From: Georhizobium profundi
Lineage (GTDB): Bacteria; Pseudomonadota; Alphaproteobacteria; Rhizobiales; Rhizobiaceae
DNA: 64,000 bases
Reading direction: 5' to 3'
Assembly (NCBI RefSeq): GCF_003952725.1
Contig: NZ_CP032509.1
Span: 2,070,001-2,134,000, forward strand
The first letter of the stretch is position 1; every line of letters starts with the position of its first letter. The translations under genes were made by a program, and so were the position numbers. The notes below the pieces were generated by a model that worked only from the letters and a program-made list of their open reading frames with translations, was not told the origin of the DNA and made no database searches. Shown here in pieces: positions 1-64,000 of the stretch.

Positions 1-627
1 TTGGCTGGGCCGGCAATTTTCCTGGCCGGCTCTCTACCCGCCATCGCTCAGGACGTCGGCGAACAACTATTCGCCCCGGGACCGTTGCCAGAAAAGGCGT
101 TTGGTGAGGAAGACGCACCCGTCACCATTATAGAATACGCGTCGTTGACGTGCGGCCATTGCCGCAATTTTCACCTGACGACTTGGCCTGAGTTGAGGAA
201 GAAATACGTCGAGACAGGCAAGGTCCGGTTTATTGTACGAGAATTCCCGCTTGATCCGCGAGCCACAGCAGGGTTCATGCTGGCGCGCTGTGCTGGTGAA
301 GACAAATGGTATCCAACTGTCGATCTTCTTTACCGTTCCGCGGAAAGTTGGACGCAGGTACCGGATGCTGCAACAGGCCTCAAGCAGGTCATGGGTATGG
401 CCGGAATGACCGGCGAGGACGTGGAAGCCTGTCTTGCAGACCAGGAACTGTTGGACAACGTGAACGCGGTGGCCTTGAAAGGCTCGGCGATGGGCGTGAC
501 GTCCACGCCCACTTTTTTCGTCAATGGCGAAATGTACCCGGGGTCGATGTCCATCGAACAATTCAGCGAGATTATAGACCCACTTTTGGAAGAAGGCGCA
601 AATGAAGGGGAAGACAATGCTCAGTAA
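1..627 (+). CDS. DsbA-family thioredoxin-fold disulfide oxidoreductase (5' end probably outside the window)
   Basis: Periplasmic thiol:disulfide interchange protein of the DsbA/Com1 type. A CGHC redox motif lies at residues 51-54, and a cis-proline loop (STPTFFVNG) sits near residue 170, as in DsbA folds. The first 17 residues look like the tail of a signal peptide ending in AIAQ. The frame is open to base 1, so the true start is probably upstream and the TTG at base 1 is only the edge. The stop overlaps the start of the next gene, so the two are probably co-transcribed and both act on exported proteins. Downstream copper-resistance remnants suggest an envelope and metal-stress context, which is inference. 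Confidence 0.88.
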   Translation: MAGPAIFLAGSLPAIAQDVGEQLFAPGPLPEKAFGEEDAPVTIIEYASLTCGHCRNFHLTTWPELRKKYVETGKVRFIVREFPLDPRATAGFMLARCAGEDKWYPTVDLLYRSAESWTQVPDAATGLKQVMGMAGMTGEDVEACLADQELLDNVNAVALKGSAMGVTSTPTFFVNGEMYPGSMSIEQFSEIIDPLLEEGANEGEDNAQ

Positions 628-1477
628 AGCTCCCTTCGTACGACGGGTGATCGCCATCGCCCTGTTTTCTGTCGCCGTCTTTCACTCCGGTCTGGCATTG
701 GCACAAGAAGGCGTGGTGGCAAGGGTCGGCGAGACTGAGATCACAGAAAGCGACCTCGCTGCCGCGGAAGCGCTTTTCGCGAGCCAAACGGCCGATATGT
801 CTGACGAGGCTCGCCGGTCCTTGCTGGTTGATAACCTTATCGACCTCGAACTTATAATCCAGGCTGCTGAAGAAGATGGCCTGCGCGAGGATTCTGTGTT
901 CAAGGAGCGCGCTGAGTTTCTTGCTAAACAGACACTTCGATCGCTGTATCTAGAGCGGCGTCTTGCGGAAACCCTTTCAGACGATGCGGTCCAGCGCGAG
1001 TACGACCGACTGATTGCACAGATGCCAGATGTGGCAGAAATCCGGCCGAGGCATATCTTAGTGGCGGACAAGGATGCAGCGGAAACTGTGATCGCACGGC
1101 TTGACGATGGCGAAAGTTTCGCCGAGGTGGCGCGCGATGTTTCGCTCGATGAGGCGACCAAGCAAGAAGGCGGCGATTTGGGTTTTGTGGCTCAGGATGC
1201 CATTCTCAAGGAAATCGGTGATGCGGCCACCTTGCTTGAGTCCGGAGAATACACCTCTGAGCCCGTTCAGAGCGCCTTTGGCTTCCACATCGTATTCCTG
1301 GAGGAACGTCGGGACCGACCAGCTCCAGATATGGCGGCCGTTGCCCCACAAATTCGGCAAGGCCTCCATGCCGCAGCCATGCAAGCGCTCACGGAAGAAC
1401 TAGCAGCCAAAACATCGGTCGAGAAGCTCGTTCCTGATGTCGACGATGAATCCGCGGATGATGGACATCAACACTAG
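602..1477 (+). CDS. Parvulin-type peptidyl-prolyl cis-trans isomerase, exported
   Basis: SurA/PpiC/PrsA-like foldase that would assist folding of exported proteins. There is an N-terminal signal peptide (hydrophobic run, cleavage near LALAQEG), a SurA-N-like helical region at about 35-130 and a parvulin domain at about 145-240. The parvulin signature includes RPRHILV, a GGDLGF segment and FGFHIV. The C-terminus is acidic and ends in a short His/Gln tail. Two starts are possible: ATG 602, preceded by GAAGG, or ATG 617, preceded by AGGGGAAG. Both overlap the end of the DsbA-like gene, which indicates translational coupling. The family is clear, but the client proteins are unknown. Confidence 0.88.
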   Translation: MKGKTMLSKAPFVRRVIAIALFSVAVFHSGLALAQEGVVARVGETEITESDLAAAEALFASQTADMSDEARRSLLVDNLIDLELIIQAAEEDGLREDSVFKERAEFLAKQTLRSLYLERRLAETLSDDAVQREYDRLIAQMPDVAEIRPRHILVADKDAAETVIARLDDGESFAEVARDVSLDEATKQEGGDLGFVAQDAILKEIGDAATLLESGEYTSEPVQSAFGFHIVFLEERRDRPAPDMAAVAPQIRQGLHAAAMQALTEELAAKTSVEKLVPDVDDESADDGHQH

Positions 1478-1514
1478 AATAGGCCCTGTTAACCCGTTCT
1501 CCAAAAAAATGCTT

Positions 1515-1540
1515 GGCTGTAAAGGCTGGCTGTAAAGGCT
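1515..1540. repeat. Perfect 13-bp tandem duplication upstream of copC
   Basis: The unit GGCTGTAAAGGCT occurs twice back to back (1515-1527 and 1528-1540) in the short gap between the PPIase gene and copC. It looks like a slippage duplication in the copC leader. Confidence 0.9.
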
Positions 1541-1594
1541 GGCGAAATTTTCGGCGGAGGGATCGAAAGGATTATCCTGCTAAGCAGGACGCTG

Positions 1595-1936
1595 TTGGTG
1601 ATTGCCTTGGTTGCAGCTTCGTTGCAAGCGGTTCCGTCGCGTGCCCATACGGAGCTTCTCCAGGCAGTTCCGAAACCTGAAGCCGTCGTCGAGAAGTCCC
1701 CAGAAAAGATAAGCCTGATCTTCAGCGAGGAATTGGACCCCGCCTTTTCGGGCATGTCACTGATCGATGATAACGGCGATACCATCCAAGTAGATGGGCT
1801 CATCATCGCGGGCAAGAAGATGGACACGAGCATTTCCGAAACGCTTGGCGAAGGAATTTACCGGGTCAATTGGCATCTGCTTTCCATTGACTGACACAGG
1901 GTTGAGGGAAGCTTCACGTTTGAAGTCGCACCCTAG
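1595..1936 (+). pseudogene. copC: copC-like copper-binding protein interrupted by an in-frame TGA
   Basis: CopC is a periplasmic copper chaperone with a cupredoxin-like beta fold. The frame encodes a signal peptide ending near SRAH, the mature N-terminal His typical of CopC, then KSPEKISLIFSEEL and YRVNWHLLSID. A TGA follows at 1892-1894 where the family normally continues D-x-H. Past the TGA the same frame goes on as HRVEGSFTFEVAP and stops at TAG 1934-1936, which is the expected CopC C-terminus. The change is therefore a single premature stop near codon 100 and not a frameshift. The start is uncertain: TTG 1595 is weak, and the frame is open upstream, where the hydrophobic signal begins around 1571. 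The shortened product lacks the last beta strand. Confidence 0.75.
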
Positions 1937-1938
1937 AC

Positions 1939-2798
1939 ATGGAGCCAGCGGCGAATCTTGTCTTGGTGCGGTTCTTGTACCTCGGCAGCGTCACGATCGT
2001 GTTCGGAGCCATACTCTTCCAGCTCTATGCATCTTCAGATCAGTCGACGGCGCGTCAGCTCGATATGCCGCGCTCTCGATGCGTCATGCTCGCCTTCGTG
2101 TCGTTGGCCCAGCTGTCATTTGGTTGTTGATCTTCGCCACATCGTTGGGCGGAACAGATAACCTGCCGGGCACGGTCTACGCGCTTCTCTTTTCCAGCCG
2201 GCTTGGACCCTTCTGGCTCGTGCGGCTGAGCCTAGCCACCTTGCTCCTATTTTTCGCAATCACCGGGCGACCGCAATTGGTCGCCAGCGCGGCGCTTATC
2301 ATGCTTCTCGCTGAGGGTGGCAGCGGCCACGGCGCGGGAAATGGGCTCGTCGGGCCATCGTTGCATGCAGTCCATGCCGTCTCTGCGGCTGCATGGATTG
2401 GTGGTCTCGTCGCACTGATGCGTGTGTTGGCTGCAGGCTCAACGGGAAGGATTCCGCGACGGGTCGTAGCAGATCTCTTGGAGCAGTTCTCCCGGATGGG
2501 GATCCTCATCGTGCTTCTTCTCGCCGCGACCGGCGCCGCGATGACATGGCTTATCCTCGGCGACATCCCAAGCTCTCGTAACGATTATAGTCAAATCCTT
2601 CTGCTGAAGATCGCCTTGTTCGCCTTGATAGTCGGGCTGGCGCTGATCAACAGGTTCTTGCTATTGCCTAGGCTGAGTTCTTCCACAGGCGGCCCAGCGT
2701 TGCGGAAACTGTCAGCCGCAATCGTGTTGGAACAGATCGCAGGCGCCGGCGTCTTGTTGGCTGTCGCGGTGCTGGGACCCATGGATCCTAACGTCTAA
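1939..2798 (+). pseudogene. copD: copD-like copper-import membrane protein, frameshifted
   Basis: CopD is an inner-membrane multi-pass protein usually encoded directly after copC. The first about 40 codons from ATG 1939 (MEPAANLVLVRFLYLGSVTI) give the first membrane helix and then run into a stop at 2130. The remaining helices, including the conserved HAVHAVSAAAWIGGLVAL segment, are read in a different frame up to 2798. The shift lies between about 2055 and 2090. The start follows the copC stop by two bases, so the pair was one operon. With copC also interrupted, the locus appears inactive in this isolate unless the lesion is a sequencing error. Confidence 0.72.
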
Positions 2799-2914
2799 CC
2801 CAACGAGGACAAACGCCCCTCTGCCCAAGACTGTTGCATCGTTACAATTGACCCTTCGCCAACTGATCCGTTAACTTCTGATTAAGAGCTGCAGCAAACG
2901 GTGATGAGGACGGT

Positions 2915-3529
2915 ATGGCGACGGGTAAGTGGGGACGGATCGCGGCGACCGTGATTTTGAAAGCCGCGTTCGTCTGCTCGATGAGCGGTATGGCGACTGC
3001 GGGCTCGACGTCGATGGCAACATTCGGGCGCACCTCCCAACCGATCGGCCACTTTAACTTCTGCAAGCGCTATCCGGAGGAGTGCACCGTCAAATCGCCC
3101 TTCACGCCGCCTGAAGCAATGACGGACGATCTCCTCGACCGGCTCTTGAAGGTCAATGCCGCGGTGAATGCCGCGGTGAAGCCGATGGAAGACATCGATA
3201 TCTTTGGCGAAGAGGAAGTTTGGACCTATCCCGAAAGGGTCGGGGACTGCGAGGATTATGTTCTCGAAAAGCGTCGCATCCTAGCTCAGAGCGGCATTCC
3301 TTTGGCCAACCTCTTGATAACCGTCGTACGCCAGTCGAGCGGAGCTGGGCATGCGGTGCTCACCGTTCGCACCCGAATCGGCGACTACGTACTCGATAAC
3401 CTAAGTCCGAATGTCCTGCCTTGGGACCATACCGGCTACCGCTACATCAAACGCCAATCGGCATGGGACACGGGAGAATGGGTCTCGATCCGCGACGGCG
3501 AAGCGCCCATGGTCGGGTCAGTCCACTGA
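2915..3529 (+). CDS. Transglutaminase-like cysteine proteinase (BTLCP, DUF920 family)
   Basis: BTLCP proteins are exported proteins of proteobacteria with a transglutaminase/papain-like fold. A hydrophobic N-terminus (to about residue 32) is followed by FNFCKRYPEEC. The predicted catalytic triad is visible: Cys112 in GDCEDY, His146 in GHAVLT and Asp161 in DYVLDNL. At 204 residues it has the family's usual length. Substrates are generally unknown. The stop lies 3 bp from the convergent CDF exporter gene. A NAAV-NAAV repeat in the middle is normal variation for this family. Confidence 0.88.
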   Translation: MATGKWGRIAATVILKAAFVCSMSGMATAGSTSMATFGRTSQPIGHFNFCKRYPEECTVKSPFTPPEAMTDDLLDRLLKVNAAVNAAVKPMEDIDIFGEEEVWTYPERVGDCEDYVLEKRRILAQSGIPLANLLITVVRQSSGAGHAVLTVRTRIGDYVLDNLSPNVLPWDHTGYRYIKRQSAWDTGEWVSIRDGEAPMVGSVH

Positions 3530-3532
3530 AGG

Positions 3533-4459
3533 TCACGCTTGGTCGCGGGCTTGATGCTCGCCGTGACCGATCGTAGGCGCGTCTGTGCAGGCAGCATCGG
3601 CTGACTCAAACTGCAGGCTTGCATGGGCAACGTCGAAACGTTCCGACAGCTTCATCCTAATTTCATTCCGCACTTCTTCATCGGGGCGGCCAGTGGTCAC
3701 GACATGTGCCTCCAGCGCGTTTGCCGCTTCCGTAACCGCCCAGACATGGACGTGGTGGATGTCTCTCACGCCTTCAACCGATTTCATCGCTGCCAATAGT
3801 TCGTCCAAGTCGAGGTTTTCAGGCGCTCCCATCATCAGCAGCCTTATTGAGCCGCCGATCTCCCTGAAAGACTGCCAAAGGATGTAGGCTGCGATCATCA
3901 GCGTCACGATGGGATCTATGATCCGCCAGTCAAAGAGAATGATCAACGTTCCGGCAATTATGACGCCGATCGATCCGAGCGCGTCCGCGACGTTGTGGAG
4001 GAAGGCAGCTCGAATGTTCATGCTGTTTTTCGACAGCGCGTAGGTGAGGAGCGCGGTAACGGTGTCAACGACGAGGGCGATTCCGGCGACGATGACTACG
4101 ATCCATCCACCGACCGGTTGGGGCTCGATCAGTCGAAGTACACCCTCATAAACTAGGTAGATTCCGATTACGATCAGCGTCGTGTAGTTGATTAGGGCTG
4201 CGACCGCCTCAGCACGCCCGTATCCCCAAGTCATGGTCCGATCCGCTGGTCGTCGGGCGATCCGACGCGCACCGAACGCGATTACCAGTGCCATCGCATC
4301 GCTGAGATTGTGGATCGCATCGGCGATGAGTGACAGACTGCCAGAGACAATGCCGCCGACGATCTGGGCAATGGTCAGGACAAGATTGACGACAATAGCC
4401 CACAGGACCCGCCGATCTCCCGCTTCAACATCCCCATGGTTGTGATGATGTCCTGACAT
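3533..4459 (-). CDS. Cation diffusion facilitator (CDF) metal efflux transporter
   Basis: Proton-driven exporter of divalent cations (Zn, Co, Cd or Ni) of the CzcD/DmeF type. The N-terminus has an HHHNH cluster. Six membrane helices follow, with the HNLSD motif in helix 2 and HNVAD in helix 5 forming the metal site. The cytoplasmic C-terminal domain contains HHVHVW, and the tail ends with further His residues. It is the last gene of a left-reading unit after the P1B ATPase and the methyltransferase-like gene, with an 82-nt gap. Context favours zinc, cadmium or cobalt as substrate. The exact metal cannot be told from sequence. Confidence 0.88.
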   Translation of the reverse strand: MSGHHHNHGDVEAGDRRVLWAIVVNLVLTIAQIVGGIVSGSLSLIADAIHNLSDAMALVIAFGARRIARRPADRTMTWGYGRAEAVAALINYTTLIVIGIYLVYEGVLRLIEPQPVGGWIVVIVAGIALVVDTVTALLTYALSKNSMNIRAAFLHNVADALGSIGVIIAGTLIILFDWRIIDPIVTLMIAAYILWQSFREIGGSIRLLMMGAPENLDLDELLAAMKSVEGVRDIHHVHVWAVTEAANALEAHVVTTGRPDEEVRNEIRMKLSERFDVAHASLQFESADAACTDAPTIGHGEHQARDQA

Positions 4460-4541
4460 CCGTTTGTTCCTTCACTCAGTCCGATTGGTTGCAGAAGGGC
4501 GTTCTTGAGCGTCTCAGGCGCCGGCCAACACGCTGGAGGCG

Positions 4542-5135
4542 TTATAACCAGCGCCGCACCGCGACACGGTACCGATCGTACTCGCCGCCAAACACCACCG
4601 CGAGCAATCGTTCCTCATCGACCACCTGGAGCCGGCAGGCGATGGCGAACGCCGCAGCGGCGGCGATCATCGGCAACGAAGGCACCGCTAATGCAGAGCC
4701 GGCGGCCACAGCGATCATGCCGACGAAAACGGGATTACGGGAATACGCGAAGAGGCCTTGGGTGACGAGACCGTCGGGCGCTTCGCCGGATACACCGACC
4801 CTCCACCGACGCCCCATATCGGACCGGCCGAAGAGCGTCAGCGCCGCTCCCCCCAAAGCCAATGCCAGAGCGAAGTTTCGAACTGCCGGATTGATGTCGA
4901 ACAGGGGAGCGGCGAATACCGTTGCTGAGTTTGCCGAATGAAGCGCGAGGCTGGCCAAAGCCGTCGCGATTGAAACCCTGAAGAGAACCTGGACGAAACG
5001 TTGGCGCAAATCACCTCCAAAACCGTAGGCACTTTGCCCAATTCGGGAGGATGTCTGGCGCGTAGCGACGTACAGCCACACGACGACGCCCAACAGCAAT
5101 AGAAGCGCGGTTATCGCGGCAACCTGGCTGCTCAT
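4542..5135 (-). CDS. Isoprenylcysteine carboxyl methyltransferase-like membrane protein
   Basis: Small integral-membrane protein (197 residues) of the ICMT/PEMT-like methyltransferase family. There are about four hydrophobic segments and a C-terminal signature, LFAYSRNPVFVG followed by EERLL...YDRYRVAVRRWL. Such genes are frequent neighbours of heavy-metal ATPases, but their role is not established. I chose ATG 5135 because it overlaps the TGA of the ATPase gene as ATGA. The longer frame to 5216 starts inside the ATPase gene. Translational coupling to the ATPase is likely. Confidence 0.8.
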   Translation of the reverse strand: MSSQVAAITALLLLLGVVVWLYVATRQTSSRIGQSAYGFGGDLRQRFVQVLFRVSIATALASLALHSANSATVFAAPLFDINPAVRNFALALALGGAALTLFGRSDMGRRWRVGVSGEAPDGLVTQGLFAYSRNPVFVGMIAVAAGSALAVPSLPMIAAAAAFAIACRLQVVDEERLLAVVFGGEYDRYRVAVRRWL

Positions 5136-7255
5136 CGCGGCCTCCAACTGAGTAAACGCATTGCGTTCGCCGTCACCAGCACGGTTGCTCCAGTGTCCGC
5201 CAAAATGGCCGGCCACAGGCCGGTAACGCCGATCACCGTGGTGACTAGGAAGACGGCCTTCAACCCTAAGGCAACGACAATATTCTGGCGGATGTTGTTC
5301 ATTGTCGACTTCGACAAGGCGATCATGTCGGGAATATCCGTTACCCGACCGTGCAACGCTGCGGCGTCACCGGTTTCCAAAGCCACATCGGTACCGCCAC
5401 CCATAGCGATTCCGACGTCGGCGGCAGCGAGCGCGGGAGCATCGTTTATTCCGTCACCAACCTTGGCGACGATCAAGCCTTCACGTTGGAGTTCGCGCAC
5501 CGCCGCCTGCTTGGCTTCCGGCATCATTTCCGACTTCGGCTCGATGCCCAGCCCCGCTGCCACCGCTTCCGCAGTTGCTCGGTTGTCACCTGTCAGCATG
5601 ACCGTACGAATGTTATGTGATCGGAGGATATCAAGCGCTGCGGCGGCGTCAGGCCGCGGCTCGTCTCGAAGAGCTATAAAACCCGTCGCAACGCTATCCA
5701 CGACGAGGATGGATACTGTCTTGCCCTCCCGGTTCAGACTGTCGATCTGTGCCGTCAGATCCGCTGGCAGTTTATATCTGCGTTCGGCCGCCCTCGGCGC
5801 GCCGAAGAAGATGTCGTTGCCGCCGACAACCCCGACGACGCCTTCGCCTGGAACGGCTCTCGCTGAGAACGCCGGCGGGATGGGGGCTTTAATTTCTTTG
5901 GCGTGGCCAAGCAATGCCAATGCGAGGGGATGGCTTGAGCCCTGTTCTAGCGAGGCTGCCATGGAAACCAGACGCTGCGTGCGGCCATCGACAGCGAAGA
6001 CGTCTGTCACCCGTGGCCGTCCTTCCGTCAGCGTGCCAGTCTTGTCGAAGGCGACAGCTGTCACTTTGCCCAGCATTTCAAGAACGGCTCCTCCCTTGAT
6101 CAATAGTCCGCGTCGTGCGCCCGCCGAGAGACCTGCGGCAATCGCCGCTGGAGTGGATATCACCAGCGCGCACGGGCAGCCGATCAGGAGCATCGCCAGG
6201 CCCTTGTAAATCCATTCCTGCCAAGGCTCGCCCATCGTAAGAGGCGGCACAATGGCGACCATCGCAGCCAACGCCACGACACCGGGCGTGTAATAGCGCG
6301 AGAATCTGTCGATGAATCGCTCGGTCGGAGCCTTGCTTTCCTGTGCCTCTTCGACGAGCCGCACGACACGGGCGATGGTGTTGTCCTCCGCGGCGGCCGT
6401 TACCTTGATCCGAAGCACGCCGTTCGCGTTGATCGTCCCGGCGAACACATCGTCGCCGGCAGATTTGACTTTCGCGACGCTCTCGCCTGTGACCGGGGCT
6501 TCGTCGACCTCGCCAGTGCCCTCCACGATCACGCCGTCGGCCGGCACGCGATCGCCGGGACGGACGATGACGATATTCCCGACTTCAAGGCTGGCGGCGT
6601 CGACCGTATGGGGATTGCCATCCGCTTCCAGGAGAGCCGTTTTTGGAACGAGATCGGTCAGGCCCTGGATACTTCGCCGGGCGCGCGAAGCGGCCAACCC
6701 TTCAAGCGCTTCGCCGACGAGAAAGAGGAACACGACCGCTGCAGCTTCCTCGGCCGCTCCGATGACGACCGCGCCTATGGCGGCGATTGTCATCAACATC
6801 TCGATCGAGAACGGCGTGCCGAACCTTGCGGCCGTCAGCGCGCGGTACGCGATGGGCACAAGGCCTACCGCCAAGGCTGCTAAGAAGAAGGCGTATTCCG
6901 CACGTGGAAATACTTGTCCGGCGGCGAAAGCCACCGCTAGCGCGCCGCCGCAGGCAAGGGTGAGGACGGCCTTGCGGTTGGACCACCAACGATCTGAACC
7001 GGCACAAGGCTTGTTTAAGGCTCGATCGCCTTCGTCGGCGATGCCGTAGCCCAGCCCTTTGACTTGGCGTTTGACCTGGGAGGCGGCGAAACCGTCGCCG
7101 TGGCTGACGATGAGCGTGCCGTTTGTGACGGACACGGCCACATCACCGACTCCGTTGACACGCCTAACAGCGGTTTCGATCTTGGCGGCACACGACGCGC
7201 AGTCCATTCCTGTTACCCTATATCGGGTCGAACTTACTTCCATTTGCATTGTCAA
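5132..7255 (-). CDS. Zn/Cd/Pb-translocating P1B-type ATPase (ZntA/CadA-like)
   Basis: ATP-driven exporter of soft divalent metals in the inner membrane. The protein has 707 residues. An N-terminal HMA domain carries GMDCASC (Cys19, Cys22). The transmembrane metal site is CPC at 360-362, and the phosphorylation site DKTGTLT has Asp404. A GDGINDAPAL hinge follows, and the last helix contains ADTGATVLVTANAMRLL, whose Asp is typical of the Zn/Cd/Pb subgroup and absent from the copper subgroup. It is the first gene of a unit with the ICMT-like and CDF genes. A MerR-type promoter (7276-7306) lies just upstream. No regulator gene is adjacent. Confidence 0.93.
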   Translation of the reverse strand: MTMQMEVSSTRYRVTGMDCASCAAKIETAVRRVNGVGDVAVSVTNGTLIVSHGDGFAASQVKRQVKGLGYGIADEGDRALNKPCAGSDRWWSNRKAVLTLACGGALAVAFAAGQVFPRAEYAFFLAALAVGLVPIAYRALTAARFGTPFSIEMLMTIAAIGAVVIGAAEEAAAVVFLFLVGEALEGLAASRARRSIQGLTDLVPKTALLEADGNPHTVDAASLEVGNIVIVRPGDRVPADGVIVEGTGEVDEAPVTGESVAKVKSAGDDVFAGTINANGVLRIKVTAAAEDNTIARVVRLVEEAQESKAPTERFIDRFSRYYTPGVVALAAMVAIVPPLTMGEPWQEWIYKGLAMLLIGCPCALVISTPAAIAAGLSAGARRGLLIKGGAVLEMLGKVTAVAFDKTGTLTEGRPRVTDVFAVDGRTQRLVSMAASLEQGSSHPLALALLGHAKEIKAPIPPAFSARAVPGEGVVGVVGGNDIFFGAPRAAERRYKLPADLTAQIDSLNREGKTVSILVVDSVATGFIALRDEPRPDAAAALDILRSHNIRTVMLTGDNRATAEAVAAGLGIEPKSEMMPEAKQAAVRELQREGLIVAKVGDGINDAPALAAADVGIAMGGGTDVALETGDAAALHGRVTDIPDMIALSKSTMNNIRQNIVVALGLKAVFLVTTVIGVTGLWPAILADTGATVLVTANAMRLLSWRPR

Positions 7256-7275
7256 GCTCCTTGCACATCGTCATT

Positions 7276-7306
7276 CTTGTAGGACCTCTAGTGCCTAGAG
7301 ATGCAA
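7276..7306 (-). promoter_or_regulatory. MerR-family (CadR/PbrR/ZntR-like) promoter-operator of the metal ATPase operon
   Basis: Reading leftwards, a -35 box TTGCAT (7306-7301) and a -10 box TACAAG (7281-7276) are separated by 19 bp, the over-long spacer characteristic of MerR-activated promoters. The spacer holds a perfect dyad, CTCTAG-GCA-CTAGAG (7300-7286), similar to lead/cadmium/zinc-responsive operators. It ends 20 bp upstream of the ATPase start codon. Confidence 0.7.
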
Positions 7307-7310
7307 GGGA

Positions 7311-7602
7311 GAATTGCTGCTTTCACTCCGAAGACGGCGAGCTTCAGGAACCAGTGCGCATCCAGGCTTTCGGCCCGGCGGCGAACGTTGAAAGCTTCGA
7401 TCTAGGCGTTGTCGGTCGGTTCCCTGGTCGGCTGAAGTCGAGCGTCACGCCAATCGCGTAGGCCCACAGGTCAAGGTCGTGAGACGAACTCGGAGCCCTG
7501 TTCGATCCCGCACGATGGCGGATCTCCGCCAGCGGGAATCCCATCTACTCCCCGCTTCAAAATGAACCGATTCTGCGCGTCTGAAAATTTCGATGCCTTC
7601 AT
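7311..7602 (-). pseudogene. Internally deleted IS3-family insertion sequence relic
   Basis: From ATG 7602 the frame begins MKASKFSDAQNRFILKRG, the usual start of an IS3/IS407-group OrfA. After about 20 codons it passes into the end of the OrfB integrase domain (QGSEFVSR, then DLDLWAYAIGVTLDFSRPG), which continues in a shifted frame. Almost all of orfA and the first two thirds of orfB are missing. It occupies the place where a divergent merR-type regulator would be expected next to the ATPase promoter. Confidence 0.7.
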
Positions 7603-7804
7603 CGTCTTCCGCTCCGCCTAGCCAAGGGAGACTACCGCAGATAACTCCAGTTCCGAACGATCCAGTTGTTCAGGGATCAGAAGATCTGAGAGATGGTAAG
7701 CAAAGATGGGGCAATTCTATAGGGGATAGGAGTCGTCGAAACCGGTCTTTCTTCCACATTGAACTTCACGACGGGAAGGAGTGTCGCGTCTTTGAGACAA
7801 GACC

Positions 7805-8011
7805 ATGTCACTCCTCGTTCAGAGCCTGGTACACAGCCAGCGGGACATCTATTTGACCTTTGCCGACACCATCCGGGCATTCGCCTCCGGCGGCGGATGG
7901 CTGGACCTGGCAACGTTTCTGCCGATGGCGATCGTCTTCGGCGCCGTCCATGCGCCGACGCCGGGGCACAGGCTAGAAGCTAGCTCTACTCCTTTGATAG
8001 GAAAAGCCTAA
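7805..8011 (+). pseudogene. N-terminal stub of a NicO/RcnA-type nickel-cobalt exporter
   Basis: About 55 residues (LLVQSLVHSQRDIYLTF, then FLPMAIVFGAVHAPTPGH) match the start of NicO-family nickel/cobalt transporters, including the first membrane helix with the H-x(3)-PGH motif. The frame then runs into unrelated residues and a stop at 8011, so the remaining helices are lost. The stretch 7603-7804 holds no recognisable gene. Confidence 0.6.
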
Positions 8012-8122
8012 TAAGTTCGGAAAATCAATATGTTAGTTCTCTAATGTTTGTGATGCAATTAGTTGTACAGGAGCCACCTAGCATGCTTCACGCTTTCCGA
8101 TGCGGGCCGGATTGGCGCTTCT

Positions 8123-9445
8123 TCAAGGGCGCGCTTGTGGCCACGCATCGTGAAGATCGTCGATCACGAAGGCATGGGCGTGGCGTCGGTTGCCGGCATG
8201 CCCTCCTTGCGTCCAGTGCGGATGACTGGCCGGCAGGTTCGCATGGTCGTGTTCGACGATCTCAGGGTCGCCGGCAGGCCAAAGCATGGCCGAACAGGTT
8301 ACGCCTGCGACTGCGATTGTCGCCAAGATCGTGGCCGTGGCTGGCAGTCCAAGGCTGGCGCCGGCCCATCCGGCAAGCGGATAGGTGATGAGCCAGCACG
8401 CATGGGACAGGGCGAATTGCGCGGCGAACAAGGCCGGACGATCTTCCGGATGGGACGAGCGCCTGAGTAGACGGCCGGAAGGCGTCAGCGCGAGCGAAAA
8501 GCCAATGCCCATGAAGCTCCAAACCAGAAGCAGGAGGCCGTAGGAGTCGATGAACGCGGCCGCACCTGTGGCGATCGTGATCACCGACGCACCCGCAAGC
8601 ATCACCGGACGATCGGCGAGACTGTCGAGCAGCCGGGGCAGCAACAACGCGACCGCCATGGATCCGCCGCCAAAAGCGGCGAGCGCGCCAGCCGTTTCGC
8701 TCTGCCCAAGCCCGAAGATCGCCTGGACGTAGACGACGGTGTTGACGATGACGAATGCGCTGCCGCCGGCAACGGCCATGTTGATGGCCAGCAATCCGCG
8801 CAGGCGGGGTGTGGCGAGATAGATGCGGATGCCGCGCGTGGTGCGATCGTAGATGCCACGAGGCTTGCTCGGCTTCGGGCTCGGAAGAAGGACCGTCAGC
8901 ACGAGGGCTGCGGATGCGAGAAAGCCGACGACCGTGCCGGCAAAGAGATTGTGGAAGCTGATGACGGTTAGGAGAGCGGCGGCAATCATGGGGCTGACGA
9001 GGCTTTCCAGATCATAAGCCAGCCTGGAGAGGGAAAGCGCCCGCGTATAGTCCTTCTCGTCCGGCAGCACGTCGGGAATGGTTGCCTGAAAAGTCGGCGT
9101 GAATGCAGCAGACGCCGACTGAAGCGCGAAGATCAGCACATAGACCTGCCACACTTGCGAAACGAATGGCAGCAGCAAGGCAACTGCCGCCCGGACGAGA
9201 TCGAGCGCGACCAGGGTTGTCCGGCGGGGCAACCGCTCGGCAAAGGCAGCAGCGATTGGCGCGACGCCGACATAGGCCACCATCTTCATGGCGAGCGCGG
9301 TCCCAAGCACGGCGCCCGCGTTATCGCCGGCCAGATCGAAGGCAAGCAGGCCGAGCGCCACCGTCGCAAGCCCGGTGCCAAGCAACGCGAGGATCTGGGC
9401 CAGGAAGAGATGCCGGTAGGTGCGGTTCTTGAGAACGGCAATCAT
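8123..9445 (-). CDS. MFS exporter with His-rich C-terminus, probable nickel efflux (NrsD/NreB-like)
   Basis: Twelve-helix major facilitator protein of 440 residues. The last about 50 residues carry many histidines (EHDHANLPASHPHW, GGHAGNRRHAHAF, DDLHD), a feature of the nickel exporters NrsD and NreB. It lies 12 bp downstream of a CsoR/RcnR-family sensor gene on the same strand, matching the inrS-nrsD pairing known in cyanobacteria. A decayed second copy of its 3' end lies at 19058-19302. Nickel is the best guess; cobalt is also possible. Confidence 0.85.
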   Translation of the reverse strand: MIAVLKNRTYRHLFLAQILALLGTGLATVALGLLAFDLAGDNAGAVLGTALAMKMVAYVGVAPIAAAFAERLPRRTTLVALDLVRAAVALLLPFVSQVWQVYVLIFALQSASAAFTPTFQATIPDVLPDEKDYTRALSLSRLAYDLESLVSPMIAAALLTVISFHNLFAGTVVGFLASAALVLTVLLPSPKPSKPRGIYDRTTRGIRIYLATPRLRGLLAINMAVAGGSAFVIVNTVVYVQAIFGLGQSETAGALAAFGGGSMAVALLLPRLLDSLADRPVMLAGASVITIATGAAAFIDSYGLLLLVWSFMGIGFSLALTPSGRLLRRSSHPEDRPALFAAQFALSHACWLITYPLAGWAGASLGLPATATILATIAVAGVTCSAMLWPAGDPEIVEHDHANLPASHPHWTQGGHAGNRRHAHAFVIDDLHDAWPQARP

Positions 9446-9457
9446 GAGGAAGCGCCT

Positions 9458-9736
9458 TCAGAGATATTTTGCCAGTGCCTTGAGGTCGTCGATGAATTGG
9501 CGGTCCGGTCCCGCCTCGCGGTCGCTCGGCGTTCCCAGGCAATGATCGAGATGATCGTGAATGAGGGTCCGCTTGGCCTGCTGAACGGCCTTCTCCACGG
9601 CGTGCATCTGCTGCGCGATGTCGAGGCACGGACGCTCCGCCTCGATCATCGCAATGATGCTCTTGAGATGTCCTTCAGCGCGCTTGAGGCGCTTGACGAT
9701 GTCGGGGTGAGAGGCATGAAGGTCGGCATGAGTCAT
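9458..9736 (-). CDS. CsoR/RcnR-family metal-sensing repressor (InrS-like ligand set)
   Basis: All-helical DNA-binding repressor of 92 residues. The putative metal ligands are Cys37, His62 and Cys66, the C-H-C spacing of CsoR (25 and 4 residues apart). Extra N-terminal His residues at 3, 7 and 10 could provide the additional ligand that gives nickel sensing in InrS and RcnR. It is encoded just before the MFS exporter. Upstream is a palindromic G/C-tract site (9746-9765) of the kind this family binds. It probably represses both itself with the exporter and the divergent genes. Confidence 0.87.
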   Translation of the reverse strand: MTHADLHASHPDIVKRLKRAEGHLKSIIAMIEAERPCLDIAQQMHAVEKAVQQAKRTLIHDHLDHCLGTPSDREAGPDRQFIDDLKALAKYL

Positions 9737-9745
9737 TGCAGGAAG

Positions 9746-9765
9746 CTATCCCCCGGGGAGGATAG
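9746..9765. promoter_or_regulatory. Probable operator for the CsoR/RcnR-family repressor
   Basis: CTATCCCCCGGGGAGGATAG is a near-palindrome with a G/C tract flanked by AT-containing inverted repeats, the pattern bound by RcnR, FrmR, InrS and DmeR. It lies 9 bp upstream of the repressor start codon. A second G-tract (GCGGGGGTATCG) lies at 9819-9830, just before the divergent gene, so both directions may be controlled. Confidence 0.6.
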
Positions 9766-9838
9766 GGCAAGCGCCATCATCTCGCCACCGAATCGCGGGA
9801 AAGGTGCTCTTAACCATTGCGGGGGTATCGCTGGCACT

Positions 9839-10216
9839 ATGGTCAACCGTCTTCAAAGCGTCGCGCTGCGCGTCGTCATCGCCTGTGCGATGGCGTTGTC
9901 GCTTATGCTGGCGCCGCCGACGGGATCAATGTCCCATGATCCGTTCACGGTTGCGCAGGCCGAGGCCGAACGCCATCAGGCGCTTTCCGCAGAAATTGCA
10001 GAACACGGACATTCCCATGACGATGGCTGGAGCGATGAGGCCCACTCGGGCCATCTCCACGGTCATGATGCGTCGGACCATCTGCACGACACGCCGGGCG
10101 ACCCACCCGCAACGCCGGCCATGCTTATCGCCGTCAGCGAGAGCTGGGATGTCGCGAGCTTCTACGATATTCTCCCATTGCAGATATTCGAACTGGATCG
10201 ACCGCCACGCGCCTGA
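9839..10216 (+). CDS. Small His-rich exported protein of the nickel locus
   Basis: 125-residue protein with a signal peptide (residues 1-30, hydrophobic core VVIACAMALSLML) and a mature part rich in His and Asp between about 50 and 90 (EHGHSHDDGW, HSGHLHGHDASDHLHD). This suggests periplasmic metal binding or buffering. I chose ATG 9839 because the longer upstream frame runs through the regulator gene on the other strand. No enzymatic domain is visible. It is followed 58 bp later by the HupE/UreJ permease gene and probably shares its transcript. Confidence 0.7.
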   Translation: MVNRLQSVALRVVIACAMALSLMLAPPTGSMSHDPFTVAQAEAERHQALSAEIAEHGHSHDDGWSDEAHSGHLHGHDASDHLHDTPGDPPATPAMLIAVSESWDVASFYDILPLQIFELDRPPRA

Positions 10217-10274
10217 GCGATAGCCCGGCCTCGGAAAACCAAGGCTCGTTCTTCCTCAATGCGGATATTGATCC

Positions 10275-11009
10275 ATGACACGACCACCTTCTCGGGGTGG
10301 CGGTCGAACGCTTCCGGCGTTCGCTCCCCACCTCACGACCGGGCTCATCGCGCTCGGCTTGATGCTCGCCTTCGCGTCCTCGGCGCTGGCCCACGCGGTC
10401 ACCGCCGGCGACCAGGGCTACATCCAGGAAATCAGCGGGGTGAATCTCATTCCGTTTATCTATCTGGGGGCCAAGCACATGGTCACCGGCTACGACCACA
10501 TCCTGTTCCTGCTCGGCGTGATCTTCTTCCTTTACCGGATGCAGCACATCGCCATTTACGTGACGCTGTTTGCCATCGGTCATTCGACGACCATGCTTCT
10601 CGGCGTCTACTTCAACATCGGCATCAACAGCTACATCATCGATGCCATCATCGGCCTGTCGGTCGTCTACAAGGCGCTCGACAATATGGGCGCCTACCAG
10701 CGCTGGTTCGGCTTTCAGCCAAACACCAAGGCTGCGACGCTGATCTTCGGTCTGTTCCACGGCTTCGGACTGTCGACCAAGATTTTGGAATACGACATCG
10801 CTCCCGATGGCCTTGTTCCGAACCTCCTGGCTTTCAACGTCGGGGTGGAGATCGGCCAGCTTCTTGCTCTGGGCGCGATCCTGATCGTCATGGGCTTCTG
10901 GCGCAGGAGCTCAAGCTTCTTTCGCCATGCCTATACCGCCAACGTCGCCATGATGACCGCCGGCTTCGTGCTCTTCGGCTACCAGGTCGCTGGCTATTTC
11001 GTCTCCTGA
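10275..11009 (+). CDS. HupE/UreJ-family membrane protein, probable nickel/cobalt permease
   Basis: 244 residues with an N-terminal signal-like helix and about six further membrane segments. It carries the family signature GYDHILFLLGVIFF and histidine-bearing helices (IGHSTTMLLG, FGLFHGFGLS). HupE/UreJ proteins move Ni2+ or related ions for hydrogenase or urease. Here the gene stands in a resistance island without those enzymes, next to a sensor, exporter and His-rich protein, so a role in nickel/cobalt homeostasis is inferred. The next gene starts 21 bp downstream. Confidence 0.85.
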   Translation: MTRPPSRGGGRTLPAFAPHLTTGLIALGLMLAFASSALAHAVTAGDQGYIQEISGVNLIPFIYLGAKHMVTGYDHILFLLGVIFFLYRMQHIAIYVTLFAIGHSTTMLLGVYFNIGINSYIIDAIIGLSVVYKALDNMGAYQRWFGFQPNTKAATLIFGLFHGFGLSTKILEYDIAPDGLVPNLLAFNVGVEIGQLLALGAILIVMGFWRRSSSFFRHAYTANVAMMTAGFVLFGYQVAGYFVS

Positions 11010-11030
11010 GACATCTGAAAGGACAATTCC

Positions 11031-11765
11031 ATGTACAACACAGACATGCCCACCCGCGCCGAACTTCCCTCGACGGGCAAACTTCTGCGCTCCACCGCGA
11101 TCGCCGTCGTCACCGCGGCAGCTCTCCTCGTTACCATCGTGCTTCCGTCCGAATACGGGATTGATCCGACAGGCGTCGGCACCGCTCTCAATCTGACCGA
11201 GATGGGCGAGATCAAGATGCAGCTCGCCGAGGAAGCGGAAGCCGATGCTGCGATGGACGCGGCAAACCGTGCCAATCCGCCTGCGGTCGATACTGATTCT
11301 TCGATGCGCACCGAAACCACCACGGTTGCCCCGGTCGTCGCCCCTGTCGCTCCGCCGCCGCCACCGGCACCACCGGCACCCGAGCGCCAGTCCAGCATCC
11401 TCGGCACGATCGGCGCGCTGATCGTCTCGCCCGCCGCAGCGCAGGAGCAGCGCCAGGATGAGATGACCATCGTCCTCCAGCCTGGCGAGGGCGCGGAGAT
11501 CAAGCTGACGATGGTCGAAGGTGAGGTTGCGGCCTTCGCATGGGCCGTCTCAGAAGGCGGCACCGTGAACTACGACACGCATGGTGATGGCAGTGGGCAA
11601 AACATCAGCTACGAAAAGGGTCGCAGCGTTGCCGCCGACGACGGTCAGCTTCAGGCGGCCTTCACCGGAAAGCACGGCTGGTTCTGGCGCAATCGTGGCG
11701 ATGCACCCATATCGCTGACCTTGCGCACCAGCGGGACCTACACCGCCATCGAGCGGCTGGTCTAA
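11031..11765 (+). CDS. Transmembrane anchor protein of the metal-resistance locus
   Basis: Single-pass protein of 244 residues. It has a cytoplasmic start, one helix at about 23-40 (STAIAVVTAAALLVTIVL), a Pro-rich linker (PPPPPAPPAPE) and a C-terminal domain read as periplasmic, ending in SLTLRTSGTYTAIERLV. Similar proteins commonly follow hupE-like genes in metal islands and are called transmembrane anchor proteins; the biochemical role is unknown. A decayed 3' fragment of a second copy is at 19304-19468. A stem-loop follows the stop. Confidence 0.75.
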   Translation: MYNTDMPTRAELPSTGKLLRSTAIAVVTAAALLVTIVLPSEYGIDPTGVGTALNLTEMGEIKMQLAEEAEADAAMDAANRANPPAVDTDSSMRTETTTVAPVVAPVAPPPPPAPPAPERQSSILGTIGALIVSPAAAQEQRQDEMTIVLQPGEGAEIKLTMVEGEVAAFAWAVSEGGTVNYDTHGDGSGQNISYEKGRSVAADDGQLQAAFTGKHGWFWRNRGDAPISLTLRTSGTYTAIERLV

Positions 11766-11773
11766 CCAAAATT

Positions 11774-11802
11774 GCGGTGGCGCCTGATCGACGCGCCGCC
11801 GC
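11774..11802 (+). terminator. Stem-loop after the anchor protein gene
   Basis: GCGGTGGCGC (11774-11783) pairs with GCGCCGCCGC (11793-11802) with one G-T wobble. It sits 9 bp past the stop and probably ends the His-rich/hupE/anchor transcript. The T-run is poor, so efficiency is uncertain. From here to 12107 no confident gene is seen, only a 49-codon frame from ATG 11962 whose TGA overlaps the next start as ATGA. Confidence 0.45.
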
Positions 11803-12107
11803 ATTCTCAACCGAAAAGGACCTGCAGGATCAGCTTCGGCTTCTTCAAGGCCCCATAATTCCATGCGGTTCTGGCCGCAACGGGAGTTTCTGCAATGGCG
11901 ATAAAGGGTCGATTTCGGCGGGCAGCTGCATCAAATGCGCCATGACCGCTTCGAAGAGGCAATGTGCGATCGTTGCCGATCAATTTGGGTGTTTGATACG
12001 CGGGAAATCCGGACGCTCACTCTGCCGCTTCTGCATAATGTGCGTTCGTGGAACGGTATGCGAGATAGTATGGTGGGCCGCAATATTCACTCGAAAGCAG
12101 ATCAATC

Positions 12108-12869
12108 ATGAGAATTTTCCAGTCAGCATTTTTGACTGTCTTCGTCTTCAGCCTTGCGATGCCGGCCCAGGGGCAGTCACTTCCATCTGGCGTACTCGGC
12201 AGTTGGGACATCTCGGCCGAGGGCTGTCGCACTCCTGGGATTTCGATGACTCAGATCGATGTCACAGTCGACAAGATCGAGATGTATGCTGGCAATGCGA
12301 TTGTCAGAACGGTAGATCGATCCGGTCAGGTGACTTTTGTTGCTGCGGACTTCCTACAAACCGAAGGGGCCGTTGCTCTTGGAGAGCGGGAACGATCATA
12401 TTTTCGATTTACCCAACGTGATGGAGCGGACCGCCTGAACTTCGTATGGAAGGACGTTCAGACCGTGGATCTCGTCCGTTGCGACGACATCAACGCCGGG
12501 TTCGAGGAAGCAATCGCCGAACGAAATTCTGCGGAGATAGTCAGTCATTTTGACCGGATTTTGCCCATACCGACCGGTCTTTGGGTCGTCGCCGGAAACG
12601 ATTGCGATAGGCCGGCCAACGCATCGTGGCGCAGCTATGACGGGCAAGGTCTTTATGGCGCACGGAGCCGACGTTGCCGCATCGACAGCGTTTCCAGCGA
12701 AGGCAGCCGTTATGTCATCGAGCAGATTTGTTCTGCCACATACGACGGCAGCGAGACGAAGCACCGGGACACAATCGACATACAAGCACCAAAGCGTTTC
12801 GGCCTCATAGAAGACGGGGAATTGACGACACAGGACTTCAACTGGTGCGGGCCGCGCCTGCGGCCGTGA
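12108..12869 (+). CDS. Exported hypothetical protein with two related Cys-containing halves
   Basis: 253 residues with a clear signal peptide (cleavage near AQGQS). The mature part seems to hold two similar modules: residues about 27-130, starting LGSWDISAEGCRTPG, and about 150-253, starting TGLWVVAGNDCDRP. Each opens with a G-x-W segment and a Cys, and later has a basic/Cys pair (VRCDD; RRCRID, ICSATY, WCGP). I do not recognise a family. GC content is a little lower than its neighbours. The 49-codon frame ending in ATGA overlap upstream may be chance. Confidence 0.65.
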   Translation: MRIFQSAFLTVFVFSLAMPAQGQSLPSGVLGSWDISAEGCRTPGISMTQIDVTVDKIEMYAGNAIVRTVDRSGQVTFVAADFLQTEGAVALGERERSYFRFTQRDGADRLNFVWKDVQTVDLVRCDDINAGFEEAIAERNSAEIVSHFDRILPIPTGLWVVAGNDCDRPANASWRSYDGQGLYGARSRRCRIDSVSSEGSRYVIEQICSATYDGSETKHRDTIDIQAPKRFGLIEDGELTTQDFNWCGPRLRP

Positions 12870-13089
12870 TAGGCCGGTGGTGTGGCGGCCAAGAGGTGAA
12901 AAACCCGACTGTTCGTTCTTGGCCAGCGAACGGAAGCGGAAGTTGAAAGGGGGCAACATCTAATGAGCCAGAAAACCAGTAAGGCGGAAACGCCGGTGTG
13001 TCAGATGAACAACCTGACGGGTAGCTGGCCTTCAAGATTTATCGGGCTATAGCGTAAAATCGACGGTTTTGCATGTCGATTGGTGGGTT

Positions 13090-13200
13090 TGCGGTGATCG
13101 GCGGCAACATCGTACCATAGAAGGCAATCGTCGGTTATGGCGGGCCGAGACCAACGAAACTGAGAACTACATCTACGCTATAGCCCTCTGACTCTGGCTG
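13090..13200. repeat. Diverged repeat, copy 1 (partner at 19655-19765)
   Basis: Shared words with the partner include GCGGTGATCGGCGGC, ATGGCGGGCC, GAGAACTA and CATAGCCCTCT in the same order and orientation. This supports duplication of the surrounding metal locus. Confidence 0.6.
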
Positions 13201-13462
13201 GTGTTGGGGCCAGGTGAGGGGGATTGCCGCCTATTCGCCTTTGGCCAACGGAGGCGGAAAAGCAGCCATCCAGGTAGTCTATCGACTTCGACCGCAATGC
13301 GCCCCCATCCCGGTCATTCTTCACCCGCGTGCGCTATACTGAAAGCGGCCGTTTGCTTGGTGCACCCGCGAGCGTGTGCGACCGAGCGGAAAGTGGAGAT
13401 CGTCCTTAAAACCGGCCCGGTGGCAAGCCGCGCTTTGCTGCATCGTCGGTGCCTGCGTCGCC

Positions 13463-13633
13463 TCATTTCTTCAGTTTCCTTTGCGGACGCGCCGCTTCCG
13501 CCGTGATCTTCGCGGTTTTAAGATCCTCTATCAACTCCTCGAGCTCAGCGAGGTGCGCAATGAATTCATCGGGCTTGGGCACCGGCACCGTATCGGATGC
13601 GGGATTGTCATGACTGTGCGTGTTTCCGACCAC
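13463..13633 (-). CDS. Possible small hypothetical protein or gene remnant
   Basis: A 56-codon frame from GTG 13633 with plausible composition: an acidic, amphipathic middle (EFIAHLAELEELIEDLKTAK) and a basic tail (RPQRKLKK). There is no clear ribosome binding site and no recognised family. The frame is open a little further upstream, so it may be the 3' end of a lost gene. Confidence 0.3.
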   Translation of the reverse strand: MVGNTHSHDNPASDTVPVPKPDEFIAHLAELEELIEDLKTAKITAEAARPQRKLKK

Positions 13634-14004
13634 GCGATGATGTCTTTGATCGGCTCGTTCGCCATTGCCCCCACGTTGCTCTCAACTATGCTTCGAAGCG
13701 GCGTAGCTCACCACTTCGAATTTCATTAACCGGTTGATCTCGAGCTATTGCCGGCAGCATGGAAAGCAGATGTGCGCCTGACCACGGGCAGCTTCCAGAC
13801 GACTATCGGCTGAAAGCCGACAGTCAACAAGCGGCCCCCCATACATCGGCAGGAAATCGGTTCCTAAGCACGGTTGCTAGACCGCTAGACCGGACGCGAA
13901 TGACCAGAAAGCGGTGGCAAGACGACTGTCGGCTTTTGGACAGACTTGTCGCGATAACAGACATTTTCCCTTGCGGGATCAGCTCGTGTTATCAATGATC
14001 AAGC

Positions 14005-14361
14005 ATGATCGTGTTTACCGATCATGATGCCTACATTGCTGCGGCGCCGGAAGCTCTCCGACCACTCCTTAAGCTCGTGCGGGCGCGGTTGGCTCTAACT
14101 CTTCCCGACGCTGACGAGGTAATTCAGTATGGCATGCCCGGCTTCTGCTCCGCAGGCTTGGTGATCGCAGGCTATGCCGCATTCAGCAAGCAGTGCGGTC
14201 TGTATGTTAGCAAGGGCGCCATCAGCACACATTTGGACGAGGTCGCGGCGGCCGGGCTCAAAGCATCGAAGACCGGTGTCACATTCTCACCAGCAAAACC
14301 GATCCCCAACGAATTGATTGCATCACTCGCCCTAGCTTCGCGAAAGGAACTAGGCGTCTGA
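14005..14361 (+). CDS. DUF1801 (YdhG-like) domain protein
   Basis: 118-residue protein of the DUF1801/iron-chaperone-like fold. It has the usual N-terminal helices (LRPLLKLVRARLALTLPDADE), the motif VIQYGMPGF, and a beta strand with LYVSKGAI. Members related to Bacillus Fra have been proposed to bind iron, but most are uncharacterised. It is a lone gene in a degenerate stretch of the island, apparently intact. Confidence 0.8.
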   Translation: MIVFTDHDAYIAAAPEALRPLLKLVRARLALTLPDADEVIQYGMPGFCSAGLVIAGYAAFSKQCGLYVSKGAISTHLDEVAAAGLKASKTGVTFSPAKPIPNELIASLALASRKELGV

Positions 14362-14544
14362 ACCTCCATTCCGCCGGGTCCGGTGAGAGGTGGCTTGCTC
14401 TCTTTGCGGTTTGACTCCCCTAGCTCGTCCGCGTCGCATTGCCCAAGTATGGCTTCATTGTCCTCAGTGCACGTGCTTCTGCGTTGTTGGCGGGCTTTCC
14501 ATCTTCTTGGTCTATCCAACTCCAAGCAAGGGCGCCCCTACGGG

Positions 14545-14880
14545 TCAGATCTTGACCATCGGGTGTGCTCGCGAATTCTTGCATTTCATTGGGAGCACAT
14601 CAGCGTCGCCAGCGAGATACAGCGAAAGAGCGCGCAAGGACTCTTCCCATCCAACACCTGCAGCGGCGGGACCGTAGGTTTCCCAATGGTCGTTGGGCAG
14701 AACATGGTGACTCACGCGGAGCATAGTCCATTTCTTGTTAGCAGGAACAAGATCGACATCGACGCGGCTGACATCTCCCTGATACTCCCAAGTGATCGCG
14801 AGGCGTCGGTCTGGTTCGCATTCCAGGATCGTGCCCTCGGTGCTGCTTCTTGTCAGTGTATACCTGCCCCCAGGTGCTAG
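14545..14880 (-). pseudogene. SRPBCC/AHSA1-domain protein lacking its N-terminus
   Basis: The sequence from APGGRYTLTR through LECEPDRRLAITWEY to GWEESLRALSLYLAG is the C-terminal two thirds of an AHSA1-like START domain. No start codon or N-terminal strands are found. Homology stops at about 14880, precisely where the multicopper oxidase gene ends at 14882. That abutment marks a recombination junction. Confidence 0.6.
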
Positions 14881-14881
14881 A

Positions 14882-17176
14882 CTAGCCGCTAACCGGCGAA
14901 CGATTGGGGACGCCCTCGGGCAAAATCTCTGGGACGGTGAAGAACACGCCGTCCATAGTGGGATTCGGCGTCGGGGTGATTGACGTCTGCGGCGATCCGG
15001 CGACACCGGTCAGGAGCTGGATGCGAGCCAGCATCGCGAAATCCTCATGCACCGTGTTGTGGCAGTGATTGACGTAGGCACCGCCGTACTCGCCGAATTG
15101 CACCTGGAACGTAACGCTCCCGCTTTCACCGAGGCGCCAGACGTCCTTGCGGGCGAGATGCTCGGTGGCCGGGAAGGGCGCACCCTTTCGAGACATGGTC
15201 ACGCCCTCTTCGAAATGCAAATGGATCGGGTGGTCCCATCCACCGCCGCTATTCACGTAGGTCCAGTGCTCGACGTCACCTGCCTGCGGAATCACCAACG
15301 ATATGCGGTTGGCATTGAAGGAATGTGCCGCTTCCCCATTGATCTTGACCGTCCAGGGAAAAGAGGAGGTTTCCGGACAGTCTGGCGTGCATTGGTTATC
15401 GGAGCCTCGGGAGTCACCACCGCCCGATCGCCCGAATTGCACCACACGTGTACGTACCGGCGGTACGATAGGGATCTGTTCGGTCAGCGTTGTTGGCACC
15501 AAGCTGCGATCCGGCGTGGTAGAGCGATGGATGAAGCCGGGCACGTCGACGCTCTCCAACGATCCGACGATCCGGAACTCCATGAAAGGACCCACGACCG
15601 GGTCAGTCCGGTCGCCGCGTAGCGCCTTGGCGAGTGACAACTCCTTGTCGGGTCCGCGCCCGTTCTTGTGATGAAGTGTATTTACGAAGTTGAGCTTGTC
15701 GCCAATACGAAATTGGGAGAAGTCAACGACTATATCGTAACGCTCCGCTATGCCCTGCTTATCGAGCGAGGTCAGCGTGATTGGGTGAACGAACAGATTG
15801 CCGTCGTTGGCAATCTGCTTGATCGGCACGGCACGGCCATGAGCATCGACTAACGCAATCTTCCAAAAGCGCGATATACTCGCGTTGAGAATGCGAAACC
15901 GGTATTTGCGAGGCAACACTGACATGAACGGCGCATATGACCCGTTGACGATGGGCATATCGCCGAGTGTTCCGTCAGTGTTGAATATGTCAAAGAACAG
16001 CTGACCCTCGGCGTCAAAGCAGGCATCCCAGACGATGAGATTTACGTCGAAGTCCGTATTGCCCCAGTCGAGTAAAACACCACTTGGCAGCCGTAGATTA
16101 ACGCCGTCTGCCAGCTCCTCATTGCCTCGATCAGGGCCGCTAGACATGTTGATTGCGCCGAGGTTGCCTTTGTAGACGTTCTCCGCCGTGAAGAAAAAGC
16201 GGTGGTCGTGCGCCCACATCGAACCCTGGATTTCGCGGAAGTCACCCTTGACGTTTACGAGACCGCCATTGCCGTCTGGCCCTGAGGCACGCCTGTCAGT
16301 CGCCTGGGTGTTAATACGGTCAGCCCGAGCCAGCGTGGTGCTCCAACGGTAGTCATAGAATGTGCCTGGAAAATGGTGCACATTTGCCGCTCCGTCGCTC
16401 TCAGCGCCATTATGCGCATTATGGAAATGCAACTGCGTCTCGTTGCGACCGAAGCCGTGGTTCTGAGACCGATCGATGGGAAGATTGTTGTAGATGCGCG
16501 TAAGTATCGGTTCGCCGTAGCGCGCCTTTATAAGGAAAGGAGGCAGCCGGCCCGCCGCGTTGCGACCGGAACCGTAACACCAGAAGCTGTCTGGATCTTG
16601 ATACGGCAAAAGCTCGTGACATCGAGTATCGCCGCCTGTCTCGCCGATGGTCATGATGTAGCCGACCTCAGGGAAATATTCGTCCCAGCGTTGATGCGCA
16701 AAAGTCTCCCCTGGTGGTCTGCCCTCTATCGGTACCCGGCCCGTCAGAGGGTTACGGAAAGGTGAATTCTTCGGATCAAGCGAGAAGTCAGTGTGATAGG
16801 AGAGGCGACGTGCCGGGAGCTCATTAAGGCTCCTCGGGAATTTTGCAACGAACCCGCGACCGTCCTGGGAGTAGCTGCGCTCCAGTGGGATCGGCTGCTG
16901 TAGGTTGCAGCGATACAACTCCGTTGTGAATTTCTTGGCGCCATACAGTGGGCTGCGGGGTATTCCGGTCGGCACCTGCGCATAGGCACTCTGCGCGAAT
17001 GGGCTGAGCCCGTTCTTTAGCGCCAGGGCGCCCGTGGCCGTGAATATTCCCCAACGGATCAGGTCGCGCCGCGACACCTGCTCCTGACCGAGCGCAAGAA
17101 CAATTTCAGCTCGATTTCGCCGAGCCCTCTCTGCTTCGAGTTGTCGAATACGTGAAGCACCATCCGTTATAAACAT
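14882..17176 (-). CDS. Multicopper oxidase with twin-arginine signal
   Basis: 764-residue periplasmic oxidase of the large CotA/manganese-oxidase-like group. The N-terminus carries an SRRDLIRWG twin-arginine motif at about 35-45 and a hydrophobic stretch, so it should be exported folded with copper. All four copper-binding His clusters are visible: LHFHNAHNG, MWAHDHRF, HPIHLHFEEG and the HCHNTVHEDFAML segment with the type-1 site Cys and Met. It probably oxidises Cu(I), Mn(II) or phenolics; the substrate cannot be set. The C-terminus directly abuts a truncated SRPBCC fragment and may have been trimmed. Confidence 0.9.
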   Translation of the reverse strand: MFITDGASRIRQLEAERARRNRAEIVLALGQEQVSRRDLIRWGIFTATGALALKNGLSPFAQSAYAQVPTGIPRSPLYGAKKFTTELYRCNLQQPIPLERSYSQDGRGFVAKFPRSLNELPARRLSYHTDFSLDPKNSPFRNPLTGRVPIEGRPPGETFAHQRWDEYFPEVGYIMTIGETGGDTRCHELLPYQDPDSFWCYGSGRNAAGRLPPFLIKARYGEPILTRIYNNLPIDRSQNHGFGRNETQLHFHNAHNGAESDGAANVHHFPGTFYDYRWSTTLARADRINTQATDRRASGPDGNGGLVNVKGDFREIQGSMWAHDHRFFFTAENVYKGNLGAINMSSGPDRGNEELADGVNLRLPSGVLLDWGNTDFDVNLIVWDACFDAEGQLFFDIFNTDGTLGDMPIVNGSYAPFMSVLPRKYRFRILNASISRFWKIALVDAHGRAVPIKQIANDGNLFVHPITLTSLDKQGIAERYDIVVDFSQFRIGDKLNFVNTLHHKNGRGPDKELSLAKALRGDRTDPVVGPFMEFRIVGSLESVDVPGFIHRSTTPDRSLVPTTLTEQIPIVPPVRTRVVQFGRSGGGDSRGSDNQCTPDCPETSSFPWTVKINGEAAHSFNANRISLVIPQAGDVEHWTYVNSGGGWDHPIHLHFEEGVTMSRKGAPFPATEHLARKDVWRLGESGSVTFQVQFGEYGGAYVNHCHNTVHEDFAMLARIQLLTGVAGSPQTSITPTPNPTMDGVFFTVPEILPEGVPNRSPVSG

Positions 17177-17615
17177 TGCGTCGCCCCTCGCTTAGTTTCG
17201 ATAGAGACTTCACGATAATTAATATCTTATATTGGTGATCTTTTGTGGTCATGCGCTTAAATATTGAGCGGGTCAATTCGTAAAACTACTTACGGCTGCA
17301 GCAAAATATCTAGTTCATCACTTTCGCTCAGAAGACCGCGCCATGTTGGGAGAGTGAGGCGCGAGCCGACTGCTGTCTGAGCGCGTAAGCAAACCTCAGT
17401 TTTGTCCGGGATGGGCGCGCTTTTTATAAGCATGCCGAAGTCGAGCCAGCGATATGCGTCTTGGGGATACGCGGTCACGGCGTGTTCAGGCGGCGTCAGG
17501 ATATTCTATCGCGGATGCCGGCGCCGACGGGTTCGCCGAGGGCGTTAGAAGCCTGGGCGGGCCTGCAAGCCGATTTTTATAGCGTAGCGTATCGGCCCGG
17601 CAGAAATAATGCTGC
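17177..17615. other. AT-rich leader of the oxidase gene, then unassigned sequence
   Basis: The 100 bp upstream of the oxidase start are AT-rich (AATATAAGATATTAAT) and probably contain its promoter. Further out, a 62-codon minus-strand frame (17290-17478, GTG start) has no recognised family and no strong ribosome binding site. Confidence 0.4.
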
Positions 17616-17911
17616 TCAGGACATGAACGTTGTCGGCCAATCGCGACATTGCCCGGAACTCGATGACAAACAAATCAAATACCAGATCCCTGAAGCTGAG
17701 TGGAGCGATCCACGTCCACACGCGGATCGCTCCACCAAATGGACTTTATTAGGCTTTTTTCCTGCGACGGCCGGACGCGGTTTGGCGATCTGATCTGTCT
17801 CACGTTCGCGCCAGTTTATCACATCTGCGACCTGCGAGAGCATTCGCCACTTGTCTGGATCTGGGTGAATCTCGGAGGCAACTCGATCGACTTATCGAAA
17901 AGGTCGACCAT
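17616..17911 (-). pseudogene. Unidentified small gene with a probable frameshift
   Basis: ATG 17911 opens MVDLFDKSIEL and stops early. The neighbouring frame continues with protein-like sequence (EIHPDPDKWRMLSQVADVI, then a basic KPRPAVAGKKPNK) to about 17740. A shift near 17880 would join them. The start is 6 bp after the stop of the upstream gene, so they may have formed one unit. Family unknown. Confidence 0.4.
17700..17735. repeat. Perfect 12-bp inverted repeat
   Basis: GTGGAGCGATCC (17700-17711) and GGATCGCTCCAC (17724-17735) flank a 12-nt centre. A T-run follows at 17755-17760 on the plus strand. It could be a terminator or the end of a mobile element. Confidence 0.7.
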
Positions 17912-17917
17912 TATTGA

Positions 17918-18178
17918 TCACTTAAATGGTGGTGGTCGTTTCGCCCGGACCACTTCCCAGACTTTTGCGAGTTCTTCGATCGATGAAAAATGCTCCATCT
18001 TTCGACCTTCAGTGAATACCGAGGCAAGATCGAAGTTGCGGATAACGCCGAGTCGTCGCTCGCCGAGCGGGCGACCGACGGAACTTTGACGGCGCACAGC
18101 CAGTGTCGGTCCCGTCCACTCCGCCGTATCGTTGATCGCTGCGATGTCCGCCGCAGCTGCACGCGTGGGGATGGTCAT
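17918..18178 (-). CDS. Hypothetical protein, 86 residues
   Basis: Starts at ATG 18178 with a good ribosome binding site (AGAGGA, 6 nt upstream). The product is soluble: an Ala-rich helix (TRAAAADIAAINDTAEW), a basic middle and a helical end (SIEELAKVWEVVRAKR). No family recognised. It follows two tiny membrane-protein genes and a stem-loop on the same strand, and may belong to the same transcript by read-through. Confidence 0.55.
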   Translation of the reverse strand: MTIPTRAAAADIAAINDTAEWTGPTLAVRRQSSVGRPLGERRLGVIRNFDLASVFTEGRKMEHFSSIEELAKVWEVVRAKRPPPFK

Positions 18179-18206
18179 ATAAATCCTCTGACCGAGAAAT
18201 TTGGAA

Positions 18207-18225
18207 AGGCGGCAGACTGCCGCCT
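18207..18225 (-). terminator. Stem-loop between the tiny membrane genes and the 86-residue gene
   Basis: AGGCGGCA and TGCCGCCT form a perfect 8-bp stem with a 3-nt loop, followed by a short T-run when read leftwards. Likely a terminator or attenuator 13 nt after the stop of the 32-codon frame. Confidence 0.55.
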
Positions 18226-18237
18226 TCACGTTGATCG

Positions 18238-18336
18238 TTAGAGCGACGGCATGATGAGCAGCGCGGCAGTTGAGATGATCGCAGCCATCAGAACAAGGAC
18301 GCACGCCAGTTTCACGTCCTGCGTCCGCCCGCTCAC
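18238..18336 (-). CDS. Very small single-helix membrane protein, 32 residues
   Basis: GTG start at 18336, overlapping the TGA of the upstream 48-residue frame as GTGA, which implies translational coupling. A short polar start (SGRTQDVKLA) is followed by one hydrophobic helix (CVLVLMAAIISTAALLIM) and the C-terminus PSL. No family recognised. The overlap with another one-helix protein argues that it is real. Confidence 0.4.
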   Translation of the reverse strand: MSGRTQDVKLACVLVLMAAIISTAALLIMPSL

Positions 18337-18479
18337 TGCGTCTGCGTTTCAGCCGGGATCGGGGCGATCGCGTCCATAGGGGCGGTTACATACCAAAGAT
18401 ATCCGAAGGCTACTGCAGCAAGGATAAGAATGCCGCCCATGATGTTTCGCTGATTTTCCGGCGTTTGAACTTGGGTCAT
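18333..18479 (-). CDS. Small single-helix membrane protein, 48 residues
   Basis: ATG 18479 is preceded by AAAGGCGA. It has a polar N-terminus (TQVQTPENQRN), one helix (IMGGILILAAVAFGYLWYV) and a short Pro-rich tail read as periplasmic (APMDAIAPIPAETQTQ). The arrangement resembles small accessory subunits of membrane complexes, but I cannot name one. It is first of a left-reading set of small genes upstream of the multicopper oxidase region. Confidence 0.45.
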   Translation of the reverse strand: MTQVQTPENQRNIMGGILILAAVAFGYLWYVTAPMDAIAPIPAETQTQ

Positions 18480-18639
18480 TGGATGTCGCCTTTGATAATG
18501 GAAGTTGTGCCGCTCGCTTTCACGACGGTTTAGACTTCACTGTTCTAGGCTAGGTGGCGGCGCGATGATGTTGTGCGGCTGACCGGTCAACGCTTTTGCC
18601 GAGGTATTTGCCAGTCGGCTGGAGTCCTAACACACTATC

Positions 18640-18868
18640 GCTATCGGGAGAGATCAATTCGTTCGGCTGCGGATTGCAGCGATGCGTCCAGCCGCTGTCG
18701 ACCTTCTTGACCTTCAGCATAAATTGCGGCGACGATGCTCCATCGGGCCAAACTACTCGCGCCCTCGGTCGCTCCGGTGCGGACGATGGGCGTCGGCTAG
18801 TCGGGGAAGCTGCCGGGCAGGGGCGGAAGATTACTCGTCTGGTCGCGCATGGTGCGAGCAAGCTCAAT
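18640..18868 (-). pseudogene. Decayed SRAP/YedK-family (SOS response-associated) gene remnant
   Basis: Reading leftwards, one frame gives RTMRDQTSNLPPLPGSFPD, close to the usual 'NLPPLPG-FPDYPAP' segment of SRAP proteins. Another gives SSPQFMLKVKKVDSGWTHRCN, close to the following part of the family. Stops and frameshifts separate them, and the N-terminal catalytic Cys region is absent. From 18480 to 18640 nothing recognisable is seen. Confidence 0.55.
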
Positions 18869-19057
18869 GATTGCCGCCTAGCCCTATGCCATTGAGTCGA
18901 GGTTGCACATGGCGGCGAGGACGCCTAAATTTCATATCAACAGCCAGTAGCAGCCGGCGGACAGTCATTACGAACAGAGTGAACGCGAGCAAGATGGCTT
19001 TCTTGGACCACACGCCGCCGATGTCGTTGGTGGCAACATACTCCAGATTCGCAAAGG
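18864..19057 (-). other. Open minus-strand frame with one hydrophobic segment, unassigned
   Basis: The frame reads DDITFANLEYVATNDIGG, then a membrane-like stretch (KKAILLAFTLFVMTVRRLLL) and a basic end. It has no start codon of its own and lies between two gene remnants, so it is probably the 3' end of a lost gene. Confidence 0.3.
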
Positions 19058-19302
19058 TTATGTCGTCAGCGTCCTCGCCCTCGCAAGCGGCTGCACACCA
19101 TGCTTCCAATGCGGATGACTTGCCAGCAGGTTCGCATGTAAGTGTTCGACGATCTCGGGTCGCCGGCAGGCCACGGCTGGCGCCGGCCCGTCCGCCAAGC
19201 GGTAGTTGATGAGCAAGCACGTCTGGGACAGGACGAATTGAGCAACGAACAAAGCCGGATGATTTTCCAGATGGGGCGAGTGCCTGCCAAGGTGGCCAGA
19301 CG
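19058..19302 (-). pseudogene. 3' fragment of a second nickel MFS exporter gene
   Basis: The frame (TPSGHLGRHSPHLENHPALF, then EIVEHLHANLLASHPHWKHG) closely matches the C-terminal part of the intact exporter at 8123-9445, including the His-rich tail. The middle is shortened and degenerate, and the N-terminal ten helices are missing. It joins directly to the anchor-gene fragment, which faces the other way. Confidence 0.75.
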
Positions 19303-19303
19303 G

Positions 19304-19468
19304 CGTGATCAACTACGAAAAAGACGGAAGCGTTGCTGCCGATGACGGTAAGCTCCACGCGGCCTTCACCGTCCAGCAGGGCTGGTTCTAGCACAGTCGT
19401 GGAGATGCTCCATGTCACTGACCTTGCTCATCAGCGGGACCTGTTCGACAATCGAACGGCTGGTTTAA
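19304..19468 (+). pseudogene. 3' fragment of a second transmembrane anchor gene
   Basis: NYEKDGSVAADDGKLHAAF corresponds to the YEKGRSVAADDGQLQAAF segment of the intact anchor gene. An in-frame TAG and a frameshift follow before the matching end (..ERLV/GWF, TAA 19466-19468). Only the last about 55 codons are represented. Confidence 0.75.
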
Positions 19469-19970
19469 CCATAGGCGGTGTGGCAGGGTCGGCTGCAGCG
19501 TTGATGTTGACGGTGTAGAACAGAACGGCAGGTTTACGGCCGCCACGTGAGCATCTGGGACGGCGACAATGAGGTCGCTTCTTTCCGTTCTTGGTCTGCA
19601 AGAAGGATCGAGTTGGCCGCAGATTCGACGGTTCTCATTCCCGCTTGACGGAGACGCGGTGATCGGCGGCGAAAGCGCACCTCCGAGGACAATCGGCGGC
19701 TAATGGCGGGCCATGCGAGATAGCGATGAGAACTATGTCTACTCCATAGCCCTCTATCCCTCTCCTAAATAGCGACGTCTGCTTTCCACCCCATTTTTGG
19801 TCATTCAAGACTAGCTGGGGAATCTTCGAATGCAGCCATTCGCTTAGGAGGTGACAACAACGAATCCAAAGACCGGCGACGAGCACCTACCAACTACCCA
19901 CTGACGATCCTATTCCATGCGCTTGGGGGCGTCATAAATAATAGTCTTCCCTCCACGGATCGCTCCCCCG
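19469..19970. other. Non-coding/degenerate stretch after the duplicated remnants
   Basis: Apart from the repeat copy at 19655-19765 I see no gene. The minus-strand frame 19635-19886 has no family resemblance and runs through the repeat. Confidence 0.45.
19655..19765. repeat. Diverged repeat, copy 2 (partner at 13090-13200)
   Basis: Same order of shared words as copy 1 (GCGGTGATCGGCGGC, ATGGCGGGCC, GAGAACTA, CATAGCCCTCT). It lies at the same side of the anchor-gene remnant as copy 1 lies of the intact anchor gene. Confidence 0.6.
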
Positions 19971-21731
19971 TCAGTCACCGCCCTTGTCGTCGCCCCGGCT
20001 GTGATCCAAGACGACAAGATCGGGTAGCCGGTGCTCAAAGACATCGAATGGATGCATGCCGTCCGCAACAAACGCATCAATCATCGCCTCGCGCTCAGGA
20101 TCGCTGCGCCAGTGGCCCTGCGGAAATTCGAGCAGCGGGCTCACCGTGACGGCCTCATAGGCGACGCTCAGCGAACCGAGCTGAAACTCGATCATCTTGG
20201 TAACCAGCGCCTCATCGGCATGTTCGGCATAGGTCCGCAGCACATGCTGGATCAGAGCTAGGTCGCCATCGGAACGCCGTAGTAGCCGCTCGAGCGTGCG
20301 AAAATTGATCACCCTGGTGCTCTCGGCACCGAAGAACATGCCGGCATTGTCGGAGGTGATGATCAGATGCTCGATTCCGACGACAACGCCCTTGAAGTGC
20401 GGATGGCCTTCCTTCGGCAGCATCCGCGAGAGAAAACGCATGCCGTCCTCGGTTTGGATGAAGCGCTTCAGCACCTCCACCTGCCGGAAGGCCTTGGACA
20501 CGCTGTCCTTGTTGAGCACCTTGAGCTGATCCTTCGCCCAGCGCGGCGGCACCGGGCATTTCAGCTCGCACACGAACATCATATAGCCGAGCGTCGGCTC
20601 GACCGAGATTACAAGGAGGTCGATATCCGGCAACGACGCGTCGAATTCGCGCAGCGACACTTCGCTGTGGCAGATGAAGCCCTCCGCCTCCCACGCCGAC
20701 TTGACGCGTCGGACGAACGCGCTGCCGATCTCGTTGCTGACTTGCTCGAGGAAGGCGTTCGGGCGCCGCTGGGCGATGACGCGCAGCACGTTCACCAGCC
20801 CCTCCGCGATCGCGAAATGATGCGGCCGCATGACGATCCTGCCATCCGGCTCCCCCTCCCGCATCAGCGAGAAATAGCTCGCATCGACCCGTCCTGCCGT
20901 CGCGTCGCGGTCGTACACCATGTCCTTCAGGATCTTTCGCGCGGTATCAGGGCCGATGCCCAGATCCTCCTCGATCCCGTGGAGCAGATCTGTTTCCGGC
21001 ATGTAGACGGCGCCGACTGCGTCCTGCGCGCGCGCAAAATAGCGGTGGTATAGCGCCTTCATCAGCAGCATTCGGTAGACGCTCAGGAACTGCTCGTAGG
21101 TGTATCCACCCAGATCGATCTGGCTGTCGGGCGATATCAGGGAAAAATAGGCAGCGAGCTTGAGATCAGCCTCTTCGCGCATCAGCGGCTCGGCCGTTTC
21201 CAGATTGGACGTGACTACGCCCTCCGGCTCATCCTTGAGCAGGCGCAGGATCTCTTCCGAGTGGTTGAAGTCGCGGAAATAATGCTTCGACCCGAGCAAC
21301 TGATCATTGTGTACCGTGAAAAACTGCCGCGGGATCGATTTGTCCGCGAACCGAATCTCGACCCGTCCGTCCTGAAACGACCAACTCATCGCGCCGGCAA
21401 CATTGTACGAGTAATACAGGTACTCGCGGATCATGTAGAAATGCGACGCGAAGACGAGGTCCTCCATCATCTGCCTCTGGTCGGTCTCGCGTTCGATATC
21501 CGACGCGGCACCGTCCTCGCCCGAAACGAAGCGGTCCGCGAGTATCGAATAGCCGCGATCAATGTAGCCCACCTCATCGATACCCTTCTTGAAGGCGCCG
21601 ATCTCGTGAAGCTCCGACGCGAGTCGGAGCGCGCTGGTGCCCGACCAGCCTCGCGTTGGAAGCGCGTCAAGCGCCGCATCCAGCTGGCGCTCGAAATCCT
21701 GCACCTGCTTTTTCAGTTCCCGGTCCATCAT
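19971..21731 (-). CDS. Large protein with a PD-(D/E)XK-like nuclease core, helicase partner
   Basis: 586 residues, no family I can name. Residues 1-110 look helical and charged. At about 350-395 there is a pattern typical of PD-(D/E)XK nucleases: Glu357 in a strand (CHSEVSL), then LPDIDLLVIS (Asp369, Asp371), then a strand FVCELKC (Glu389-x-Lys391). A helix with Lys/Gln (AKDQLKVLNK) follows. The rest is mixed alpha/beta. It is the last of three left-reading genes after an SF2 helicase and an 80-residue protein, so it probably works with the helicase on nucleic acid. The start could be Met1 or Met2. Nuclease activity is inferred from motifs only. Confidence 0.65.
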   Translation of the reverse strand: MMDRELKKQVQDFERQLDAALDALPTRGWSGTSALRLASELHEIGAFKKGIDEVGYIDRGYSILADRFVSGEDGAASDIERETDQRQMMEDLVFASHFYMIREYLYYSYNVAGAMSWSFQDGRVEIRFADKSIPRQFFTVHNDQLLGSKHYFRDFNHSEEILRLLKDEPEGVVTSNLETAEPLMREEADLKLAAYFSLISPDSQIDLGGYTYEQFLSVYRMLLMKALYHRYFARAQDAVGAVYMPETDLLHGIEEDLGIGPDTARKILKDMVYDRDATAGRVDASYFSLMREGEPDGRIVMRPHHFAIAEGLVNVLRVIAQRRPNAFLEQVSNEIGSAFVRRVKSAWEAEGFICHSEVSLREFDASLPDIDLLVISVEPTLGYMMFVCELKCPVPPRWAKDQLKVLNKDSVSKAFRQVEVLKRFIQTEDGMRFLSRMLPKEGHPHFKGVVVGIEHLIITSDNAGMFFGAESTRVINFRTLERLLRRSDGDLALIQHVLRTYAEHADEALVTKMIEFQLGSLSVAYEAVTVSPLLEFPQGHWRSDPEREAMIDAFVADGMHPFDVFEHRLPDLVVLDHSRGDDKGGD

Positions 21732-21794
21732 CGCCCAGCTTCGTGTTGGTCGCGCGCTAGGTTTACATGCACGCAGTCATGAAGGTCCCGCACT

Positions 21795-22037
21795 TCAGGT
21801 TCCGGGCGGTGACATGCCGAGCCCTTCGTAGATGCCCTTTAACTTGGCCCAAGCCGCATCGAGCATGGGCTTTGCGGCGTCACGGCTATAGCTGTAGTCA
21901 TCGTTGGTCGCGTTTGTGCGAACAACGAGACACCACTCGCCCTTCGCAATGACGTGTGAGCTATTCCTCCGGCATTTGCGCTGGCGCTGTGCCTGCTCAA
22001 TCTTCACGTCGATCAGAATGTCCCTGACTTTAGCCAT
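21795..22037 (-). CDS. Small basic protein with possible Cys/His metal site, between helicase and nuclease-like genes
   Basis: 80 residues; its ATG overlaps the end of the helicase gene by 8 bp, so expression is coupled. It begins with a beta-like segment (VRDILIDVKIEQAQRQRKC), then CRRNSSHVIAKGEWCLVV (Cys, His and Cys spaced like a small zinc-binding knuckle) and a helical C-terminus (AAKPMLDAAWAKLKGIYEGL). I do not recognise a family. The conserved-looking position argues for a functional part of the three-gene unit. Confidence 0.6.
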   Translation of the reverse strand: MAKVRDILIDVKIEQAQRQRKCRRNSSHVIAKGEWCLVVRTNATNDDYSYSRDAAKPMLDAAWAKLKGIYEGLGMSPPGT

Positions 22038-24084
22038 CCTTCTTCCCCTTCAGGGCGTCGCGCACACTGTCTCCCAGCATGTCGAGCGCAGCCAGTGCGT
22101 CCTCGTTGTCGCCTGCGTCAGGCGCCTTACGGCTCCCAGATTTGATGCCGAGATGTTCGTTGATCGCCTTGTTCAGCAGCGACGTAACGGCAGCCCGGTT
22201 ATCACGCCCTGCGACGGTCTTATCGCGCTGGCCGACTTCTCGGCCGGCGGGCGAGAGTTTCAGATCCTTGAGAATGCGGGCGACGACGGAGCCCGTGCGT
22301 TCGGAGAGCCGCTTGCGCGCGCCAACCCGCCGCGCCTGCGGCTGCACCGGAAGGTCGCCCGCACTGCTGACTTGGGACAGCTCTTCCTGCTTTCGGCGCA
22401 GCGTCTCCCTGAGCTTGTCCTTCGCGATGACGTCGCGCAGGCGCAGGCCCGCGCCGATCTCATGTTCCAGCATCTCTTCCAGAACGCGATCATCTTCTGG
22501 ATCAAGGAACGACCGATTGATGAACGAGCCGACGATCTCGTTATCGACCAGCATCCCGATGTCGAAGCGACGAGGCTCTCCCGATCCGTCGCCATCGCCA
22601 TTCTCGTCACCGGCCTCCAGCCACTTCTTGACCATCGCCTGGTCATCGAAATCGAGTTCGCGGAAATCGTCCCAATGGGCGTCGGTGTTCAAGCCCACAT
22701 GGGAGACCACGAAGGCGTGGTTGTCCGGGTGGTCGGGCTTCGTCTCATGGACGACGCGCATCACGCGCCCAACGAACTGGATGTAGGGCGACAAGCTTGC
22801 GAACGGCCGGAAGATGGCCGCCACGCTCAGGGGCGGATGATCAAAGCCTTCGCCGAGCATCTGCACCTGCACGATGCAATCGAGCTTGCCGCTGCGCAGA
22901 TCGGCAAGAACCGCGTCCTGCTTGTCTCGATCCATCTCACCGTAGATTTCGGCCGCCTTCAGGCCCCGCTCTTCATACAGCCCGCGCACCTGGCGGGCAT
23001 GGTCGACTGAACAGGCGACGGCGATGATCTGGTGGCGGAAACCGCTGCGCTCACGCAGCTCCTGGAGGTATTTGATGCTGGCGTCGACGATGTGGCGATT
23101 GCAGTCCGGCGCCAACGCGACACCACGTCGAAACCATGCATGTTCCCGCAAGGCCATCACCTCCTCCAAGGTGTGCCGTTTCGTATCGTCGCGGTAGGTG
23201 AAGGACAGCTCTGAAGGCGCGACGTTCCGGGAGTGGATTTGCTTGATGTACCCCTTCACCATCGCCCGGGTGAAGGGGTAGCGATAGATCACTTTGCCGA
23301 CCGGCCGCGTTCCGTCACCCCGGAACGGCGTCGCCGTCAAGCTGACGACCTTGGCGTTCGGAAAACGATCGAAGACCTTCGCCCAGCTCGGGGCCACGTT
23401 GTGGTGGCCCTCGTCGATCATGATCATGTCGAAATAGTTCGGTGGAAACTGCGGGAGCCAGCGATCGGCCGCGCTGGCCAATTGGTGGATGTTGGTCACG
23501 ACGAATTGGCTCGCGTTGCAGTCGTGGAGATTGGCGTCGACGCCATCCAAGACAGCCCGGAATGGACCCGCCGAAAAATCGTGGAGCGCCCCCGTTCTCC
23601 GCCAGAAATTCTTCGGGTTGCTGATGTCGAGCGACTCCGCGACGCCCGACCGGATCGTCAAATTCGGTGTGATGACGAGCGCGCGGCCTTTGGCGACGCC
23701 GAAGGGCAATGTCGCAATGACGCCGGTCTTTCCGCACCCGACAGGAATCTGCAGGATCACCGGCTCGTTCGAGGCTTCGAAGTGGGTCCGTACTGCCCGG
23801 TGGGCGCCCTGCTGCGGCTCGCGGATCTTGGGGTTCGCCTCAATGTCCGCGGTGAGGGTCTGAAACATGTGGTTTGGCTCGTCGGCGGCCTGTTCAGCTC
23901 GCCGATACTCGAGCCGGAAGGGTTCAAGATCGGGTCGCCGATAGAAGCGATAGCCGCTTCCCGGACGACGCACCGGCTTGAGCTTGTCGGAGGCATCCCA
24001 CCGTCGAAGCGTGTCCTTCGAGACGCCGACATACTCGGCGGCCTCGGCAAGGGTTAGGAAATCAGGGGCATCATTCTGTGACAT
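22030..24084 (-). CDS. SF2 DEAD/DEAH-type helicase with N-terminal MerR/excisionase HTH
   Basis: 684 residues. Residues 8-52 form an excisionase/MerR-like winged HTH (FLTLAEAAEYVGVSKDTLRR, then GYRFYRRPDL). The helicase core follows: Walker A IPVGCGKT (113-120), motif II DEGH (224-227), motif III LTATP (249-253), and a second RecA domain with GEGFDHP and motif VI QFVGRVMR. The core is of the type III restriction/RecG-like 'ResIII' kind. The C-terminal 170 residues are charged and helical. A DNA-binding domain fused to a translocase, followed by a nuclease-like gene, fits a DNA-targeting defence complex. The substrate is unknown. Confidence 0.85.
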   Translation of the reverse strand: MSQNDAPDFLTLAEAAEYVGVSKDTLRRWDASDKLKPVRRPGSGYRFYRRPDLEPFRLEYRRAEQAADEPNHMFQTLTADIEANPKIREPQQGAHRAVRTHFEASNEPVILQIPVGCGKTGVIATLPFGVAKGRALVITPNLTIRSGVAESLDISNPKNFWRRTGALHDFSAGPFRAVLDGVDANLHDCNASQFVVTNIHQLASAADRWLPQFPPNYFDMIMIDEGHHNVAPSWAKVFDRFPNAKVVSLTATPFRGDGTRPVGKVIYRYPFTRAMVKGYIKQIHSRNVAPSELSFTYRDDTKRHTLEEVMALREHAWFRRGVALAPDCNRHIVDASIKYLQELRERSGFRHQIIAVACSVDHARQVRGLYEERGLKAAEIYGEMDRDKQDAVLADLRSGKLDCIVQVQMLGEGFDHPPLSVAAIFRPFASLSPYIQFVGRVMRVVHETKPDHPDNHAFVVSHVGLNTDAHWDDFRELDFDDQAMVKKWLEAGDENGDGDGSGEPRRFDIGMLVDNEIVGSFINRSFLDPEDDRVLEEMLEHEIGAGLRLRDVIAKDKLRETLRRKQEELSQVSSAGDLPVQPQARRVGARKRLSERTGSVVARILKDLKLSPAGREVGQRDKTVAGRDNRAAVTSLLNKAINEHLGIKSGSRKAPDAGDNEDALAALDMLGDSVRDALKGKKDG

Positions 24085-24094
24085 GCTGCAACCT

Positions 24095-24110
24095 TATGCA
24101 AAACTATGCA
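24095..24110. promoter_or_regulatory. Helically phased TATGCA direct repeats upstream of the helicase gene
   Basis: TATGCA occurs at 24095-24100 and 24105-24110, 10 bp apart, starting 11 bp before the helicase start codon. One-turn spacing is what MerR/excisionase-type HTH domains favour, so the helicase's own N-terminal domain may bind here. Confidence 0.4.
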
Positions 24111-24195
24111 TTCAGTCAAGCTTTTGGGCAACGCTTCTCGCGCACTTGGGAGCTTCGGATGCCAATAATGACGCTGCCATAAATCTCTTGCGCTC

Positions 24196-24211
24196 ATACA
24201 ATATTTTGTAT
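24196..24211. promoter_or_regulatory. Perfect AT-rich palindrome in the divergent promoter region
   Basis: ATACAA-TATT-TTGTAT is a perfect 6-bp inverted repeat centred in the 188-bp gap between the helicase and phosphoribosyltransferase genes. It is a plausible operator for one of the HTH proteins encoded nearby. Confidence 0.5.
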
Positions 24212-24272
24212 AAATCTATCGTGGCCCCGCAGGCGGCGTTCCGGGGGGAGCCTGCAAGGAACACTTTTCGTC

Positions 24273-24863
24273 ATGCAGGTTCAGGTTCGAAAGCTCGAAG
24301 GCAGTTGGGATCTCGGTTACGCGCTCCACAAGCATACGCTGTCGAGCGTCTACCTAGGCGACGACGAATACGGCCACCCTCGATTTGACACGACGCGCTC
24401 AGAGCCCGGCGAGGCGCTATTCCAAATTAAATATCGAGCCGATTGGAATCAGGTGCAGCCACTCGCAGCGCAAGTGCAGCAATCCTTGCTGCCGTTGTTC
24501 GGCAAGATCGGCCTGATTATCCCGATGCCCGCCTCAACGGTGCGTGCGCGCCAGCCAGTCAATGAGATCGCCAACGAACTCGGCAAACTGACGAAAACGC
24601 CAGTGTTCGACGACATCATCGTCAAGGCGCCCGCGCCCGAAGGCAGCTCGCAGCTCAAGAACCTGCACGGCCGCGAGGCGAAGGACGCCGCATTGGAGGG
24701 ACGGTTCAGCATCAACCCGTCCATCACCAATGAAGGGTGCTGGAACGCGCTTGTCCTTGACGATCTCTTTGACACGGGCGCCACGATGGACGCCGTCTGC
24801 AAAACGCTGCGCACGTACAAGAAGATCAACCACGTCTACGCCGCTTCGATCACATGGAAGTAA
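24273..24863 (+). CDS. ComF-like phosphoribosyltransferase-fold protein
   Basis: 196 residues. The N-terminal part is a beta-rich extension, and the core from about residue 45 is a type I PRTase fold. The PRPP-binding loop is clear, ALVLDDLFDTGATM at about 159-172, and IPMPAS at 83-88 matches the ComF-like beta strand. Unlike true ComF it lacks an N-terminal zinc finger. It probably binds or transfers a phosphoribosyl group or acts in nucleotide metabolism. It is followed 4 bp later by a SLOG-HTH gene and is divergent from the helicase unit, suggesting a nucleotide-handling arm of the same module. Confidence 0.75.
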   Translation: MQVQVRKLEGSWDLGYALHKHTLSSVYLGDDEYGHPRFDTTRSEPGEALFQIKYRADWNQVQPLAAQVQQSLLPLFGKIGLIIPMPASTVRARQPVNEIANELGKLTKTPVFDDIIVKAPAPEGSSQLKNLHGREAKDAALEGRFSINPSITNEGCWNALVLDDLFDTGATMDAVCKTLRTYKKINHVYAASITWK

Positions 24864-24867
24864 TGCC

Positions 24868-25737
24868 ATGACCACTGTCTTCATCGCCGGATCAATCTCC
24901 ATCAACCGCCTACATGAGAAGGTGGCGGATAGGATCAACAAGATCGTGTCTTCAGACTTCAACGTCGTGGTCGGAGACGCCGATGGTGCCGATACCTCAA
25001 TTCAGGAATGCCTCCAGCGGTACCAAGCCGGAAAGGTGACCGTGTATTGCACCGGGGACTCGCCCCGAAACAATGTCGCAGAATGGCCGGTCCATAGGGT
25101 CGTCTCGAAGGCGAAGGCGGGCACGCGCGCCTATTTTACCGCCAAAGACCTGGAGATGGCGCGCCACAGCGACTATGGCCTCATGGTCTGGGATTGCAAA
25201 AGCACCGGCACACTCAGCAATGTCATCGAGCTTCTTCGAGAAAAGAAGAAGTCCGTGGTCTTCGTGAACAAGAACAAGGATTTTGTCACCATATCGGACA
25301 AGGACGGCTTGGAGCGCCTTGTCGCCTTCATGTCGGATCATGCTCGCGCAAAGGCAGAAGAGAAGATTGGCCTCACCGCGAAGATCGCCAACATCGCCCA
25401 CGAACAATTCTCGCTGGACATCGGTGCGAACAGCGAATTTTCAGCAAGCCCGGTGAAGGATCTGGAGCCGTCAGCACCAGCCGAGGCGAGCCCGGAGCAG
25501 ACCGAGAGCGTAAAGTTACGCGCGGCGCTCATGACGGCGCTCAAAGAGCATATTTCCCGCGCGCATCTCAGCCAGTCTCAAGCGGCCAAAGTCTTTGGGG
25601 TGACCCAGCCGCGGATCTCAGACCTTACGCGTGGCAAGGTCGACCTGTTCGGCCTCGACGCCTTGGTTAACATGGCCGCTACGGCGGGCTTGCGCGTGGA
25701 GATGCACGTTCGCGAACCTCGCGTCACTGTCGGCTGA
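24868..25737 (+). CDS. SLOG-like nucleotide-binding domain fused to XRE-type HTH
   Basis: 289 residues from ATG 24868, four bases after the PRTase stop; the longer frame upstream overlaps that gene. Residues 3-140 look like a Rossmann-type SLOG domain (TVFIAGSISINRL, VVVGDADGADTSIQ, SDYGLMVWDCKSTGT, KSVVFVN), a fold that binds nucleotides or nucleotide-derived signals. Residues 150-210 are a helical/low-complexity linker. Residues 215-285 are a HigA-like helix-turn-helix (LSQSQAAKVFGVTQPRISDL). A ligand-sensing domain joined to a DNA-binding domain suggests a nucleotide-responsive regulator. No close named relative comes to mind. Confidence 0.75.
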   Translation: MTTVFIAGSISINRLHEKVADRINKIVSSDFNVVVGDADGADTSIQECLQRYQAGKVTVYCTGDSPRNNVAEWPVHRVVSKAKAGTRAYFTAKDLEMARHSDYGLMVWDCKSTGTLSNVIELLREKKKSVVFVNKNKDFVTISDKDGLERLVAFMSDHARAKAEEKIGLTAKIANIAHEQFSLDIGANSEFSASPVKDLEPSAPAEASPEQTESVKLRAALMTALKEHISRAHLSQSQAAKVFGVTQPRISDLTRGKVDLFGLDALVNMAATAGLRVEMHVREPRVTVG

Positions 25738-25831
25738 CACTGTTCGAGTCGGTTAGTAATGTTAGTCTGGGTGCTTCTGGGTTGCTCAGAAAGTGAGAGT
25801 AATCCGATATAACCCACTGCTCTGCCTAATG

Positions 25832-26065
25832 TTAAGGCATGTTGTCCTGTGTCGAGGGATGCTTTTTGAGCAAATCTATTGGATCAACGCCAAGCACATT
25901 GGCGAGCGCTTCGACGGTCTCCAGCGTTGCGTTTCTACGCCCAGCTTCAGCACCGCTTAGATAGGCTCGCGCTAGTCCGGCCTTTGCCGCCAGCTCTTCT
26001 TGCGACATGCCCTGTCCGCGTCTGATGCGCTGAAGGTTGATCCCAAAACTCGATTTAAGGCTCAT
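25832..26065 (-). CDS. Small XRE-family transcriptional regulator
   Basis: 77 residues from ATG 26065 (MSLKSSFGINLQRIR); the frame extends to 26083, but the later Met gives the usual length. Single HTH_3 domain: RIRRGQGMSQEELAAKAGL, ARAYLSGAEAGRRN, TLETVEALANVLGVD. It resembles the controller proteins of restriction-modification and other defence modules. It is convergent with the SLOG-HTH gene and has a palindrome (26103-26112) upstream. Confidence 0.8.
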   Translation of the reverse strand: MSLKSSFGINLQRIRRGQGMSQEELAAKAGLARAYLSGAEAGRRNATLETVEALANVLGVDPIDLLKKHPSTQDNMP

Positions 26066-26102
26066 CGGACACAAAAGTAGCATCTCTTCCTTTAATGCAA
26101 CG

Positions 26103-26112
26103 CACTATAGTG
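26103..26112. promoter_or_regulatory. CACTATAGTG palindrome upstream of the XRE gene
   Basis: Perfect 10-bp palindrome 38 bp before the XRE start codon. ACT-n-AGT half-sites are typical of small XRE controller proteins, so autoregulation is plausible. Confidence 0.4.
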
Positions 26113-26219
26113 TAGATTTTAGCGGCAGGGGGGTCTATGGTTCTAAGCCAGCGACGCGTGAAGATTGGTCAGGACGTGCGTGCTGGCCGATGGCTAAACC
26201 TCACGACAGGAGTGGCAGC

Positions 26220-27479
26220 GTGAATCTGAGACTGGCAGGATACGCGTGCCTTCGATGTGAAAGTCGGTTCCCGGCAGAGCTTTCAGTCGATTCCACGGGC
26301 TGTCCCAATTGTCGTGCCGTTGCGCCGGCAAACCTATTTCCAGTCAGTTCTCCTGACGTGCTGGACAGCGCCCCAGCGAAAAAGTCGGCGGTGGCTGCCG
26401 CTTCATCGCTGTGGCGGTATGCGGACGCACTTCCTGTAGAGAGCCACGAGTCTGTGAGTCTGGGGGAGGGATTGACGCCGCTTCTTCATCTTGAGCGCAT
26501 GGGACGGCATTTTGGACTTGAACGCCTGTTCGTCAAGGATGAGGGACGAAATCCCACCTGGTCGCACAAGGATCGGTTCTCGACGGTCATGGTGTCATAC
26601 GCGCGATTGATGAACGCGAAGGTCGTGGCAACGGCCTCGTCAGGAAATGCCGGCGCCTCGCTTGCCGCCTACGCGGCGGCGGCGGGTATCGGCTGCGTTG
26701 TCTCGACCTTCGCCGCGACATCGGGAGCGATGGTCTCTCAGGCAAGGAGATATGGTGCCACCGTGATACCGTTCGAATCCAAACGAGATCGTTGGTCATT
26801 TCTTGCCGAGGGAGCCAAGCGACATGATTGGCTGATTGCCTCCCCCTACCATGCTCCCGTTGTCGGCAGTCATCCCATCGGGGTCGCCGGCTACAAGACC
26901 CTGGCCTACGAGATTGTCGATCAACTGGGCGGCCCGCCGGATTGGTGCATTCTGCCTGTCTGCTACGGGGACGCGCTGATCGGCCTCTGGCATGGGTTCA
27001 AGGAACTCAAACAATCCGGAAGACTGGATCGACTTCCCAAATTGGCTGCGGCCGAAGTCTATGGCTCTCTTGGCCAGGCTCTGAAAGTGAAGTCGGATGT
27101 CCTTGTCGACTGCCCGATGCCGTTCGAAACGCTTGCGGTATCGATCGGGACGCAGCGAAGCACATTTCAGGCTTTGCATGCCTTGCGTCAGTCGGGCGGT
27201 GTCGCTGTTTCCGTCGTCAATGAAGAGCTTCTGGACATGCAGGGCCAGCTTGCGCGTCGGGAAGGTTTATTTGTCGAACTGACGTCGGCCGCGCCCCTTG
27301 TTGCGATGCAGAAGCTGATCGGCGATGGCGTCATCCGGTCGGATGAGCGGGTGGTCGCCATTGCGACTGCCAGCGGTTTAAAAGATATGGATCTGTCGGG
27401 GGGGTCGACAAAGACGCCTGTCAAACCGTTCCCTTCAATCGGCGCCGCGCTAGCTCATGTGGAAGAACGGGGCGTTTGA
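26220..27479 (+). CDS. Threonine-synthase-like PLP enzyme with N-terminal zinc ribbon
   Basis: 419 residues from GTG 26220, chosen because AGGAG lies 7 nt upstream; an ATG at 26190 is possible. Four cysteines (10, 13, 28, 31) form a CxxC...CxxC zinc ribbon as in archaeal-type threonine synthases. The fold-type II PLP core follows, with Lys in WSHKDRFS, the ATASSGNAGASLAAYAAAAG phosphate loop and ASPYHAPVVGSHPIG. The usual reaction is O-phosphohomoserine to threonine, but the genomic partners (a GHMP kinase and a cysteine-synthase-like enzyme) suggest a specialised phospho-amino-acid substrate. Its 3' end overlaps the convergent gene by 25 bp. Confidence 0.82.
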   Translation: MNLRLAGYACLRCESRFPAELSVDSTGCPNCRAVAPANLFPVSSPDVLDSAPAKKSAVAAASSLWRYADALPVESHESVSLGEGLTPLLHLERMGRHFGLERLFVKDEGRNPTWSHKDRFSTVMVSYARLMNAKVVATASSGNAGASLAAYAAAAGIGCVVSTFAATSGAMVSQARRYGATVIPFESKRDRWSFLAEGAKRHDWLIASPYHAPVVGSHPIGVAGYKTLAYEIVDQLGGPPDWCILPVCYGDALIGLWHGFKELKQSGRLDRLPKLAAAEVYGSLGQALKVKSDVLVDCPMPFETLAVSIGTQRSTFQALHALRQSGGVAVSVVNEELLDMQGQLARREGLFVELTSAAPLVAMQKLIGDGVIRSDERVVAIATASGLKDMDLSGGSTKTPVKPFPSIGAALAHVEERGV

Positions 27480-28513
27480 CGGTGGACTGTATCGTTGCGC
27501 ATGACGTCTTCAAGAGACCGACGCGCCCATGGGAAACAGGTCCAATCTGCCTCACTCCCTGCAGTAATCTCTGATATCGGCGTGGGCGCATCCAACGTTG
27601 CGCTGGTCCATTCCGGATGGTTGTCGAGCCAAGCCTCACTGAACACCGTGTCGATGTGACGATAACCCTCATCGGGCATGATGATTGCGACGCGCGCACC
27701 CGGGTGCGCGTTGCCGATCCATTGACCGACAAGACCTGCAGCACCGCTGGTTGGTCCGACGAATAACCCGTAGCGACGAAGGAGATGGTGGCAATGCTGC
27801 CAGGCTGGATAAGCGCCAACCCAGTGGATCTCATCCACCAGTTCGTGTCGTACATTGGCGGGCAGGACGCTGTTACCAAGGCCTCGAAGCAGGCGCTTTC
27901 CGACTGGATGACCAAAGAGCACGCTGCGGTGTGTGTCGACTGCCGCGATCTGAAGTCCTGGAAAAATAGCGCGTAAAAAGTGGCCGGTACCGCAAAGCGA
28001 CCCACCCGTGCCAATACAGCCGACCAGCCAGTCGATCTGTCCCATCGCCTTGGTGAGCTGTTCCGCCAGACGTGCATAAGCCAGCCAATTCCCATCACTG
28101 TCATACTGGCGTGTCCAGTAGACGGCTGGGTCTTCCCGGACCAGACCACTGATTGCCTCGAGGCGTCCTGTCTGGTTGCCGTCCCCTCTTGGATCATCAA
28201 CCGCGATGACCTTGGCTCCCAGCAGTTGCAAGCGATGCTGATACTTCGCATCGATCAAACTCGAGGCGGTGACAAGCGTAAGACGATAGTCTCGCGCAGC
28301 GGCCAACAATGCGACTGCCATGCCAAATGTACCCGATGTCGTTTCGACAATACGGCCACCCGGTCGCAGGTCCCTTTGACGCGCTGCCCGATCGAGAATG
28401 TATCGGGCCGGCATCAATTTCATGATTGGAAACGATGCGGCCAACACACTCTTCGATAAATTGTAAAGACGGGGCGTTTCCAGATCACGAAAATAGTCAG
28501 CATCAACGGTCAT
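27455..28513 (-). CDS. Cysteine-synthase-like PLP enzyme
   Basis: 352 residues, fold-type II PLP family (CysK/CysM/SbnA group). Visible motifs: Lys32 in PIMKLMPARYIL as the likely PLP lysine, although the usual SVKDR is altered; ETTSGTFGMAVA for the substrate carboxylate loop (Asn of TSGNTG replaced by Phe); GTGGSLCGTG for PLP phosphate; and GPTSGAA. Such changes point to a substrate other than O-acetylserine. The start overlaps the GHMP kinase gene by 11 bp, so the two are translationally coupled. Confidence 0.8.
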   Translation of the reverse strand: MTVDADYFRDLETPRLYNLSKSVLAASFPIMKLMPARYILDRAARQRDLRPGGRIVETTSGTFGMAVALLAAARDYRLTLVTASSLIDAKYQHRLQLLGAKVIAVDDPRGDGNQTGRLEAISGLVREDPAVYWTRQYDSDGNWLAYARLAEQLTKAMGQIDWLVGCIGTGGSLCGTGHFLRAIFPGLQIAAVDTHRSVLFGHPVGKRLLRGLGNSVLPANVRHELVDEIHWVGAYPAWQHCHHLLRRYGLFVGPTSGAAGLVGQWIGNAHPGARVAIIMPDEGYRHIDTVFSEAWLDNHPEWTSATLDAPTPISEITAGSEADWTCFPWARRSLEDVMRNDTVHRQTPRSST

Positions 28514-29462
28514 CGAAGTTGTGCTCCGCAGAGATCGAGAGCTGTTCGACGTCGGTGAATCCGGCGTTCTGGATGTCCAGTGCGATTGCCGAAAGACGGG
28601 CGTTCAGTTTCGGTTGACTGGCATCCATCATGATTCCGAAAAGGCTTCCGCTGTGGGAGACCTGCAGCCCGCTGGCGCCGTGCCGGTCAGCCACTTCCTG
28701 CGCTCTGCTGAAGCCATTTTTTGCCAAGTGTTGCTGACTGATCCGTGCACTCAATGACGCAGCTCGACCCAACAGCATCGGATCCTGGTACAGTACTGCG
28801 CGCCTGACCGCGCTGAGGGCGCAGCGAAAAGCTTGAATCTCGTCCGCGTTGTACCGGGCTCTCGAAAGGGCGGTGGTGCTGATGGGCGAGGCGTCGCTGG
28901 ACTTGAAACTAATCAGCGCGAGCGGAGGCAGGTCTCCGCCGAGGTACTCCAGAACGATCCCATCACGGTGCGCGAACAAGACGCTGGTCTCTTCGAACGC
29001 TATCGCATCGGATGCGCGTTCCGCCGCCACAGCGATCTCACTTGCTATCGTCGCTGATGCGGTGCGGCCGAACGCATCGAACACTGCCTTTACGGCTGCA
29101 ACGACGTCCGCGCTGGAGGAGCCGTATCCATGTCCGATGGGGATATCGCTACGAATTTCCAAAGAACCGCCGTGGACGTTCAAATTCAATTTCTGAAGCG
29201 CGAGTTCCGCCGCTCGCGCCGCCTTGTGACGATCGGTCGGCTGAACGCGCACACCGATTTGGGAGTCGGGCTTGAAGGTCGCAAAGGCGTGTTTGGAGCG
29301 CAGAGGCAGGCTCACCAGCGCCCGTCTGAGAGATCCATCATGCCATTCGAACGCTCCCTGGATCAGTTCACCGTGATGTGCGCAAGCATAGGCTGAGCCA
29401 GCGACTTGGCCATCCGGCCGTTGGTTGATCGTTAAAGATGAGCTTTGAGCCTTCATGACCAA
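28503..29462 (-). CDS. GHMP-family kinase, resembling L-threonine kinase PduX
   Basis: 319 residues. The start contains AYACAHHGELIQG, close to the SCGELIQG motif of PduX-type L-threonine kinases. The ATP loop DIPIGHGYGSSSADVVA (about 107-123) is the GHMP signature, and a C-terminal GLQVSHSGSLFGIM gives motif 3. It should phosphorylate a small hydroxy amino acid (threonine, homoserine or similar). There are no cobalamin genes nearby, unlike pduX. With the two PLP enzymes it could make and then convert an O-phospho-amino acid. Confidence 0.8.
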   Translation of the reverse strand: MVMKAQSSSLTINQRPDGQVAGSAYACAHHGELIQGAFEWHDGSLRRALVSLPLRSKHAFATFKPDSQIGVRVQPTDRHKAARAAELALQKLNLNVHGGSLEIRSDIPIGHGYGSSSADVVAAVKAVFDAFGRTASATIASEIAVAAERASDAIAFEETSVLFAHRDGIVLEYLGGDLPPLALISFKSSDASPISTTALSRARYNADEIQAFRCALSAVRRAVLYQDPMLLGRAASLSARISQQHLAKNGFSRAQEVADRHGASGLQVSHSGSLFGIMMDASQPKLNARLSAIALDIQNAGFTDVEQLSISAEHNFDDR

Positions 29463-29837
29463 GGTGGTTCCGAAACGTCAGCAGGAAACAAGCTTGGCAA
29501 GAATGCAGATGGTCGTCACTTCATGGATTTATGTATTGTCCACCCCACCCGAATTTGATCTTTGGATTTACGAATTCGCCTTCCACAAGCGACGCTTCTA
29601 CACTGGTGAGTGATTGCTCCATGTAGTGGTGCCTGCTCTGGATGAAGGAGAGGCAGTGTGAAAACTGAAGGTCCCACCACCCGTTACTTTCCCCTGTCTT
29701 TCCCGTCGGTGGACCTAAAGGTCTGCGAACGGTTCATCCCAGACTACTTTGCCGGGGGAGCTGTGGCAGCGAGGCTCAACCGGCCAAAAACGACGGCCGC
29801 ACGCACGTGCTTCGAAGAAAATTAGATCTTCGTTGCG
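29463..29837. other. Divergent intergenic region between GHMP kinase and LysR genes
   Basis: Probably holds the promoters of both genes and the LysR operator. The only coding candidate is the 55-codon frame at 29658-29825. Lower GC at 29510-29600. Confidence 0.4.
29658..29825 (+). CDS. Possible small protein, 55 residues
   Basis: GTG 29658 follows a strong GGAGAGG site with a 4-nt gap. The product (TTRYFPLSFPSVDLKVCERF, then IPDYFAGGAVAARLNRP) matches no family I know. It ends 12 bp before the LysR start, so it could be a leader peptide or the start of a truncated gene. Confidence 0.35.
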   Translation: MKTEGPTTRYFPLSFPSVDLKVCERFIPDYFAGGAVAARLNRPKTTAARTCFEEN

Positions 29838-30734
29838 ATGACGCGGATTTCGACAGCTGTAGACATTCGCCAATTGCGGTACTTCGTGGTCGCGGCCGAA
29901 CAGTGCAGCTTTCGCAAAGCGGCCGATTACATGCGTGTTCAGGCATCGTCGGTCAGTCGAGGGATCAGGGACCTTGAAGATGAAATTGGTGCTTCATTGT
30001 TTCAGCGGTGTTGCAGCGGCGTGACGCTGACGGAGGCCGGAAAAAGCTTCCTGGAGGGAGCAACGCAAGTCCTCGCAATCATCGAACGTGAAGCGCAGCA
30101 GGTGTCTCGGGTGGGACGAGGCGAGAAGGGTCGCATAAGGATCGGCGTCTTCGCATCGTTATCGTCTCAGTTTCTCAATGATCTGATCGAGACTTACGCG
30201 ACGCTTTATGAAGATGTGGAACTCGAGTTCATTGACGGCGTACCGGAGCGGCACGTCGCTGGTATCAGGCAGGGCAGTCTGGATGTCGCGTTTTTGCCCG
30301 GTACGAATGATTGGGTCGAATGTGCCTGCGTTCATCTCTGGTCAGAACGCATGTTCGTCGTCTTACCCGTTGATCACCCACTGCGGCGAAAAAGGCAGGT
30401 GAGTTGGCACGATTTAAAGTCTGAGATCTTCCTCGTGAACGAAATCGGGCCATGGACGATGTTCGAAAAGCATGTCGTGCGCCGTTTCGTGGAACTTGGC
30501 TATCAGCCGAATGTCCGTCTGCATTCGGTCGATCGGGAAAACTTGCTGCCACTCGTGGCTCTGGGTCATGGCCTCTGTGTCACACCGGAATCCGTGACAA
30601 GGCTGCGGAGGCCACGGCTTATATACCGCCCGATCTGCCAGGAAATCATTGCGTTCAGAGCCGTATGGTCGCCCAGAAACGATAACCCGGCTTTGCGAAG
30701 ACTCCTCAGTCTGTCTAGAGCGAAAGCGGTTTGA
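29838..30734 (+). CDS. LysR-family transcriptional regulator
   Basis: 298 residues. The N-terminal winged HTH is typical (IRQLRYFVVAAEQCSFRKAA, then QASSVSRGIRDLEDEIGASL, LFQR). The C-terminal effector-binding domain begins with KGRIRIGVFASLSS. It is divergent from the GHMP kinase/PLP unit and is its likely regulator, with an amino-acid-like effector as inference. A stretch of 240 bp follows it with no recognisable gene. Confidence 0.88.
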   Translation: MTRISTAVDIRQLRYFVVAAEQCSFRKAADYMRVQASSVSRGIRDLEDEIGASLFQRCCSGVTLTEAGKSFLEGATQVLAIIEREAQQVSRVGRGEKGRIRIGVFASLSSQFLNDLIETYATLYEDVELEFIDGVPERHVAGIRQGSLDVAFLPGTNDWVECACVHLWSERMFVVLPVDHPLRRKRQVSWHDLKSEIFLVNEIGPWTMFEKHVVRRFVELGYQPNVRLHSVDRENLLPLVALGHGLCVTPESVTRLRRPRLIYRPICQEIIAFRAVWSPRNDNPALRRLLSLSRAKAV

Positions 30735-30973
30735 CGTTTCTTCCTGTTCGCCCAACGTCGACGGTCAATGAACCAATTTGTGATCGGGAAGACGACCACG
30801 CAGTCACATTGCGGATCTCTATACGTCTGTGCTGAACCGAGCAAACTCGACGCGATGCGTTTCCTCGGAGACCGCGAATGGTGACAGTGGCCATGATGGC
30901 ATTCGTCAAAGCTGGTTTGCAGCACTGTCAAAACTGACGAGATGGTAGCCATCGTCGGGCGTCTTTCAGAAGC

Positions 30974-31897
30974 TCAGTTGCTGCCAAACCTCCAAACCGG
31001 GATGCCAAGCTTCTTCGCTTTGTCCGCGAGGTTGTCCTGGATGCCGGTGCCGGGAAAGACGATGACCCCGATCGGCACTACGTCCAGCATCTGATCGTTG
31101 CGCTTGAACGGGGCGGAGCGGCCGTGCTTGGTCCAGTCGGGGGCAAAACCGATCTGCGCGACGCCGCGGTGGTCGGCCCAGCGGGCAGCGATCTTCTCAG
31201 CCCCTTTCGGAGACTTGCCGTGCATTAGCACCATGTCAGGGTGCTTCGCGAGGACTTGGTCGAGCTTGGCCCAGATCAGTTGGTGGTTGTTGAAGTCGAG
31301 CCCGCCGGTCAGCGCGATCTTCGGCCCGGCGGGCAGCAGCACCTCGCGATCGGCGCGCTTGCGTGCGGCGATGAAGTCGCGGCTGTCGATCATCGCAGAG
31401 GTGAGCTGGCGATGGTTGACGCGTGAGCCATGGCGGGGAAACCAGTTCGAGCCGGTCGTCTTGCGGTAGAGGTCGGCGCCAGTGTCGCGGAAAAGTTCGA
31501 GGGCGTCGCGGCGTTCGATGAGCCGCTGTCCTGTGGCGATCAGCGCTTCGAGCTGCACGGCCTTCACCTCGGAGCCATCCTGTTCACGCTGTCCTTGCTT
31601 TTGGGCCTGCTCGTTGTCATCGAGTGTGCGTTCGACCCGTTCGACGGCGCGGTGGAAGGTGTTGACCGTTGACCACAGCAGGTCGTCGAGATCTGCGTCG
31701 AGGCCGGTATCGGCCATGGTGGCAATCAGCGCGTCGAAGATGTCGGCGACGGCGCCGGTGATCACGCGATCTTCCGGGATCGGTCGAGGATCGGGTTCAT
31801 CGTCGCGGGGATGGAAGCCGTAGAGTTGAAGCTCGGTCAGAACGTGGTCGGTGGGAGAAGAGATGTGGTCGGGCTCAAATTCGTCATGCTCGCTCAT
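30974..31897 (-). CDS. DUF2493-domain protein (SLOG-like), mobile-element associated
   Basis: 307 residues. The N-terminal half is helical and acidic (DEPDPRPIPEDR, then DIFDALIATMADTGLDADLDDL). The DUF2493 domain, a YspA-like Rossmann fold, lies in the C-terminal 125 residues: KIALTGGLDFNNHQLIW, DMVLMHGKSPKGAEKIAARWA, GIQDNLADKAKKLGIPVWRFG. Genes of this kind recur next to toprim and ArdC genes on alphaproteobacterial plasmids and ICEs. Function unknown; nucleotide binding is likely from the fold. Confidence 0.85.
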   Translation of the reverse strand: MSEHDEFEPDHISSPTDHVLTELQLYGFHPRDDEPDPRPIPEDRVITGAVADIFDALIATMADTGLDADLDDLLWSTVNTFHRAVERVERTLDDNEQAQKQGQREQDGSEVKAVQLEALIATGQRLIERRDALELFRDTGADLYRKTTGSNWFPRHGSRVNHRQLTSAMIDSRDFIAARKRADREVLLPAGPKIALTGGLDFNNHQLIWAKLDQVLAKHPDMVLMHGKSPKGAEKIAARWADHRGVAQIGFAPDWTKHGRSAPFKRNDQMLDVVPIGVIVFPGTGIQDNLADKAKKLGIPVWRFGSN

Positions 31898-32190
31898 GGG
31901 AAGCTCCGTTCGCTGAACCGCTTGCCATCGCGGCCTTCATGGCGACGAAGCCGTCGGACGGGCTGGACTGGCACCCGGAGCGTAGCGAGGGGCCGCAGCG
32001 TGAGCGAAGGACCGCAGGGGCCGGTTATTTTGTCTCGCGATGGAAAGGCCCGAGCCGGGTCCCCGCGCGGCTTTACCGCGTGGGGTGGAACGGGCCGCCG
32101 GAAAATAGTCGGCCACAAGGTTGCCTGGATGGTCCGTCTGATGGCCGATCGCCCTCTGGAAGGCCGGGGCGCGGTTCTCTGGCGAAACGG

Positions 32191-33315
32191 TCATCCCATG
32201 TGCGAGCGTGTTGATCGAAATGATCGACCGACCGCCACCTGCCTCCGTCCCGGTAAGGCTGCATGCTCCACGAAGCGTGCGACGTCCTGGGGCGCGATCT
32301 GGACACGGATGGCCGCCCGAAGCGCCGCCAGCCCCAGCAGCCGGAGGTCTTCATTGAAGTCGCCAAGCGTCGGAGACAGGATGACCGCATCGATGCCCGC
32401 GTCCTGCGCGCGGGTCATCAAGGTCGTCACTGCTGCATCGCCGGCGGGATCGTCATCACGCGCGACATACAGCCGGTGCAGGGTGTCGGGGAACTTGATG
32501 GCGGCGAGATGCGCCGCCGACAGCGCGGCCGCCATCGGCATGGTCGGCAGGACGCAACGCAGCGACAGCATGGTCTCGACGCCTTCGCCGGCCGCCATAA
32601 CCGAGCCCGGCAGTCCGAAGCGCAGGGCAGACCCGAGGAGATTGCCCATCGCCCGTCTCGGTGTCTCGACTGGCGCCTTGCCCAGGGTCGCCCCGTTGAG
32701 GCCGTTGGGGTCAAGCCAGGTGCGATGTGCGCCAGTGAGCTCGCCATTGAGATCCGTGACGGCAGCGATCATCGCCGGCCAGATCTCGGTCGGGGAATGC
32801 TCATCGGGGCGGAAGAAGCAGCGGGGATGGAAGCGCAGCGATCCGGTTTCGTGCAAAGACGTAATGCCGCGTGCGCGCAGATACGTCTCGGCCAGGGTAC
32901 CCTTGATCGGCTGCGCCATCGCGAAGAGACGCCTCGCGGCTTCAGGCGATCCCATTGGCGCCGCGGACTTCCTGCCTCGCCGCGGTTCTCGAACCGGCTC
33001 TGGATGCGAGCGGCTCAGGAAGCGCCGCGCTTCCTCGGCCACCTGCCTGAAGTCGAGCAGGCCGCAGGTTTCGCGAATGACATCGAGCAGATCGCCATGC
33101 TCGCCGGTCGCGGCGTCGGTCCATTTCCCGGCAGCACCTTTGCCGGACATTGGTCCCTCAAGCCGCACGAACATCGAGCGGCCTGGGGTGTTGCGAACGT
33201 CGCCAACCAGCCAGTAACCTCCCTGCCTTGTACCTTTGGACAGATAGTTCCGGCACACGGCTTCGGCGTGGCCGGCGAGGCGAGCGGCGAGATCGGATGC
33301 GTCAAAGCTGGCCAT
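32191..33315 (-). CDS. Toprim-domain protein (plasmid/ICE primase-like, DUF7146 type)
   Basis: 374 residues from ATG 33315, which overlaps the TGA of the upstream gene as ATGA; the frame further upstream belongs to that gene. The N-terminal region contains a zinc-less primase-like module (KWTDAATGEHGDLLDVIRE). The toprim core has the acidic motifs: VMAAGEGVETMLSL with its Glu, and LYVARDDDPAGDAA with DxD. Such proteins are thought to serve replication or transfer of integrative elements. The final residues (FRSTRSHMG) are basic. Confidence 0.85.
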   Translation of the reverse strand: MASFDASDLAARLAGHAEAVCRNYLSKGTRQGGYWLVGDVRNTPGRSMFVRLEGPMSGKGAAGKWTDAATGEHGDLLDVIRETCGLLDFRQVAEEARRFLSRSHPEPVREPRRGRKSAAPMGSPEAARRLFAMAQPIKGTLAETYLRARGITSLHETGSLRFHPRCFFRPDEHSPTEIWPAMIAAVTDLNGELTGAHRTWLDPNGLNGATLGKAPVETPRRAMGNLLGSALRFGLPGSVMAAGEGVETMLSLRCVLPTMPMAAALSAAHLAAIKFPDTLHRLYVARDDDPAGDAAVTTLMTRAQDAGIDAVILSPTLGDFNEDLRLLGLAALRAAIRVQIAPQDVARFVEHAALPGRRQVAVGRSFRSTRSHMG

Positions 33316-33674
33316 CACGCGGCCTCCCGTTCGGATATCCGCGTGACCGGATGGCGCTCCATCACCTTGGCCAGGACAGTAACGCCGGTCGCGTCGGTGG
33401 GCACGAATATCCGGAGCCCGCAGCAGATGATCTCGTGGAAGAGGCCGTGGGACCAAAAACGATCGCGCATTGTGGCGAGGAACTCCGATAGCCGCTCCAA
33501 GAGCGCCTGATCGTTCTGCGACAGATCGGCCTTCCATGCGTCCTGGCCCGTCGCGAGCGCAGGGGAGGAGAATATGGTTTGGATGGGACGGGCATTCGTC
33601 GGCGAGAGCGTGAGCTTGGTGAAGGCTATGTCGCGCGATGGGGAAAAGACGATCTTCCTGATTATGCTGGACAT
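33315..33674 (-). CDS. Conserved hypothetical protein of the toprim/ArdC gene set
   Basis: 119 residues from ATG 33674, set by the structured leader immediately upstream. The C-terminal part (LSEFLATMRDRFWSHGLFHE, then IFVPTDATGVTVLAKVMERH) is compact and looks folded. Such small genes are commonly found directly before toprim genes on rhizobial mobile elements. No function known. Overlaps the toprim gene by ATGA. Confidence 0.65.
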   Translation of the reverse strand: MSSIIRKIVFSPSRDIAFTKLTLSPTNARPIQTIFSSPALATGQDAWKADLSQNDQALLERLSEFLATMRDRFWSHGLFHEIICCGLRIFVPTDATGVTVLAKVMERHPVTRISEREAA

Positions 33675-33685
33675 CACTGGTCTCC

Positions 33686-33730
33686 GCGACGGGCGGCCGA
33701 GAGCCTCTCTCTCGACCTCCAACCCGTCGC
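33686..33730 (-). ncRNA. Structured 5' leader RNA, copy 1 (radC-motif-like)
   Basis: Read leftwards, an outer 8-bp stem (GCGACGGG at 33730-33723 with CCCGTCGC at 33693-33686) encloses an 8-bp hairpin (GTCGAGAG 33716-33709 with CTCTCGGC 33703-33696, 5-nt loop). The outer stem's 3' strand runs directly into GGAGA, the ribosome binding site of the next gene. The same structure with compensatory changes precedes ardC. It resembles the radC RNA motif known upstream of antirestriction genes, by memory only. Confidence 0.6.
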
Positions 33731-33829
33731 AAAAATCAGCGCAGCCCGCTTTCTCTTCGCAACCGACGAGCCGGAAGGTTTAAAGCCAGAGAGACGGGAC
33801 TACGCCGATGTTGAAGCGAGAGTGAGAGG

Positions 33830-34798
33830 TCAGGCCGCCTGACGTGCGGCCTTGGGTTCAGTGGCAATTGCCTGACCCGGTTCGACGGCGTTCGGTGCAA
33901 AGGACAGCAACCAGTCCGCAGCCTTGCTCGCCTGGCTTGCTGCACGGACGATGGCGCGATTGTTCTCACGTAGGACCTCAGCCCAGGAACCGATGTAGTC
34001 TGCGTGACGGACGGTCGGGACAATGCCGAGGGCTGCGCAGCAGAAGGCCGAGGTGATCTCGGCGACCAGCTCCTCAAACGCGTATTTCTTGGAGCCGAAC
34101 GATCCAGTGAGGTCACGTCCCAGCCGATGCGCCGCGCCGCTGGCATGGGCGCATTCATGCAGCGCCGTGCGATGCCAGTTGATTGGCTCGAAGAAGGCCT
34201 GGGGCGGCGGAACCATCACATGGTCGGAGTCCGGGGCGTAGTAGGCCCGGTTGCCGCCGATGCGAAAGTCGATTCCGCTTGCTCGGATCAGCGCCTCGAC
34301 CGTGGGCTCGATCAGCCCGAGTTCGGGCGCCGGCCCGGCGGCTGCGAGGTCCTCGGGCAGGCCGTCGCACTGCGCGACGTTGAAGACCGTGAAGCGCTTC
34401 AGGAATGGGATCGACTGCGTTTCGTCGCCTGTCTCTCGGGCACGCCGGCGTTCATCGCCCGGCACGAATTGGTCGGCATAGACGACGGTGGTGCCGCGCT
34501 CGCCCTTCCGGACATTTCCACCCAGCGACAAGGCCTGGCGGAATGTGAGCCAACCTTGGCTCGGAAAACCATTGGAGATCACCGCTCCCCAGAGGATCAG
34601 CACATTGACGCCCGAATAACCGCGTCTGGTTGCGGCGTTGGTTGGCATGGCCAGCGGGGCCTTGGCTGCGGCGGTCCCCCATGGCTGGACCCAGGGCAAC
34701 CGCCTCGCGTCCAGTTCGGCAAGGATTTTGCCGGTGATTTCGTCATACAGGTTCGTCCGATTGGTGTTCGGCCGGTCGCGTGGATCAAGTTTCGACAT
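33830..34798 (-). CDS. ardC: ArdC-family antirestriction protein
   Basis: 322 residues: an N-terminal ssDNA-binding domain (YDEITGKILAELDARRLPWV, then GYSGVNVLILWG) and a C-terminal zincin-like metallopeptidase domain with HECAH (HExxH) and the downstream Glu in YAFEELVAEI. ArdC of plasmid pSa protects incoming single-stranded DNA against restriction. In this island it probably aids transfer. It has a structured leader (34810-34853) overlapping the ribosome-binding region. Confidence 0.92.
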   Translation of the reverse strand: MSKLDPRDRPNTNRTNLYDEITGKILAELDARRLPWVQPWGTAAAKAPLAMPTNAATRRGYSGVNVLILWGAVISNGFPSQGWLTFRQALSLGGNVRKGERGTTVVYADQFVPGDERRRARETGDETQSIPFLKRFTVFNVAQCDGLPEDLAAAGPAPELGLIEPTVEALIRASGIDFRIGGNRAYYAPDSDHVMVPPPQAFFEPINWHRTALHECAHASGAAHRLGRDLTGSFGSKKYAFEELVAEITSAFCCAALGIVPTVRHADYIGSWAEVLRENNRAIVRAASQASKAADWLLSFAPNAVEPGQAIATEPKAARQAA

Positions 34799-34809
34799 CG
34801 CGGTTCTCC

Positions 34810-34853
34810 GCGACGGGCGCCGGGAGCCTTTCTCCCAGCCCTCAACCCGTCAC
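34810..34853 (-). ncRNA. Structured 5' leader RNA, copy 2 (radC-motif-like), upstream of ardC
   Basis: Outer stem GTGACGGG (34853-34846) with CCCGTCGC (34817-34810); inner hairpin GCTGGGAG (34839-34832) with CTCCCGGC (34826-34819), 5-nt loop. Compared with copy 1, one inner pair changes A-U to G-C and others swap between C-G and U-G, so pairing is kept while sequence changes. GGAGA follows at once, then the ATG at 34798. Confidence 0.62.
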
Positions 34854-34938
34854 GAAACACCCGGCCTACTTTCACTCTAGGGAGCGGCGGCTTCACCAGT
34901 GTTGGGCGACGATGACAACGCTCCATAAAAAGCGCGCG

Positions 34939-36186
34939 CTATAGCGCCAGCGCCCGTTTGAGATCGTCATGATCGAAGGCGCTGGCCATCCGGGCTATTT
35001 CGGCCGGACGTGCGCCGACCGTCCTGGCCGTGTCGCGCCAAGTCGCGGTTACCGTTGCGACATCTTTGATGATTGCGCGGGCCTGAGCGAGCGTGAGCGC
35101 GAAGTACTCTGATGCCTTCTCTAAAAGATCGAGCGAGCAGGTACCCTCGTCGAGATCGATGTTTGTCGTAAGGACGCGCGCCTTGAGGTCTGCGGGCACC
35201 GGATTAAGGTCGTAAGCGGGCGAGAGCGACCATCCAGCCTTGCCGAGCCAAAGAAATCCATGGTTGCGCAGATGATCGTCGACATTAGAGATCAGGACGT
35301 TGAAGACGACGCGCCGATAGAGCGCGTGAGCGTCGGTCTTACCCTTAGCGCCATGCCTGGCGAGCGCATCGACGATCTCCGGATAGCTGCCCCGATCGCC
35401 ATCCTTGGCGCCCATCATTGCCATGGCTGAAAGAAAGGGGATGCGGACCGGGCCATCCCGGTCGAATCGTCTTGAAAGCATCACCGACTTGCCGGCGATT
35501 TCGACCAGTTGGTGTTGTGGTGTGACTATGCTGGCTTGTCCAGCCAGTCGCAGCGCGATCTCCTCCCAGGTTTCAATGCTATATTCGTCCGTCTCTTTCG
35601 GAAACTTGGCGATGGAGAGATGGTCATGGTGATCGATGATCGACGCTTTCGGTCGCGCGCCCCCGAGAGACGAACCAGGTGCGAAGATGAGTTGAAGATC
35701 TTCGTCTGTTTCCTCGTCTCGCAGGATACGCTCGGTGATCTGAAGCAAACGGCCAAGTTCCATCATCGCCGGCACGCCGTCCCTGATCGGCGCCTGGAAG
35801 GTCTCATCGCCAACCCGTCGAAACCGGAGGGCGCCGAGTCGGGTCTGATCTGCAACTCCGAGCAAGTAGTCGCTTTCCGCGAGCGTGCGAATGGCGCGGC
35901 TCTCATGATCGGCGAGGCGACGCTCGGCGCGCTGCATGAGGCGCCGGCCCCAGGTGTCCGGCGCCGAGTCGCCTATCGAACCAAAGGTCGCGAGGCCAGC
36001 AGGCGGAGCAAAGGCCCCGCGCGTCAGCGCAAGCGCCGGCTCCAGCGAAAAGCGATCGGGATCCTCCAGCCATGCGCGGTCGTACTCAAAGAGAATGGTC
36101 TCCGTTCCGCGGACACGATTGCTCCTGGCCAATCCAATTGAGCGTGTGCGGCCGTGCAGATCGATGTGAACTTCGAAGTCAGTCAT
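34939..36186 (-). CDS. hipA: HipA-family serine/threonine kinase toxin
   Basis: 415 residues from ATG 36186, which overlaps the hipB-like gene by 8 bp; upstream codons of the frame belong to hipB. Features include the HipA N-terminal subdomain (RGAFAPPAGLATFGSIGDSA), the Gly/Ser loop SSLGGARPKASI, the lysine in SIAKFPKETD, and the catalytic motif NVLISNVDDHLRNHGF. HipA kinases phosphorylate glutamyl-tRNA synthetase or other targets and cause persistence. Here it is likely an island-stabilising toxin-antitoxin pair. Confidence 0.9.
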   Translation of the reverse strand: MTDFEVHIDLHGRTRSIGLARSNRVRGTETILFEYDRAWLEDPDRFSLEPALALTRGAFAPPAGLATFGSIGDSAPDTWGRRLMQRAERRLADHESRAIRTLAESDYLLGVADQTRLGALRFRRVGDETFQAPIRDGVPAMMELGRLLQITERILRDEETDEDLQLIFAPGSSLGGARPKASIIDHHDHLSIAKFPKETDEYSIETWEEIALRLAGQASIVTPQHQLVEIAGKSVMLSRRFDRDGPVRIPFLSAMAMMGAKDGDRGSYPEIVDALARHGAKGKTDAHALYRRVVFNVLISNVDDHLRNHGFLWLGKAGWSLSPAYDLNPVPADLKARVLTTNIDLDEGTCSLDLLEKASEYFALTLAQARAIIKDVATVTATWRDTARTVGARPAEIARMASAFDHDDLKRALAL

Positions 36187-36514
36187 CCGAAGACGATCCG
36201 GTTGGCCGCTTGATATGAACATGCTTGGGCAGGTCGGCACTGGCCAGCACCTGTCCGACACTGTCGTTGCTGATGTCGGCGACCCGGCCTAGCTCTTCAA
36301 GCAAGCCAAGGGCTTGAAGGACGCCTGCATAGATGCCGATGCTGACACTGGTGTCTCCAGCTTCGATCTTTTGCAGGGTTGAGCGGGAGGTAAAGGCACG
36401 CTCCGCCACTACCGCCATCGGCAGTTTGCGGCGGCGGCGGGCATCTCGGATATCCGCCCCGAGTTTGCGCAGAACGCGGCGCACAGCCGCTGGAGGAGTA
36501 TGGGGAGTGGGCAT
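36179..36514 (-). CDS. hipB: HipB-like XRE antitoxin
   Basis: 111 residues from ATG 36514. HTH at about 12-70 (RRVLRKLGADIRDARRRRKL, MAVVAERAFTSRSTLQKIEAG). The C-terminal tail (KHVHIKRPTGSSSDD) is polar and may contact the kinase. It overlaps hipA by 8 bp. Typical type II antitoxin that also represses its own operon. Confidence 0.85.
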   Translation of the reverse strand: MPTPHTPPAAVRRVLRKLGADIRDARRRRKLPMAVVAERAFTSRSTLQKIEAGDTSVSIGIYAGVLQALGLLEELGRVADISNDSVGQVLASADLPKHVHIKRPTGSSSDD

Positions 36515-36665
36515 TGTCACCTTCGCACTACAGATCCGGAAAATATGTAGCACGAAGATTACATTTTATCCAGAGTCGGTCACGGTCTCTCCGAGACGAT
36601 CTGTGATGGCACCACGCAGTTTCACGTCGCGCTTAAGACACGTACACCGAAGCTGCATCGCAATT

Positions 36666-38000
36666 TCAACTCGGCAAATTGTTGGTCACGACCAGATCCG
36701 TGTCGAGAAGGCGCGCCATACTGGCCAGGCGCGCCTTGCGATCCAACGCATAGGTCATCCGCCTGAACTGAACGCCGTTCAGCAGGCCTTGAATGTACCC
36801 TGCAACTGTGTCGGCGGCCGTGATCAGTGCTGTGTCAACGTTGTGGATGTAACGGCTTGTAATGGTCCCTTGTGCGTGACCAAGCAGCGCCGCCACAGTG
36901 GACTCGGTAAATCCGAGATCGTTGGCGATGCTCGCAAAGCTGTGCCGAAGCACATGCGGGGTGATATCGGCCAATGGGGAGTCACCAAGGATCTTATTCC
37001 AGTGCTTCGGAAAACCAATAAGCGGTTTGCCAGCGATGGTGCCCTCGAAGACCGGACCAGCGAGGGCGTCCGAGCCCCGCTGCTCCAACAGGTCGACAAC
37101 GGGTAGTCCGACTGGCCGCACCGAGGCGCCTTCCTTGCTGTCCCGGAGCCGAAGACAGCTGTTCTCGGTGTCCACCTCGCGCCAGTCGAGGTCGATGATT
37201 TCACCTCGTCGGCAGCCGGTTAAGGCGATCGCACGGGCAATCGCGGCGGCGGTCGCAAGCTGATCATCAGCGGACGCCTTCCGGAGCAACTGACCAAGAA
37301 TCCGGTATTCCGCTTCGGATAGACGGCGACTACGCTTCTGATAGGCGGCTTTTCTGATCCCGTGTGCGGGATTGATCTCAATAATTCCGTTCTCGCGCGC
37401 GTATGTCAGAAGGGCTCCGAGAAATCCAACCGTCCGCGTACCGGTGCCGATGCCTCCCCGGACGATTGCTCGGCCGCGCTGACATGTCTTCTGATTTGCT
37501 CTTGTTTTCCCTGACGCGACATCACGCATGAAGCGCGTAATGTCGGCAGGGGTGAGGTCCTTCACGCGGCGTGTCCCTAGCAACGGTATAATGTGCCGTC
37601 TGATCCGCCCCTCGTCAGTGTAGATCGTTGACGCTTTTTTGGGTCGTCGCCCTTTGCCAAGGATCAAGCCAGCCTTCGCGTCATCGATGTAAAGCGTGCA
37701 CAGTTCCTTGACGGTGATTGCTTTGTGATCGAGCTGCTTCTCCTCGGCGGGGTTGGCTCCGTCCGCTATGCGGCCAAGGAGAACACGCGCTTCCTTGCGC
37801 GCCGTTTCCGGCGTCCAAACGCCATGCGGACCTATTGTGAACCGGCGGGTGCGGCCCTTCGCTCGATATTGGAGGACATAACTGCGCTTGCCTGTCGCGA
37901 ACACGCGCAGTCCGAAACCGGACAAATCATCATCCCAGACAATGTAGTCGTTCGCCCTGATTTCGAGTTGGTCGACTGTGCGCTTATTGAGTTTCGGCAT
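36666..38000 (-). CDS. int: Tyrosine-type integrase (P4-like) of the genomic island
   Basis: 444 residues from ATG 38000 (MPKLNKRTVDQLE, the usual start of this group); the frame continues to 38042. The N-terminal DUF4102-like DNA-arm domain (DYIVWDDDLSGFGLRVFATG) is followed by a core-binding domain at about 110-210. The catalytic residues are Arg in LTGCRRGEI, His-x-x-Arg in HVLRHSFAS, His in LLGHAQ and Tyr in SRYIHN. It catalyses site-specific integration into and excision from a tRNA 3' end. The gene starts 190 bp from a tRNA-Arg 3' half, as expected for this family. Confidence 0.93.
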   Translation of the reverse strand: MPKLNKRTVDQLEIRANDYIVWDDDLSGFGLRVFATGKRSYVLQYRAKGRTRRFTIGPHGVWTPETARKEARVLLGRIADGANPAEEKQLDHKAITVKELCTLYIDDAKAGLILGKGRRPKKASTIYTDEGRIRRHIIPLLGTRRVKDLTPADITRFMRDVASGKTRANQKTCQRGRAIVRGGIGTGTRTVGFLGALLTYARENGIIEINPAHGIRKAAYQKRSRRLSEAEYRILGQLLRKASADDQLATAAAIARAIALTGCRRGEIIDLDWREVDTENSCLRLRDSKEGASVRPVGLPVVDLLEQRGSDALAGPVFEGTIAGKPLIGFPKHWNKILGDSPLADITPHVLRHSFASIANDLGFTESTVAALLGHAQGTITSRYIHNVDTALITAADTVAGYIQGLLNGVQFRRMTYALDRKARLASMARLLDTDLVVTNNLPS

Positions 38001-38190
38001 CTCGAACATCCCCAGGTTTGACGCCACGCAGGCGTTTTTCACGGAAGCACCACGGAAGCAGTCAAGAGGAAACTTTGACGAATTATTGGATACGCGCTTC
38101 GGCTAGGCAAGCAAGAAAATTCAATCTACGTAGTAGGTTATCGGGCTTTCTTCGTAAAAAAGAAACGCTGGCAAAAACCTTCCGGACACG

Positions 38191-38235
38191 CTCCGAAGGC
38201 AGAGGTCACAAGTTCGAATCTTGTCGGGTGCACCA
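38191..38235 (+). other. Island attachment site: displaced 3' half of tRNA-Arg(CCG)
   Basis: The sequence begins at an anticodon loop CTCCGAA (anticodon CCG). It continues with the 3' anticodon strand GGCAG, a T-arm ACAAG-TTCGAAT-CTTGT, the acceptor strand CGGGTGC, discriminator A and CCA. No 5' half (GCACCCG...) precedes it, so it is not a working tRNA. It is the att core left where the element joined the chromosome. The intact gene should lie at the other island end, outside the window. Confidence 0.8.
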
Positions 38236-38365
38236 ATCGTTCCCAAAACCGTGATGCTGTCGCTACTTCAGTGGTTCGCGCTGGTTTGCGACATCGGCGC
38301 AACGTATTTGGCGTTCGCAAGTTCTCCACGGCAGACCTTCGCCCCTGTCGCTTCTGGAGACGACG

Positions 38366-38800
38366 ATGACCGATCGAACGCTTGAGCAGATTTCAAAGAC
38401 GATGCGCGACATCGATTTCACGATGTTGTTCACGCGCACGGAGAATGGTGCGCTGGCCGGGCGGCCGATGAGCAACAACCGGGATGTGGAATTCCAAGGT
38501 GACAGCTATTTCTTCACCTATGATTCGACACGAACCGTTTCGGATATCGAAAGTGACCCCAAGGTCTCCATGTCGCTTCAAGGGTCCGCAGGGTGGCTTG
38601 GCAAGCCGCCGATTTTCATCGCGATCGAGGGGACAGCCGAACTCATCCGCGACAAGAACGCCTTCGAGGAGCATTGGACGAAAGATCTGGAGCGCTGGTT
38701 CGAGAAAGGCGTCGATACGCCGGGCATGGTCCTGATCAAGGTGCACGCCGATCGTATTCATTACTGGGACGGTGAGGAAGAAGGCGACATCATCGTCTGA
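38366..38800 (+). CDS. Pyridoxamine 5'-phosphate oxidase-like FMN-binding protein (general stress protein 26 type)
   Basis: 144 residues of the split-barrel flavin-binding fold: an N-terminal helix (TLEQISKTMRDIDFTMLFT), GALAGRPMS, the strand SYFFTYDSTRTV, and IAIEGTAELI. Members bind FMN or F420 and are often stress induced. The exact reaction is unknown. It is the first core-chromosome gene after the island junction and converges with the otn operon. Confidence 0.87.
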   Translation: MTDRTLEQISKTMRDIDFTMLFTRTENGALAGRPMSNNRDVEFQGDSYFFTYDSTRTVSDIESDPKVSMSLQGSAGWLGKPPIFIAIEGTAELIRDKNAFEEHWTKDLERWFEKGVDTPGMVLIKVHADRIHYWDGEEEGDIIV

Positions 38801-38837
38801 GGCGTGCAGCGCGCGATCCGAACGCGCTGGCGGCGCC

Positions 38838-39602
38838 TCAAAACGCCTTCAGCCACCCCAGACCGTCCTCTGTCCGCCCGCAAGGCTTGTATTCCGCGCC
38901 GAACGGGCGGTCGTAACCGGCGTCGGCAAGCGCCTTCAACAACCAGGAAAAATCGATCTCGCCGTGGTCGGGCTCGGTGCGGTCGGGAACGGCGGCAAAC
39001 TGGATGTGGCCGATTTTGGGTAGGTGATGCGTCAGCCGCGTCAGGAGATCGCCGCCCACGATCTGCATGTGGTAGCAATCGGCCATGATGCGGAGATTGG
39101 GCGCGCCGACGCGGTCGATGATCCTCGCAGCGTGCGCTATGTCCGTCAGAAAATAGCCGGGCACGTCGCGTGCGTTGAGCGGCTCGATGAGAATGCCGAT
39201 GCCATGGGCGTCAGCCGCCGTGCAGGCATAGGCGAGGTTGTCGGCGAAAGTACGCTCGGCGGTCTCGCCTTCTGCGCGCCCGGCCATGACATGGACGTTC
39301 TGTGCTCCGATTGCCCGCGCGTACGCGATCGCTTCGTCGATGGCAGCGCGCGCAGCGGTCTCGCGGCCGGGCAATGCGGCGAGGCCGAATTCGCCCTTGT
39401 CCAGATCGCCGCGCACCGTATTCAGCCCGAGGACGGGGAGCCCAGTTTCGTTGAGAGCCGCGCGCAGGTCTGCGGCAGGCGTCGCATAGGGCCAGTGCAG
39501 TTCAACGGCTTTAAAACCCGCACGGCTTGCCGCGCGCACCGCATCCGGCAATGCGTATTCGGTGAAGAGGAAGCCGAGATTGGCGGAAAAGGCGATGGGC
39601 AT
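38838..39602 (-). CDS. otnI: 2-oxo-tetronate isomerase, hydroxypyruvate-isomerase-like TIM barrel
   Basis: 254 residues from ATG 39602. AP endonuclease 2-like TIM barrel (FSANLGFLFTEYALPDAV, then KAVELHWPY, ILIEPLNARDVPGYFL, ADCYHMQ, GEIDFSWLL). The Glu, Asp, His and Glu ligands for the divalent metal are in place. In the pathway defined for DUF1537 kinases, OtnI converts 2-oxo-tetronate to 3-oxo-tetronate. It is the last gene of the left-reading denD-ltnD-otnK-otnC-otnI set, which fixes the assignment. Confidence 0.88.
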   Translation of the reverse strand: MPIAFSANLGFLFTEYALPDAVRAASRAGFKAVELHWPYATPAADLRAALNETGLPVLGLNTVRGDLDKGEFGLAALPGRETAARAAIDEAIAYARAIGAQNVHVMAGRAEGETAERTFADNLAYACTAADAHGIGILIEPLNARDVPGYFLTDIAHAARIIDRVGAPNLRIMADCYHMQIVGGDLLTRLTHHLPKIGHIQFAAVPDRTEPDHGEIDFSWLLKALADAGYDRPFGAEYKPCGRTEDGLGWLKAF

Positions 39603-39612
39603 CGTGCAGCCC

Positions 39613-40266
39613 TCAATCCCACTCGACGTCGAACGTGTCGACGATGTCGCGAATTTCACTGTCGTTGAGCAGGCGCGGGTTCATGCCACGCGTCAGCAGC
39701 GCCAGGCGGGCGGTCTCCTCCAGCTCTTCCATCGCGTAGACGGCGGCCTCGAGGTCCTTGGCGGCGACGACCGGGCCATGATTGGCGAGCAGCACGGCGC
39801 TGCGCTTGCCGGCGAGGCCGCGGATCGCCGCGCCCATGGCGGCGTCGCCGGGACGGAAATAGGGAAGTAGTCTCACCTTGCCGAGCCGCATGATCGAATA
39901 GGGCGTCAACGGCGGCAGCACGTTGTCCGGGTCCGTCTCCGGCAGCATGGAAAGCGCGACCGAGTGGCTTGAATGGAGATGCACGACCGCGCCGGTCTTT
40001 GCGCCGCGCGTTTCATAGAAGGCAATGTGCAGCGCCATTTCCTTTGTGGGTTGATCGCCGGAAACGAGCGTTCCGGACGCGTCGAAGTGAGAAAGCCGCG
40101 CCGGATCGAGCCGCCCCATGGAGCTGCCGGTCGGTGTCACCAGCAAGCCACCGTCGGCGAGCCGCATGGAGATGTTGCCCGATGCGCCGCCGGTCAAGCC
40201 GCGTTCGAAAAGCGATCGCGCCAGCGTGCAGACGAGTTCGCGCGCTTTCACCTCCTCGCTGCTCAT
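39613..40266 (-). CDS. otnC: 3-oxo-tetronate 4-phosphate decarboxylase (class II aldolase/adducin family)
   Basis: 217 residues. Class II aldolase fold: GNISMRLADGGLLVTPTGSS, HLHSSHSVALS with the metal-binding His pair, and LANHGPVVAAKDLEAAVYAM with the third His. It decarboxylates 3-oxo-tetronate 4-phosphate to dihydroxyacetone phosphate and CO2. It overlaps the kinase gene by 4 bp and precedes otnI by 10 bp. Confidence 0.9.
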   Translation of the reverse strand: MSSEEVKARELVCTLARSLFERGLTGGASGNISMRLADGGLLVTPTGSSMGRLDPARLSHFDASGTLVSGDQPTKEMALHIAFYETRGAKTGAVVHLHSSHSVALSMLPETDPDNVLPPLTPYSIMRLGKVRLLPYFRPGDAAMGAAIRGLAGKRSAVLLANHGPVVAAKDLEAAVYAMEELEETARLALLTRGMNPRLLNDSEIRDIVDTFDVEWD

Positions 40267-41519
40267 GTTTGTGCCCCCAACGCCGTAACCGCTTTGTCAA
40301 AGAAGTTGTCCGCACCGAAATTGCCGGATTTCAGCGCCACCGCAAGCGGCTTTCCGGTGACGCGCATGGCCGGAACGCCGGGGTCGATCTCTGGGCCGAT
40401 CTGCAGCGCTTCGATGCCGAGCCCACGCACCACCGCGCCCGAGGTCTCGCCGCCGGCTGACACGATGCGGGTGAAGCCCGTTGCGGCGAGTGCACCGGCC
40501 AGATCGGAAAAAAGCGTCTCGATCGCATGGGCCAGCGGCTCGGTGCCATAGCGTGATTGAGCGGCTTTCACGGTTGCGGGATCGGCGGACGAATAGACCA
40601 GCGGTACGGCATCGCGATGCTTTTCGACGAAGTGCACCAATGCGTCGACATCGACGCTGCTATCCATGACCGCGTCGGCGGTCACCTCGAAGGACAGGTG
40701 CGCCTGCCGGTATCGCTCGACCTGGCGTCGCGTGGCGTTGGAACAGGAGCCAGAGAGCACGACTGCCGGACCGTCGACGCCTTCCCATGCCTCTCGTGCA
40801 TCCGCCAGAAGACCGCGTTGGCGGAAATTGCCGGGCAGTCCGGTCGCGATACCGGAGCCTCCGGTCAGAAGTGGGATATTGTGCGCCGCCGCACCGATGG
40901 CTGTGAGGTCGTCGTCGGTCAGCGCGTCGACGACGATCAGGCGATGGCCGGCTTGGTCTTCACGGGTAAGGGCCGCGGCGATCGTTTCCGCGCCTCCCGC
41001 AACTTGCCCATAGGCCACATGGCCGACGCTGCCCTTGACCTGCAGGCCGAGCCAACGGCGGATATCGGGATCGGTCATCGGTGTCAGTGGATGGTTTTCC
41101 ATGCCGGATTCGCTCAGCAGTCGGTCCTGCACGAACAGGTGTCCCTGATAGAGCGTGCGTCCGGCACCGGGGAAGGCCGGGCAGACGATGACCTTGCGGG
41201 CGCCCAGCCGATCGGCCAGCGCCTCGGCGACCGGACCGATATTGCCCTCAGGTGTCGAATCGAATGTCGAGCAGTATTTGAACAGAAACTGCGTGCAGCC
41301 CTGCCGCTGAAGCCATTCCAGTGCTTGCAGGGATTCTTCGATGGCCTCCTCGACCGGGATGCTGCGCGTCTTAAGCGCGACGACGCCGGCTTCGACGTCC
41401 GCTCCGGCATCGGCCTGCGGCAGTCCGCAATATTGCGTCGTGCGCATGCCGTTCTTGACGAGCGTGTTGGCGAGGTCGGAAGAGCCGGTGAAATCGTCGC
41501 CGATGCAGCCGAGCAGCAT
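40263..41519 (-). CDS. otnK: 3-oxo-tetronate kinase (DUF1537 family)
   Basis: 418 residues. DUF1537 kinase: the start GCIGDDFTGSSDLANTLVKNG (substrate domain), KYCSTFDSTPEGNIG, PAFPGAGRTLYQGHLFV, LLTGGSGIATGLP, and a C-terminal nucleotide-binding part with VSAGGETSGAVV. OtnK phosphorylates 3-oxo-tetronate at O4. The neighbouring decarboxylase, isomerase and dehydrogenases support this substrate. A second DUF1537 kinase (oiaK) is 12 kb to the right. Confidence 0.92.
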   Translation of the reverse strand: MLLGCIGDDFTGSSDLANTLVKNGMRTTQYCGLPQADAGADVEAGVVALKTRSIPVEEAIEESLQALEWLQRQGCTQFLFKYCSTFDSTPEGNIGPVAEALADRLGARKVIVCPAFPGAGRTLYQGHLFVQDRLLSESGMENHPLTPMTDPDIRRWLGLQVKGSVGHVAYGQVAGGAETIAAALTREDQAGHRLIVVDALTDDDLTAIGAAAHNIPLLTGGSGIATGLPGNFRQRGLLADAREAWEGVDGPAVVLSGSCSNATRRQVERYRQAHLSFEVTADAVMDSSVDVDALVHFVEKHRDAVPLVYSSADPATVKAAQSRYGTEPLAHAIETLFSDLAGALAATGFTRIVSAGGETSGAVVRGLGIEALQIGPEIDPGVPAMRVTGKPLAVALKSGNFGADNFFDKAVTALGAQT

Positions 41520-41521
41520 GG

Positions 41522-42424
41522 TCAGTCCTTCGTCGTCTTATCGGGCAGGGCGATCCCACCTTCTTGTGCATAGAGCTTGGCAACGGCCACATCGCCAATC
41601 CGGCCAAGACCCTGTTCCTTGGCTTGCGCAAACCGGGCAAAGGCGGCATCGGCGAGCGTCACCGACAGCCCTGTCGCCTGAGCCATGTCGCGCACGATGC
41701 CGAGATCCTTGACGAAGATGTCGACGGCCGAATGCGGCCGGTAATCGCCGTCGGCGATGTAGGGTGCGCGGTTCTGGAACATCCAGGAGGAGCCCGCCGA
41801 ACGGGAGATCACCTCGATCATGCGGTGCGGATCGATCCCCTGGCCGATGCCGAATGCCATCGCTTCAGCCGTCGAGACCACGTGGATGCCGGCGAGCAGC
41901 TGGTTGACGATCTTCATCGCCGAACCTGGGCCTGCCTTGTCGCCGAGCTCGAAAACGGTCTCCGCCATGGCGTCGAGTGCTGGGCGGGCGCGGTCGAATG
42001 CTTCCGCGCTGCCGGCGGCCATGATGGAAAGCTTGCCTTCCGCTGCCCGGGCCGACCCACCGGAGATCGGCGCATCGAGATAATGAATGCCGCATTCCGC
42101 CAGTCGCGCCTCGAAGTCGATAGCGTGCTCTGGTGCGAAAGTCGCGCAGGATATGACGACGGCGCCTTGCCTCAGGCGCTTCGCAATGCCGTCATCACCG
42201 AACAGGATCGCCTCCGTTTGCGCCGCATTGACGACGACCAGAACGGCGATATCGGCCTCACTTGCCGCATCGCCAAGAGCCGCCGTCCTGCCACCTTCGG
42301 CGGCAAAGCGCGCCATCGCATCGGCGTCGATGTCGTGGCCGCAGACCTCATGGCCGGCGCGCAGGAGCGATTGCCCCATGCCGAAGCCCATGGCGCCGAG
42401 GCCGACCAGAAGCACGCGGCTCAT
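41522..42424 (-). CDS. ltnD: L-threonate dehydrogenase (3-hydroxyisobutyrate dehydrogenase family)
   Basis: 300 residues. N-terminal Rossmann domain (VLLVGLGAMGFGMGQSLLRA) and the family substrate signatures (YLDAPISGGSARAAEGKL; the catalytic Lys in GPGSAMKIVNQLLAG). It oxidises L-threonate to 2-oxo-tetronate with NAD+. It lies between denD and otnK, overlapping denD by 4 bp. Consistent with both epimeric acids being fed into one OtnI-OtnK-OtnC route. Confidence 0.88.
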   Translation of the reverse strand: MSRVLLVGLGAMGFGMGQSLLRAGHEVCGHDIDADAMARFAAEGGRTAALGDAASEADIAVLVVVNAAQTEAILFGDDGIAKRLRQGAVVISCATFAPEHAIDFEARLAECGIHYLDAPISGGSARAAEGKLSIMAAGSAEAFDRARPALDAMAETVFELGDKAGPGSAMKIVNQLLAGIHVVSTAEAMAFGIGQGIDPHRMIEVISRSAGSSWMFQNRAPYIADGDYRPHSAVDIFVKDLGIVRDMAQATGLSVTLADAAFARFAQAKEQGLGRIGDVAVAKLYAQEGGIALPDKTTKD

Positions 42425-43407
42425 GCGGACAGCTCGATCTGTTCGTCCGCGATGTGCGCGTCGAGGATCGCGTCAAACGACATGTCGGGCGTGAAGCCGA
42501 GTTCGAGGGCGCGGCGCGCATCGAAGGCTTTTGGCCAGGTGGAGATGATGGCGTCGATCGCCGCGTCCGGCTCGTGGCGAATGCGCGCCACGGCGGCATC
42601 ACCTGCCACGCGGCGTAGCGCCTCGATCTCCTCCGCGACCGTTGCCGTGACGCCAGGCATGGTGAGGTTGCGGCGCGTGCCGATCGTGTCAGCTGCAATG
42701 TCGCCGGCATGGACCAGGAAGCCGATCGCGGCGCGGGGGCTCGCAAACCAGTGCCGCACATCCGGCGAAACAGGCAGCACGGCGTCTTCGCCCACCAGCG
42801 GTTCTCGCAGGATGCTGGAGAAGAAGCCCGAGGCGGCCGCGTTCGGCTTGCCGGGTCGGATGCAGATGGTCGGCAGGCGGATACCGATGCCATCCATGAA
42901 ACCGCGGCGCGTGTAATCTGCCAAAAGCAATTCGCCGATCGCCTTTTGCGTGCCGTAGCTCGACATCGGCGTCAGCACCTGGTCGTCGCCGATCACATCG
43001 GGCAGAGGCGCGCCGAAGACGGCGAGCGAAGAGGAGAACACCACGCGCGGGCAGTATCCTGTCCTGAGATGCTCTTGCCGGATCGCCTCGAACAGATGGC
43101 GGGTGCCGTCGAGATTGATGCGGTAACCCTTGTCGAAATCGCGCTCCGCCTCACCAGAAACAATGGCCGCCAGATGGTAGATGATCGCCGGGCGGCTCGC
43201 GATGAGCGCGTCTGCCGCACCGGGTGCCGTCAGGTCACCGGTTCTAGTGGTGACCTCTATCGCAGCCTCGATGGTCGGCGCCTCGACCACATCAAAAAGC
43301 GTGAGGGCATCGAGTTGCGTGCCGCCAATCGCGCCCTTGGCTGCAAGCGCTTTTGCCAGCCTGAGGCCCAGCATGCCGGCTCCGCCGATGATGAGGCATT
43401 CGCCCAT
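42421..43407 (-). CDS. denD: D-erythronate dehydrogenase (extended SDR)
   Basis: 328 residues of the NAD-dependent epimerase/dehydratase fold: a glycine-rich start (GGAGMLGLRLAKALAAKG), AAIVSGEAERD, the catalytic Ser (VVFSSSLAVFG) and YxxxK in YGTQKAIGE. It matches DenD, which oxidises D-erythronate to 2-oxo-tetronate. It is first of the tetronate unit after a stem-loop that separates it from the SDR gene. Confidence 0.87.
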   Translation of the reverse strand: MGECLIIGGAGMLGLRLAKALAAKGAIGGTQLDALTLFDVVEAPTIEAAIEVTTRTGDLTAPGAADALIASRPAIIYHLAAIVSGEAERDFDKGYRINLDGTRHLFEAIRQEHLRTGYCPRVVFSSSLAVFGAPLPDVIGDDQVLTPMSSYGTQKAIGELLLADYTRRGFMDGIGIRLPTICIRPGKPNAAASGFFSSILREPLVGEDAVLPVSPDVRHWFASPRAAIGFLVHAGDIAADTIGTRRNLTMPGVTATVAEEIEALRRVAGDAAVARIRHEPDAAIDAIISTWPKAFDARRALELGFTPDMSFDAILDAHIADEQIELSA

Positions 43408-43433
43408 GTCGATCGCACTCCAGAAAAAGCAAA

Positions 43434-43461
43434 GGAAGGCTGCCCGATAGAACAGCCTTCC
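43434..43461 (-). terminator. Stem-loop between the SDR gene and denD
   Basis: GGAAGGCTG and CAGCCTTCC (9 bp, perfect) around a 10-nt loop, followed leftwards by TTTGCTTTTTC. It ends or attenuates the dctPQM-SDR transcript before the tetronate genes. Confidence 0.65.
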
Positions 43462-43474
43462 CGTTCAAACATTA

Positions 43475-44224
43475 TCAGATGCAGCGGCCGCCATCGACTT
43501 CCAGGCAGACGCCTGTGATGAATTCGGCTTCGTCGGAGGCGAGGAAGCCACAGGCTTTCGCGATATCGAGCGGGCGCGAGAGGCGGCCGAGCGGAATGCC
43601 GGCAATGACCTTGGCGCGGGTCTCGGGCGTGTCGTCACCCGGCAGAAAATGGTCGGTGAGCCCCGTTTCACCCATCACCGGATTGACGCCGCAGACGCGG
43701 ATTTTCCGATCGGCGAGTTCGACGGCCATCGACTTGGTGATCGCGATCGCAGCACCCTTCGAGCCGTTGTACCAGACGAGGCCCGGACGCGGACGCACAC
43801 CGGCGGTGGATGCGATGTTGATGATGACGCCGCCGCCGTTTTTTTCGAGCACGGGCACGCCGTGGATGGCGGCATGGTAGAGCGACTTGACGTTGACCGC
43901 ATAGACCTTGTCGAAAGTGGCCTCGTCCACGTTCAGCATCGACTGGTTCTTGTGCGTCGTGCCCGCATTGTTGACGATGATGTCGAGCTTGCCGAAGCGC
44001 TCCACGGCCGCGTCGATCATCGCTTTGGTGTCGTCGCTCTTCGTCACGTCGGCGGTGAAGGCGGAGGCGTTCTCGCCGATGGCGGCAGCGACTGTCTCGG
44101 CAGCGTCGGCGCGAATATCGACCGCGAGCACCTTGGCGCCCTCCTGGGCGAAATAGTGCGCGATGCCTTCGCCATAACCACCGCCGGCTCCGGTGATAAG
44201 TGCGACTTTGTCTTTCAGTTTCAT
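43475..44224 (-). CDS. Short-chain dehydrogenase/reductase of the acid-sugar locus
   Basis: 249-residue classical SDR: a cofactor motif beginning ALITGAGGGYGEGIA, NNAG (IIVNNAGTTH), catalytic Ser in INIASTAGV, YxxxK represented as WYNGSKGA, and a C-terminal GVCLEVDGG. The catalytic Tyr precedes Lys by four, as usual. Its substrate is probably a sugar or sugar acid brought in by the adjacent TRAP system, whose large permease gene lies 31 bp upstream. Which one cannot be said. Confidence 0.85.
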   Translation of the reverse strand: MKLKDKVALITGAGGGYGEGIAHYFAQEGAKVLAVDIRADAAETVAAAIGENASAFTADVTKSDDTKAMIDAAVERFGKLDIIVNNAGTTHKNQSMLNVDEATFDKVYAVNVKSLYHAAIHGVPVLEKNGGGVIINIASTAGVRPRPGLVWYNGSKGAAIAITKSMAVELADRKIRVCGVNPVMGETGLTDHFLPGDDTPETRAKVIAGIPLGRLSRPLDIAKACGFLASDEAEFITGVCLEVDGGRCI

Positions 44225-44255
44225 GATGGTCTCCTCGAGAATGTCGTCGCGATGG

Positions 44256-45533
44256 TCAGCGATAGAAAAGTTCTACAAGTCCCAGCGAGATGAAGGGGAC
44301 GTAGGTGACGAGCAGCACGCAGCCCATGACGACCAGCACCATGGGCACCAAGGGCGGGATGATCGTTTGCAGGGATATGCGGGCGACGGCGCAGGCGGCG
44401 AAAAGATTGACCCCCACCGGTGGCGTGATCATGCCGAGCGCCAGGTTGACGACGATGATCAGCCCGAAATGGACCGGATCGACACCGTAGGCGATTGCGA
44501 TCGGGGCAAGCAGCGGTGCGAGCACCAGGATCGCCGCCGATGTCTCGATGAACATCCCGACCATGAACAGGAAAACGTTGACCGCAAGCAGGAAGCTCCA
44601 CTTGTCGGTGAACATCTCCTGCACCCATTCTGCCACGATCGAGGGCAGGCCGCTTCTCGTGATGAGGAAGGAGAAGAGGCCCGCACCGGCAATGATGATC
44701 ATGATGACGGTGGACGAGATCGCCGACGAGCGCAGCGCTTCGTGGATCTTGCGGAATGTCAGCACGCGATAGACGAACATGCCGACGACCAGGGCATAGA
44801 CCACGGCCACGGCCGAGGCTTCGGTCGGCGTGAAGACGCCGCCATAGATGCCGCCAAGCACGATGAAGGGCATCAGGATCGCCCAGAAGGACCGGCGCAG
44901 CGCGCGGAAGAAGGGTTGGCTGTCGAGGCCGTCTTCCTTGCCGTAGCCTTTGATGCGGCAGAGGACGAGCAGATAGATGAAGAGCGCTGCGGCAACAAGA
45001 AGCCCAGGTCCGATGCCGGCGAGGAAGAGCTGGCCGATCGATGTCTCGGTTGCGACACCATAGAGGATGAGCGGGATCGACGGCGGAATGAGTACGCCAA
45101 GCTCCGCCGACGAAGCCTGGACGGCAGCTGCCGTGCCGACGGGATAGCCATGCCTCACCATGGCCGGGATCAGGATGACGCCGATCGCGAAGGTCGTGGC
45201 GACGGAAGAGCCTGAGACCGAGGCGAAGATCATGCAGGTGATGACGCAGGTGCAGGCAAGCCCGCCCTGGATGCCGCCCACCATCGACTTTGCGAGATCA
45301 ACGAGGCGTTCGGAGATGCCGCCCGCTGCCATGAGATTGCCGGACAGGATGAAGAGCGGCACTGCGAGCAGCGGAAAGGAATCGAGGCTGGTGAAGACGC
45401 GTTGCGCCACCAGGAGCAGCGGTACCGTGGAAAAGAAATGGATACCGAAGGCGCTCGCAAGCACCAGCGAAACGCCGATCGGGACCGCCAGCGCAAAGAG
45501 CGTGATCAGCGAAAAGGCGAGGGCGGCGTTCAT
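44256..45533 (-). CDS. dctM: TRAP transporter large permease subunit (DctM family)
   Basis: 425 residues with about 12 membrane helices and the DctM signatures (PLFILSGNLMAAGGISERL, SGSSVATTFAIGVILIPAMV, and the PPS in LIPPSIPLILYG). It moves a carboxylate-type substrate with Na+ using the periplasmic DctP protein. It overlaps dctQ by 4 bp. The neighbouring enzymes point to tetronates, apionate or related acid sugars as cargo. Confidence 0.92.
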   Translation of the reverse strand: MNAALAFSLITLFALAVPIGVSLVLASAFGIHFFSTVPLLLVAQRVFTSLDSFPLLAVPLFILSGNLMAAGGISERLVDLAKSMVGGIQGGLACTCVITCMIFASVSGSSVATTFAIGVILIPAMVRHGYPVGTAAAVQASSAELGVLIPPSIPLILYGVATETSIGQLFLAGIGPGLLVAAALFIYLLVLCRIKGYGKEDGLDSQPFFRALRRSFWAILMPFIVLGGIYGGVFTPTEASAVAVVYALVVGMFVYRVLTFRKIHEALRSSAISSTVIMIIIAGAGLFSFLITRSGLPSIVAEWVQEMFTDKWSFLLAVNVFLFMVGMFIETSAAILVLAPLLAPIAIAYGVDPVHFGLIIVVNLALGMITPPVGVNLFAACAVARISLQTIIPPLVPMVLVVMGCVLLVTYVPFISLGLVELFYR

Positions 45534-46048
45534 ATCGCGCTCTCCACATCCTTGAGCTCGCTCTTGGTTGTGGTGTCGGCTTCATTCCAGACTTCGATGA
45601 ACCGGGCGATGACGCCGAGCGTTGCCAATGCCGAGCCCACGGGAAGCGCGGCATAGACCCAGGCGATCGTCACTTGCAGGCCGGCCAGGTTCTGGCTGCG
45701 CACCCGCATCGTCATGCCCCAGCCGTACCAGATGAGGATGGCCAGGAAGATCAGCGAGGCGATGAGGATCACGACGTAGAGCACGCGCCGGAATGCATTC
45801 GGGCTGACATCGACGAGAAAATCGACCGCGATCATCGTGCCCTGGCGAAACGCTGCGGCGAAGCCCAGAAAAACCATCCAGATCATCGCCGAACGTGCAG
45901 CGACTTCCGACCAAGCGGAGGGGTGGCCGAACACGAAGCGGGTGACGACCTGATAGAAGGCCAGTGCCACGACGATCGCGAGCGCGAGGATCGCAAGCTC
46001 CAGCGCGACGCGCGTCAGCCGCCGCTCGACTGCGAGAAACCACTGCAT
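45530..46048 (-). CDS. dctQ: TRAP transporter small permease subunit (DctQ family)
   Basis: 172 residues from ATG 46048, preceded by GGAGC; the frame extends further but lacks a site. Four membrane helices with the DctQ pattern (ALAFYQVVTRFVFGHPSAWS, AIWM-like FLGFAAAFRQGTMIAVD). It pairs with DctM in the membrane. The 64 bp between it and dctP contain a strong hairpin. Confidence 0.9.
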   Translation of the reverse strand: MQWFLAVERRLTRVALELAILALAIVVALAFYQVVTRFVFGHPSAWSEVAARSAMIWMVFLGFAAAFRQGTMIAVDFLVDVSPNAFRRVLYVVILIASLIFLAILIWYGWGMTMRVRSQNLAGLQVTIAWVYAALPVGSALATLGVIARFIEVWNEADTTTKSELKDVESAI

Positions 46049-46065
46049 GGGACAAGCTCCGTGAG

Positions 46066-46089
46066 GAACGGCCGCGTGAGCGGCCGTTC
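46066..46089. repeat. Intercistronic hairpin between dctP and dctQ
   Basis: GAACGGCCG and CGGCCGTTC form a perfect 9-bp stem with a 6-nt loop. Such hairpins after binding-protein genes often stabilise the upstream mRNA and give higher binding-protein levels than permease levels. Confidence 0.6.
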
Positions 46090-46112
46090 GCACATCGTTT
46101 CGATGTCGAGGA

Positions 46113-47096
46113 CTATTCCTGCGCGGCCTGGATGCGCGTCAGCATCTCGTCGCCATACTGGCCGACGAAGGTGTCGTAGGCAGGCGAGACCGCTTCGCGG
46201 AATGCTGCCTGGTCGACCTCTTCGATCACTTCCATGCCGCGTTCGCGCAGCATCGCGACGCCGGTCTGCTCGTCTTCCTCGACCTTTGCCCGGGTCGCGG
46301 CGACAGCCGTATCGGCAGCTTCCTCGAACCATGCCTTTTCTTCATCCGACAGCGAGTCCCACAGGCTCGGCGACGCGATGATGATGGCCGGCGAATAGAC
46401 GTGGCCGGTCAGCGTGAGGTGGTCCTGGACTTCCCACATATTGGCGGAGGTGATGATCGGGATCGGATTTTCCTGCCCGTCGATCACGCGCTGCTGCAGG
46501 GCTGCGAAGACTTCCGGAAACGCCATCGGCGTCGGCGATGCGCCGGCAGCCGAGAATGCTTCCATGTGCACGCTGTTTTCCATGGTGCGGATCTTCAGAC
46601 CGTTGAGGTCTTCCGGCGCATCGATCGCGCGGCTGGAATTGGTGATGTGGCGGAAGCCGTTTTCGCTCCAGGCGAGCGCGACGAGCCCTTGCGCATTCAC
46701 GGCCTCGAGAAGCTCGTCACCGATCTCGCCATCGAGGATCGAACGCGCCGCGGCGTAATCCTTGAAGAGGAAGGGCAGGTCGAGCACCAGCGTTTCAGGC
46801 GCGAAGTTGCCCAGCGGGCCGGTCGAGGAATAGACGAGCTCGACTGAGCCGATCTGCAGGCCTTCGATCATGTCGCGCTCACCGCCAAGCGCGCCCGCGG
46901 CCTGTTCGCGGATTTCGAACTTTCCGTCCGACAATTCGGCCAGTTTCTCACCGAAGGCCTGGACGCCGACGCTGTAGTGCGAGCCTTGTGCGGTGGTATG
47001 CGCGAAATTCAAGGTTGTCTGGGCAAGGGCGCTCCCGGCCACCCCGGCAGACAAGGCGAATACGGCAGCAGCCGTAATGGTGCGAAAACGAAACAT
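46113..47096 (-). CDS. dctP: TRAP transporter periplasmic solute-binding protein (DctP family)
   Basis: 327 residues with a Sec signal peptide (cleavage near SALAQT). The DctP family body includes NFAHTTAQGSHYSVGVQAFG, the conserved Arg in LNGLKIRTMENSVH, and VFAALQQRVIDGQENPI. It captures the acid-sugar substrate in the periplasm. First gene of the dctP-dctQ-dctM-SDR unit and divergent from a GntR regulator. The shared promoter motif is 60 bp upstream. Confidence 0.93.
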   Translation of the reverse strand: MFRFRTITAAAVFALSAGVAGSALAQTTLNFAHTTAQGSHYSVGVQAFGEKLAELSDGKFEIREQAAGALGGERDMIEGLQIGSVELVYSSTGPLGNFAPETLVLDLPFLFKDYAAARSILDGEIGDELLEAVNAQGLVALAWSENGFRHITNSSRAIDAPEDLNGLKIRTMENSVHMEAFSAAGASPTPMAFPEVFAALQQRVIDGQENPIPIITSANMWEVQDHLTLTGHVYSPAIIIASPSLWDSLSDEEKAWFEEAADTAVAATRAKVEEDEQTGVAMLRERGMEVIEEVDQAAFREAVSPAYDTFVGQYGDEMLTRIQAAQE

Positions 47097-47155
47097 GGTT
47101 CTCCTCCCTCAGTTTCGGTCATCACTGGCTTCGACATTGACCTTGAACCCATTTC

Positions 47156-47179
47156 CAGTCAACCTGTTTTACAACTTTC
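47156..47179. promoter_or_regulatory. Shared 24-nt promoter/operator motif, copy upstream of dctP
   Basis: CAGTCAA-n5-TTTACAA-n-TTTC. The reverse strand gives TTGACTG as a likely -35 for dctP. The identical pattern stands upstream of the aldehyde dehydrogenase gene at 49707-49730. A GntR/FadR protein is a plausible ligand. Confidence 0.55.
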
Positions 47180-47290
47180 TAACGGTGTGCCGCCGTGGGG
47201 ATTTCAGGTGTCAGGTCACCTGTGCCGGGTCGCGGGCTTGACCGTAACCACCGATCGGGAAATTCCTGTTTCAGGAGCAAGACCTTTTTC

Positions 47291-48049
47291 ATGCCGAGCA
47301 AAACCGCCGATATCGTCGTTTCCGATCTTCCCAGCAATAAAGGCGAGCGGCTTTCGGAACGGGTCTATGAAAACCTGTTCCACGCGATCGTGACGGGCAT
47401 GATCGCGGCCGGTGCAAAGCTTCCGTCGGAGAACGAGTTGGCGCGTCAGTTCGAGGTGTCGCGCCCGGTATTGCGCGAGGCCCTGGATAAGCTGCGCGAC
47501 GACGGGCTGATTTCGTCGGTGCGCGGATCGGGCAATTACGTGCTGAACGCGCTCGGCTCGCGGGTCGACGACGTGCCGAGCGACGAGGCGGACCGCGACG
47601 CGCTGCAGCGGATCGGCGACCTTCTGGCCGGCATCGAGCTGCGCATGATCGTCGAGCCACAGGCCGCCTATCTCGCAGCAAAACGTCGGGGACCATCCGA
47701 TATCGAAAGCATGCGGGCGGCGCTCGATCGGTTCGATCAGGCGATGAAGCAGAATGCCATTCTGCACCATCACGACTATGCGTTTCACGAGGCTATCGCG
47801 ACAGCCACGTGCAATGCGCGCATCGTCCAGACGCTGAAATCGCTCGAATACGACGTCACGCGATCGGTCAATCTCATGCGCTTCCTGGTGCAATTCCAGC
47901 CCTTCATCCGCAACGAAGCGGTGAGGGACGAGCATGAGGAGATTTTCCGGCACATCGAGGCCGGCGCGGCCACAAAGGCCAAGCGCGCCATGCGCAACCA
48001 CATCGAGCATGCGCGCATCCGCATGATGAGCAACCGGCCGGGCTTCTAG
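47291..48049 (+). CDS. GntR/FadR-family regulator of the TRAP locus
   Basis: 252 residues from ATG 47291. N-terminal winged HTH (LSERVYENLFHAIVTGMIA, LPSENELARQFEVSRPVLRE, LRDDGLISSVRGSGNYV). C-terminal FCD effector domain with metal-binding His and Asp residues (FHEAIATATCN, HEEIFRHIEAG). It is divergent from dctP, so it most likely controls uptake of the acid sugar in response to a pathway intermediate. Confidence 0.9.
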   Translation: MPSKTADIVVSDLPSNKGERLSERVYENLFHAIVTGMIAAGAKLPSENELARQFEVSRPVLREALDKLRDDGLISSVRGSGNYVLNALGSRVDDVPSDEADRDALQRIGDLLAGIELRMIVEPQAAYLAAKRRGPSDIESMRAALDRFDQAMKQNAILHHHDYAFHEAIATATCNARIVQTLKSLEYDVTRSVNLMRFLVQFQPFIRNEAVRDEHEEIFRHIEAGAATKAKRAMRNHIEHARIRMMSNRPGF

Positions 48050-48065
48050 GATCATTGGGATCGAC

Positions 48066-48097
48066 AAAAAAGGCGCCGCAGCCGGAGCTGCGACGCC
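48066..48097 (-). terminator. Terminator of the aldehyde dehydrogenase gene
   Basis: An 11-bp stem with one mismatch (48072-48082 with 48087-48097) and a 4-nt loop is followed leftwards by TTTTTT (48071-48066). It may also serve the convergent GntR gene. Confidence 0.65.
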
Positions 48098-48125
48098 GTC
48101 CCGGGAGGGACTATGCTTGTCGTCC

Positions 48126-49583
48126 TCAACCGTGCTTGAGGACGACCGTCTTGATGGTGGTGAAGCTGATCATGCCTTCGAAGGCCTTTTCGCGGCCATA
48201 GCCGGATCGCTTCATGCCGCCGAAGGGCAGCTCGATGCCGCCGCCGGCGCCGTAGTTGTTGACGAAGACCTGGCCCGCCTCGATGGCGTTGGCGCAGCGC
48301 ATCTGCCGTCCACCATCCCGCGTCCAGACTGACGCCGTCAGGCCGTAGGGTGTCGCATTGGCAATGCGGATGGCGTCTTTTTCATCGTCGAACGGGAAGG
48401 CGGCGAGAACCGGGCCAAAAACCTCGTCCTGGCCGATCCGGCTTTCGGGCGCTGCGCCATCGAGCAGCATCGGCGGGTAGAAGAACCCTCCTTCAGGTGC
48501 ATTCTCGGCCATGCTGGCGGAGGCGACGACCTTGGCCCCGTCGGCAAGTGCGGCGTCGACCAGTGACGTGACCCGCTCCAGCTGTTTAGCGCTGATGATG
48601 GGGCCGCAGTCGAGATCATCGACACCTGCGCCCACCTTCAGCGCCGAGAAGCGCTCCGAAAGCCTCGCCAGAACCTCGTCATAGATCGAGCGTTCGATCA
48701 GTACGCGGCTGCCGGCGGCGCAGGTCTGGCCCGCATTCTGGATGATCGCGTTGACGATGACGGGCAGCGCTTCGTCCAGATCGGCATCGGCGAAGATCAC
48801 TTGAGGCGACTTGCCCCCAAGTTCGAGCGTCACCTGCACATGGTTTTCCGCAGCCGCCTTGGCGACAGCTGTTCCCGTCTGTGGCGAGCCGGTGAAGGAG
48901 ATGTGGTTGATGCCCGGATGAGCGGCGAGCGCCGCGCCGGCCTCGGTGCCAAGCCCGCAAACGACATTCAACGCCCCTGCGGGCAGGCCGGCTTCGAGTG
49001 CCAGTTCCGAGATCCGAAGCGGCGTGAGGCAGGCGTCTTCGGCCGGTTTGACGACGCAGGCATTGCCCGCTGCAAGTGCGCCGCCGACCGAGCGGCCGTA
49101 AATCTGCGAAGGGTAGTTCCAGGGGATGATGTGCGCCGTCACGCCGTGCGGCACGCGCAAGGCCAGAACCGTCATGCCCTTGCTGTAGGGGATCGTCTCG
49201 CCATGGTGCTTGTCGGCGGCCGACCCGTAATACTCGAAATAGCGGGCAGTCGCGGTGATGTCGGCGCGCGCCTGCTTCATCGGCTTGCCGGTATCGCGCG
49301 ATTCAAGCGCTGCCAGCTCCTCGAAATTCTCGATGATCAGCGCCGAGATCTTCATCAGGATGCGGCCGCGTTCCAGCGCCGATTTCGCGCCCCATTCCCC
49401 TTCGAAAGCGCTGCGCGCAGCATCGATGGCACGATCGACTTCGGCGGCGCCGCCCCTTGGAATACGGGCAAAAACCTTGCCGGTCGACGGGTCGAGCACG
49501 TCGATGCCGCCCGCAGTCGCGCGGTCGATGGTTTCACCGTTGATGAGATGGCCATAGGCCGTGACGGATGTCTGATCCAGCAT
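48126..49583 (-). CDS. NAD(P)-dependent aldehyde dehydrogenase
   Basis: 485 residues, standard ALDH length. Visible are the Asn in IIPWNYP, the cofactor loop FTGSPQTGTAVA, the catalytic Glu in TLELGGKSPQ, the catalytic Cys in NAGQTCAAGSR and the EVFGPVL end motif. It oxidises an aldehyde, probably a sugar or sugar-acid semialdehyde of the locus. It has its own promoter with the 24-nt motif shared with dctP. Confidence 0.9.
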   Translation of the reverse strand: MLDQTSVTAYGHLINGETIDRATAGGIDVLDPSTGKVFARIPRGGAAEVDRAIDAARSAFEGEWGAKSALERGRILMKISALIIENFEELAALESRDTGKPMKQARADITATARYFEYYGSAADKHHGETIPYSKGMTVLALRVPHGVTAHIIPWNYPSQIYGRSVGGALAAGNACVVKPAEDACLTPLRISELALEAGLPAGALNVVCGLGTEAGAALAAHPGINHISFTGSPQTGTAVAKAAAENHVQVTLELGGKSPQVIFADADLDEALPVIVNAIIQNAGQTCAAGSRVLIERSIYDEVLARLSERFSALKVGAGVDDLDCGPIISAKQLERVTSLVDAALADGAKVVASASMAENAPEGGFFYPPMLLDGAAPESRIGQDEVFGPVLAAFPFDDEKDAIRIANATPYGLTASVWTRDGGRQMRCANAIEAGQVFVNNYGAGGGIELPFGGMKRSGYGREKAFEGMISFTTIKTVVLKHG

Positions 49584-49706
49584 CGGGCTGGCCTCCTCGT
49601 TCGTGGTCCTCCCGGCCGAGCGCCTTAAAGCGCTTCATCGATGCATCGGATCCACGCGTTCCGTGCCATCTGCCGACGCAGCAAAACTATCGGCGCCTGC
49701 GCCGAT

Positions 49707-49730
49707 CAGTCAATTGGCTTTACAAATTTC
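49707..49730. promoter_or_regulatory. Shared 24-nt promoter/operator motif, copy upstream of the aldehyde dehydrogenase
   Basis: CAGTCAA-n5-TTTACAA-n-TTTC, all 18 fixed positions identical to the dctP copy. It contains TTGACTG as a -35 in the gene's direction. It lies between the second GntR gene and the aldehyde dehydrogenase. Confidence 0.55.
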
Positions 49731-49742
49731 TCGCTACCGACC

Positions 49743-50477
49743 TCAGTGGTGGCGGTAGAGCGCCGCCGATCGATTGAGGTGACCGCGCATGGCGTCAGCC
49801 GCGCCATCCGCTTCTCCGGCAGCGAGACGATCGACTATCGCGGCATGTTCCCGCAAGGTGGTTTCTTCCTGACCCGACCAGATCAGCAGGTCGGTGTGAT
49901 AGGTGAACAGCCAGTTCAGCATCGCGTCACCGACGGCGGCAAAGATCGGGTTGCCGGCCATGCGGGTGATCTTGGCATGGAAGGCGATGTCGGCGCGAAT
50001 GAACGCCTTCGGGTCATCGATCTTGCTGCGCTGCTTCTCGATGAGATCGGTCAGTTCGGCGATGTCTTCGGCCGTTGCATTCTGCGCCGCGATGCGCACC
50101 ATGCCGAGTTCGAAAAGGCGCCGTGCCTCCTTGAGGTGCTCGAGATTGTCGGGGGAGGCCGAAAGCAGCAGCCTCGCCACCGCATCCATCTGCCGGAACG
50201 CGATATCGGCCGACAAGGCGCTGACTCTCGACCGCTCTCCGTGGGATATCGTGATGAGGCCCATGGTCTGCATGGACTGCAGCGCCTCGCGCACGGCAGG
50301 TCGACCAACGCCAAAGCGCTCCATCAGTTCGCGCTCCGAAGGCATCGGATCGCCGGCTCCCATTTCCCCACGCACGATCATTTCACGCAAGCGTTCGAAT
50401 ACCTGGTCGGAGAGCTTGCGGCGCACGATCCGGTCGTCAATCGCTTTGAGGTCGCTTAGCTTTTCCATCGTGATCAA
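49743..50477 (-). CDS. Second GntR/FadR-family regulator
   Basis: 244 residues (or 241 from the Met at 50468). HTH: RRKLSDQVFERLREMIVRGE, MPSERELMERFGVGRPAVRE, LITISHGERSRV. The C-terminal FCD domain has RADIAFHAKITRMAGN with the metal-binding Asp and His residues. It sits between apnO and the aldehyde dehydrogenase gene on the same strand and probably controls the apionate genes or the aldehyde dehydrogenase. Confidence 0.9.
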   Translation of the reverse strand: MITMEKLSDLKAIDDRIVRRKLSDQVFERLREMIVRGEMGAGDPMPSERELMERFGVGRPAVREALQSMQTMGLITISHGERSRVSALSADIAFRQMDAVARLLLSASPDNLEHLKEARRLFELGMVRIAAQNATAEDIAELTDLIEKQRSKIDDPKAFIRADIAFHAKITRMAGNPIFAAVGDAMLNWLFTYHTDLLIWSGQEETTLREHAAIVDRLAAGEADGAADAMRGHLNRSAALYRHH

Positions 50478-50550
50478 CGCGTCTCGAATGTTGCTTCAGC
50501 CGATACTTGCAGCGGATTTCTGCGGTCGTCCATCCGCGGCCAGGACAGTG

Positions 50551-51375
50551 TCAGGTGATCCGGCGAATGCTCTCGGTGATTTCGTGGGTCTCGAACACGC
50601 CGAGCCAGTCGTCGCGCATGAGGCGCGGCTTGCCGTTCACGATCGCCTTGTTGCAGGCATCGGAGAAGACGCCATCGACTTCTTCCATGACGACAGCCGC
50701 GAGAATGTTCAGGTGCCCAAGCAGGAAATCGCGTGCTGCCACCCGGTCGACGCCGCGGCGCACCACCTCGTCCATCGCATCCTTCATCACGACCAGAAGC
50801 GTCGCGCACACGGTCTCCGACAGGCCGGGCTCCAGCAGCGCCATCTGCTCGACGGTCACGCGATGGGACCGCAGGATCGGCTGGAAGATCGTCTTGGCGA
50901 TCTCTTCGCCGATGGCAAAATGCTCTTCCGGGCCCTGCATCAGCGCGCTGACAATCGCCTGGCGCGCTGCAATGCCGCCGAAATAATCGCGCTTGGCCGC
51001 AAGATCGGTTTCATCGTTGAAGATCGGCGGATGGCAGGGATGGGTGACGAAATAGGTGACGTCCGCGCGCTCGGGGAAATGCCCGGCAAAGGGAGCCGCG
51101 GCATCGAGCGCGATCACGATCGTGCCGGGCGCGACCTTGGGCACGATATCGGCGCCGACCTTCCGGATCGCCGTGTCCGGCACAGCCAGGATTACGGCTT
51201 TCGCATCCTTCAACGCCTCATCGACGGCGACGCAGTCTGCGCCGACCTCATCCTTCAGCCGCTTTTGGCCGATTTCGCTGACTTCGACATGGGCAACGTC
51301 ATAACGCGACCCTTTCAGGTTGCGCGACAGACGCACTCCCATTTTCCCACCGGCGCCGATCAAAGCGATTTTCAT
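50551..51375 (-). CDS. apnO: D-apionate oxidoisomerase (phosphogluconate dehydrogenase C-terminal domain family)
   Basis: 274 residues from ATG 51375; the upstream codons lack a site. Rossmann start (IALIGAGGKMGVRLSRNL), then VILAVPDTAIRKVG, THPCHPPIFND and a helical C-terminal domain. In the D-apiose pathways described for rhizobia, ApnO turns D-apionate into 3-oxo-isoapionate with NAD+. The divergent RuBisCO-like and DUF1537 kinase genes are the known next steps, which supports the call. Confidence 0.82.
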   Translation of the reverse strand: MKIALIGAGGKMGVRLSRNLKGSRYDVAHVEVSEIGQKRLKDEVGADCVAVDEALKDAKAVILAVPDTAIRKVGADIVPKVAPGTIVIALDAAAPFAGHFPERADVTYFVTHPCHPPIFNDETDLAAKRDYFGGIAARQAIVSALMQGPEEHFAIGEEIAKTIFQPILRSHRVTVEQMALLEPGLSETVCATLLVVMKDAMDEVVRRGVDRVAARDFLLGHLNILAAVVMEEVDGVFSDACNKAIVNGKPRLMRDDWLGVFETHEITESIRRIT

Positions 51376-51483
51376 GCTACTTGCCTCCCTCATTCGTGCC
51401 GGACGATTGCAAAGGAAAGAGCATGTTGTCAACTGGTATGATGAGATGATATTGCCTCTCGTCGTCAGGGGAGAGCGTTAGCA

Positions 51484-52743
51484 ATGGCGCGATTGTTCGC
51501 AGAGTACGAGGTCGAGAGCCCGGTCGGGCTCGAAAGGGCCGCGCGCGTCATTGCGGGCGAACAGTCCTGCGGCACCTTCATGCGGCTACCGGGCGAGACC
51601 GATGATCTCAGAAGCCGCGCCGGTGCCAATGTCGAGGACGTCATTGTCGACGAGGTGCGGGACAAGCCATCGCTGCCGGTGCGGAAACCGGGCACAGCCT
51701 ATGAGCGCGGGCGCATCGTTCTGTCCTGGCCTCTCGCCAATATGGGCCCGTCGCTTACCAACACGCTCGCGACGGTCGCCGGCAATCTGTTCGAGCTCGC
51801 CGAAGTCTCCGCCATCCGGCTGACCGACGTCACGTTTCCCGACGCGTTCGCCGATGCGTGTCCGGGGCCGGCGTTCGGCGTCGAGGGCACGCAGCGGCTC
51901 GCCGACGTGTCCGACCGGCCGATGATCGGTACCATCATCAAGCCGAGCGTCGGCCTTTCTCCGGATGAGACGGCGGCGCTCGTGCAACAGCTCTGCGATG
52001 GCGGCATCGATTTCATCAAGGACGACGAACTGCAGGCGAACGGGCCCCACTGCCCGCTTGCCGAGCGGGTGAGGGCCGTGATGGACGTGATCAACGCTCA
52101 TGCGGAAAAGACCGGCAAGAAGGTTATGTACGCGTTCAACATCACCGACGAAGTCGATGAGATGAAACGCAATGCCGATCTGGTGCTGGCGCAAGGCGGC
52201 ACCTGCCTGATGGTCAGCCTTCATTCCATTGGCCTTGCGGGTCTCGGCGCGATCCGGCGGCATTCGCAACTGCCGCTGCACTGCCACCGCAATGGCTGGG
52301 GGCTGTTCCAGCGCTCGCCCGACATCGGTCTGTCCTACCGCGCCTGGCAGAAGTTTTGGCGGCTTGCGGGGGCGGACCACCTGCACGTCAACGGGCTCGG
52401 CAACAAGTTCAGCGAGAGCGACGACAGCGTCATCGATTCCGCCCGCGCCGTAGCCGAGCCGATGTTTTGCGGCAAGCGGGCAAGTTTTGCGGCGATGCCG
52501 GTGTTTTCGTCGGGCCAGACGGCGGTTCAGATCGAGCCGACCTACAGGGCGATCGGCACCACCGGCTTCATCTACTGCGGCGGCGGCGGCATCATGGGGC
52601 ATCCGGGCGGCGTCGCCGGCGGTGTCGAGAGCCTGCGTCAGGCGGCAGAGGCAGCGGTCAAGGGCATTTCCGCCGCCGACTATGCGCGGGATCACAGGGA
52701 ACTCGCCGATGCTCTGAAGGTCTTCGGAGACCGCTTCGGATGA
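51484..52743 (+). CDS. oiaX: RuBisCO-like protein, 3-oxo-isoapionate 4-phosphate decarboxylase
   Basis: 419 residues, form IV RuBisCO-like (RLP). Motifs include GTIIKPSVGLSP (equivalent of RuBisCO Lys175), GGIDFIKDDELQAN (the Mg-binding lysine, normally carbamylated, and acidic partners), HCHRNGWG, HVNGLGNKFSE and the phosphate loop GGGGIMGHPGG. The gene overlaps oiaK by ATGA. In the apionate pathway OiaX decarboxylates 3-oxo-isoapionate 4-phosphate to L-erythrulose 1-phosphate. It is not a CO2-fixing enzyme: no small subunit or phosphoribulokinase is present. Confidence 0.85.
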   Translation: MARLFAEYEVESPVGLERAARVIAGEQSCGTFMRLPGETDDLRSRAGANVEDVIVDEVRDKPSLPVRKPGTAYERGRIVLSWPLANMGPSLTNTLATVAGNLFELAEVSAIRLTDVTFPDAFADACPGPAFGVEGTQRLADVSDRPMIGTIIKPSVGLSPDETAALVQQLCDGGIDFIKDDELQANGPHCPLAERVRAVMDVINAHAEKTGKKVMYAFNITDEVDEMKRNADLVLAQGGTCLMVSLHSIGLAGLGAIRRHSQLPLHCHRNGWGLFQRSPDIGLSYRAWQKFWRLAGADHLHVNGLGNKFSESDDSVIDSARAVAEPMFCGKRASFAAMPVFSSGQTAVQIEPTYRAIGTTGFIYCGGGGIMGHPGGVAGGVESLRQAAEAAVKGISAADYARDHRELADALKVFGDRFG

Positions 52744-54053
52744 GCGGCGCGCCGCTGATCAGCTTCTACGGCGATGACTTCACTGGCTCCACCGACGCCA
52801 TGGAGGCGCTGTCTTCGAATGGCATTGAAACGGTGCTCTTCACGCGCGTGCCAAACGCCGAAGAGTTTGCCCCTTTCGCCCATTGCCGGGCCGTTGGCCT
52901 CGCCGGAACCAGTCGCAGCCAGAGCCCCATTTGGATGGATCGGGAGCTGCGGGATGCGCTTTTCTGGTTGAAATCGCTGAACGCTGCGCACTGCCATTAC
53001 AAGGTCTGCTCGACCTTCGACAGCGCGCCGCACCAGGGCCCGATCGGCCGCGCGCTGGAAATCGGCCTCGATATCTTCGACCAGGACATGGCGGCGATCA
53101 TCGTCGGCGTGCCGCAGCTGCGCCGCTACACCTTCTTCGGACACCTTTTCGCAGGCTATCGCGACGCGGTCTATCGCATCGATCGCCACCCGGTGATGAG
53201 CCGCCATCCCGCGACACCGATGCGGGAGGCCGATCTCGTGCTTCATCTCGCGGGACAGACCGAGTTGCCGCTCGCGCGGACTGGCGGCACCGAAGCCACG
53301 CCGGCAAGCCTTGCTGCACTTCGCGACGAGGGCATTCGGGGCGTGCTGCTCGACGTGCACGATCTTGCGACACAACGGGCGGCCGGCGAGCTCATCCTTG
53401 CCGGGGAGGGCGGGCTTGGCCCCTTCATCATTGGATCGTCCGGCGTCGATTACGCCTTGATCGCCGCTTGGCGGGCCCGCGGCGTGCTTTCGCCGGAACT
53501 GCCTTCATTCGAGCCGCTTCAGCGCGAGGCGCGCATTGCCGTCGTTTCCGGCAGCTGCTCGCCGACCACCGAACGGCAGATCCGGACGGCTGCGCACGCC
53601 GGCTTCCTGCCCATCGAGGTCGATTACCGCGCCATCGCCTCCGGCATGAACGCGGATGCCGTCATCGATGCTGCGCTGTCTCGGGCGCTGCCCGCCCTGG
53701 AGGCTGGACAGAGCCCGATCCTGCACACGGCACTTGGCCCCGACACCACCGTGTCGATCGACGCTGCCGAGAACGACGCGGTGGGACGCGCTCTCGGTCA
53801 CATGCTCGATCAGATCATCGCCCGAACAGGCCTCGCGCGGGTGGCGGTGGCGGGTGGCGACACATCGAGTCACGCCCTCTCGCAACTCGGCATCTTCGCC
53901 CTGACGCTTCGCCACCCCATCACCCAATCCCCCGGCTCCCCCGTCTGCCTCGCCCATCGCTACACGGGCGGCACGATCGAAATGACGCTGAAGGGCGGCC
54001 AGATCGGCAACGACGACTATCTAGTGAGGATCCGGGACGGCATGGTTGGGTGA
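52740..54053 (+). CDS. oiaK: 3-oxo-isoapionate kinase (DUF1537 family)
   Basis: 437 residues from ATG 52740, overlapping the oiaX stop. DUF1537 motifs: LISFYGDDFTGSTDAMEALS, HYKVCSTFDSAPHQGPIG, VPQLRRYTFFGHLFA, a middle IIGSSGVDYAL, and AVAGGDTSSHAL near the C-terminus. It phosphorylates 3-oxo-isoapionate, giving the substrate for OiaX. It differs clearly from otnK in length and sequence, in line with a distinct substrate. Confidence 0.85.
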   Translation: MSGAPLISFYGDDFTGSTDAMEALSSNGIETVLFTRVPNAEEFAPFAHCRAVGLAGTSRSQSPIWMDRELRDALFWLKSLNAAHCHYKVCSTFDSAPHQGPIGRALEIGLDIFDQDMAAIIVGVPQLRRYTFFGHLFAGYRDAVYRIDRHPVMSRHPATPMREADLVLHLAGQTELPLARTGGTEATPASLAALRDEGIRGVLLDVHDLATQRAAGELILAGEGGLGPFIIGSSGVDYALIAAWRARGVLSPELPSFEPLQREARIAVVSGSCSPTTERQIRTAAHAGFLPIEVDYRAIASGMNADAVIDAALSRALPALEAGQSPILHTALGPDTTVSIDAAENDAVGRALGHMLDQIIARTGLARVAVAGGDTSSHALSQLGIFALTLRHPITQSPGSPVCLAHRYTGGTIEMTLKGGQIGNDDYLVRIRDGMVG

Positions 54054-54212
54054 GGGGCGCTTGTGGTATCGCGTCTGGCCATTCGGCCATCGTCCCGTTG
54101 ATCGACAGGCTGTCATCCGCATCGATTAGAAAGAGAGCAGCCTCAACTTTTTATGGCTCAATTCCGCAACCGCGCACTTTCTTCGCAGCTGCCATAATTT
54201 GACGATGTCCTT

Positions 54213-54686
54213 GTGAAAGACGCATATTGGGTTTCAGGAAGCGCGAGATTCGAGAGACGGCGAGTGGTCAGGATTGGGGCGGATTGGGAAGAGCGACGGG
54301 GGCGCCGCTTGCGTGCGACCGATTTTGCCGCCTATGCGCTGCTGCTTCTCGCCTTGCTCGGCTATGCCTGCCTTCCGTCGAAGCCGTCGAACGGCATCGA
54401 AATCGCCGAGCGGCTCGCCCCGGTTTCCCTGTCGGCCGCTCTCTCTGCCGATCTGACCCAGAAATACCGCATCCCCAAGCAAGAGCAGGAATATCGCGCC
54501 CGTAGCGTCAGCTTCGACGCAATCGCAGCCGAGACGGCCGATGTGCCGTCCTCTGCCCTGGCGCGGGTAGTGACGCTGGTGCTGCCGGAGATCGAGACAG
54601 CGATCGTGCGGATCGGGCCGACTCCTGCCGGCAGCGAGCAGGCACGCGTCACGCCGGCGGCGAGGGGCCCCCCTTCGATCGTCTGA
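54213..54686 (+). CDS. Hypothetical membrane-anchored protein upstream of the mrp operon
   Basis: 157 residues from GTG 54213, though the start is weak. One hydrophobic segment (FAAYALLLLALLGYACL, about 38-54) follows an Arg-rich N-terminus. The rest is soluble and probably periplasmic. No family recognised. It reads in the same direction as the mrp genes with a 173-bp gap. Confidence 0.5.
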   Translation: MKDAYWVSGSARFERRRVVRIGADWEERRGRRLRATDFAAYALLLLALLGYACLPSKPSNGIEIAERLAPVSLSAALSADLTQKYRIPKQEQEYRARSVSFDAIAAETADVPSSALARVVTLVLPEIETAIVRIGPTPAGSEQARVTPAARGPPSIV

Positions 54687-54859
54687 GCCTTGCCAAGCGT
54701 CCAACGACGCTGCCGGCTTGGCCTCTCTCTTCGAATGGCACATGAAACGTGCATGCAGGAGCCAAGGACCCTCGCTTTTACGCGGTGGTTGCAACCGTTA
54801 GGCTTCCTGTACGATGCGTTCAATTGCCCCACTTCAAGCGTCAGTTCCGGTAAGTCTCC

Positions 54860-57787
54860 ATGTGGTCTAGTGAATGGCTCATCCTGCTCGTCGGTCTTCC
54901 GTTTCTCGGAAGCCTGCTGACGGCTTTGTTGCCGAGCCATTCGCGCAGTGCGGCCAACTGGCTGGCCGGTGCCATGGCCCTTGCCTGTTTCGGCATTGCG
55001 ATCAGTGCTTATTCGGCAGTGACCGATGGCATGGTGGTGCGCCATCAGGTGGAGTGGGTACCGCATCTTGGTCTCTCGCTCACGCTGCGGCTCGATGGCT
55101 TCGCCTGGATGTTCTCCATGCTGATCACGGGCATCGGCGCCCTCGTGATCCTTTATGCGCGCTACTACATGTCGCCCAAGGATCCGGTCGTTCGCTTCTA
55201 CGCCCTTCTGCTGGCGTTCATGGGGGCGATGCAGGGGCTCGTGGTTTCCGGCAACATCATCCTGCTCGCGGTGTTCTGGGAGTTGACGAGCATCTTCTCG
55301 TTCCTCCTGATCGGCTACTGGCACCATAACCAGGCGGCGCGCGATGGTGCGCGCATGGCGCTGACGATCACCGGAGCGGGCGGTCTGTGCCTGCTGGCCG
55401 GCATGGTGCTGCTCGGCCAGATCGTCGGCAGCTACGATCTTGATGTGGTGCTGCAGTCCGGCGACCTGATCCGCGCGAGCGATCTCTATCTGCCGACCTT
55501 GCTCCTCATCCTCGCCGGCGCGCTGACGAAGAGCGCGCAGTTTCCGTTCCATTTCTGGCTGCCGAATGCGATGGCCGCGCCGACACCGGTTTCGGCCTAT
55601 CTCCACTCCGCGACGATGGTCAAGGCGGGCGTCTTCCTGCTCACGCGGTTCTGGCCGGTGCTTTCCGGCACCGATGCGTGGTTCTTCATCGTCGGCTTCG
55701 CCGGCCTCAGCACGCTTTTGATCGGTGCCTACTTCGCCATTTTCCAGCATGATCTCAAAGGCCTGCTCGCCTATTCGACCATCAGCCATCTCGGTCTGGT
55801 CACGACGTTGCTTAGCCTGGGAAGCCCGCTCGCGGCCGTTGCGGCCATCTTCCACATGGTCAATCACGCGACCTTCAAGGCGTCGCTCTTCATGGCGGCC
55901 GGCATCATCGACCACGAGGCCGGAACCCGCGACATGCGGCGATTGAGCGGGCTCTTCAGTTTCCTGCCGATCACTGCGACGCTCGCCATGGTCGCAAGCG
56001 CGGCCATGGCCGGGGTGCCGCTTCTCAACGGCTTCCTGTCGAAGGAAATGTTCTTTGCCGAAACGCTCGAGCAGCACCGTGCATCGGTACTCGACACGCT
56101 GACGCCCTATGTGGCGACCATTGCCGCAGCATTCGCCGTTACCTATTCCATCCGCCTGATCCACACGGTCTTCTTCGGCCCGCGCGCAAGCGACCTGCCC
56201 AAGGTTCCGCACGAGCCGCCGCGCTGGATGCGATTGCCGATCGAGCTTCTCGTCCTGGCCTGCCTCGTCGTCGGCACCATTCCGGGCCTGAGCATCGGCT
56301 CCTATCTCGACACGGCGGTGGTATCGGTGCTGGGCGATGCGACGCCTGTTTACAGCCTGTCGATCTGGCACGGCTTCAACCTGCCCTTAGCGATGAGCAT
56401 AGTCGCTCTCTTGGGCGGCATCGTTCTCTACATGGCGCTGAAATCCTATCTCGACCGGTGCGAAGAGGGGCCGCCGATTTTCCGTCGCCTCAAGGGGCAG
56501 CGCATCTTCGAGCGCATTCTCGTCGCCGTCAGCTGGCGCTGGGCGCGTGTGGCGGAGCGCTTTTTGGGCACGCGGCGGCTTCAACCGCAGCTGCGGCTGA
56601 TCGTGGTGGCGGCAATTCTTGCCGGTGTGTGGGCCATGTGGGGTGCGCGGCATCTCGCGCCGCAACTGACCATCTCCGGCGTCGACCCGGTTCTCGCCAT
56701 GATGTGGCTGGTCGGCGGAGGCTGTGCCGTTGCCGCCGCCTACCAGGCAAAATTCCACCGGCTCGCCGCGCTCATCTTTCTGGGCGTTGCGGGCCTCGTC
56801 ACCTGCATCACCTTCGTCTGGCTCTCGGCCCCCGATCTTGGTGTGACGCAGCTTCTGGTGGAGATCGTCACCACCGTGCTCATCCTTCTCGGGCTTCGCT
56901 GGCTGCCGAAGCGCGACGATCAGATAGAGCGGCATGGCTTCTGGGTTCGGCTGCGGCGCGGGCGCGACTTCTTCATCGCTGTCATCGCCGGTGCGGGGAT
57001 GGCGCTGCTCGCCTATTACATGATGATGACGCCGCTGCCGCCGTCGGTCGGAGACTACTACCTGCAGCACGCCTATAGCGAAGGAGGCGGCACCAACGTC
57101 GTCAACGTCATCCTCGTCGATTTCCGCGGCTTCGATACGCTCGGCGAGATCGTCGTGCTGGCCGTCGTCGCGCTGACGGTATTTGCACTGCTGCGCCGTT
57201 TCCGGCCGGCGGAGGACAATTCCGAACTGCCGTACCAGCAGCGCGAACAGAACGAATATGACAGCATCCAGCGCGATCGCGAGGTGGGCGAGACGCTGAA
57301 AGACTACCTGCTCGTGCCGTCGGTCATCATGCGCTGGATGTTCGCCGCAATCACGCTTCTAGCGGCATACCTGTTCCTGCGCGGTCACGATCTGCCGGGC
57401 GGCGGCTTTGCGGCAGGCGTCGCGATGGCGATCGGCTTCCTTCTGCAGTATCTCGCTGGTGGCACGCGCTGGGTGGAAGAGCGCCTGCGCATTCGGCCAG
57501 TGCAGTGGATCGGCTTCGGGTTGCTTGCGGCGACGGCGACGGGTCTCGGCTCGCTCACCGTGGGCTACCCGTTCCTGACATCCTATTTCCAGTATACGGA
57601 GATCCCCTTCATCGGCGGCGTACCAACGGCTTCGGCTCTGTTCTTCGATCTCGGCGTCTTCAGCCTTGTGGTCGGTGCGACTGTCCTGATGCTCGTCGCC
57701 ATCGCCCACCAGTCGCTCCGTGCACCGAAAGCGCGGCCAGATCGGGCGGTGGCCGAGCGGACTGCGGTCGAGCAGGGAGAAAGCTGA
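54860..57787 (+). CDS. mrpA: Na+/H+ (or K+/H+) antiporter subunit A fused to B (Mrp/Pha/Mnh)
   Basis: 975 residues. The N-terminal about 500 residues are an NADH-quinone oxidoreductase subunit 5-like channel domain (the conserved Glu in FWELTSIFSFLLIGYW, the Lys/His helix HSATMVKAGVFLL, HMVNHATFKASLFM). The middle is MrpA-specific. The C-terminal about 150 residues are an MrpB domain (LRGHDLPGGGFAAGVAMAIGF). The A-B fusion is the PhaAB form of rhizobia. Part of a six-gene operon for alkaline and salt tolerance. The stop overlaps the next start. Confidence 0.93.
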   Translation: MWSSEWLILLVGLPFLGSLLTALLPSHSRSAANWLAGAMALACFGIAISAYSAVTDGMVVRHQVEWVPHLGLSLTLRLDGFAWMFSMLITGIGALVILYARYYMSPKDPVVRFYALLLAFMGAMQGLVVSGNIILLAVFWELTSIFSFLLIGYWHHNQAARDGARMALTITGAGGLCLLAGMVLLGQIVGSYDLDVVLQSGDLIRASDLYLPTLLLILAGALTKSAQFPFHFWLPNAMAAPTPVSAYLHSATMVKAGVFLLTRFWPVLSGTDAWFFIVGFAGLSTLLIGAYFAIFQHDLKGLLAYSTISHLGLVTTLLSLGSPLAAVAAIFHMVNHATFKASLFMAAGIIDHEAGTRDMRRLSGLFSFLPITATLAMVASAAMAGVPLLNGFLSKEMFFAETLEQHRASVLDTLTPYVATIAAAFAVTYSIRLIHTVFFGPRASDLPKVPHEPPRWMRLPIELLVLACLVVGTIPGLSIGSYLDTAVVSVLGDATPVYSLSIWHGFNLPLAMSIVALLGGIVLYMALKSYLDRCEEGPPIFRRLKGQRIFERILVAVSWRWARVAERFLGTRRLQPQLRLIVVAAILAGVWAMWGARHLAPQLTISGVDPVLAMMWLVGGGCAVAAAYQAKFHRLAALIFLGVAGLVTCITFVWLSAPDLGVTQLLVEIVTTVLILLGLRWLPKRDDQIERHGFWVRLRRGRDFFIAVIAGAGMALLAYYMMMTPLPPSVGDYYLQHAYSEGGGTNVVNVILVDFRGFDTLGEIVVLAVVALTVFALLRRFRPAEDNSELPYQQREQNEYDSIQRDREVGETLKDYLLVPSVIMRWMFAAITLLAAYLFLRGHDLPGGGFAAGVAMAIGFLLQYLAGGTRWVEERLRIRPVQWIGFGLLAATATGLGSLTVGYPFLTSYFQYTEIPFIGGVPTASALFFDLGVFSLVVGATVLMLVAIAHQSLRAPKARPDRAVAERTAVEQGES

Positions 57788-58131
57788 TGGAATTCGTCAT
57801 TGCATTCGCCATCGGCGTGCTCGGTGCTTCGGGCGTCTGGCTCATCCTGCGGCCGCGGACCTATCAGGTCGTCATGGGGCTCGCGCTTCTGTCCTATGGC
57901 GTCAACCTCTTCATCTTCGGCATGGGCCGGCTGCGGGTCAACGCGCCGCCCGTGCTGCCTGGCGGTGACGCCATCGATCCGGCCGCTTTCACCGATCCGC
58001 TTCCGCAGGCGTTGGTTCTCACCGCGATCGTCATCAGCTTTGCCACGACCGCGCTGTTTCTGGTGGTGCTGATCGCTTCACGGGGCCTCACCGGAACGGA
58101 CCATGTGGATGGCCGGGAGGGCGAGCGATGA
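57787..58131 (+). CDS. mrpC: Mrp antiporter subunit C (NuoK-like)
   Basis: 114 residues, three membrane helices as in NuoK (GVWLILRPRTYQVVMGLALLSYGVNLFIF, DPLPQALVLTAIVISFATTAL). The ATG shares one base with the TGA of mrpA. Required for complex assembly. Ends 4 bp inside mrpD. Confidence 0.9.
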   Translation: MEFVIAFAIGVLGASGVWLILRPRTYQVVMGLALLSYGVNLFIFGMGRLRVNAPPVLPGGDAIDPAAFTDPLPQALVLTAIVISFATTALFLVVLIASRGLTGTDHVDGREGER

Positions 58132-59744
58132 CCGGTCAGTTCCCTCAATTGATCGTCGCACCGATCATCCTGCCCTTGATCGTGGGCGCCTTGCTGCTGT
58201 TCTTCGACGACCGCGAACGGCGGCTGAAGACGTCGCTTGCGATCCTGTCGGTCCTGGCCCAGCTTGCGATCGGGCTTACCCTTCTGTTCAGGGTCCACTG
58301 GTCGGACGACGCGACGGCGCTTGTCTACCTGCTGGGCAACTGGCCCGCACCGATCGCGATCAACCTGATCGCCGACCGGCTGTCGAGCATCATGCTGGTG
58401 CTTGGCTCGCTGCTCGCGATCCCGGCGCTCGTATTCGCCACCGCCCGCTGGGACAAGGCGGGACCGCACTTCCATTCGATGTTCCAGTTCATGCTGGTCG
58501 GCATCAATGGAGCCTTCCTGACGGGTGACCTGTTCAACCTGTTCGTTTTCTTCGAAGTGATGCTGGCCGCGTCCTACGGGCTCGTGCTGCACGGGTCGGG
58601 ACCGGCGCGCGTGAAGGCGGGGCTGCACTACATCGCCATCAATCTCGCTGCGTCGCTCGTTTTCCTGATCGGCATCGCGATGGTGTTCGGCGCGACCGGC
58701 AGCTTGAACATGGCCGAGATCTCCATGCGCGCCGCGGAGATCGAGGGATTTGCGACGCCTGGTCTGCATGTCGGGCTCTCGATGCTTGGTCTCGCCTTCC
58801 TGGTGAAAGCGGCGATGTGGCCGCTCGGGAACTGGCTGGTTCCGGCATATTCCGCATCTGCGGGACCGGTCGCAGCCATCATGGCGATCCTCAGCAAGGT
58901 CGGGATCTATGCCCTGATCCGTCTGTCGCTTCTGGTGCCGGCGGAAGGCGAGGTCTTCGGATCGCTCGTCATCTTCATCGGCGGTGCCGCCACGCTCGTC
59001 TTCGCATCGATCGGTCTTCTGGCCACGCAATCGATCCGCACGGCGACGGCCTATCTCGTCATGGTTTCTTCCGGCACCATCCTCGCGACGCTTGGTCTCT
59101 CAGAACCCGCGAGCACGACTGGCGCGCTCTATTACCTCGTGACCTCCACGCTTGCGACAGGTGCGCTCTTCCTGCTTGCCGAGTTGCTGGAGCGGGACCA
59201 GGATCCATTGTCGGCGATGTTGTCCGTCACGATGGAAGCCTTTGGCGAGAACAGCCAGTTCGTCGATCCGGAAGAGGAGGTGGGTCGACCGATGCCGCAG
59301 GCGGCCGCGGTGCTCGGCGCCGGCTTTGGTATCCTCGCCATGGTCCTGATTGGCCTGCCGCCGCTTGCAGGATTCCTTGCCAAATTCGCGATCCTGCATT
59401 CTGTCATCGGGCCGGGTGCAGAGGCGATGTCGGAGGCGGTGACGATGCGTCTTGGGCTAGCGGCCTTGCTCATCTTCTCGGGGCTGACGGCGCTGATCGC
59501 GCTGTCTCGCGCAGGCATCCGAACCTTCTGGGCGCCGGTCGAGCCGTTCATGCCACGGGTCTCCATCGTTGAGGTGGCGCCGGTGCTGTTCCTCCTCGTC
59601 GTGATCGTGCTTCTCTCGGTCTATGCCGGACCCGCGGTAGACCTGATGGCGGCCACAGCCAATGATCTCCACATTCCCAACGGCTATCTCGATGCCGTGC
59701 TCGGTGCCGAACGCGTGCCCCCATACGCTGGAGGTGAAGAATGA
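58128..59744 (+). CDS. mrpD: Mrp antiporter subunit D (NuoN/L-like)
   Basis: 538 residues, about 14 helices. Antiporter-like channel motifs: the Glu in NLFVFFEVMLAASYGLVLHG, Lys in FLVKAAMWPLGNWLVPAY, and a second lysine helix near MAILSKVGIYALIR. It provides one of the proton pathways. Overlaps mrpC by 4 bp and mrpE by 4 bp. Confidence 0.92.
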   Translation: MTGQFPQLIVAPIILPLIVGALLLFFDDRERRLKTSLAILSVLAQLAIGLTLLFRVHWSDDATALVYLLGNWPAPIAINLIADRLSSIMLVLGSLLAIPALVFATARWDKAGPHFHSMFQFMLVGINGAFLTGDLFNLFVFFEVMLAASYGLVLHGSGPARVKAGLHYIAINLAASLVFLIGIAMVFGATGSLNMAEISMRAAEIEGFATPGLHVGLSMLGLAFLVKAAMWPLGNWLVPAYSASAGPVAAIMAILSKVGIYALIRLSLLVPAEGEVFGSLVIFIGGAATLVFASIGLLATQSIRTATAYLVMVSSGTILATLGLSEPASTTGALYYLVTSTLATGALFLLAELLERDQDPLSAMLSVTMEAFGENSQFVDPEEEVGRPMPQAAAVLGAGFGILAMVLIGLPPLAGFLAKFAILHSVIGPGAEAMSEAVTMRLGLAALLIFSGLTALIALSRAGIRTFWAPVEPFMPRVSIVEVAPVLFLLVVIVLLSVYAGPAVDLMAATANDLHIPNGYLDAVLGAERVPPYAGGEE

Positions 59745-60226
59745 GCAGAATCTTCCCTTATCCGGTCATGACGCTTGGCCTGTTCGTCATGTGGATCGCG
59801 CTTGCCGGGGCAACGCCCGGTCATACGGTGCTGGCATTTATCGTGAGCACGGGCAGCGCGCTTACCTTGAAGGCGCTCGGTGAAAAGAGCACCCGGGTCA
59901 AGCGCGTCGACGCCATCGTCACGCTTGCAAGCGTGGTCTTCGTGGACATCCTGCGGTCCAACTATGATGTCGCCCGGCTCATCCTGTTCGGCAAAAGGCT
60001 CGACCGCAAATCCGGCTTCATGACGGTGCCGATCCGCCTCAAGAACCCGTCCTCGCTCGCGGTGTTGTCCATCGTGCTCACAAGCACGCCGGGAACCGCT
60101 TGGCTCGACTACAATGCCGCGCAAGGCACGCTGATCATCCACGTCTTCGACCTCAAGGATGAATCGCATTGGCTGGATCTCATCTCCAACCGGTATGAGC
60201 GGCTCCTCCTGGAGATATTCGAATGA
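59741..60226 (+). CDS. mrpE: Mrp antiporter subunit E
   Basis: 161 residues: two N-terminal helices and a cytoplasmic C-terminal domain typical of MrpE (VVFVDILRSNYDVARLIL, VPIRLKNPSSLAVLSI, TPGTAWLDYN). The stop overlaps mrpF by 4 bp. Confidence 0.9.
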   Translation: MSRIFPYPVMTLGLFVMWIALAGATPGHTVLAFIVSTGSALTLKALGEKSTRVKRVDAIVTLASVVFVDILRSNYDVARLILFGKRLDRKSGFMTVPIRLKNPSSLAVLSIVLTSTPGTAWLDYNAAQGTLIIHVFDLKDESHWLDLISNRYERLLLEIFE

Positions 60227-60504
60227 GCGTTGTCATTCTCACGGTCGCGGTCTGGTTTTCGCAGATCATCCTCGCCTTGGCGATGATGCTGGTGGCCTAC
60301 CGGCTCTTCATCGGTCCGCGCGCGCAGGACCGCATTCTCGCACTCGACATGCTCTATGTCTGCGCCATGCTGCAATTGCTGGTCTTCGGCGTGCGCACCG
60401 GCAACGCGATCTTCTTCGAAGCGGCGCTCATCATCGGCATGCTGGGCTTCGTCGCAACCGTGTCGCTCGCCAAGTTCCTGATGCGCGGGGAGGTCATCGA
60501 ATGA
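60223..60504 (+). CDS. mrpF: Mrp antiporter subunit F
   Basis: 93 residues with three membrane helices and the family core YRLFIGPRAQDRILALDMLY. Coupled to both neighbours by 4-bp overlaps. Confidence 0.9.
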   Translation: MSVVILTVAVWFSQIILALAMMLVAYRLFIGPRAQDRILALDMLYVCAMLQLLVFGVRTGNAIFFEAALIIGMLGFVATVSLAKFLMRGEVIE

Positions 60505-60899
60505 CGGTCGATCTCGTCGAATATCCGCTCTGGGCTGCGATCCTGGTTTCAAGCTTCCTGGTCATCGGATCGCTCCTGACGCTGATCGGCGCCATCGGCA
60601 TGGTGCGGCTCAAGAGTTTCTATGATCGCATCCATGCCCCGACGCTGGCGACCAGCTGGGGCACGGGAGGCATGGCGGTCGGCTCGATGATCTTCTTTCT
60701 GGTGGGCGGGGGCCGCCCCCTGGTCCACGAATTGCTGCTCGCCGCCTTCGTCACGATCACCACGCCTGTCACGCTGATGATGCTCGGCCGCGCCGCTATC
60801 TATCGCGACCGTTCGAGCGCGCGTCCGGGGATTCCACCCGTGGGCCGACGCGTCGATCTCAACTTAAGCGATAAGCCTTCGGAAGGGGAGGTGAGCTAA
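60501..60899 (+). CDS. mrpG: Mrp antiporter subunit G
   Basis: 132 residues from ATG 60501; the longer frame upstream overlaps mrpF. It contains the MrpG core GAIGMVRLKSFYDRIHAPTLATSWG and a later TTPVTLMMLGRAA. It ends the operon 13 bp from the convergent HPt gene. No clear terminator is seen. Confidence 0.9.
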   Translation: MTVDLVEYPLWAAILVSSFLVIGSLLTLIGAIGMVRLKSFYDRIHAPTLATSWGTGGMAVGSMIFFLVGGGRPLVHELLLAAFVTITTPVTLMMLGRAAIYRDRSSARPGIPPVGRRVDLNLSDKPSEGEVS

Positions 60900-60912
60900 C
60901 GCTCGCCGGCCG

Positions 60913-61260
60913 TCACAGCGCGCGTTCTTTTCTCATCTGCGCGATCACCGCATCGAGCTCGCGGATCAGTGAGGACAGGGCTTCGCGCTGTTCGGCTTCG
61001 GTGCTTTCAGCCTCGAGGGTCGCTTCCATCTCAGACGCACGTCGGCTGAGGTGGTCGAACCCGAAGAAGCCGCCTGCACCAGCGATCCCATGAGCGAGCT
61101 TTGCGATCTCACGGTGCTGAATGTGGGACGTGACGGGGTGGCTTTTGGCGATGGTGTTTAGGGCATTCCGGTCGCTGTGCAAACGCTCGATGAACCGCTC
61201 TTTCAAAGCATCCAAGGATCGAACCACCGCAAGCTCCTTGCTCTTAAAAGCACTTCGCAT
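60913..61260 (-). CDS. Stand-alone histidine phosphotransfer (HPt) protein
   Basis: 115 residues, all helical. The phospho-accepting His is His57 in AKLAHGIAGAGGFFGF, matching the HPt pattern AHxLKGxAG. It would pass phosphate between a hybrid kinase and a response regulator, neither encoded in the window. The convergent mrp operon gives no clue to its pathway. Confidence 0.8.
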   Translation of the reverse strand: MRSAFKSKELAVVRSLDALKERFIERLHSDRNALNTIAKSHPVTSHIQHREIAKLAHGIAGAGGFFGFDHLSRRASEMEATLEAESTEAEQREALSSLIRELDAVIAQMRKERAL

Positions 61261-61353
61261 GGAGATGCAAGGTACTTTAGCAAAAAATGAACTGTCGAGT
61301 GGTGGAACGCCCCAATGCCTTTGCGGTTGCAGCAGACTTTTCCGGTGCAGTTC

Positions 61354-61393
61354 AAAAAAAAGTGCGCAAGGCCGTTTGCGGGCGGCCTTGCGC
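61354..61393 (-). terminator. Rho-independent terminator of the GMC oxidoreductase operon
   Basis: A perfect 11-bp stem (GCGCAAGGCCG 61364-61374 with CGGCCTTGCGC 61383-61393, 8-nt loop) followed leftwards by eight T (61361-61354). Confidence 0.88.
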
Positions 61394-61406
61394 AGGAGGA
61401 GAAGCT

Positions 61407-62978
61407 CTAGATGTTGCCGGCGCTGAGTTCCTTGGCGATGTGATCGGCCTGGCGGATTGCCAGTGCCACGATTGTCAGGGTCGGGTTTTCAGCAGCGCCC
61501 GTCGTGAATTGCGAACCGTCCGAGATGAACAGGTTCGGGATGTCGTGGGTCTGGCCCCACTTGTTGACCACGCCGTCCCGCGCATTCTCCGACATGCGGT
61601 TGGTGCCGAGATTGTGCGTGGAGGGGTACGGCGGCGTCGGGAAAGCCCGGGTCGCACCAACCGCCTTGTACATCTCGATCCCCTGTTTGTAGGCATGATC
61701 GCGCATGGCCACATCGTTCGGGTGGTCTGAGAAATGTACGTTCGGAGCCGGCAGGCCGTACTGGTCCTTCACCTCCGAATTGAGGGTGATGCGGTTCGTT
61801 TCCTGCGGCATGTCCTCGCCCACGATCCACATACCGGCCATGTTTTCGTACTGGTCGAGCGCGGAGGTGAACGAACGGCCCCAGCCGCCCGGATCGAGGA
61901 AGGCAGCCATGAAGGGCAGGCCGAGCGACAGGGTTTCCAGCTCGTAGCCGCCGACGAAGCCGCGCGACGGATCGTGGCGCGCCTCGTCCTGGACGATCCC
62001 GGCCATCGTCGTGCCGCGCCACATACGCACGGGCTTGTCGAAGACGGCATAGACCGAACCTGTGACGTGGCGCATGTAGTTGCGGCCCACCTGGCCGGAC
62101 GAGTTGGCAAGGCCATCCGGGAACATGTTTGAGGCCGAGTTCAAAAGCAGACGCGGGCTTTCGATCGTGTTGCCGGCAACGGCGACCAGACGGGCCTTCT
62201 GCAGGTGCTGGTTTCCGTCCTTGTCGGCATAGACCACGCCTGTGACCTTGCCACTGTCGTCATGCTCGATCTTGATGACGTGCGACCGGTCGCGGACTTC
62301 GAGGTTGCCGGTGGCTTCACCGGCCGGGATTTCGGTATAGGCGGCCGACCATTTGGCGCCCCATTTGCAGCCCTGGAAGCAGAAGCCGGTCTGCTGGCAG
62401 GGGATGCGATCGCCGTCATCACGGGTCTGGATCGCCATGCGGCCGGTGTGGACTTCCTTGTAGCCGATCGCGAGAGCGCCTTTTTCGAAAACCTTGTAAT
62501 TGTTGTTGCCGGGCAGGCCGGGACGGTTGCCGGTGCGGGTAACGCCGAGCTTTTCTTCCGCCTGGTCGTACCACGGCGCCATCTCGTCGGCGTCGATCGG
62601 CCAATCGAGCAGGTTCGCCCCGTCGACGCGGCCATAATTGGTCAGCGCCTTCCATTCATGCGGCTGGAAGCGCAGCGACGCGCCGGCCCAGTGAATGGTG
62701 GTGCCGCCGACCGCCTTCACGATCCAGGCCGGCAGGCCTGAAAAGTCCCTGGCGACGCGCCAGTCGCCGCTGGTCGTGCGGGCATCGAGCCAGGAGAGCT
62801 GGCCGAAGGCATCCCACTCGTCGTTGAGATAATCTTCCGGCAAATGACGTCCGCCGGCTTCCAGCGCGACGACCTTGACGCCCTTCTGGGCGAGTTCGTT
62901 TGCGAGCACGCCGCCGCCGGCGCCCGTACCCACGATGACGACGACGGAATCGTCGTTGAGATCAAATTTGGCAACCAT
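61407..62978 (-). CDS. GMC-family FAD oxidoreductase (gluconate 2-dehydrogenase large-subunit-like)
   Basis: 523 residues. FAD-binding start VVVIVGTGAGGGVLANELAQKG with the second Glu motif VVALEAGG; HWAGASLRFQP; four Cys in the GFCFQGCKWGAKW region; and a C-terminal STHNLGTNRMSENARDGVVN with the catalytic His. The partner is the Tat-targeted small subunit encoded 14 bp upstream, so the pair probably acts in the periplasm on a sugar or sugar acid. No cytochrome c subunit gene is adjacent. Confidence 0.88.
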   Translation of the reverse strand: MVAKFDLNDDSVVVIVGTGAGGGVLANELAQKGVKVVALEAGGRHLPEDYLNDEWDAFGQLSWLDARTTSGDWRVARDFSGLPAWIVKAVGGTTIHWAGASLRFQPHEWKALTNYGRVDGANLLDWPIDADEMAPWYDQAEEKLGVTRTGNRPGLPGNNNYKVFEKGALAIGYKEVHTGRMAIQTRDDGDRIPCQQTGFCFQGCKWGAKWSAAYTEIPAGEATGNLEVRDRSHVIKIEHDDSGKVTGVVYADKDGNQHLQKARLVAVAGNTIESPRLLLNSASNMFPDGLANSSGQVGRNYMRHVTGSVYAVFDKPVRMWRGTTMAGIVQDEARHDPSRGFVGGYELETLSLGLPFMAAFLDPGGWGRSFTSALDQYENMAGMWIVGEDMPQETNRITLNSEVKDQYGLPAPNVHFSDHPNDVAMRDHAYKQGIEMYKAVGATRAFPTPPYPSTHNLGTNRMSENARDGVVNKWGQTHDIPNLFISDGSQFTTGAAENPTLTIVALAIRQADHIAKELSAGNI

Positions 62979-62992
62979 GGTGCGCCTCCTCC

Positions 62993-63517
62993 CTACAGCC
63001 AGTTGATGTCGTCAAAGCCGCGCGACACGTAGCCGCCCTGGCTGTAGGACTCGCCCTCGTAACCGAAGAGCGGCCATACTTCCTTCTGGTTGTAGAGACC
63101 GGTGACGAGCCCGCCGCGGATCTTCTGGAAGAAGGCACTCTCCTCCATGCCCTGGAGGACTTCGACGCGGTCGCTTTCCCAGCCGATCGACAGATAGTCT
63201 GCATGGCCCTTGCCGCGTGCGGCGGCATCGAGCGCGGCGATGCCGTCCTCGATTTCCTGGGCGCTGTCAGCGGTGTCGTAGCCCTTGACGGCGGTTGCGT
63301 AGAAATGGTCGGCGAGGTGGTCGTGCGGGTAGATGTCACGTGCCATCTGAATCAATGTGGCCATGCTTTCGGGCTTCACCGCCGTCGTTTCCATGGCCCA
63401 TGCGGCACCGTTGCCGGCGACGAAGTCTGCGCCGACGACGAATGTCGCGCCGACAGCCACGGAGCGAGCGAGAAGCTCGCGCCGGGTCATGCCGGTTTTC
63501 GATAATGTCTCAGTCAT
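62993..63517 (-). CDS. Gluconate 2-dehydrogenase subunit 3-family protein, Tat signal
   Basis: 174 residues. The twin-arginine signal MTRRELLARSVAVG is in the first 25 residues; the rest matches the small subunit family (MATLIQMARDIYPHDHLAD, VWPLFGYEGESYSQGGYV). It escorts the GMC subunit to the periplasm and takes part in electron transfer. First gene of the two-gene unit. Confidence 0.85.
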   Translation of the reverse strand: MTETLSKTGMTRRELLARSVAVGATFVVGADFVAGNGAAWAMETTAVKPESMATLIQMARDIYPHDHLADHFYATAVKGYDTADSAQEIEDGIAALDAAARGKGHADYLSIGWESDRVEVLQGMEESAFFQKIRGGLVTGLYNQKEVWPLFGYEGESYSQGGYVSRGFDDINWL

Positions 63518-63593
63518 GTCAGTCCTCCCTCAAAATTCTGGCTGACGGTCCGAGGCTCCACTCCTCGTCGCGGCAGCCGGCGAATGCGCGGCG

Positions 63594-63989
63594 CTACAGG
63601 TAGCGACCGCCGCGTTTCAGCACTTCGATCTGGTATCCATCCGGATCGGCAATGAAAAAGAAGCGTGCGATGACCTCGCCGGCGGGCGCGAAATCGACCA
63701 GCTTGCGGGGCGAGAGGCCCGCATCGGTCAAGCGCTTGTGCTCGGCGTCCAGGTCGTCGACCGAAAAGGCGAGGTGGCCGTAGCCGTCGCCCAGATTGTA
63801 GGGCTCGGTGCGGCCCTTGTTGACGGTCAGTTCAAGCTCGAAACCGGTCTCGTCATTCGACATGTAGACCAGCGTGAAGCTTTCGAAATCAAGACGATCG
63901 GCCACCTTCAGCCCGAAGGCCTGATCGTAAAATGCTACGGACCGCGCCTCATCGAGTACGCGGATCATGCTGTGTATGGCTTTAGCCAC
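63594..63989 (-). CDS. VOC-fold protein, glyoxalase I-like
   Basis: 131 residues with the paired beta-alpha-beta modules of lactoylglutathione lyase: HSMIRVLDEARSVAFYDQAFGL, FELELTVN, GYGHLAFSVDDLDAEHKRL, FFFIADPDGYQIEVL. The metal ligands His, Glu, His, Glu are all present, so it may be an active glyoxalase I. The start lies 11 bp from the window edge, so upstream context is unseen. Confidence 0.85.
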   Translation of the reverse strand: MAKAIHSMIRVLDEARSVAFYDQAFGLKVADRLDFESFTLVYMSNDETGFELELTVNKGRTEPYNLGDGYGHLAFSVDDLDAEHKRLTDAGLSPRKLVDFAPAGEVIARFFFIADPDGYQIEVLKRGGRYL

Positions 63990-64000
63990 TCTGGCTTCCC

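Follow-up and report, generated by a model that had tools for sequence, protein, structure and literature searches.

A 64,000-nucleotide stretch of a Georhizobium profundi contig (the window) carries five genes, A to E, arranged in two divergent arms: a helicase and a nuclease-like protein with a small companion in one, and a phosphoribosyltransferase (PRTase) and a SLOG-HTH fusion in the other. Do these arms make up a single defence system, or do they merely share an address? A sequence-only reading had proposed the former, an undescribed defence system whose arms were linked by adjacency. The open reading frames are confirmed as it described them: C, B, and A read leftward and diverge across 188 bp from D and E (Table 1).

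Table 1. Features of the locus, in window coordinates.
Feature	Position	Strand or place	Description
A	19971-21731	-	586 aa; PD-(D/E)XK protein, family without a model
B	21795-22037	-	80 aa; start overlaps the stop of C
C	22030-24084	-	684 aa; MerR-type HTH and RadD-like SF2 helicase
Tandem TATGCA-N4-TATGCA	24095-24110	before C	Candidate site for C's own HTH
Palindrome ATACAA-N4-TTGTAT	24196-24211	before D	Predicted operator of E
D	24273-24863	+	196 aa; stand-alone PRTase, PsyrT/ShosT-related, predicted toxin
E	24868-25737 (likely start 24868)	+	289 aa; SLOG-like and HTH_37, predicted antitoxin/repressor
F	25832-26083	-	XRE regulator, outside the shared block
Shared mobile block (A, B, C, D, E)	19705-25790		About six kb; 94-98% nucleotide identity to copies in other genomes

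Between the window and locus L003, all five genes show dN/dS values of 0.04-0.15; more closely related pairs, which differ at few sites, give values up to 0.27. These values lie well below 1, so A to E are real genes and chance reading frames are excluded. An integrase gene lies at 36669-38042 of the window.

The five genes recur as a block in other genomes, in different surroundings, at 94-98% nucleotide identity. Window positions 19951-25790 match L001 at this level; L002 and L003 match likewise (L070 is a copy of L002), and the L061 match spans 21460-25790. The 188-bp intergenic region was co-transferred with the genes in several genomes. The two arms are physically linked through co-transfer as one block, and the link no longer depends on adjacency alone. 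At the A end, the window, L002, L003, and L004 all diverge directly past ...GGCCCGCC. At the D-E end, a junction shared by all copies is not supported: position 25790 is a breakpoint in the window only, and the sequence common to L001-L003 and L061 runs on for 195 bp or more. The small XRE regulator F, previously counted in the module, lies beyond the shared block and is dropped as a member. No exact 12-bp match was found between the block ends of L001-L003, and no exact 11-bp match between those of the window. The block-end motif occurs once in its own genome and was found in no viral contig; one 32-bp match lies on a Rhizobium gallicum plasmid. Two relatives of the block are reduced: in L061, A is shortened to about 99 codons and D-E is retained; in L062, only a truncated C accompanies D-E, both B and A being gone. 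Such a pattern would fit stricter retention of D-E than of the other genes.

Protein A matches no named family at E<=1 in Pfam, PADLOC, and NCBIfam. Five residues (D369, D371, E389, K391, and Q417) are invariant across 24 aligned homologues; D369/D371, E389, and K391 make up a D...ExK motif. The predicted structure (pLDDT 85.8) has a mostly helical N-terminal half, and nuclease folds account for most VIA rows for the model at 331-498. Invariant residues and predicted fold thus agree with the earlier call of a PD-(D/E)XK-like protein, and DNA cutting is predicted. Foldseek returned zero matches with A at E<=0.001, and PDB sequence searches with A and with E found no convincing relatives. The gene is sporadic, being present in 1 of 385 class genomes. 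A Rhizobium sp. ACO-34A plasmid holds a fragment equal to 20% of A, and a search of IMG/VR for more A or E loci returned the L001 contig only.

Protein C contains MerR (12-48), ResIII (86-255), and Helicase_C (338-444) domains with intact helicase motifs (GCGKTG, DEGHH, TATP, and FVGRVMR), bearing out its assignment as an SF2 helicase with an N-terminal HTH. Its closest named relative is RadD (NCBIfam, 3e-22). A conserved B also follows C in L055 (88%) and L056 (73%). The TATGCA tandem precedes C in all six scanned C genes that face D-E, and also in L070. One exact half and a one-base variant precede C in L055 and L056; the tandem is absent before C in L057 and L058.

The domain calls for D and E also hold. 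D contains a PRPP motif, LVLDDLFDTGATM, and matches the Pfam PRTase family weakly (1.8e-3). PADLOC aligns it to PsyrT residues 575-680 (E-value 2.8e-6) and to ShosT (1.1e-3). More broadly, D-type PRTases match the PsyrT C-terminal PRTase at 3e-6 to 1e-17 (relatives of D, 5e-8 to 1e-17), and the D profile matches the PRTases of A-linked ShosTA loci with a probability of 96%. E carries HTH_37 at 208-284 (Pfam, 2e-21). No Pfam SLOG family matches E at an E-value of 1; its SLOG region matches a DprA profile moderately, in a single profile comparison (probability 64%, E-value 6e-5). PADLOC models of PsyrA and ShosA give zero matches to E at E<=1, and among five E relatives L044 alone matches PsyrA, at 0.02. 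E starts 4 bp past the end of D, and beyond the lineage of the block, D lies immediately upstream of E in each of the 15 loci examined. The D-E pair, one PRTase gene and one SLOG-like gene, is akin to the toxin-antitoxin systems PsyrTA/RqlHI and ShosTA. The sequence-only reading had suggested nucleotide signalling for this arm; instead it is related to PRTase/DprA-like toxin-antitoxin defence pairs already described in the available parts of PMC9122126 and PMC4670107.

E is present in 45 plasmid records, and among 5426 complete E. coli genomes, 58 contain a homologue; 9 of the 45 and 3 of the 58 were sampled. Phage records gave zero matches to E at E<=1e-20. D-E is often plasmid-borne and often alone, and several loci adjoin partition, ParDE-type, or restriction-modification genes. 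The palindrome before D is present in 13 of 14 loci whose pair includes the HTH (about four lineages) and in 0 of 10 that lack it, HTH presence being judged by tblastn at 1e-3. The exception, L064, encodes HTH and SLOG on separate reading frames. The palindrome is a single site in the whole genome, and the upstream sequences of divergent lineages match mainly or solely at this site. It is operator-like, and E is its predicted ligand.

On balance, we lean towards reading the locus as a mobile two-layer compound defence cassette, in which helicase-nuclease attack is combined with a PRTase abortive-infection and addiction module. In the first layer, C, with B, would engage foreign or abnormal DNA and bring in or license A to cut it. 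In the second, E would bind the palindrome, repress its own operon, and keep D inactive. Infection or cassette loss would then free D, presumably to arrest the cell by a PRPP-dependent reaction whose target would be a nucleotide or DNA. Freed by either trigger, D would make D-E both an abortive-infection arm and an addiction module. The observations behind this reading are the gene set, its intact motifs, co-transfer, purifying selection, and the conserved palindrome, together with the kinship of D to the PsyrT/ShosT PRTases and the repeated occurrence of A near ShosTA. Weighing against it are the separate occurrence of the modules, the reduced copies in L061 and L062, the lack of the palindrome in L064, the absence of A near the ShosT loci of a class sample, and, for E, the missing PsyrA and ShosA matches and the single profile comparison behind the SLOG call.

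A possible, though rather doubtful, explanation is that C-B-A, a restriction-like helicase-nuclease, and D-E, a selfish addiction pair that stabilises its carrier, are independent systems and neighbours by chance. Each module does occur apart. C-B is found without A or D-E in L055 and L056; A, B, and C are all missing from 12 of the 13 D-E loci with at least 8 kb of sequence; and, of 21 other A loci, 12 have no PRTase/SLOG genes. (Nine of the 21 lack a PRTase/SLOG partner as well as an AAA-Mrr one, as judged from mechanically called reading frames, some of which may lie on the wrong strand.) Several plasmid D-E pairs stand alone, flanked by partition and toxin-antitoxin genes, and the palindrome goes with D-E where C was not found (L063, L065, and L081). 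Against chance stand the co-transfer of all five genes with their common 188-bp intergenic region, and the company that A keeps: ShosTA-type genes lie within 10 kb in 9 of the 21, Holophagaceae and Streptomyces among these nine, and A sits beside such genes in 8. This exceeds random placement (ShosT is present in 7 of 190 class genomes), a baseline that ignores the clustering of genes in islands. A was considered as a core part of ShosTA and rejected, since it was not found near any of the seven ShosT loci of the class sample, two of which have less than 10 kb of sequence; a ShosA-like DprA is nearby in only three of the seven (L084-L086). Because A, C-B, and D-E each occur without the others, the five genes, although found elsewhere as one block, are not an obligate set and are probably a young combination.

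Two bolder arrangements would place E in command of the nuclease. In the first, which we consider unlikely, A founds an accessory effector family recruited repeatedly by PRTase/SLOG pairs (ShosTA and SLOG-HTH), and E, from the intergenic region, would control both arms, so that one SLOG sensor frees the PRTase to halt the cell and licenses the helicase-nuclease to destroy invading DNA. In the second, the locus would be an integrated but "exploded" RqlHI/PsyrTA, with C as its helicase, D as its PRTase, and E as a SLOG-HTH regulator that also controls A, a nuclease joined to the system as effector. The domain types are those of RqlH plus RqlI in the available parts of PMC4670107, the PsyrT model aligns to D, and C faces D-E in L061 and L062 as in the block. 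Yet C is RadD/ResIII-like by family matches, not RecQ-like; it is missing from nearly all the longer D-E loci; and C-B is found without D-E, making this arrangement quite improbable. That the locus is a DNA repair or element-maintenance cassette with no defence role is scarcely credible: RadD is a repair helicase, but the distribution is sporadic, the block moves between genomes, and Lamassu, CBASS-like, type IIG restriction-modification, and ShosTA genes lie near the block or other A genes, supporting the conflict-system setting first proposed.

The means by which PRTase/DprA-like pairs detect phage, and the molecule that the PRTase modifies, are open questions according to the available parts of PMC9122126 and PMC4670107. 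This locus adds a compact subtype, for which an operator is predicted and E. coli homologues exist, and a nuclease family that recurs beside ShosTA in several lineages. If A is a true partner, it would tie PRTase toxins to DNA destruction, and exemplify defence modules recombined into one transferable unit.

PsyrTA/RqlHI and ShosTA are among the closest known systems. In RqlHI, the toxic PRTase domain belongs to the helicase RqlH and is held in check by RqlI, a DprA-like protein with an HTH (PMC4670107, available parts); a pair of DprA and PRTase proteins protects against T7 and lambda (PMC9122126, likewise). D shares the PRTase toxin family and PRPP motif of PsyrTA/RqlHI, and E, with HTH_37 and its moderate DprA-profile match, may resemble their antitoxin, DprA-like with a C-terminal HTH in the same parts of PMC4670107. 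There, however, the PRTase is fused to a RecQ-like helicase; here D is a protein of its own, the separate helicase beside it is of the RadD/ResIII type and mostly absent from other loci, no PsyrA model matches E at E<=1, and B and A are extra. ShosTA is likewise a two-gene PRTase and DprA-like pair, with PRTases that the D profile resembles, but E matches no ShosA model, and the HTH fusion, palindrome, helicase, and B distinguish this locus. Upx (PDB 9wuf, "Cryo-EM structure of Upx"; chain of 1212 residues) compares with A at 12% identity and an rmsd of 6.9; no Ham model of Hachiman HamAB matches A or C at E<=1 (PADLOC); and A lacks the PADLOC sequence match that would place it with Shedu. The D-E arm is extra relative to both Hachiman and Shedu. 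No title or abstract retrieved in literature searches on PRTase toxins, SLOG, and Upx, which covered few subscription papers, describes the combination. What survives of the claim to an undescribed system is therefore nuclease family A and the gene combination, new within Pfam, PADLOC, NCBIfam, and the literature searched, whereas the D-E arm is of a kind already known.

The sequence-only reading described a helicase-nuclease arm, C-B-A, divergent from a PRTase/SLOG-HTH arm, D-E, and all five genes are present as it described them (see the table). The helicase C joins an N-terminal MerR-type HTH (residues 12-48) to ResIII (86-255) and Helicase_C (338-444) domains (Pfam) and carries four helicase motifs; among NCBIfam models the repair helicase RadD comes closest, at 3e-22, far under that model's cut-off. 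B overlaps the end of C, and A matches no Pfam, PADLOC or NCBIfam family at E<=1. D, a PRTase, carries the motif LVLDDLFDTGATM. E ends in an HTH_37 domain (2e-21, Pfam), and its N-terminal region receives no Pfam name.

Positions of genes, matches to the block and neighbouring features (window coordinates unless a locus is named; percentages are nucleotide identity)
Feature	Position	Description
A	19971-21731(-)	586-aa PD-(D/E)XK-like protein
B	21795-22037(-)	80-aa protein
C	22030-24084(-)	684-aa MerR-HTH, RadD-like SF2 helicase
D	24273-24863(+)	196-aa PRTase
E	24868-25737(+)	289-aa SLOG-like, HTH_37 protein
F	25832-26083(-)	XRE gene
L001, IMG/VR contig	19951-25790	95.8%
L002, Methylopila capsulata	19704-25790	98.2%
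L003, Altericroceibacterium endophyticum	19691-25790	94.2%
L004, Mesorhizobium microcysteis	19705-21745	93.0%; begins within block
L061, Paracoccus aminovorans plasmid	21460-25790	94.8%; A truncated
YAcAr protein	30977-31897(-)	307 aa; PF10686 (SLOG family), 3e-29
Pieces near HipA gene	33613-34886	~75% to L061 11451-15978
HipA_C protein, tyrosine integrase	34942-38042(-)	adjoining genes
Lamassu genes	L002 491-5745; L003 495-5748	directly adjoin block
C-B neighbours	L056 5379-8346	
Block end	L091 6001-6032	
D-E neighbours	L081 4862-7449	

The two arms move together, as a block of about 6 kb. None of L001-L004 and L061 has anything adjacent to the block in common with the window; distant genes in L004 and L061 match the window at 65-76%. 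At the A end, the window, L002, L003 and L004 part directly after a common ...GGCCCGCC; L001 ends 246 bp short of this junction. The junction on the D-E side, 25790, is specific to the window: at least 195 bp further are common to L001, L002, L003 and L061, and 5.2 kb further, encoding Lamassu (LmuB 2e-209), to L002 and L003. (L070, identical to L002 across 3,867 bp, is not counted as a separate case.) The XRE gene F lies outside the block in every comparison. Between the window and L003, dN/dS is 0.04-0.15 for all five genes, at dS 0.06-0.24; closer pairs give values up to 0.27, from few changes.

In L002, the stretch shared with L003 begins where a tRNA-Ser gene has its 3' end. A Rhizobium gallicum plasmid (L091) holds 32 bp of the block end without block genes. 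In the window, the YAcAr protein, about 5 kb away from the block, is another SLOG protein, and the HipA_C and tyrosine integrase genes are marks of an integrative element.

Each module (A, C-B and D-E) also has an independent existence. L055 and L056 carry C-B but neither A nor D-E, and other genes come next there; near C-B in L056, sequence reading names a DarT-like protein and a PurA-like one whose N-terminal part is kinase-like. Among 385 alphaproteobacterial genomes (E<=1e-10), A is found in one, that of Georhizobium profundi itself, and E matches 16; the SLOG part accounts for six of these matches and the HTH alone for ten. D lies directly upstream of E in all 15 examined SLOG loci outside the block lineage (L044-L048, L062-L069, L071, L072); A, B and C are all missing from 12 of the 13 with at least 8 kb of sequence. 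The thirteenth, a Polymorphobacter plasmid (L062), carries a truncated C divergent from D-E. Plasmid D-E loci (9 of 45 plasmid records with E) include several near partition genes, a ParDE-type pair or restriction-modification genes.

A was surveyed at 21 loci (L005-L022, L024-L026), some ending early at contig ends, with the block lineage and L004 set aside. ShosTA-type genes lie within 10 kb of A in nine (L009, L011, L014, L015, L016, L018, L024, L025, L026) and adjoin it in eight. PADLOC calls ShosA/ShosT at L009, L024, L018 and L026, and the L011 PRTase; the remaining loci were assigned by similarity to these, and L014 shows a HAD-PRTase alone before its contig ends. Since L014, L015 and L018 are mutually 94-99.9% alike, about six adjacent cases are independent. 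They span Alphaproteobacteria, Streptomyces and a Holophagaceae MAG; with 69% identity between this MAG's A and that of the window, a binning error is possible. In L011 and L026, ShosT lies upstream of A on the same strand, with a gap of at most 40 bp. ShosT occurs in 7 of 190 genomes of the class (E<=1e-15), so chance vicinity to A should be rare, although defence islands would raise that rate; A was found at none of these seven ShosT loci, which counts against a core role for it in ShosTA. An AAA-Mrr partner replaces ShosTA-type genes in L005, L006 and L021, and nine of the 21 loci have neither. In L014, L015 and L018 A adjoins a HAD-PRTase fusion (ShosT in L018), and in L015 and L018 the cluster also includes a second PRTase along with two DprA-like genes.

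An operator-like palindrome, ATACAA-N4-TTGTAT, starts 54-78 bp upstream of D in 13 of the 14 loci with the window's HTH, as scored by tblastn (window, L001-L003, L061-L063, L065, L070, L071 and E. coli L081-L083). The exception, L064, has its HTH on a separate ORF; in L083 E is annotated as split and the palindrome is still present. It is missing from all ten loci lacking this HTH (L044-L048, L066-L069, L072), including L045, where E has a different C-terminal extension. The 13 loci represent about four lineages (block with L062; L063; L065 with L071; E. coli), between which the palindrome is the main or sole similarity across 300 bp: window and L063 share one 11-bp match besides, and L062, a near relative, aligns throughout with the window. 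The core arose in 1-8 of 20,000 single-base shuffles of five upstream regions, and the palindrome occurs once in the Georhizobium profundi genome. Upstream of C, TATGCA-N4-TATGCA is present in all six scanned C genes that face D-E, partial in L055 and L056, and absent in L057 and L058.

On the best-supported reading, the block would be a mobile defence cassette in two layers, in which the PRTase/SLOG-HTH pair is addiction-like. Judged from sequence, the arms may either cooperate or merely travel together. In PADLOC, D hits PsyrT over its C-terminal PRTase (2.8e-6) and gives a weak match to ShosT (1.1e-3), and its relatives match PsyrT as strongly as 1e-17; E matches neither PsyrA nor ShosA there at E<=1. 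Profile comparison aligns E with DprA proteins over 131 columns (probability 64%, E 6e-5). Such matches make D-E a relative of PRTase toxin-antitoxin pairs already described. Of 5426 complete E. coli genomes, 58 carry a homologous pair (~71% nucleotide identity), with cover of 80% or more in 54, which would make a first bench test simple. In one E. coli chromosome (L081, near yfgI), D-E adjoins another PRTase, which is PsyrT-like (2e-18), and an ABC-three-component system. A DprA and PRTase pair confers protection against T7 and lambda, according to a passage of PMC9122126. Passages of PMC4670107 describe a toxic PRTase domain in the helicase RqlH, curbed by RqlI, a DprA-like protein with a dispensable C-terminal HTH; E has the domain types in the same order as RqlI is described there.
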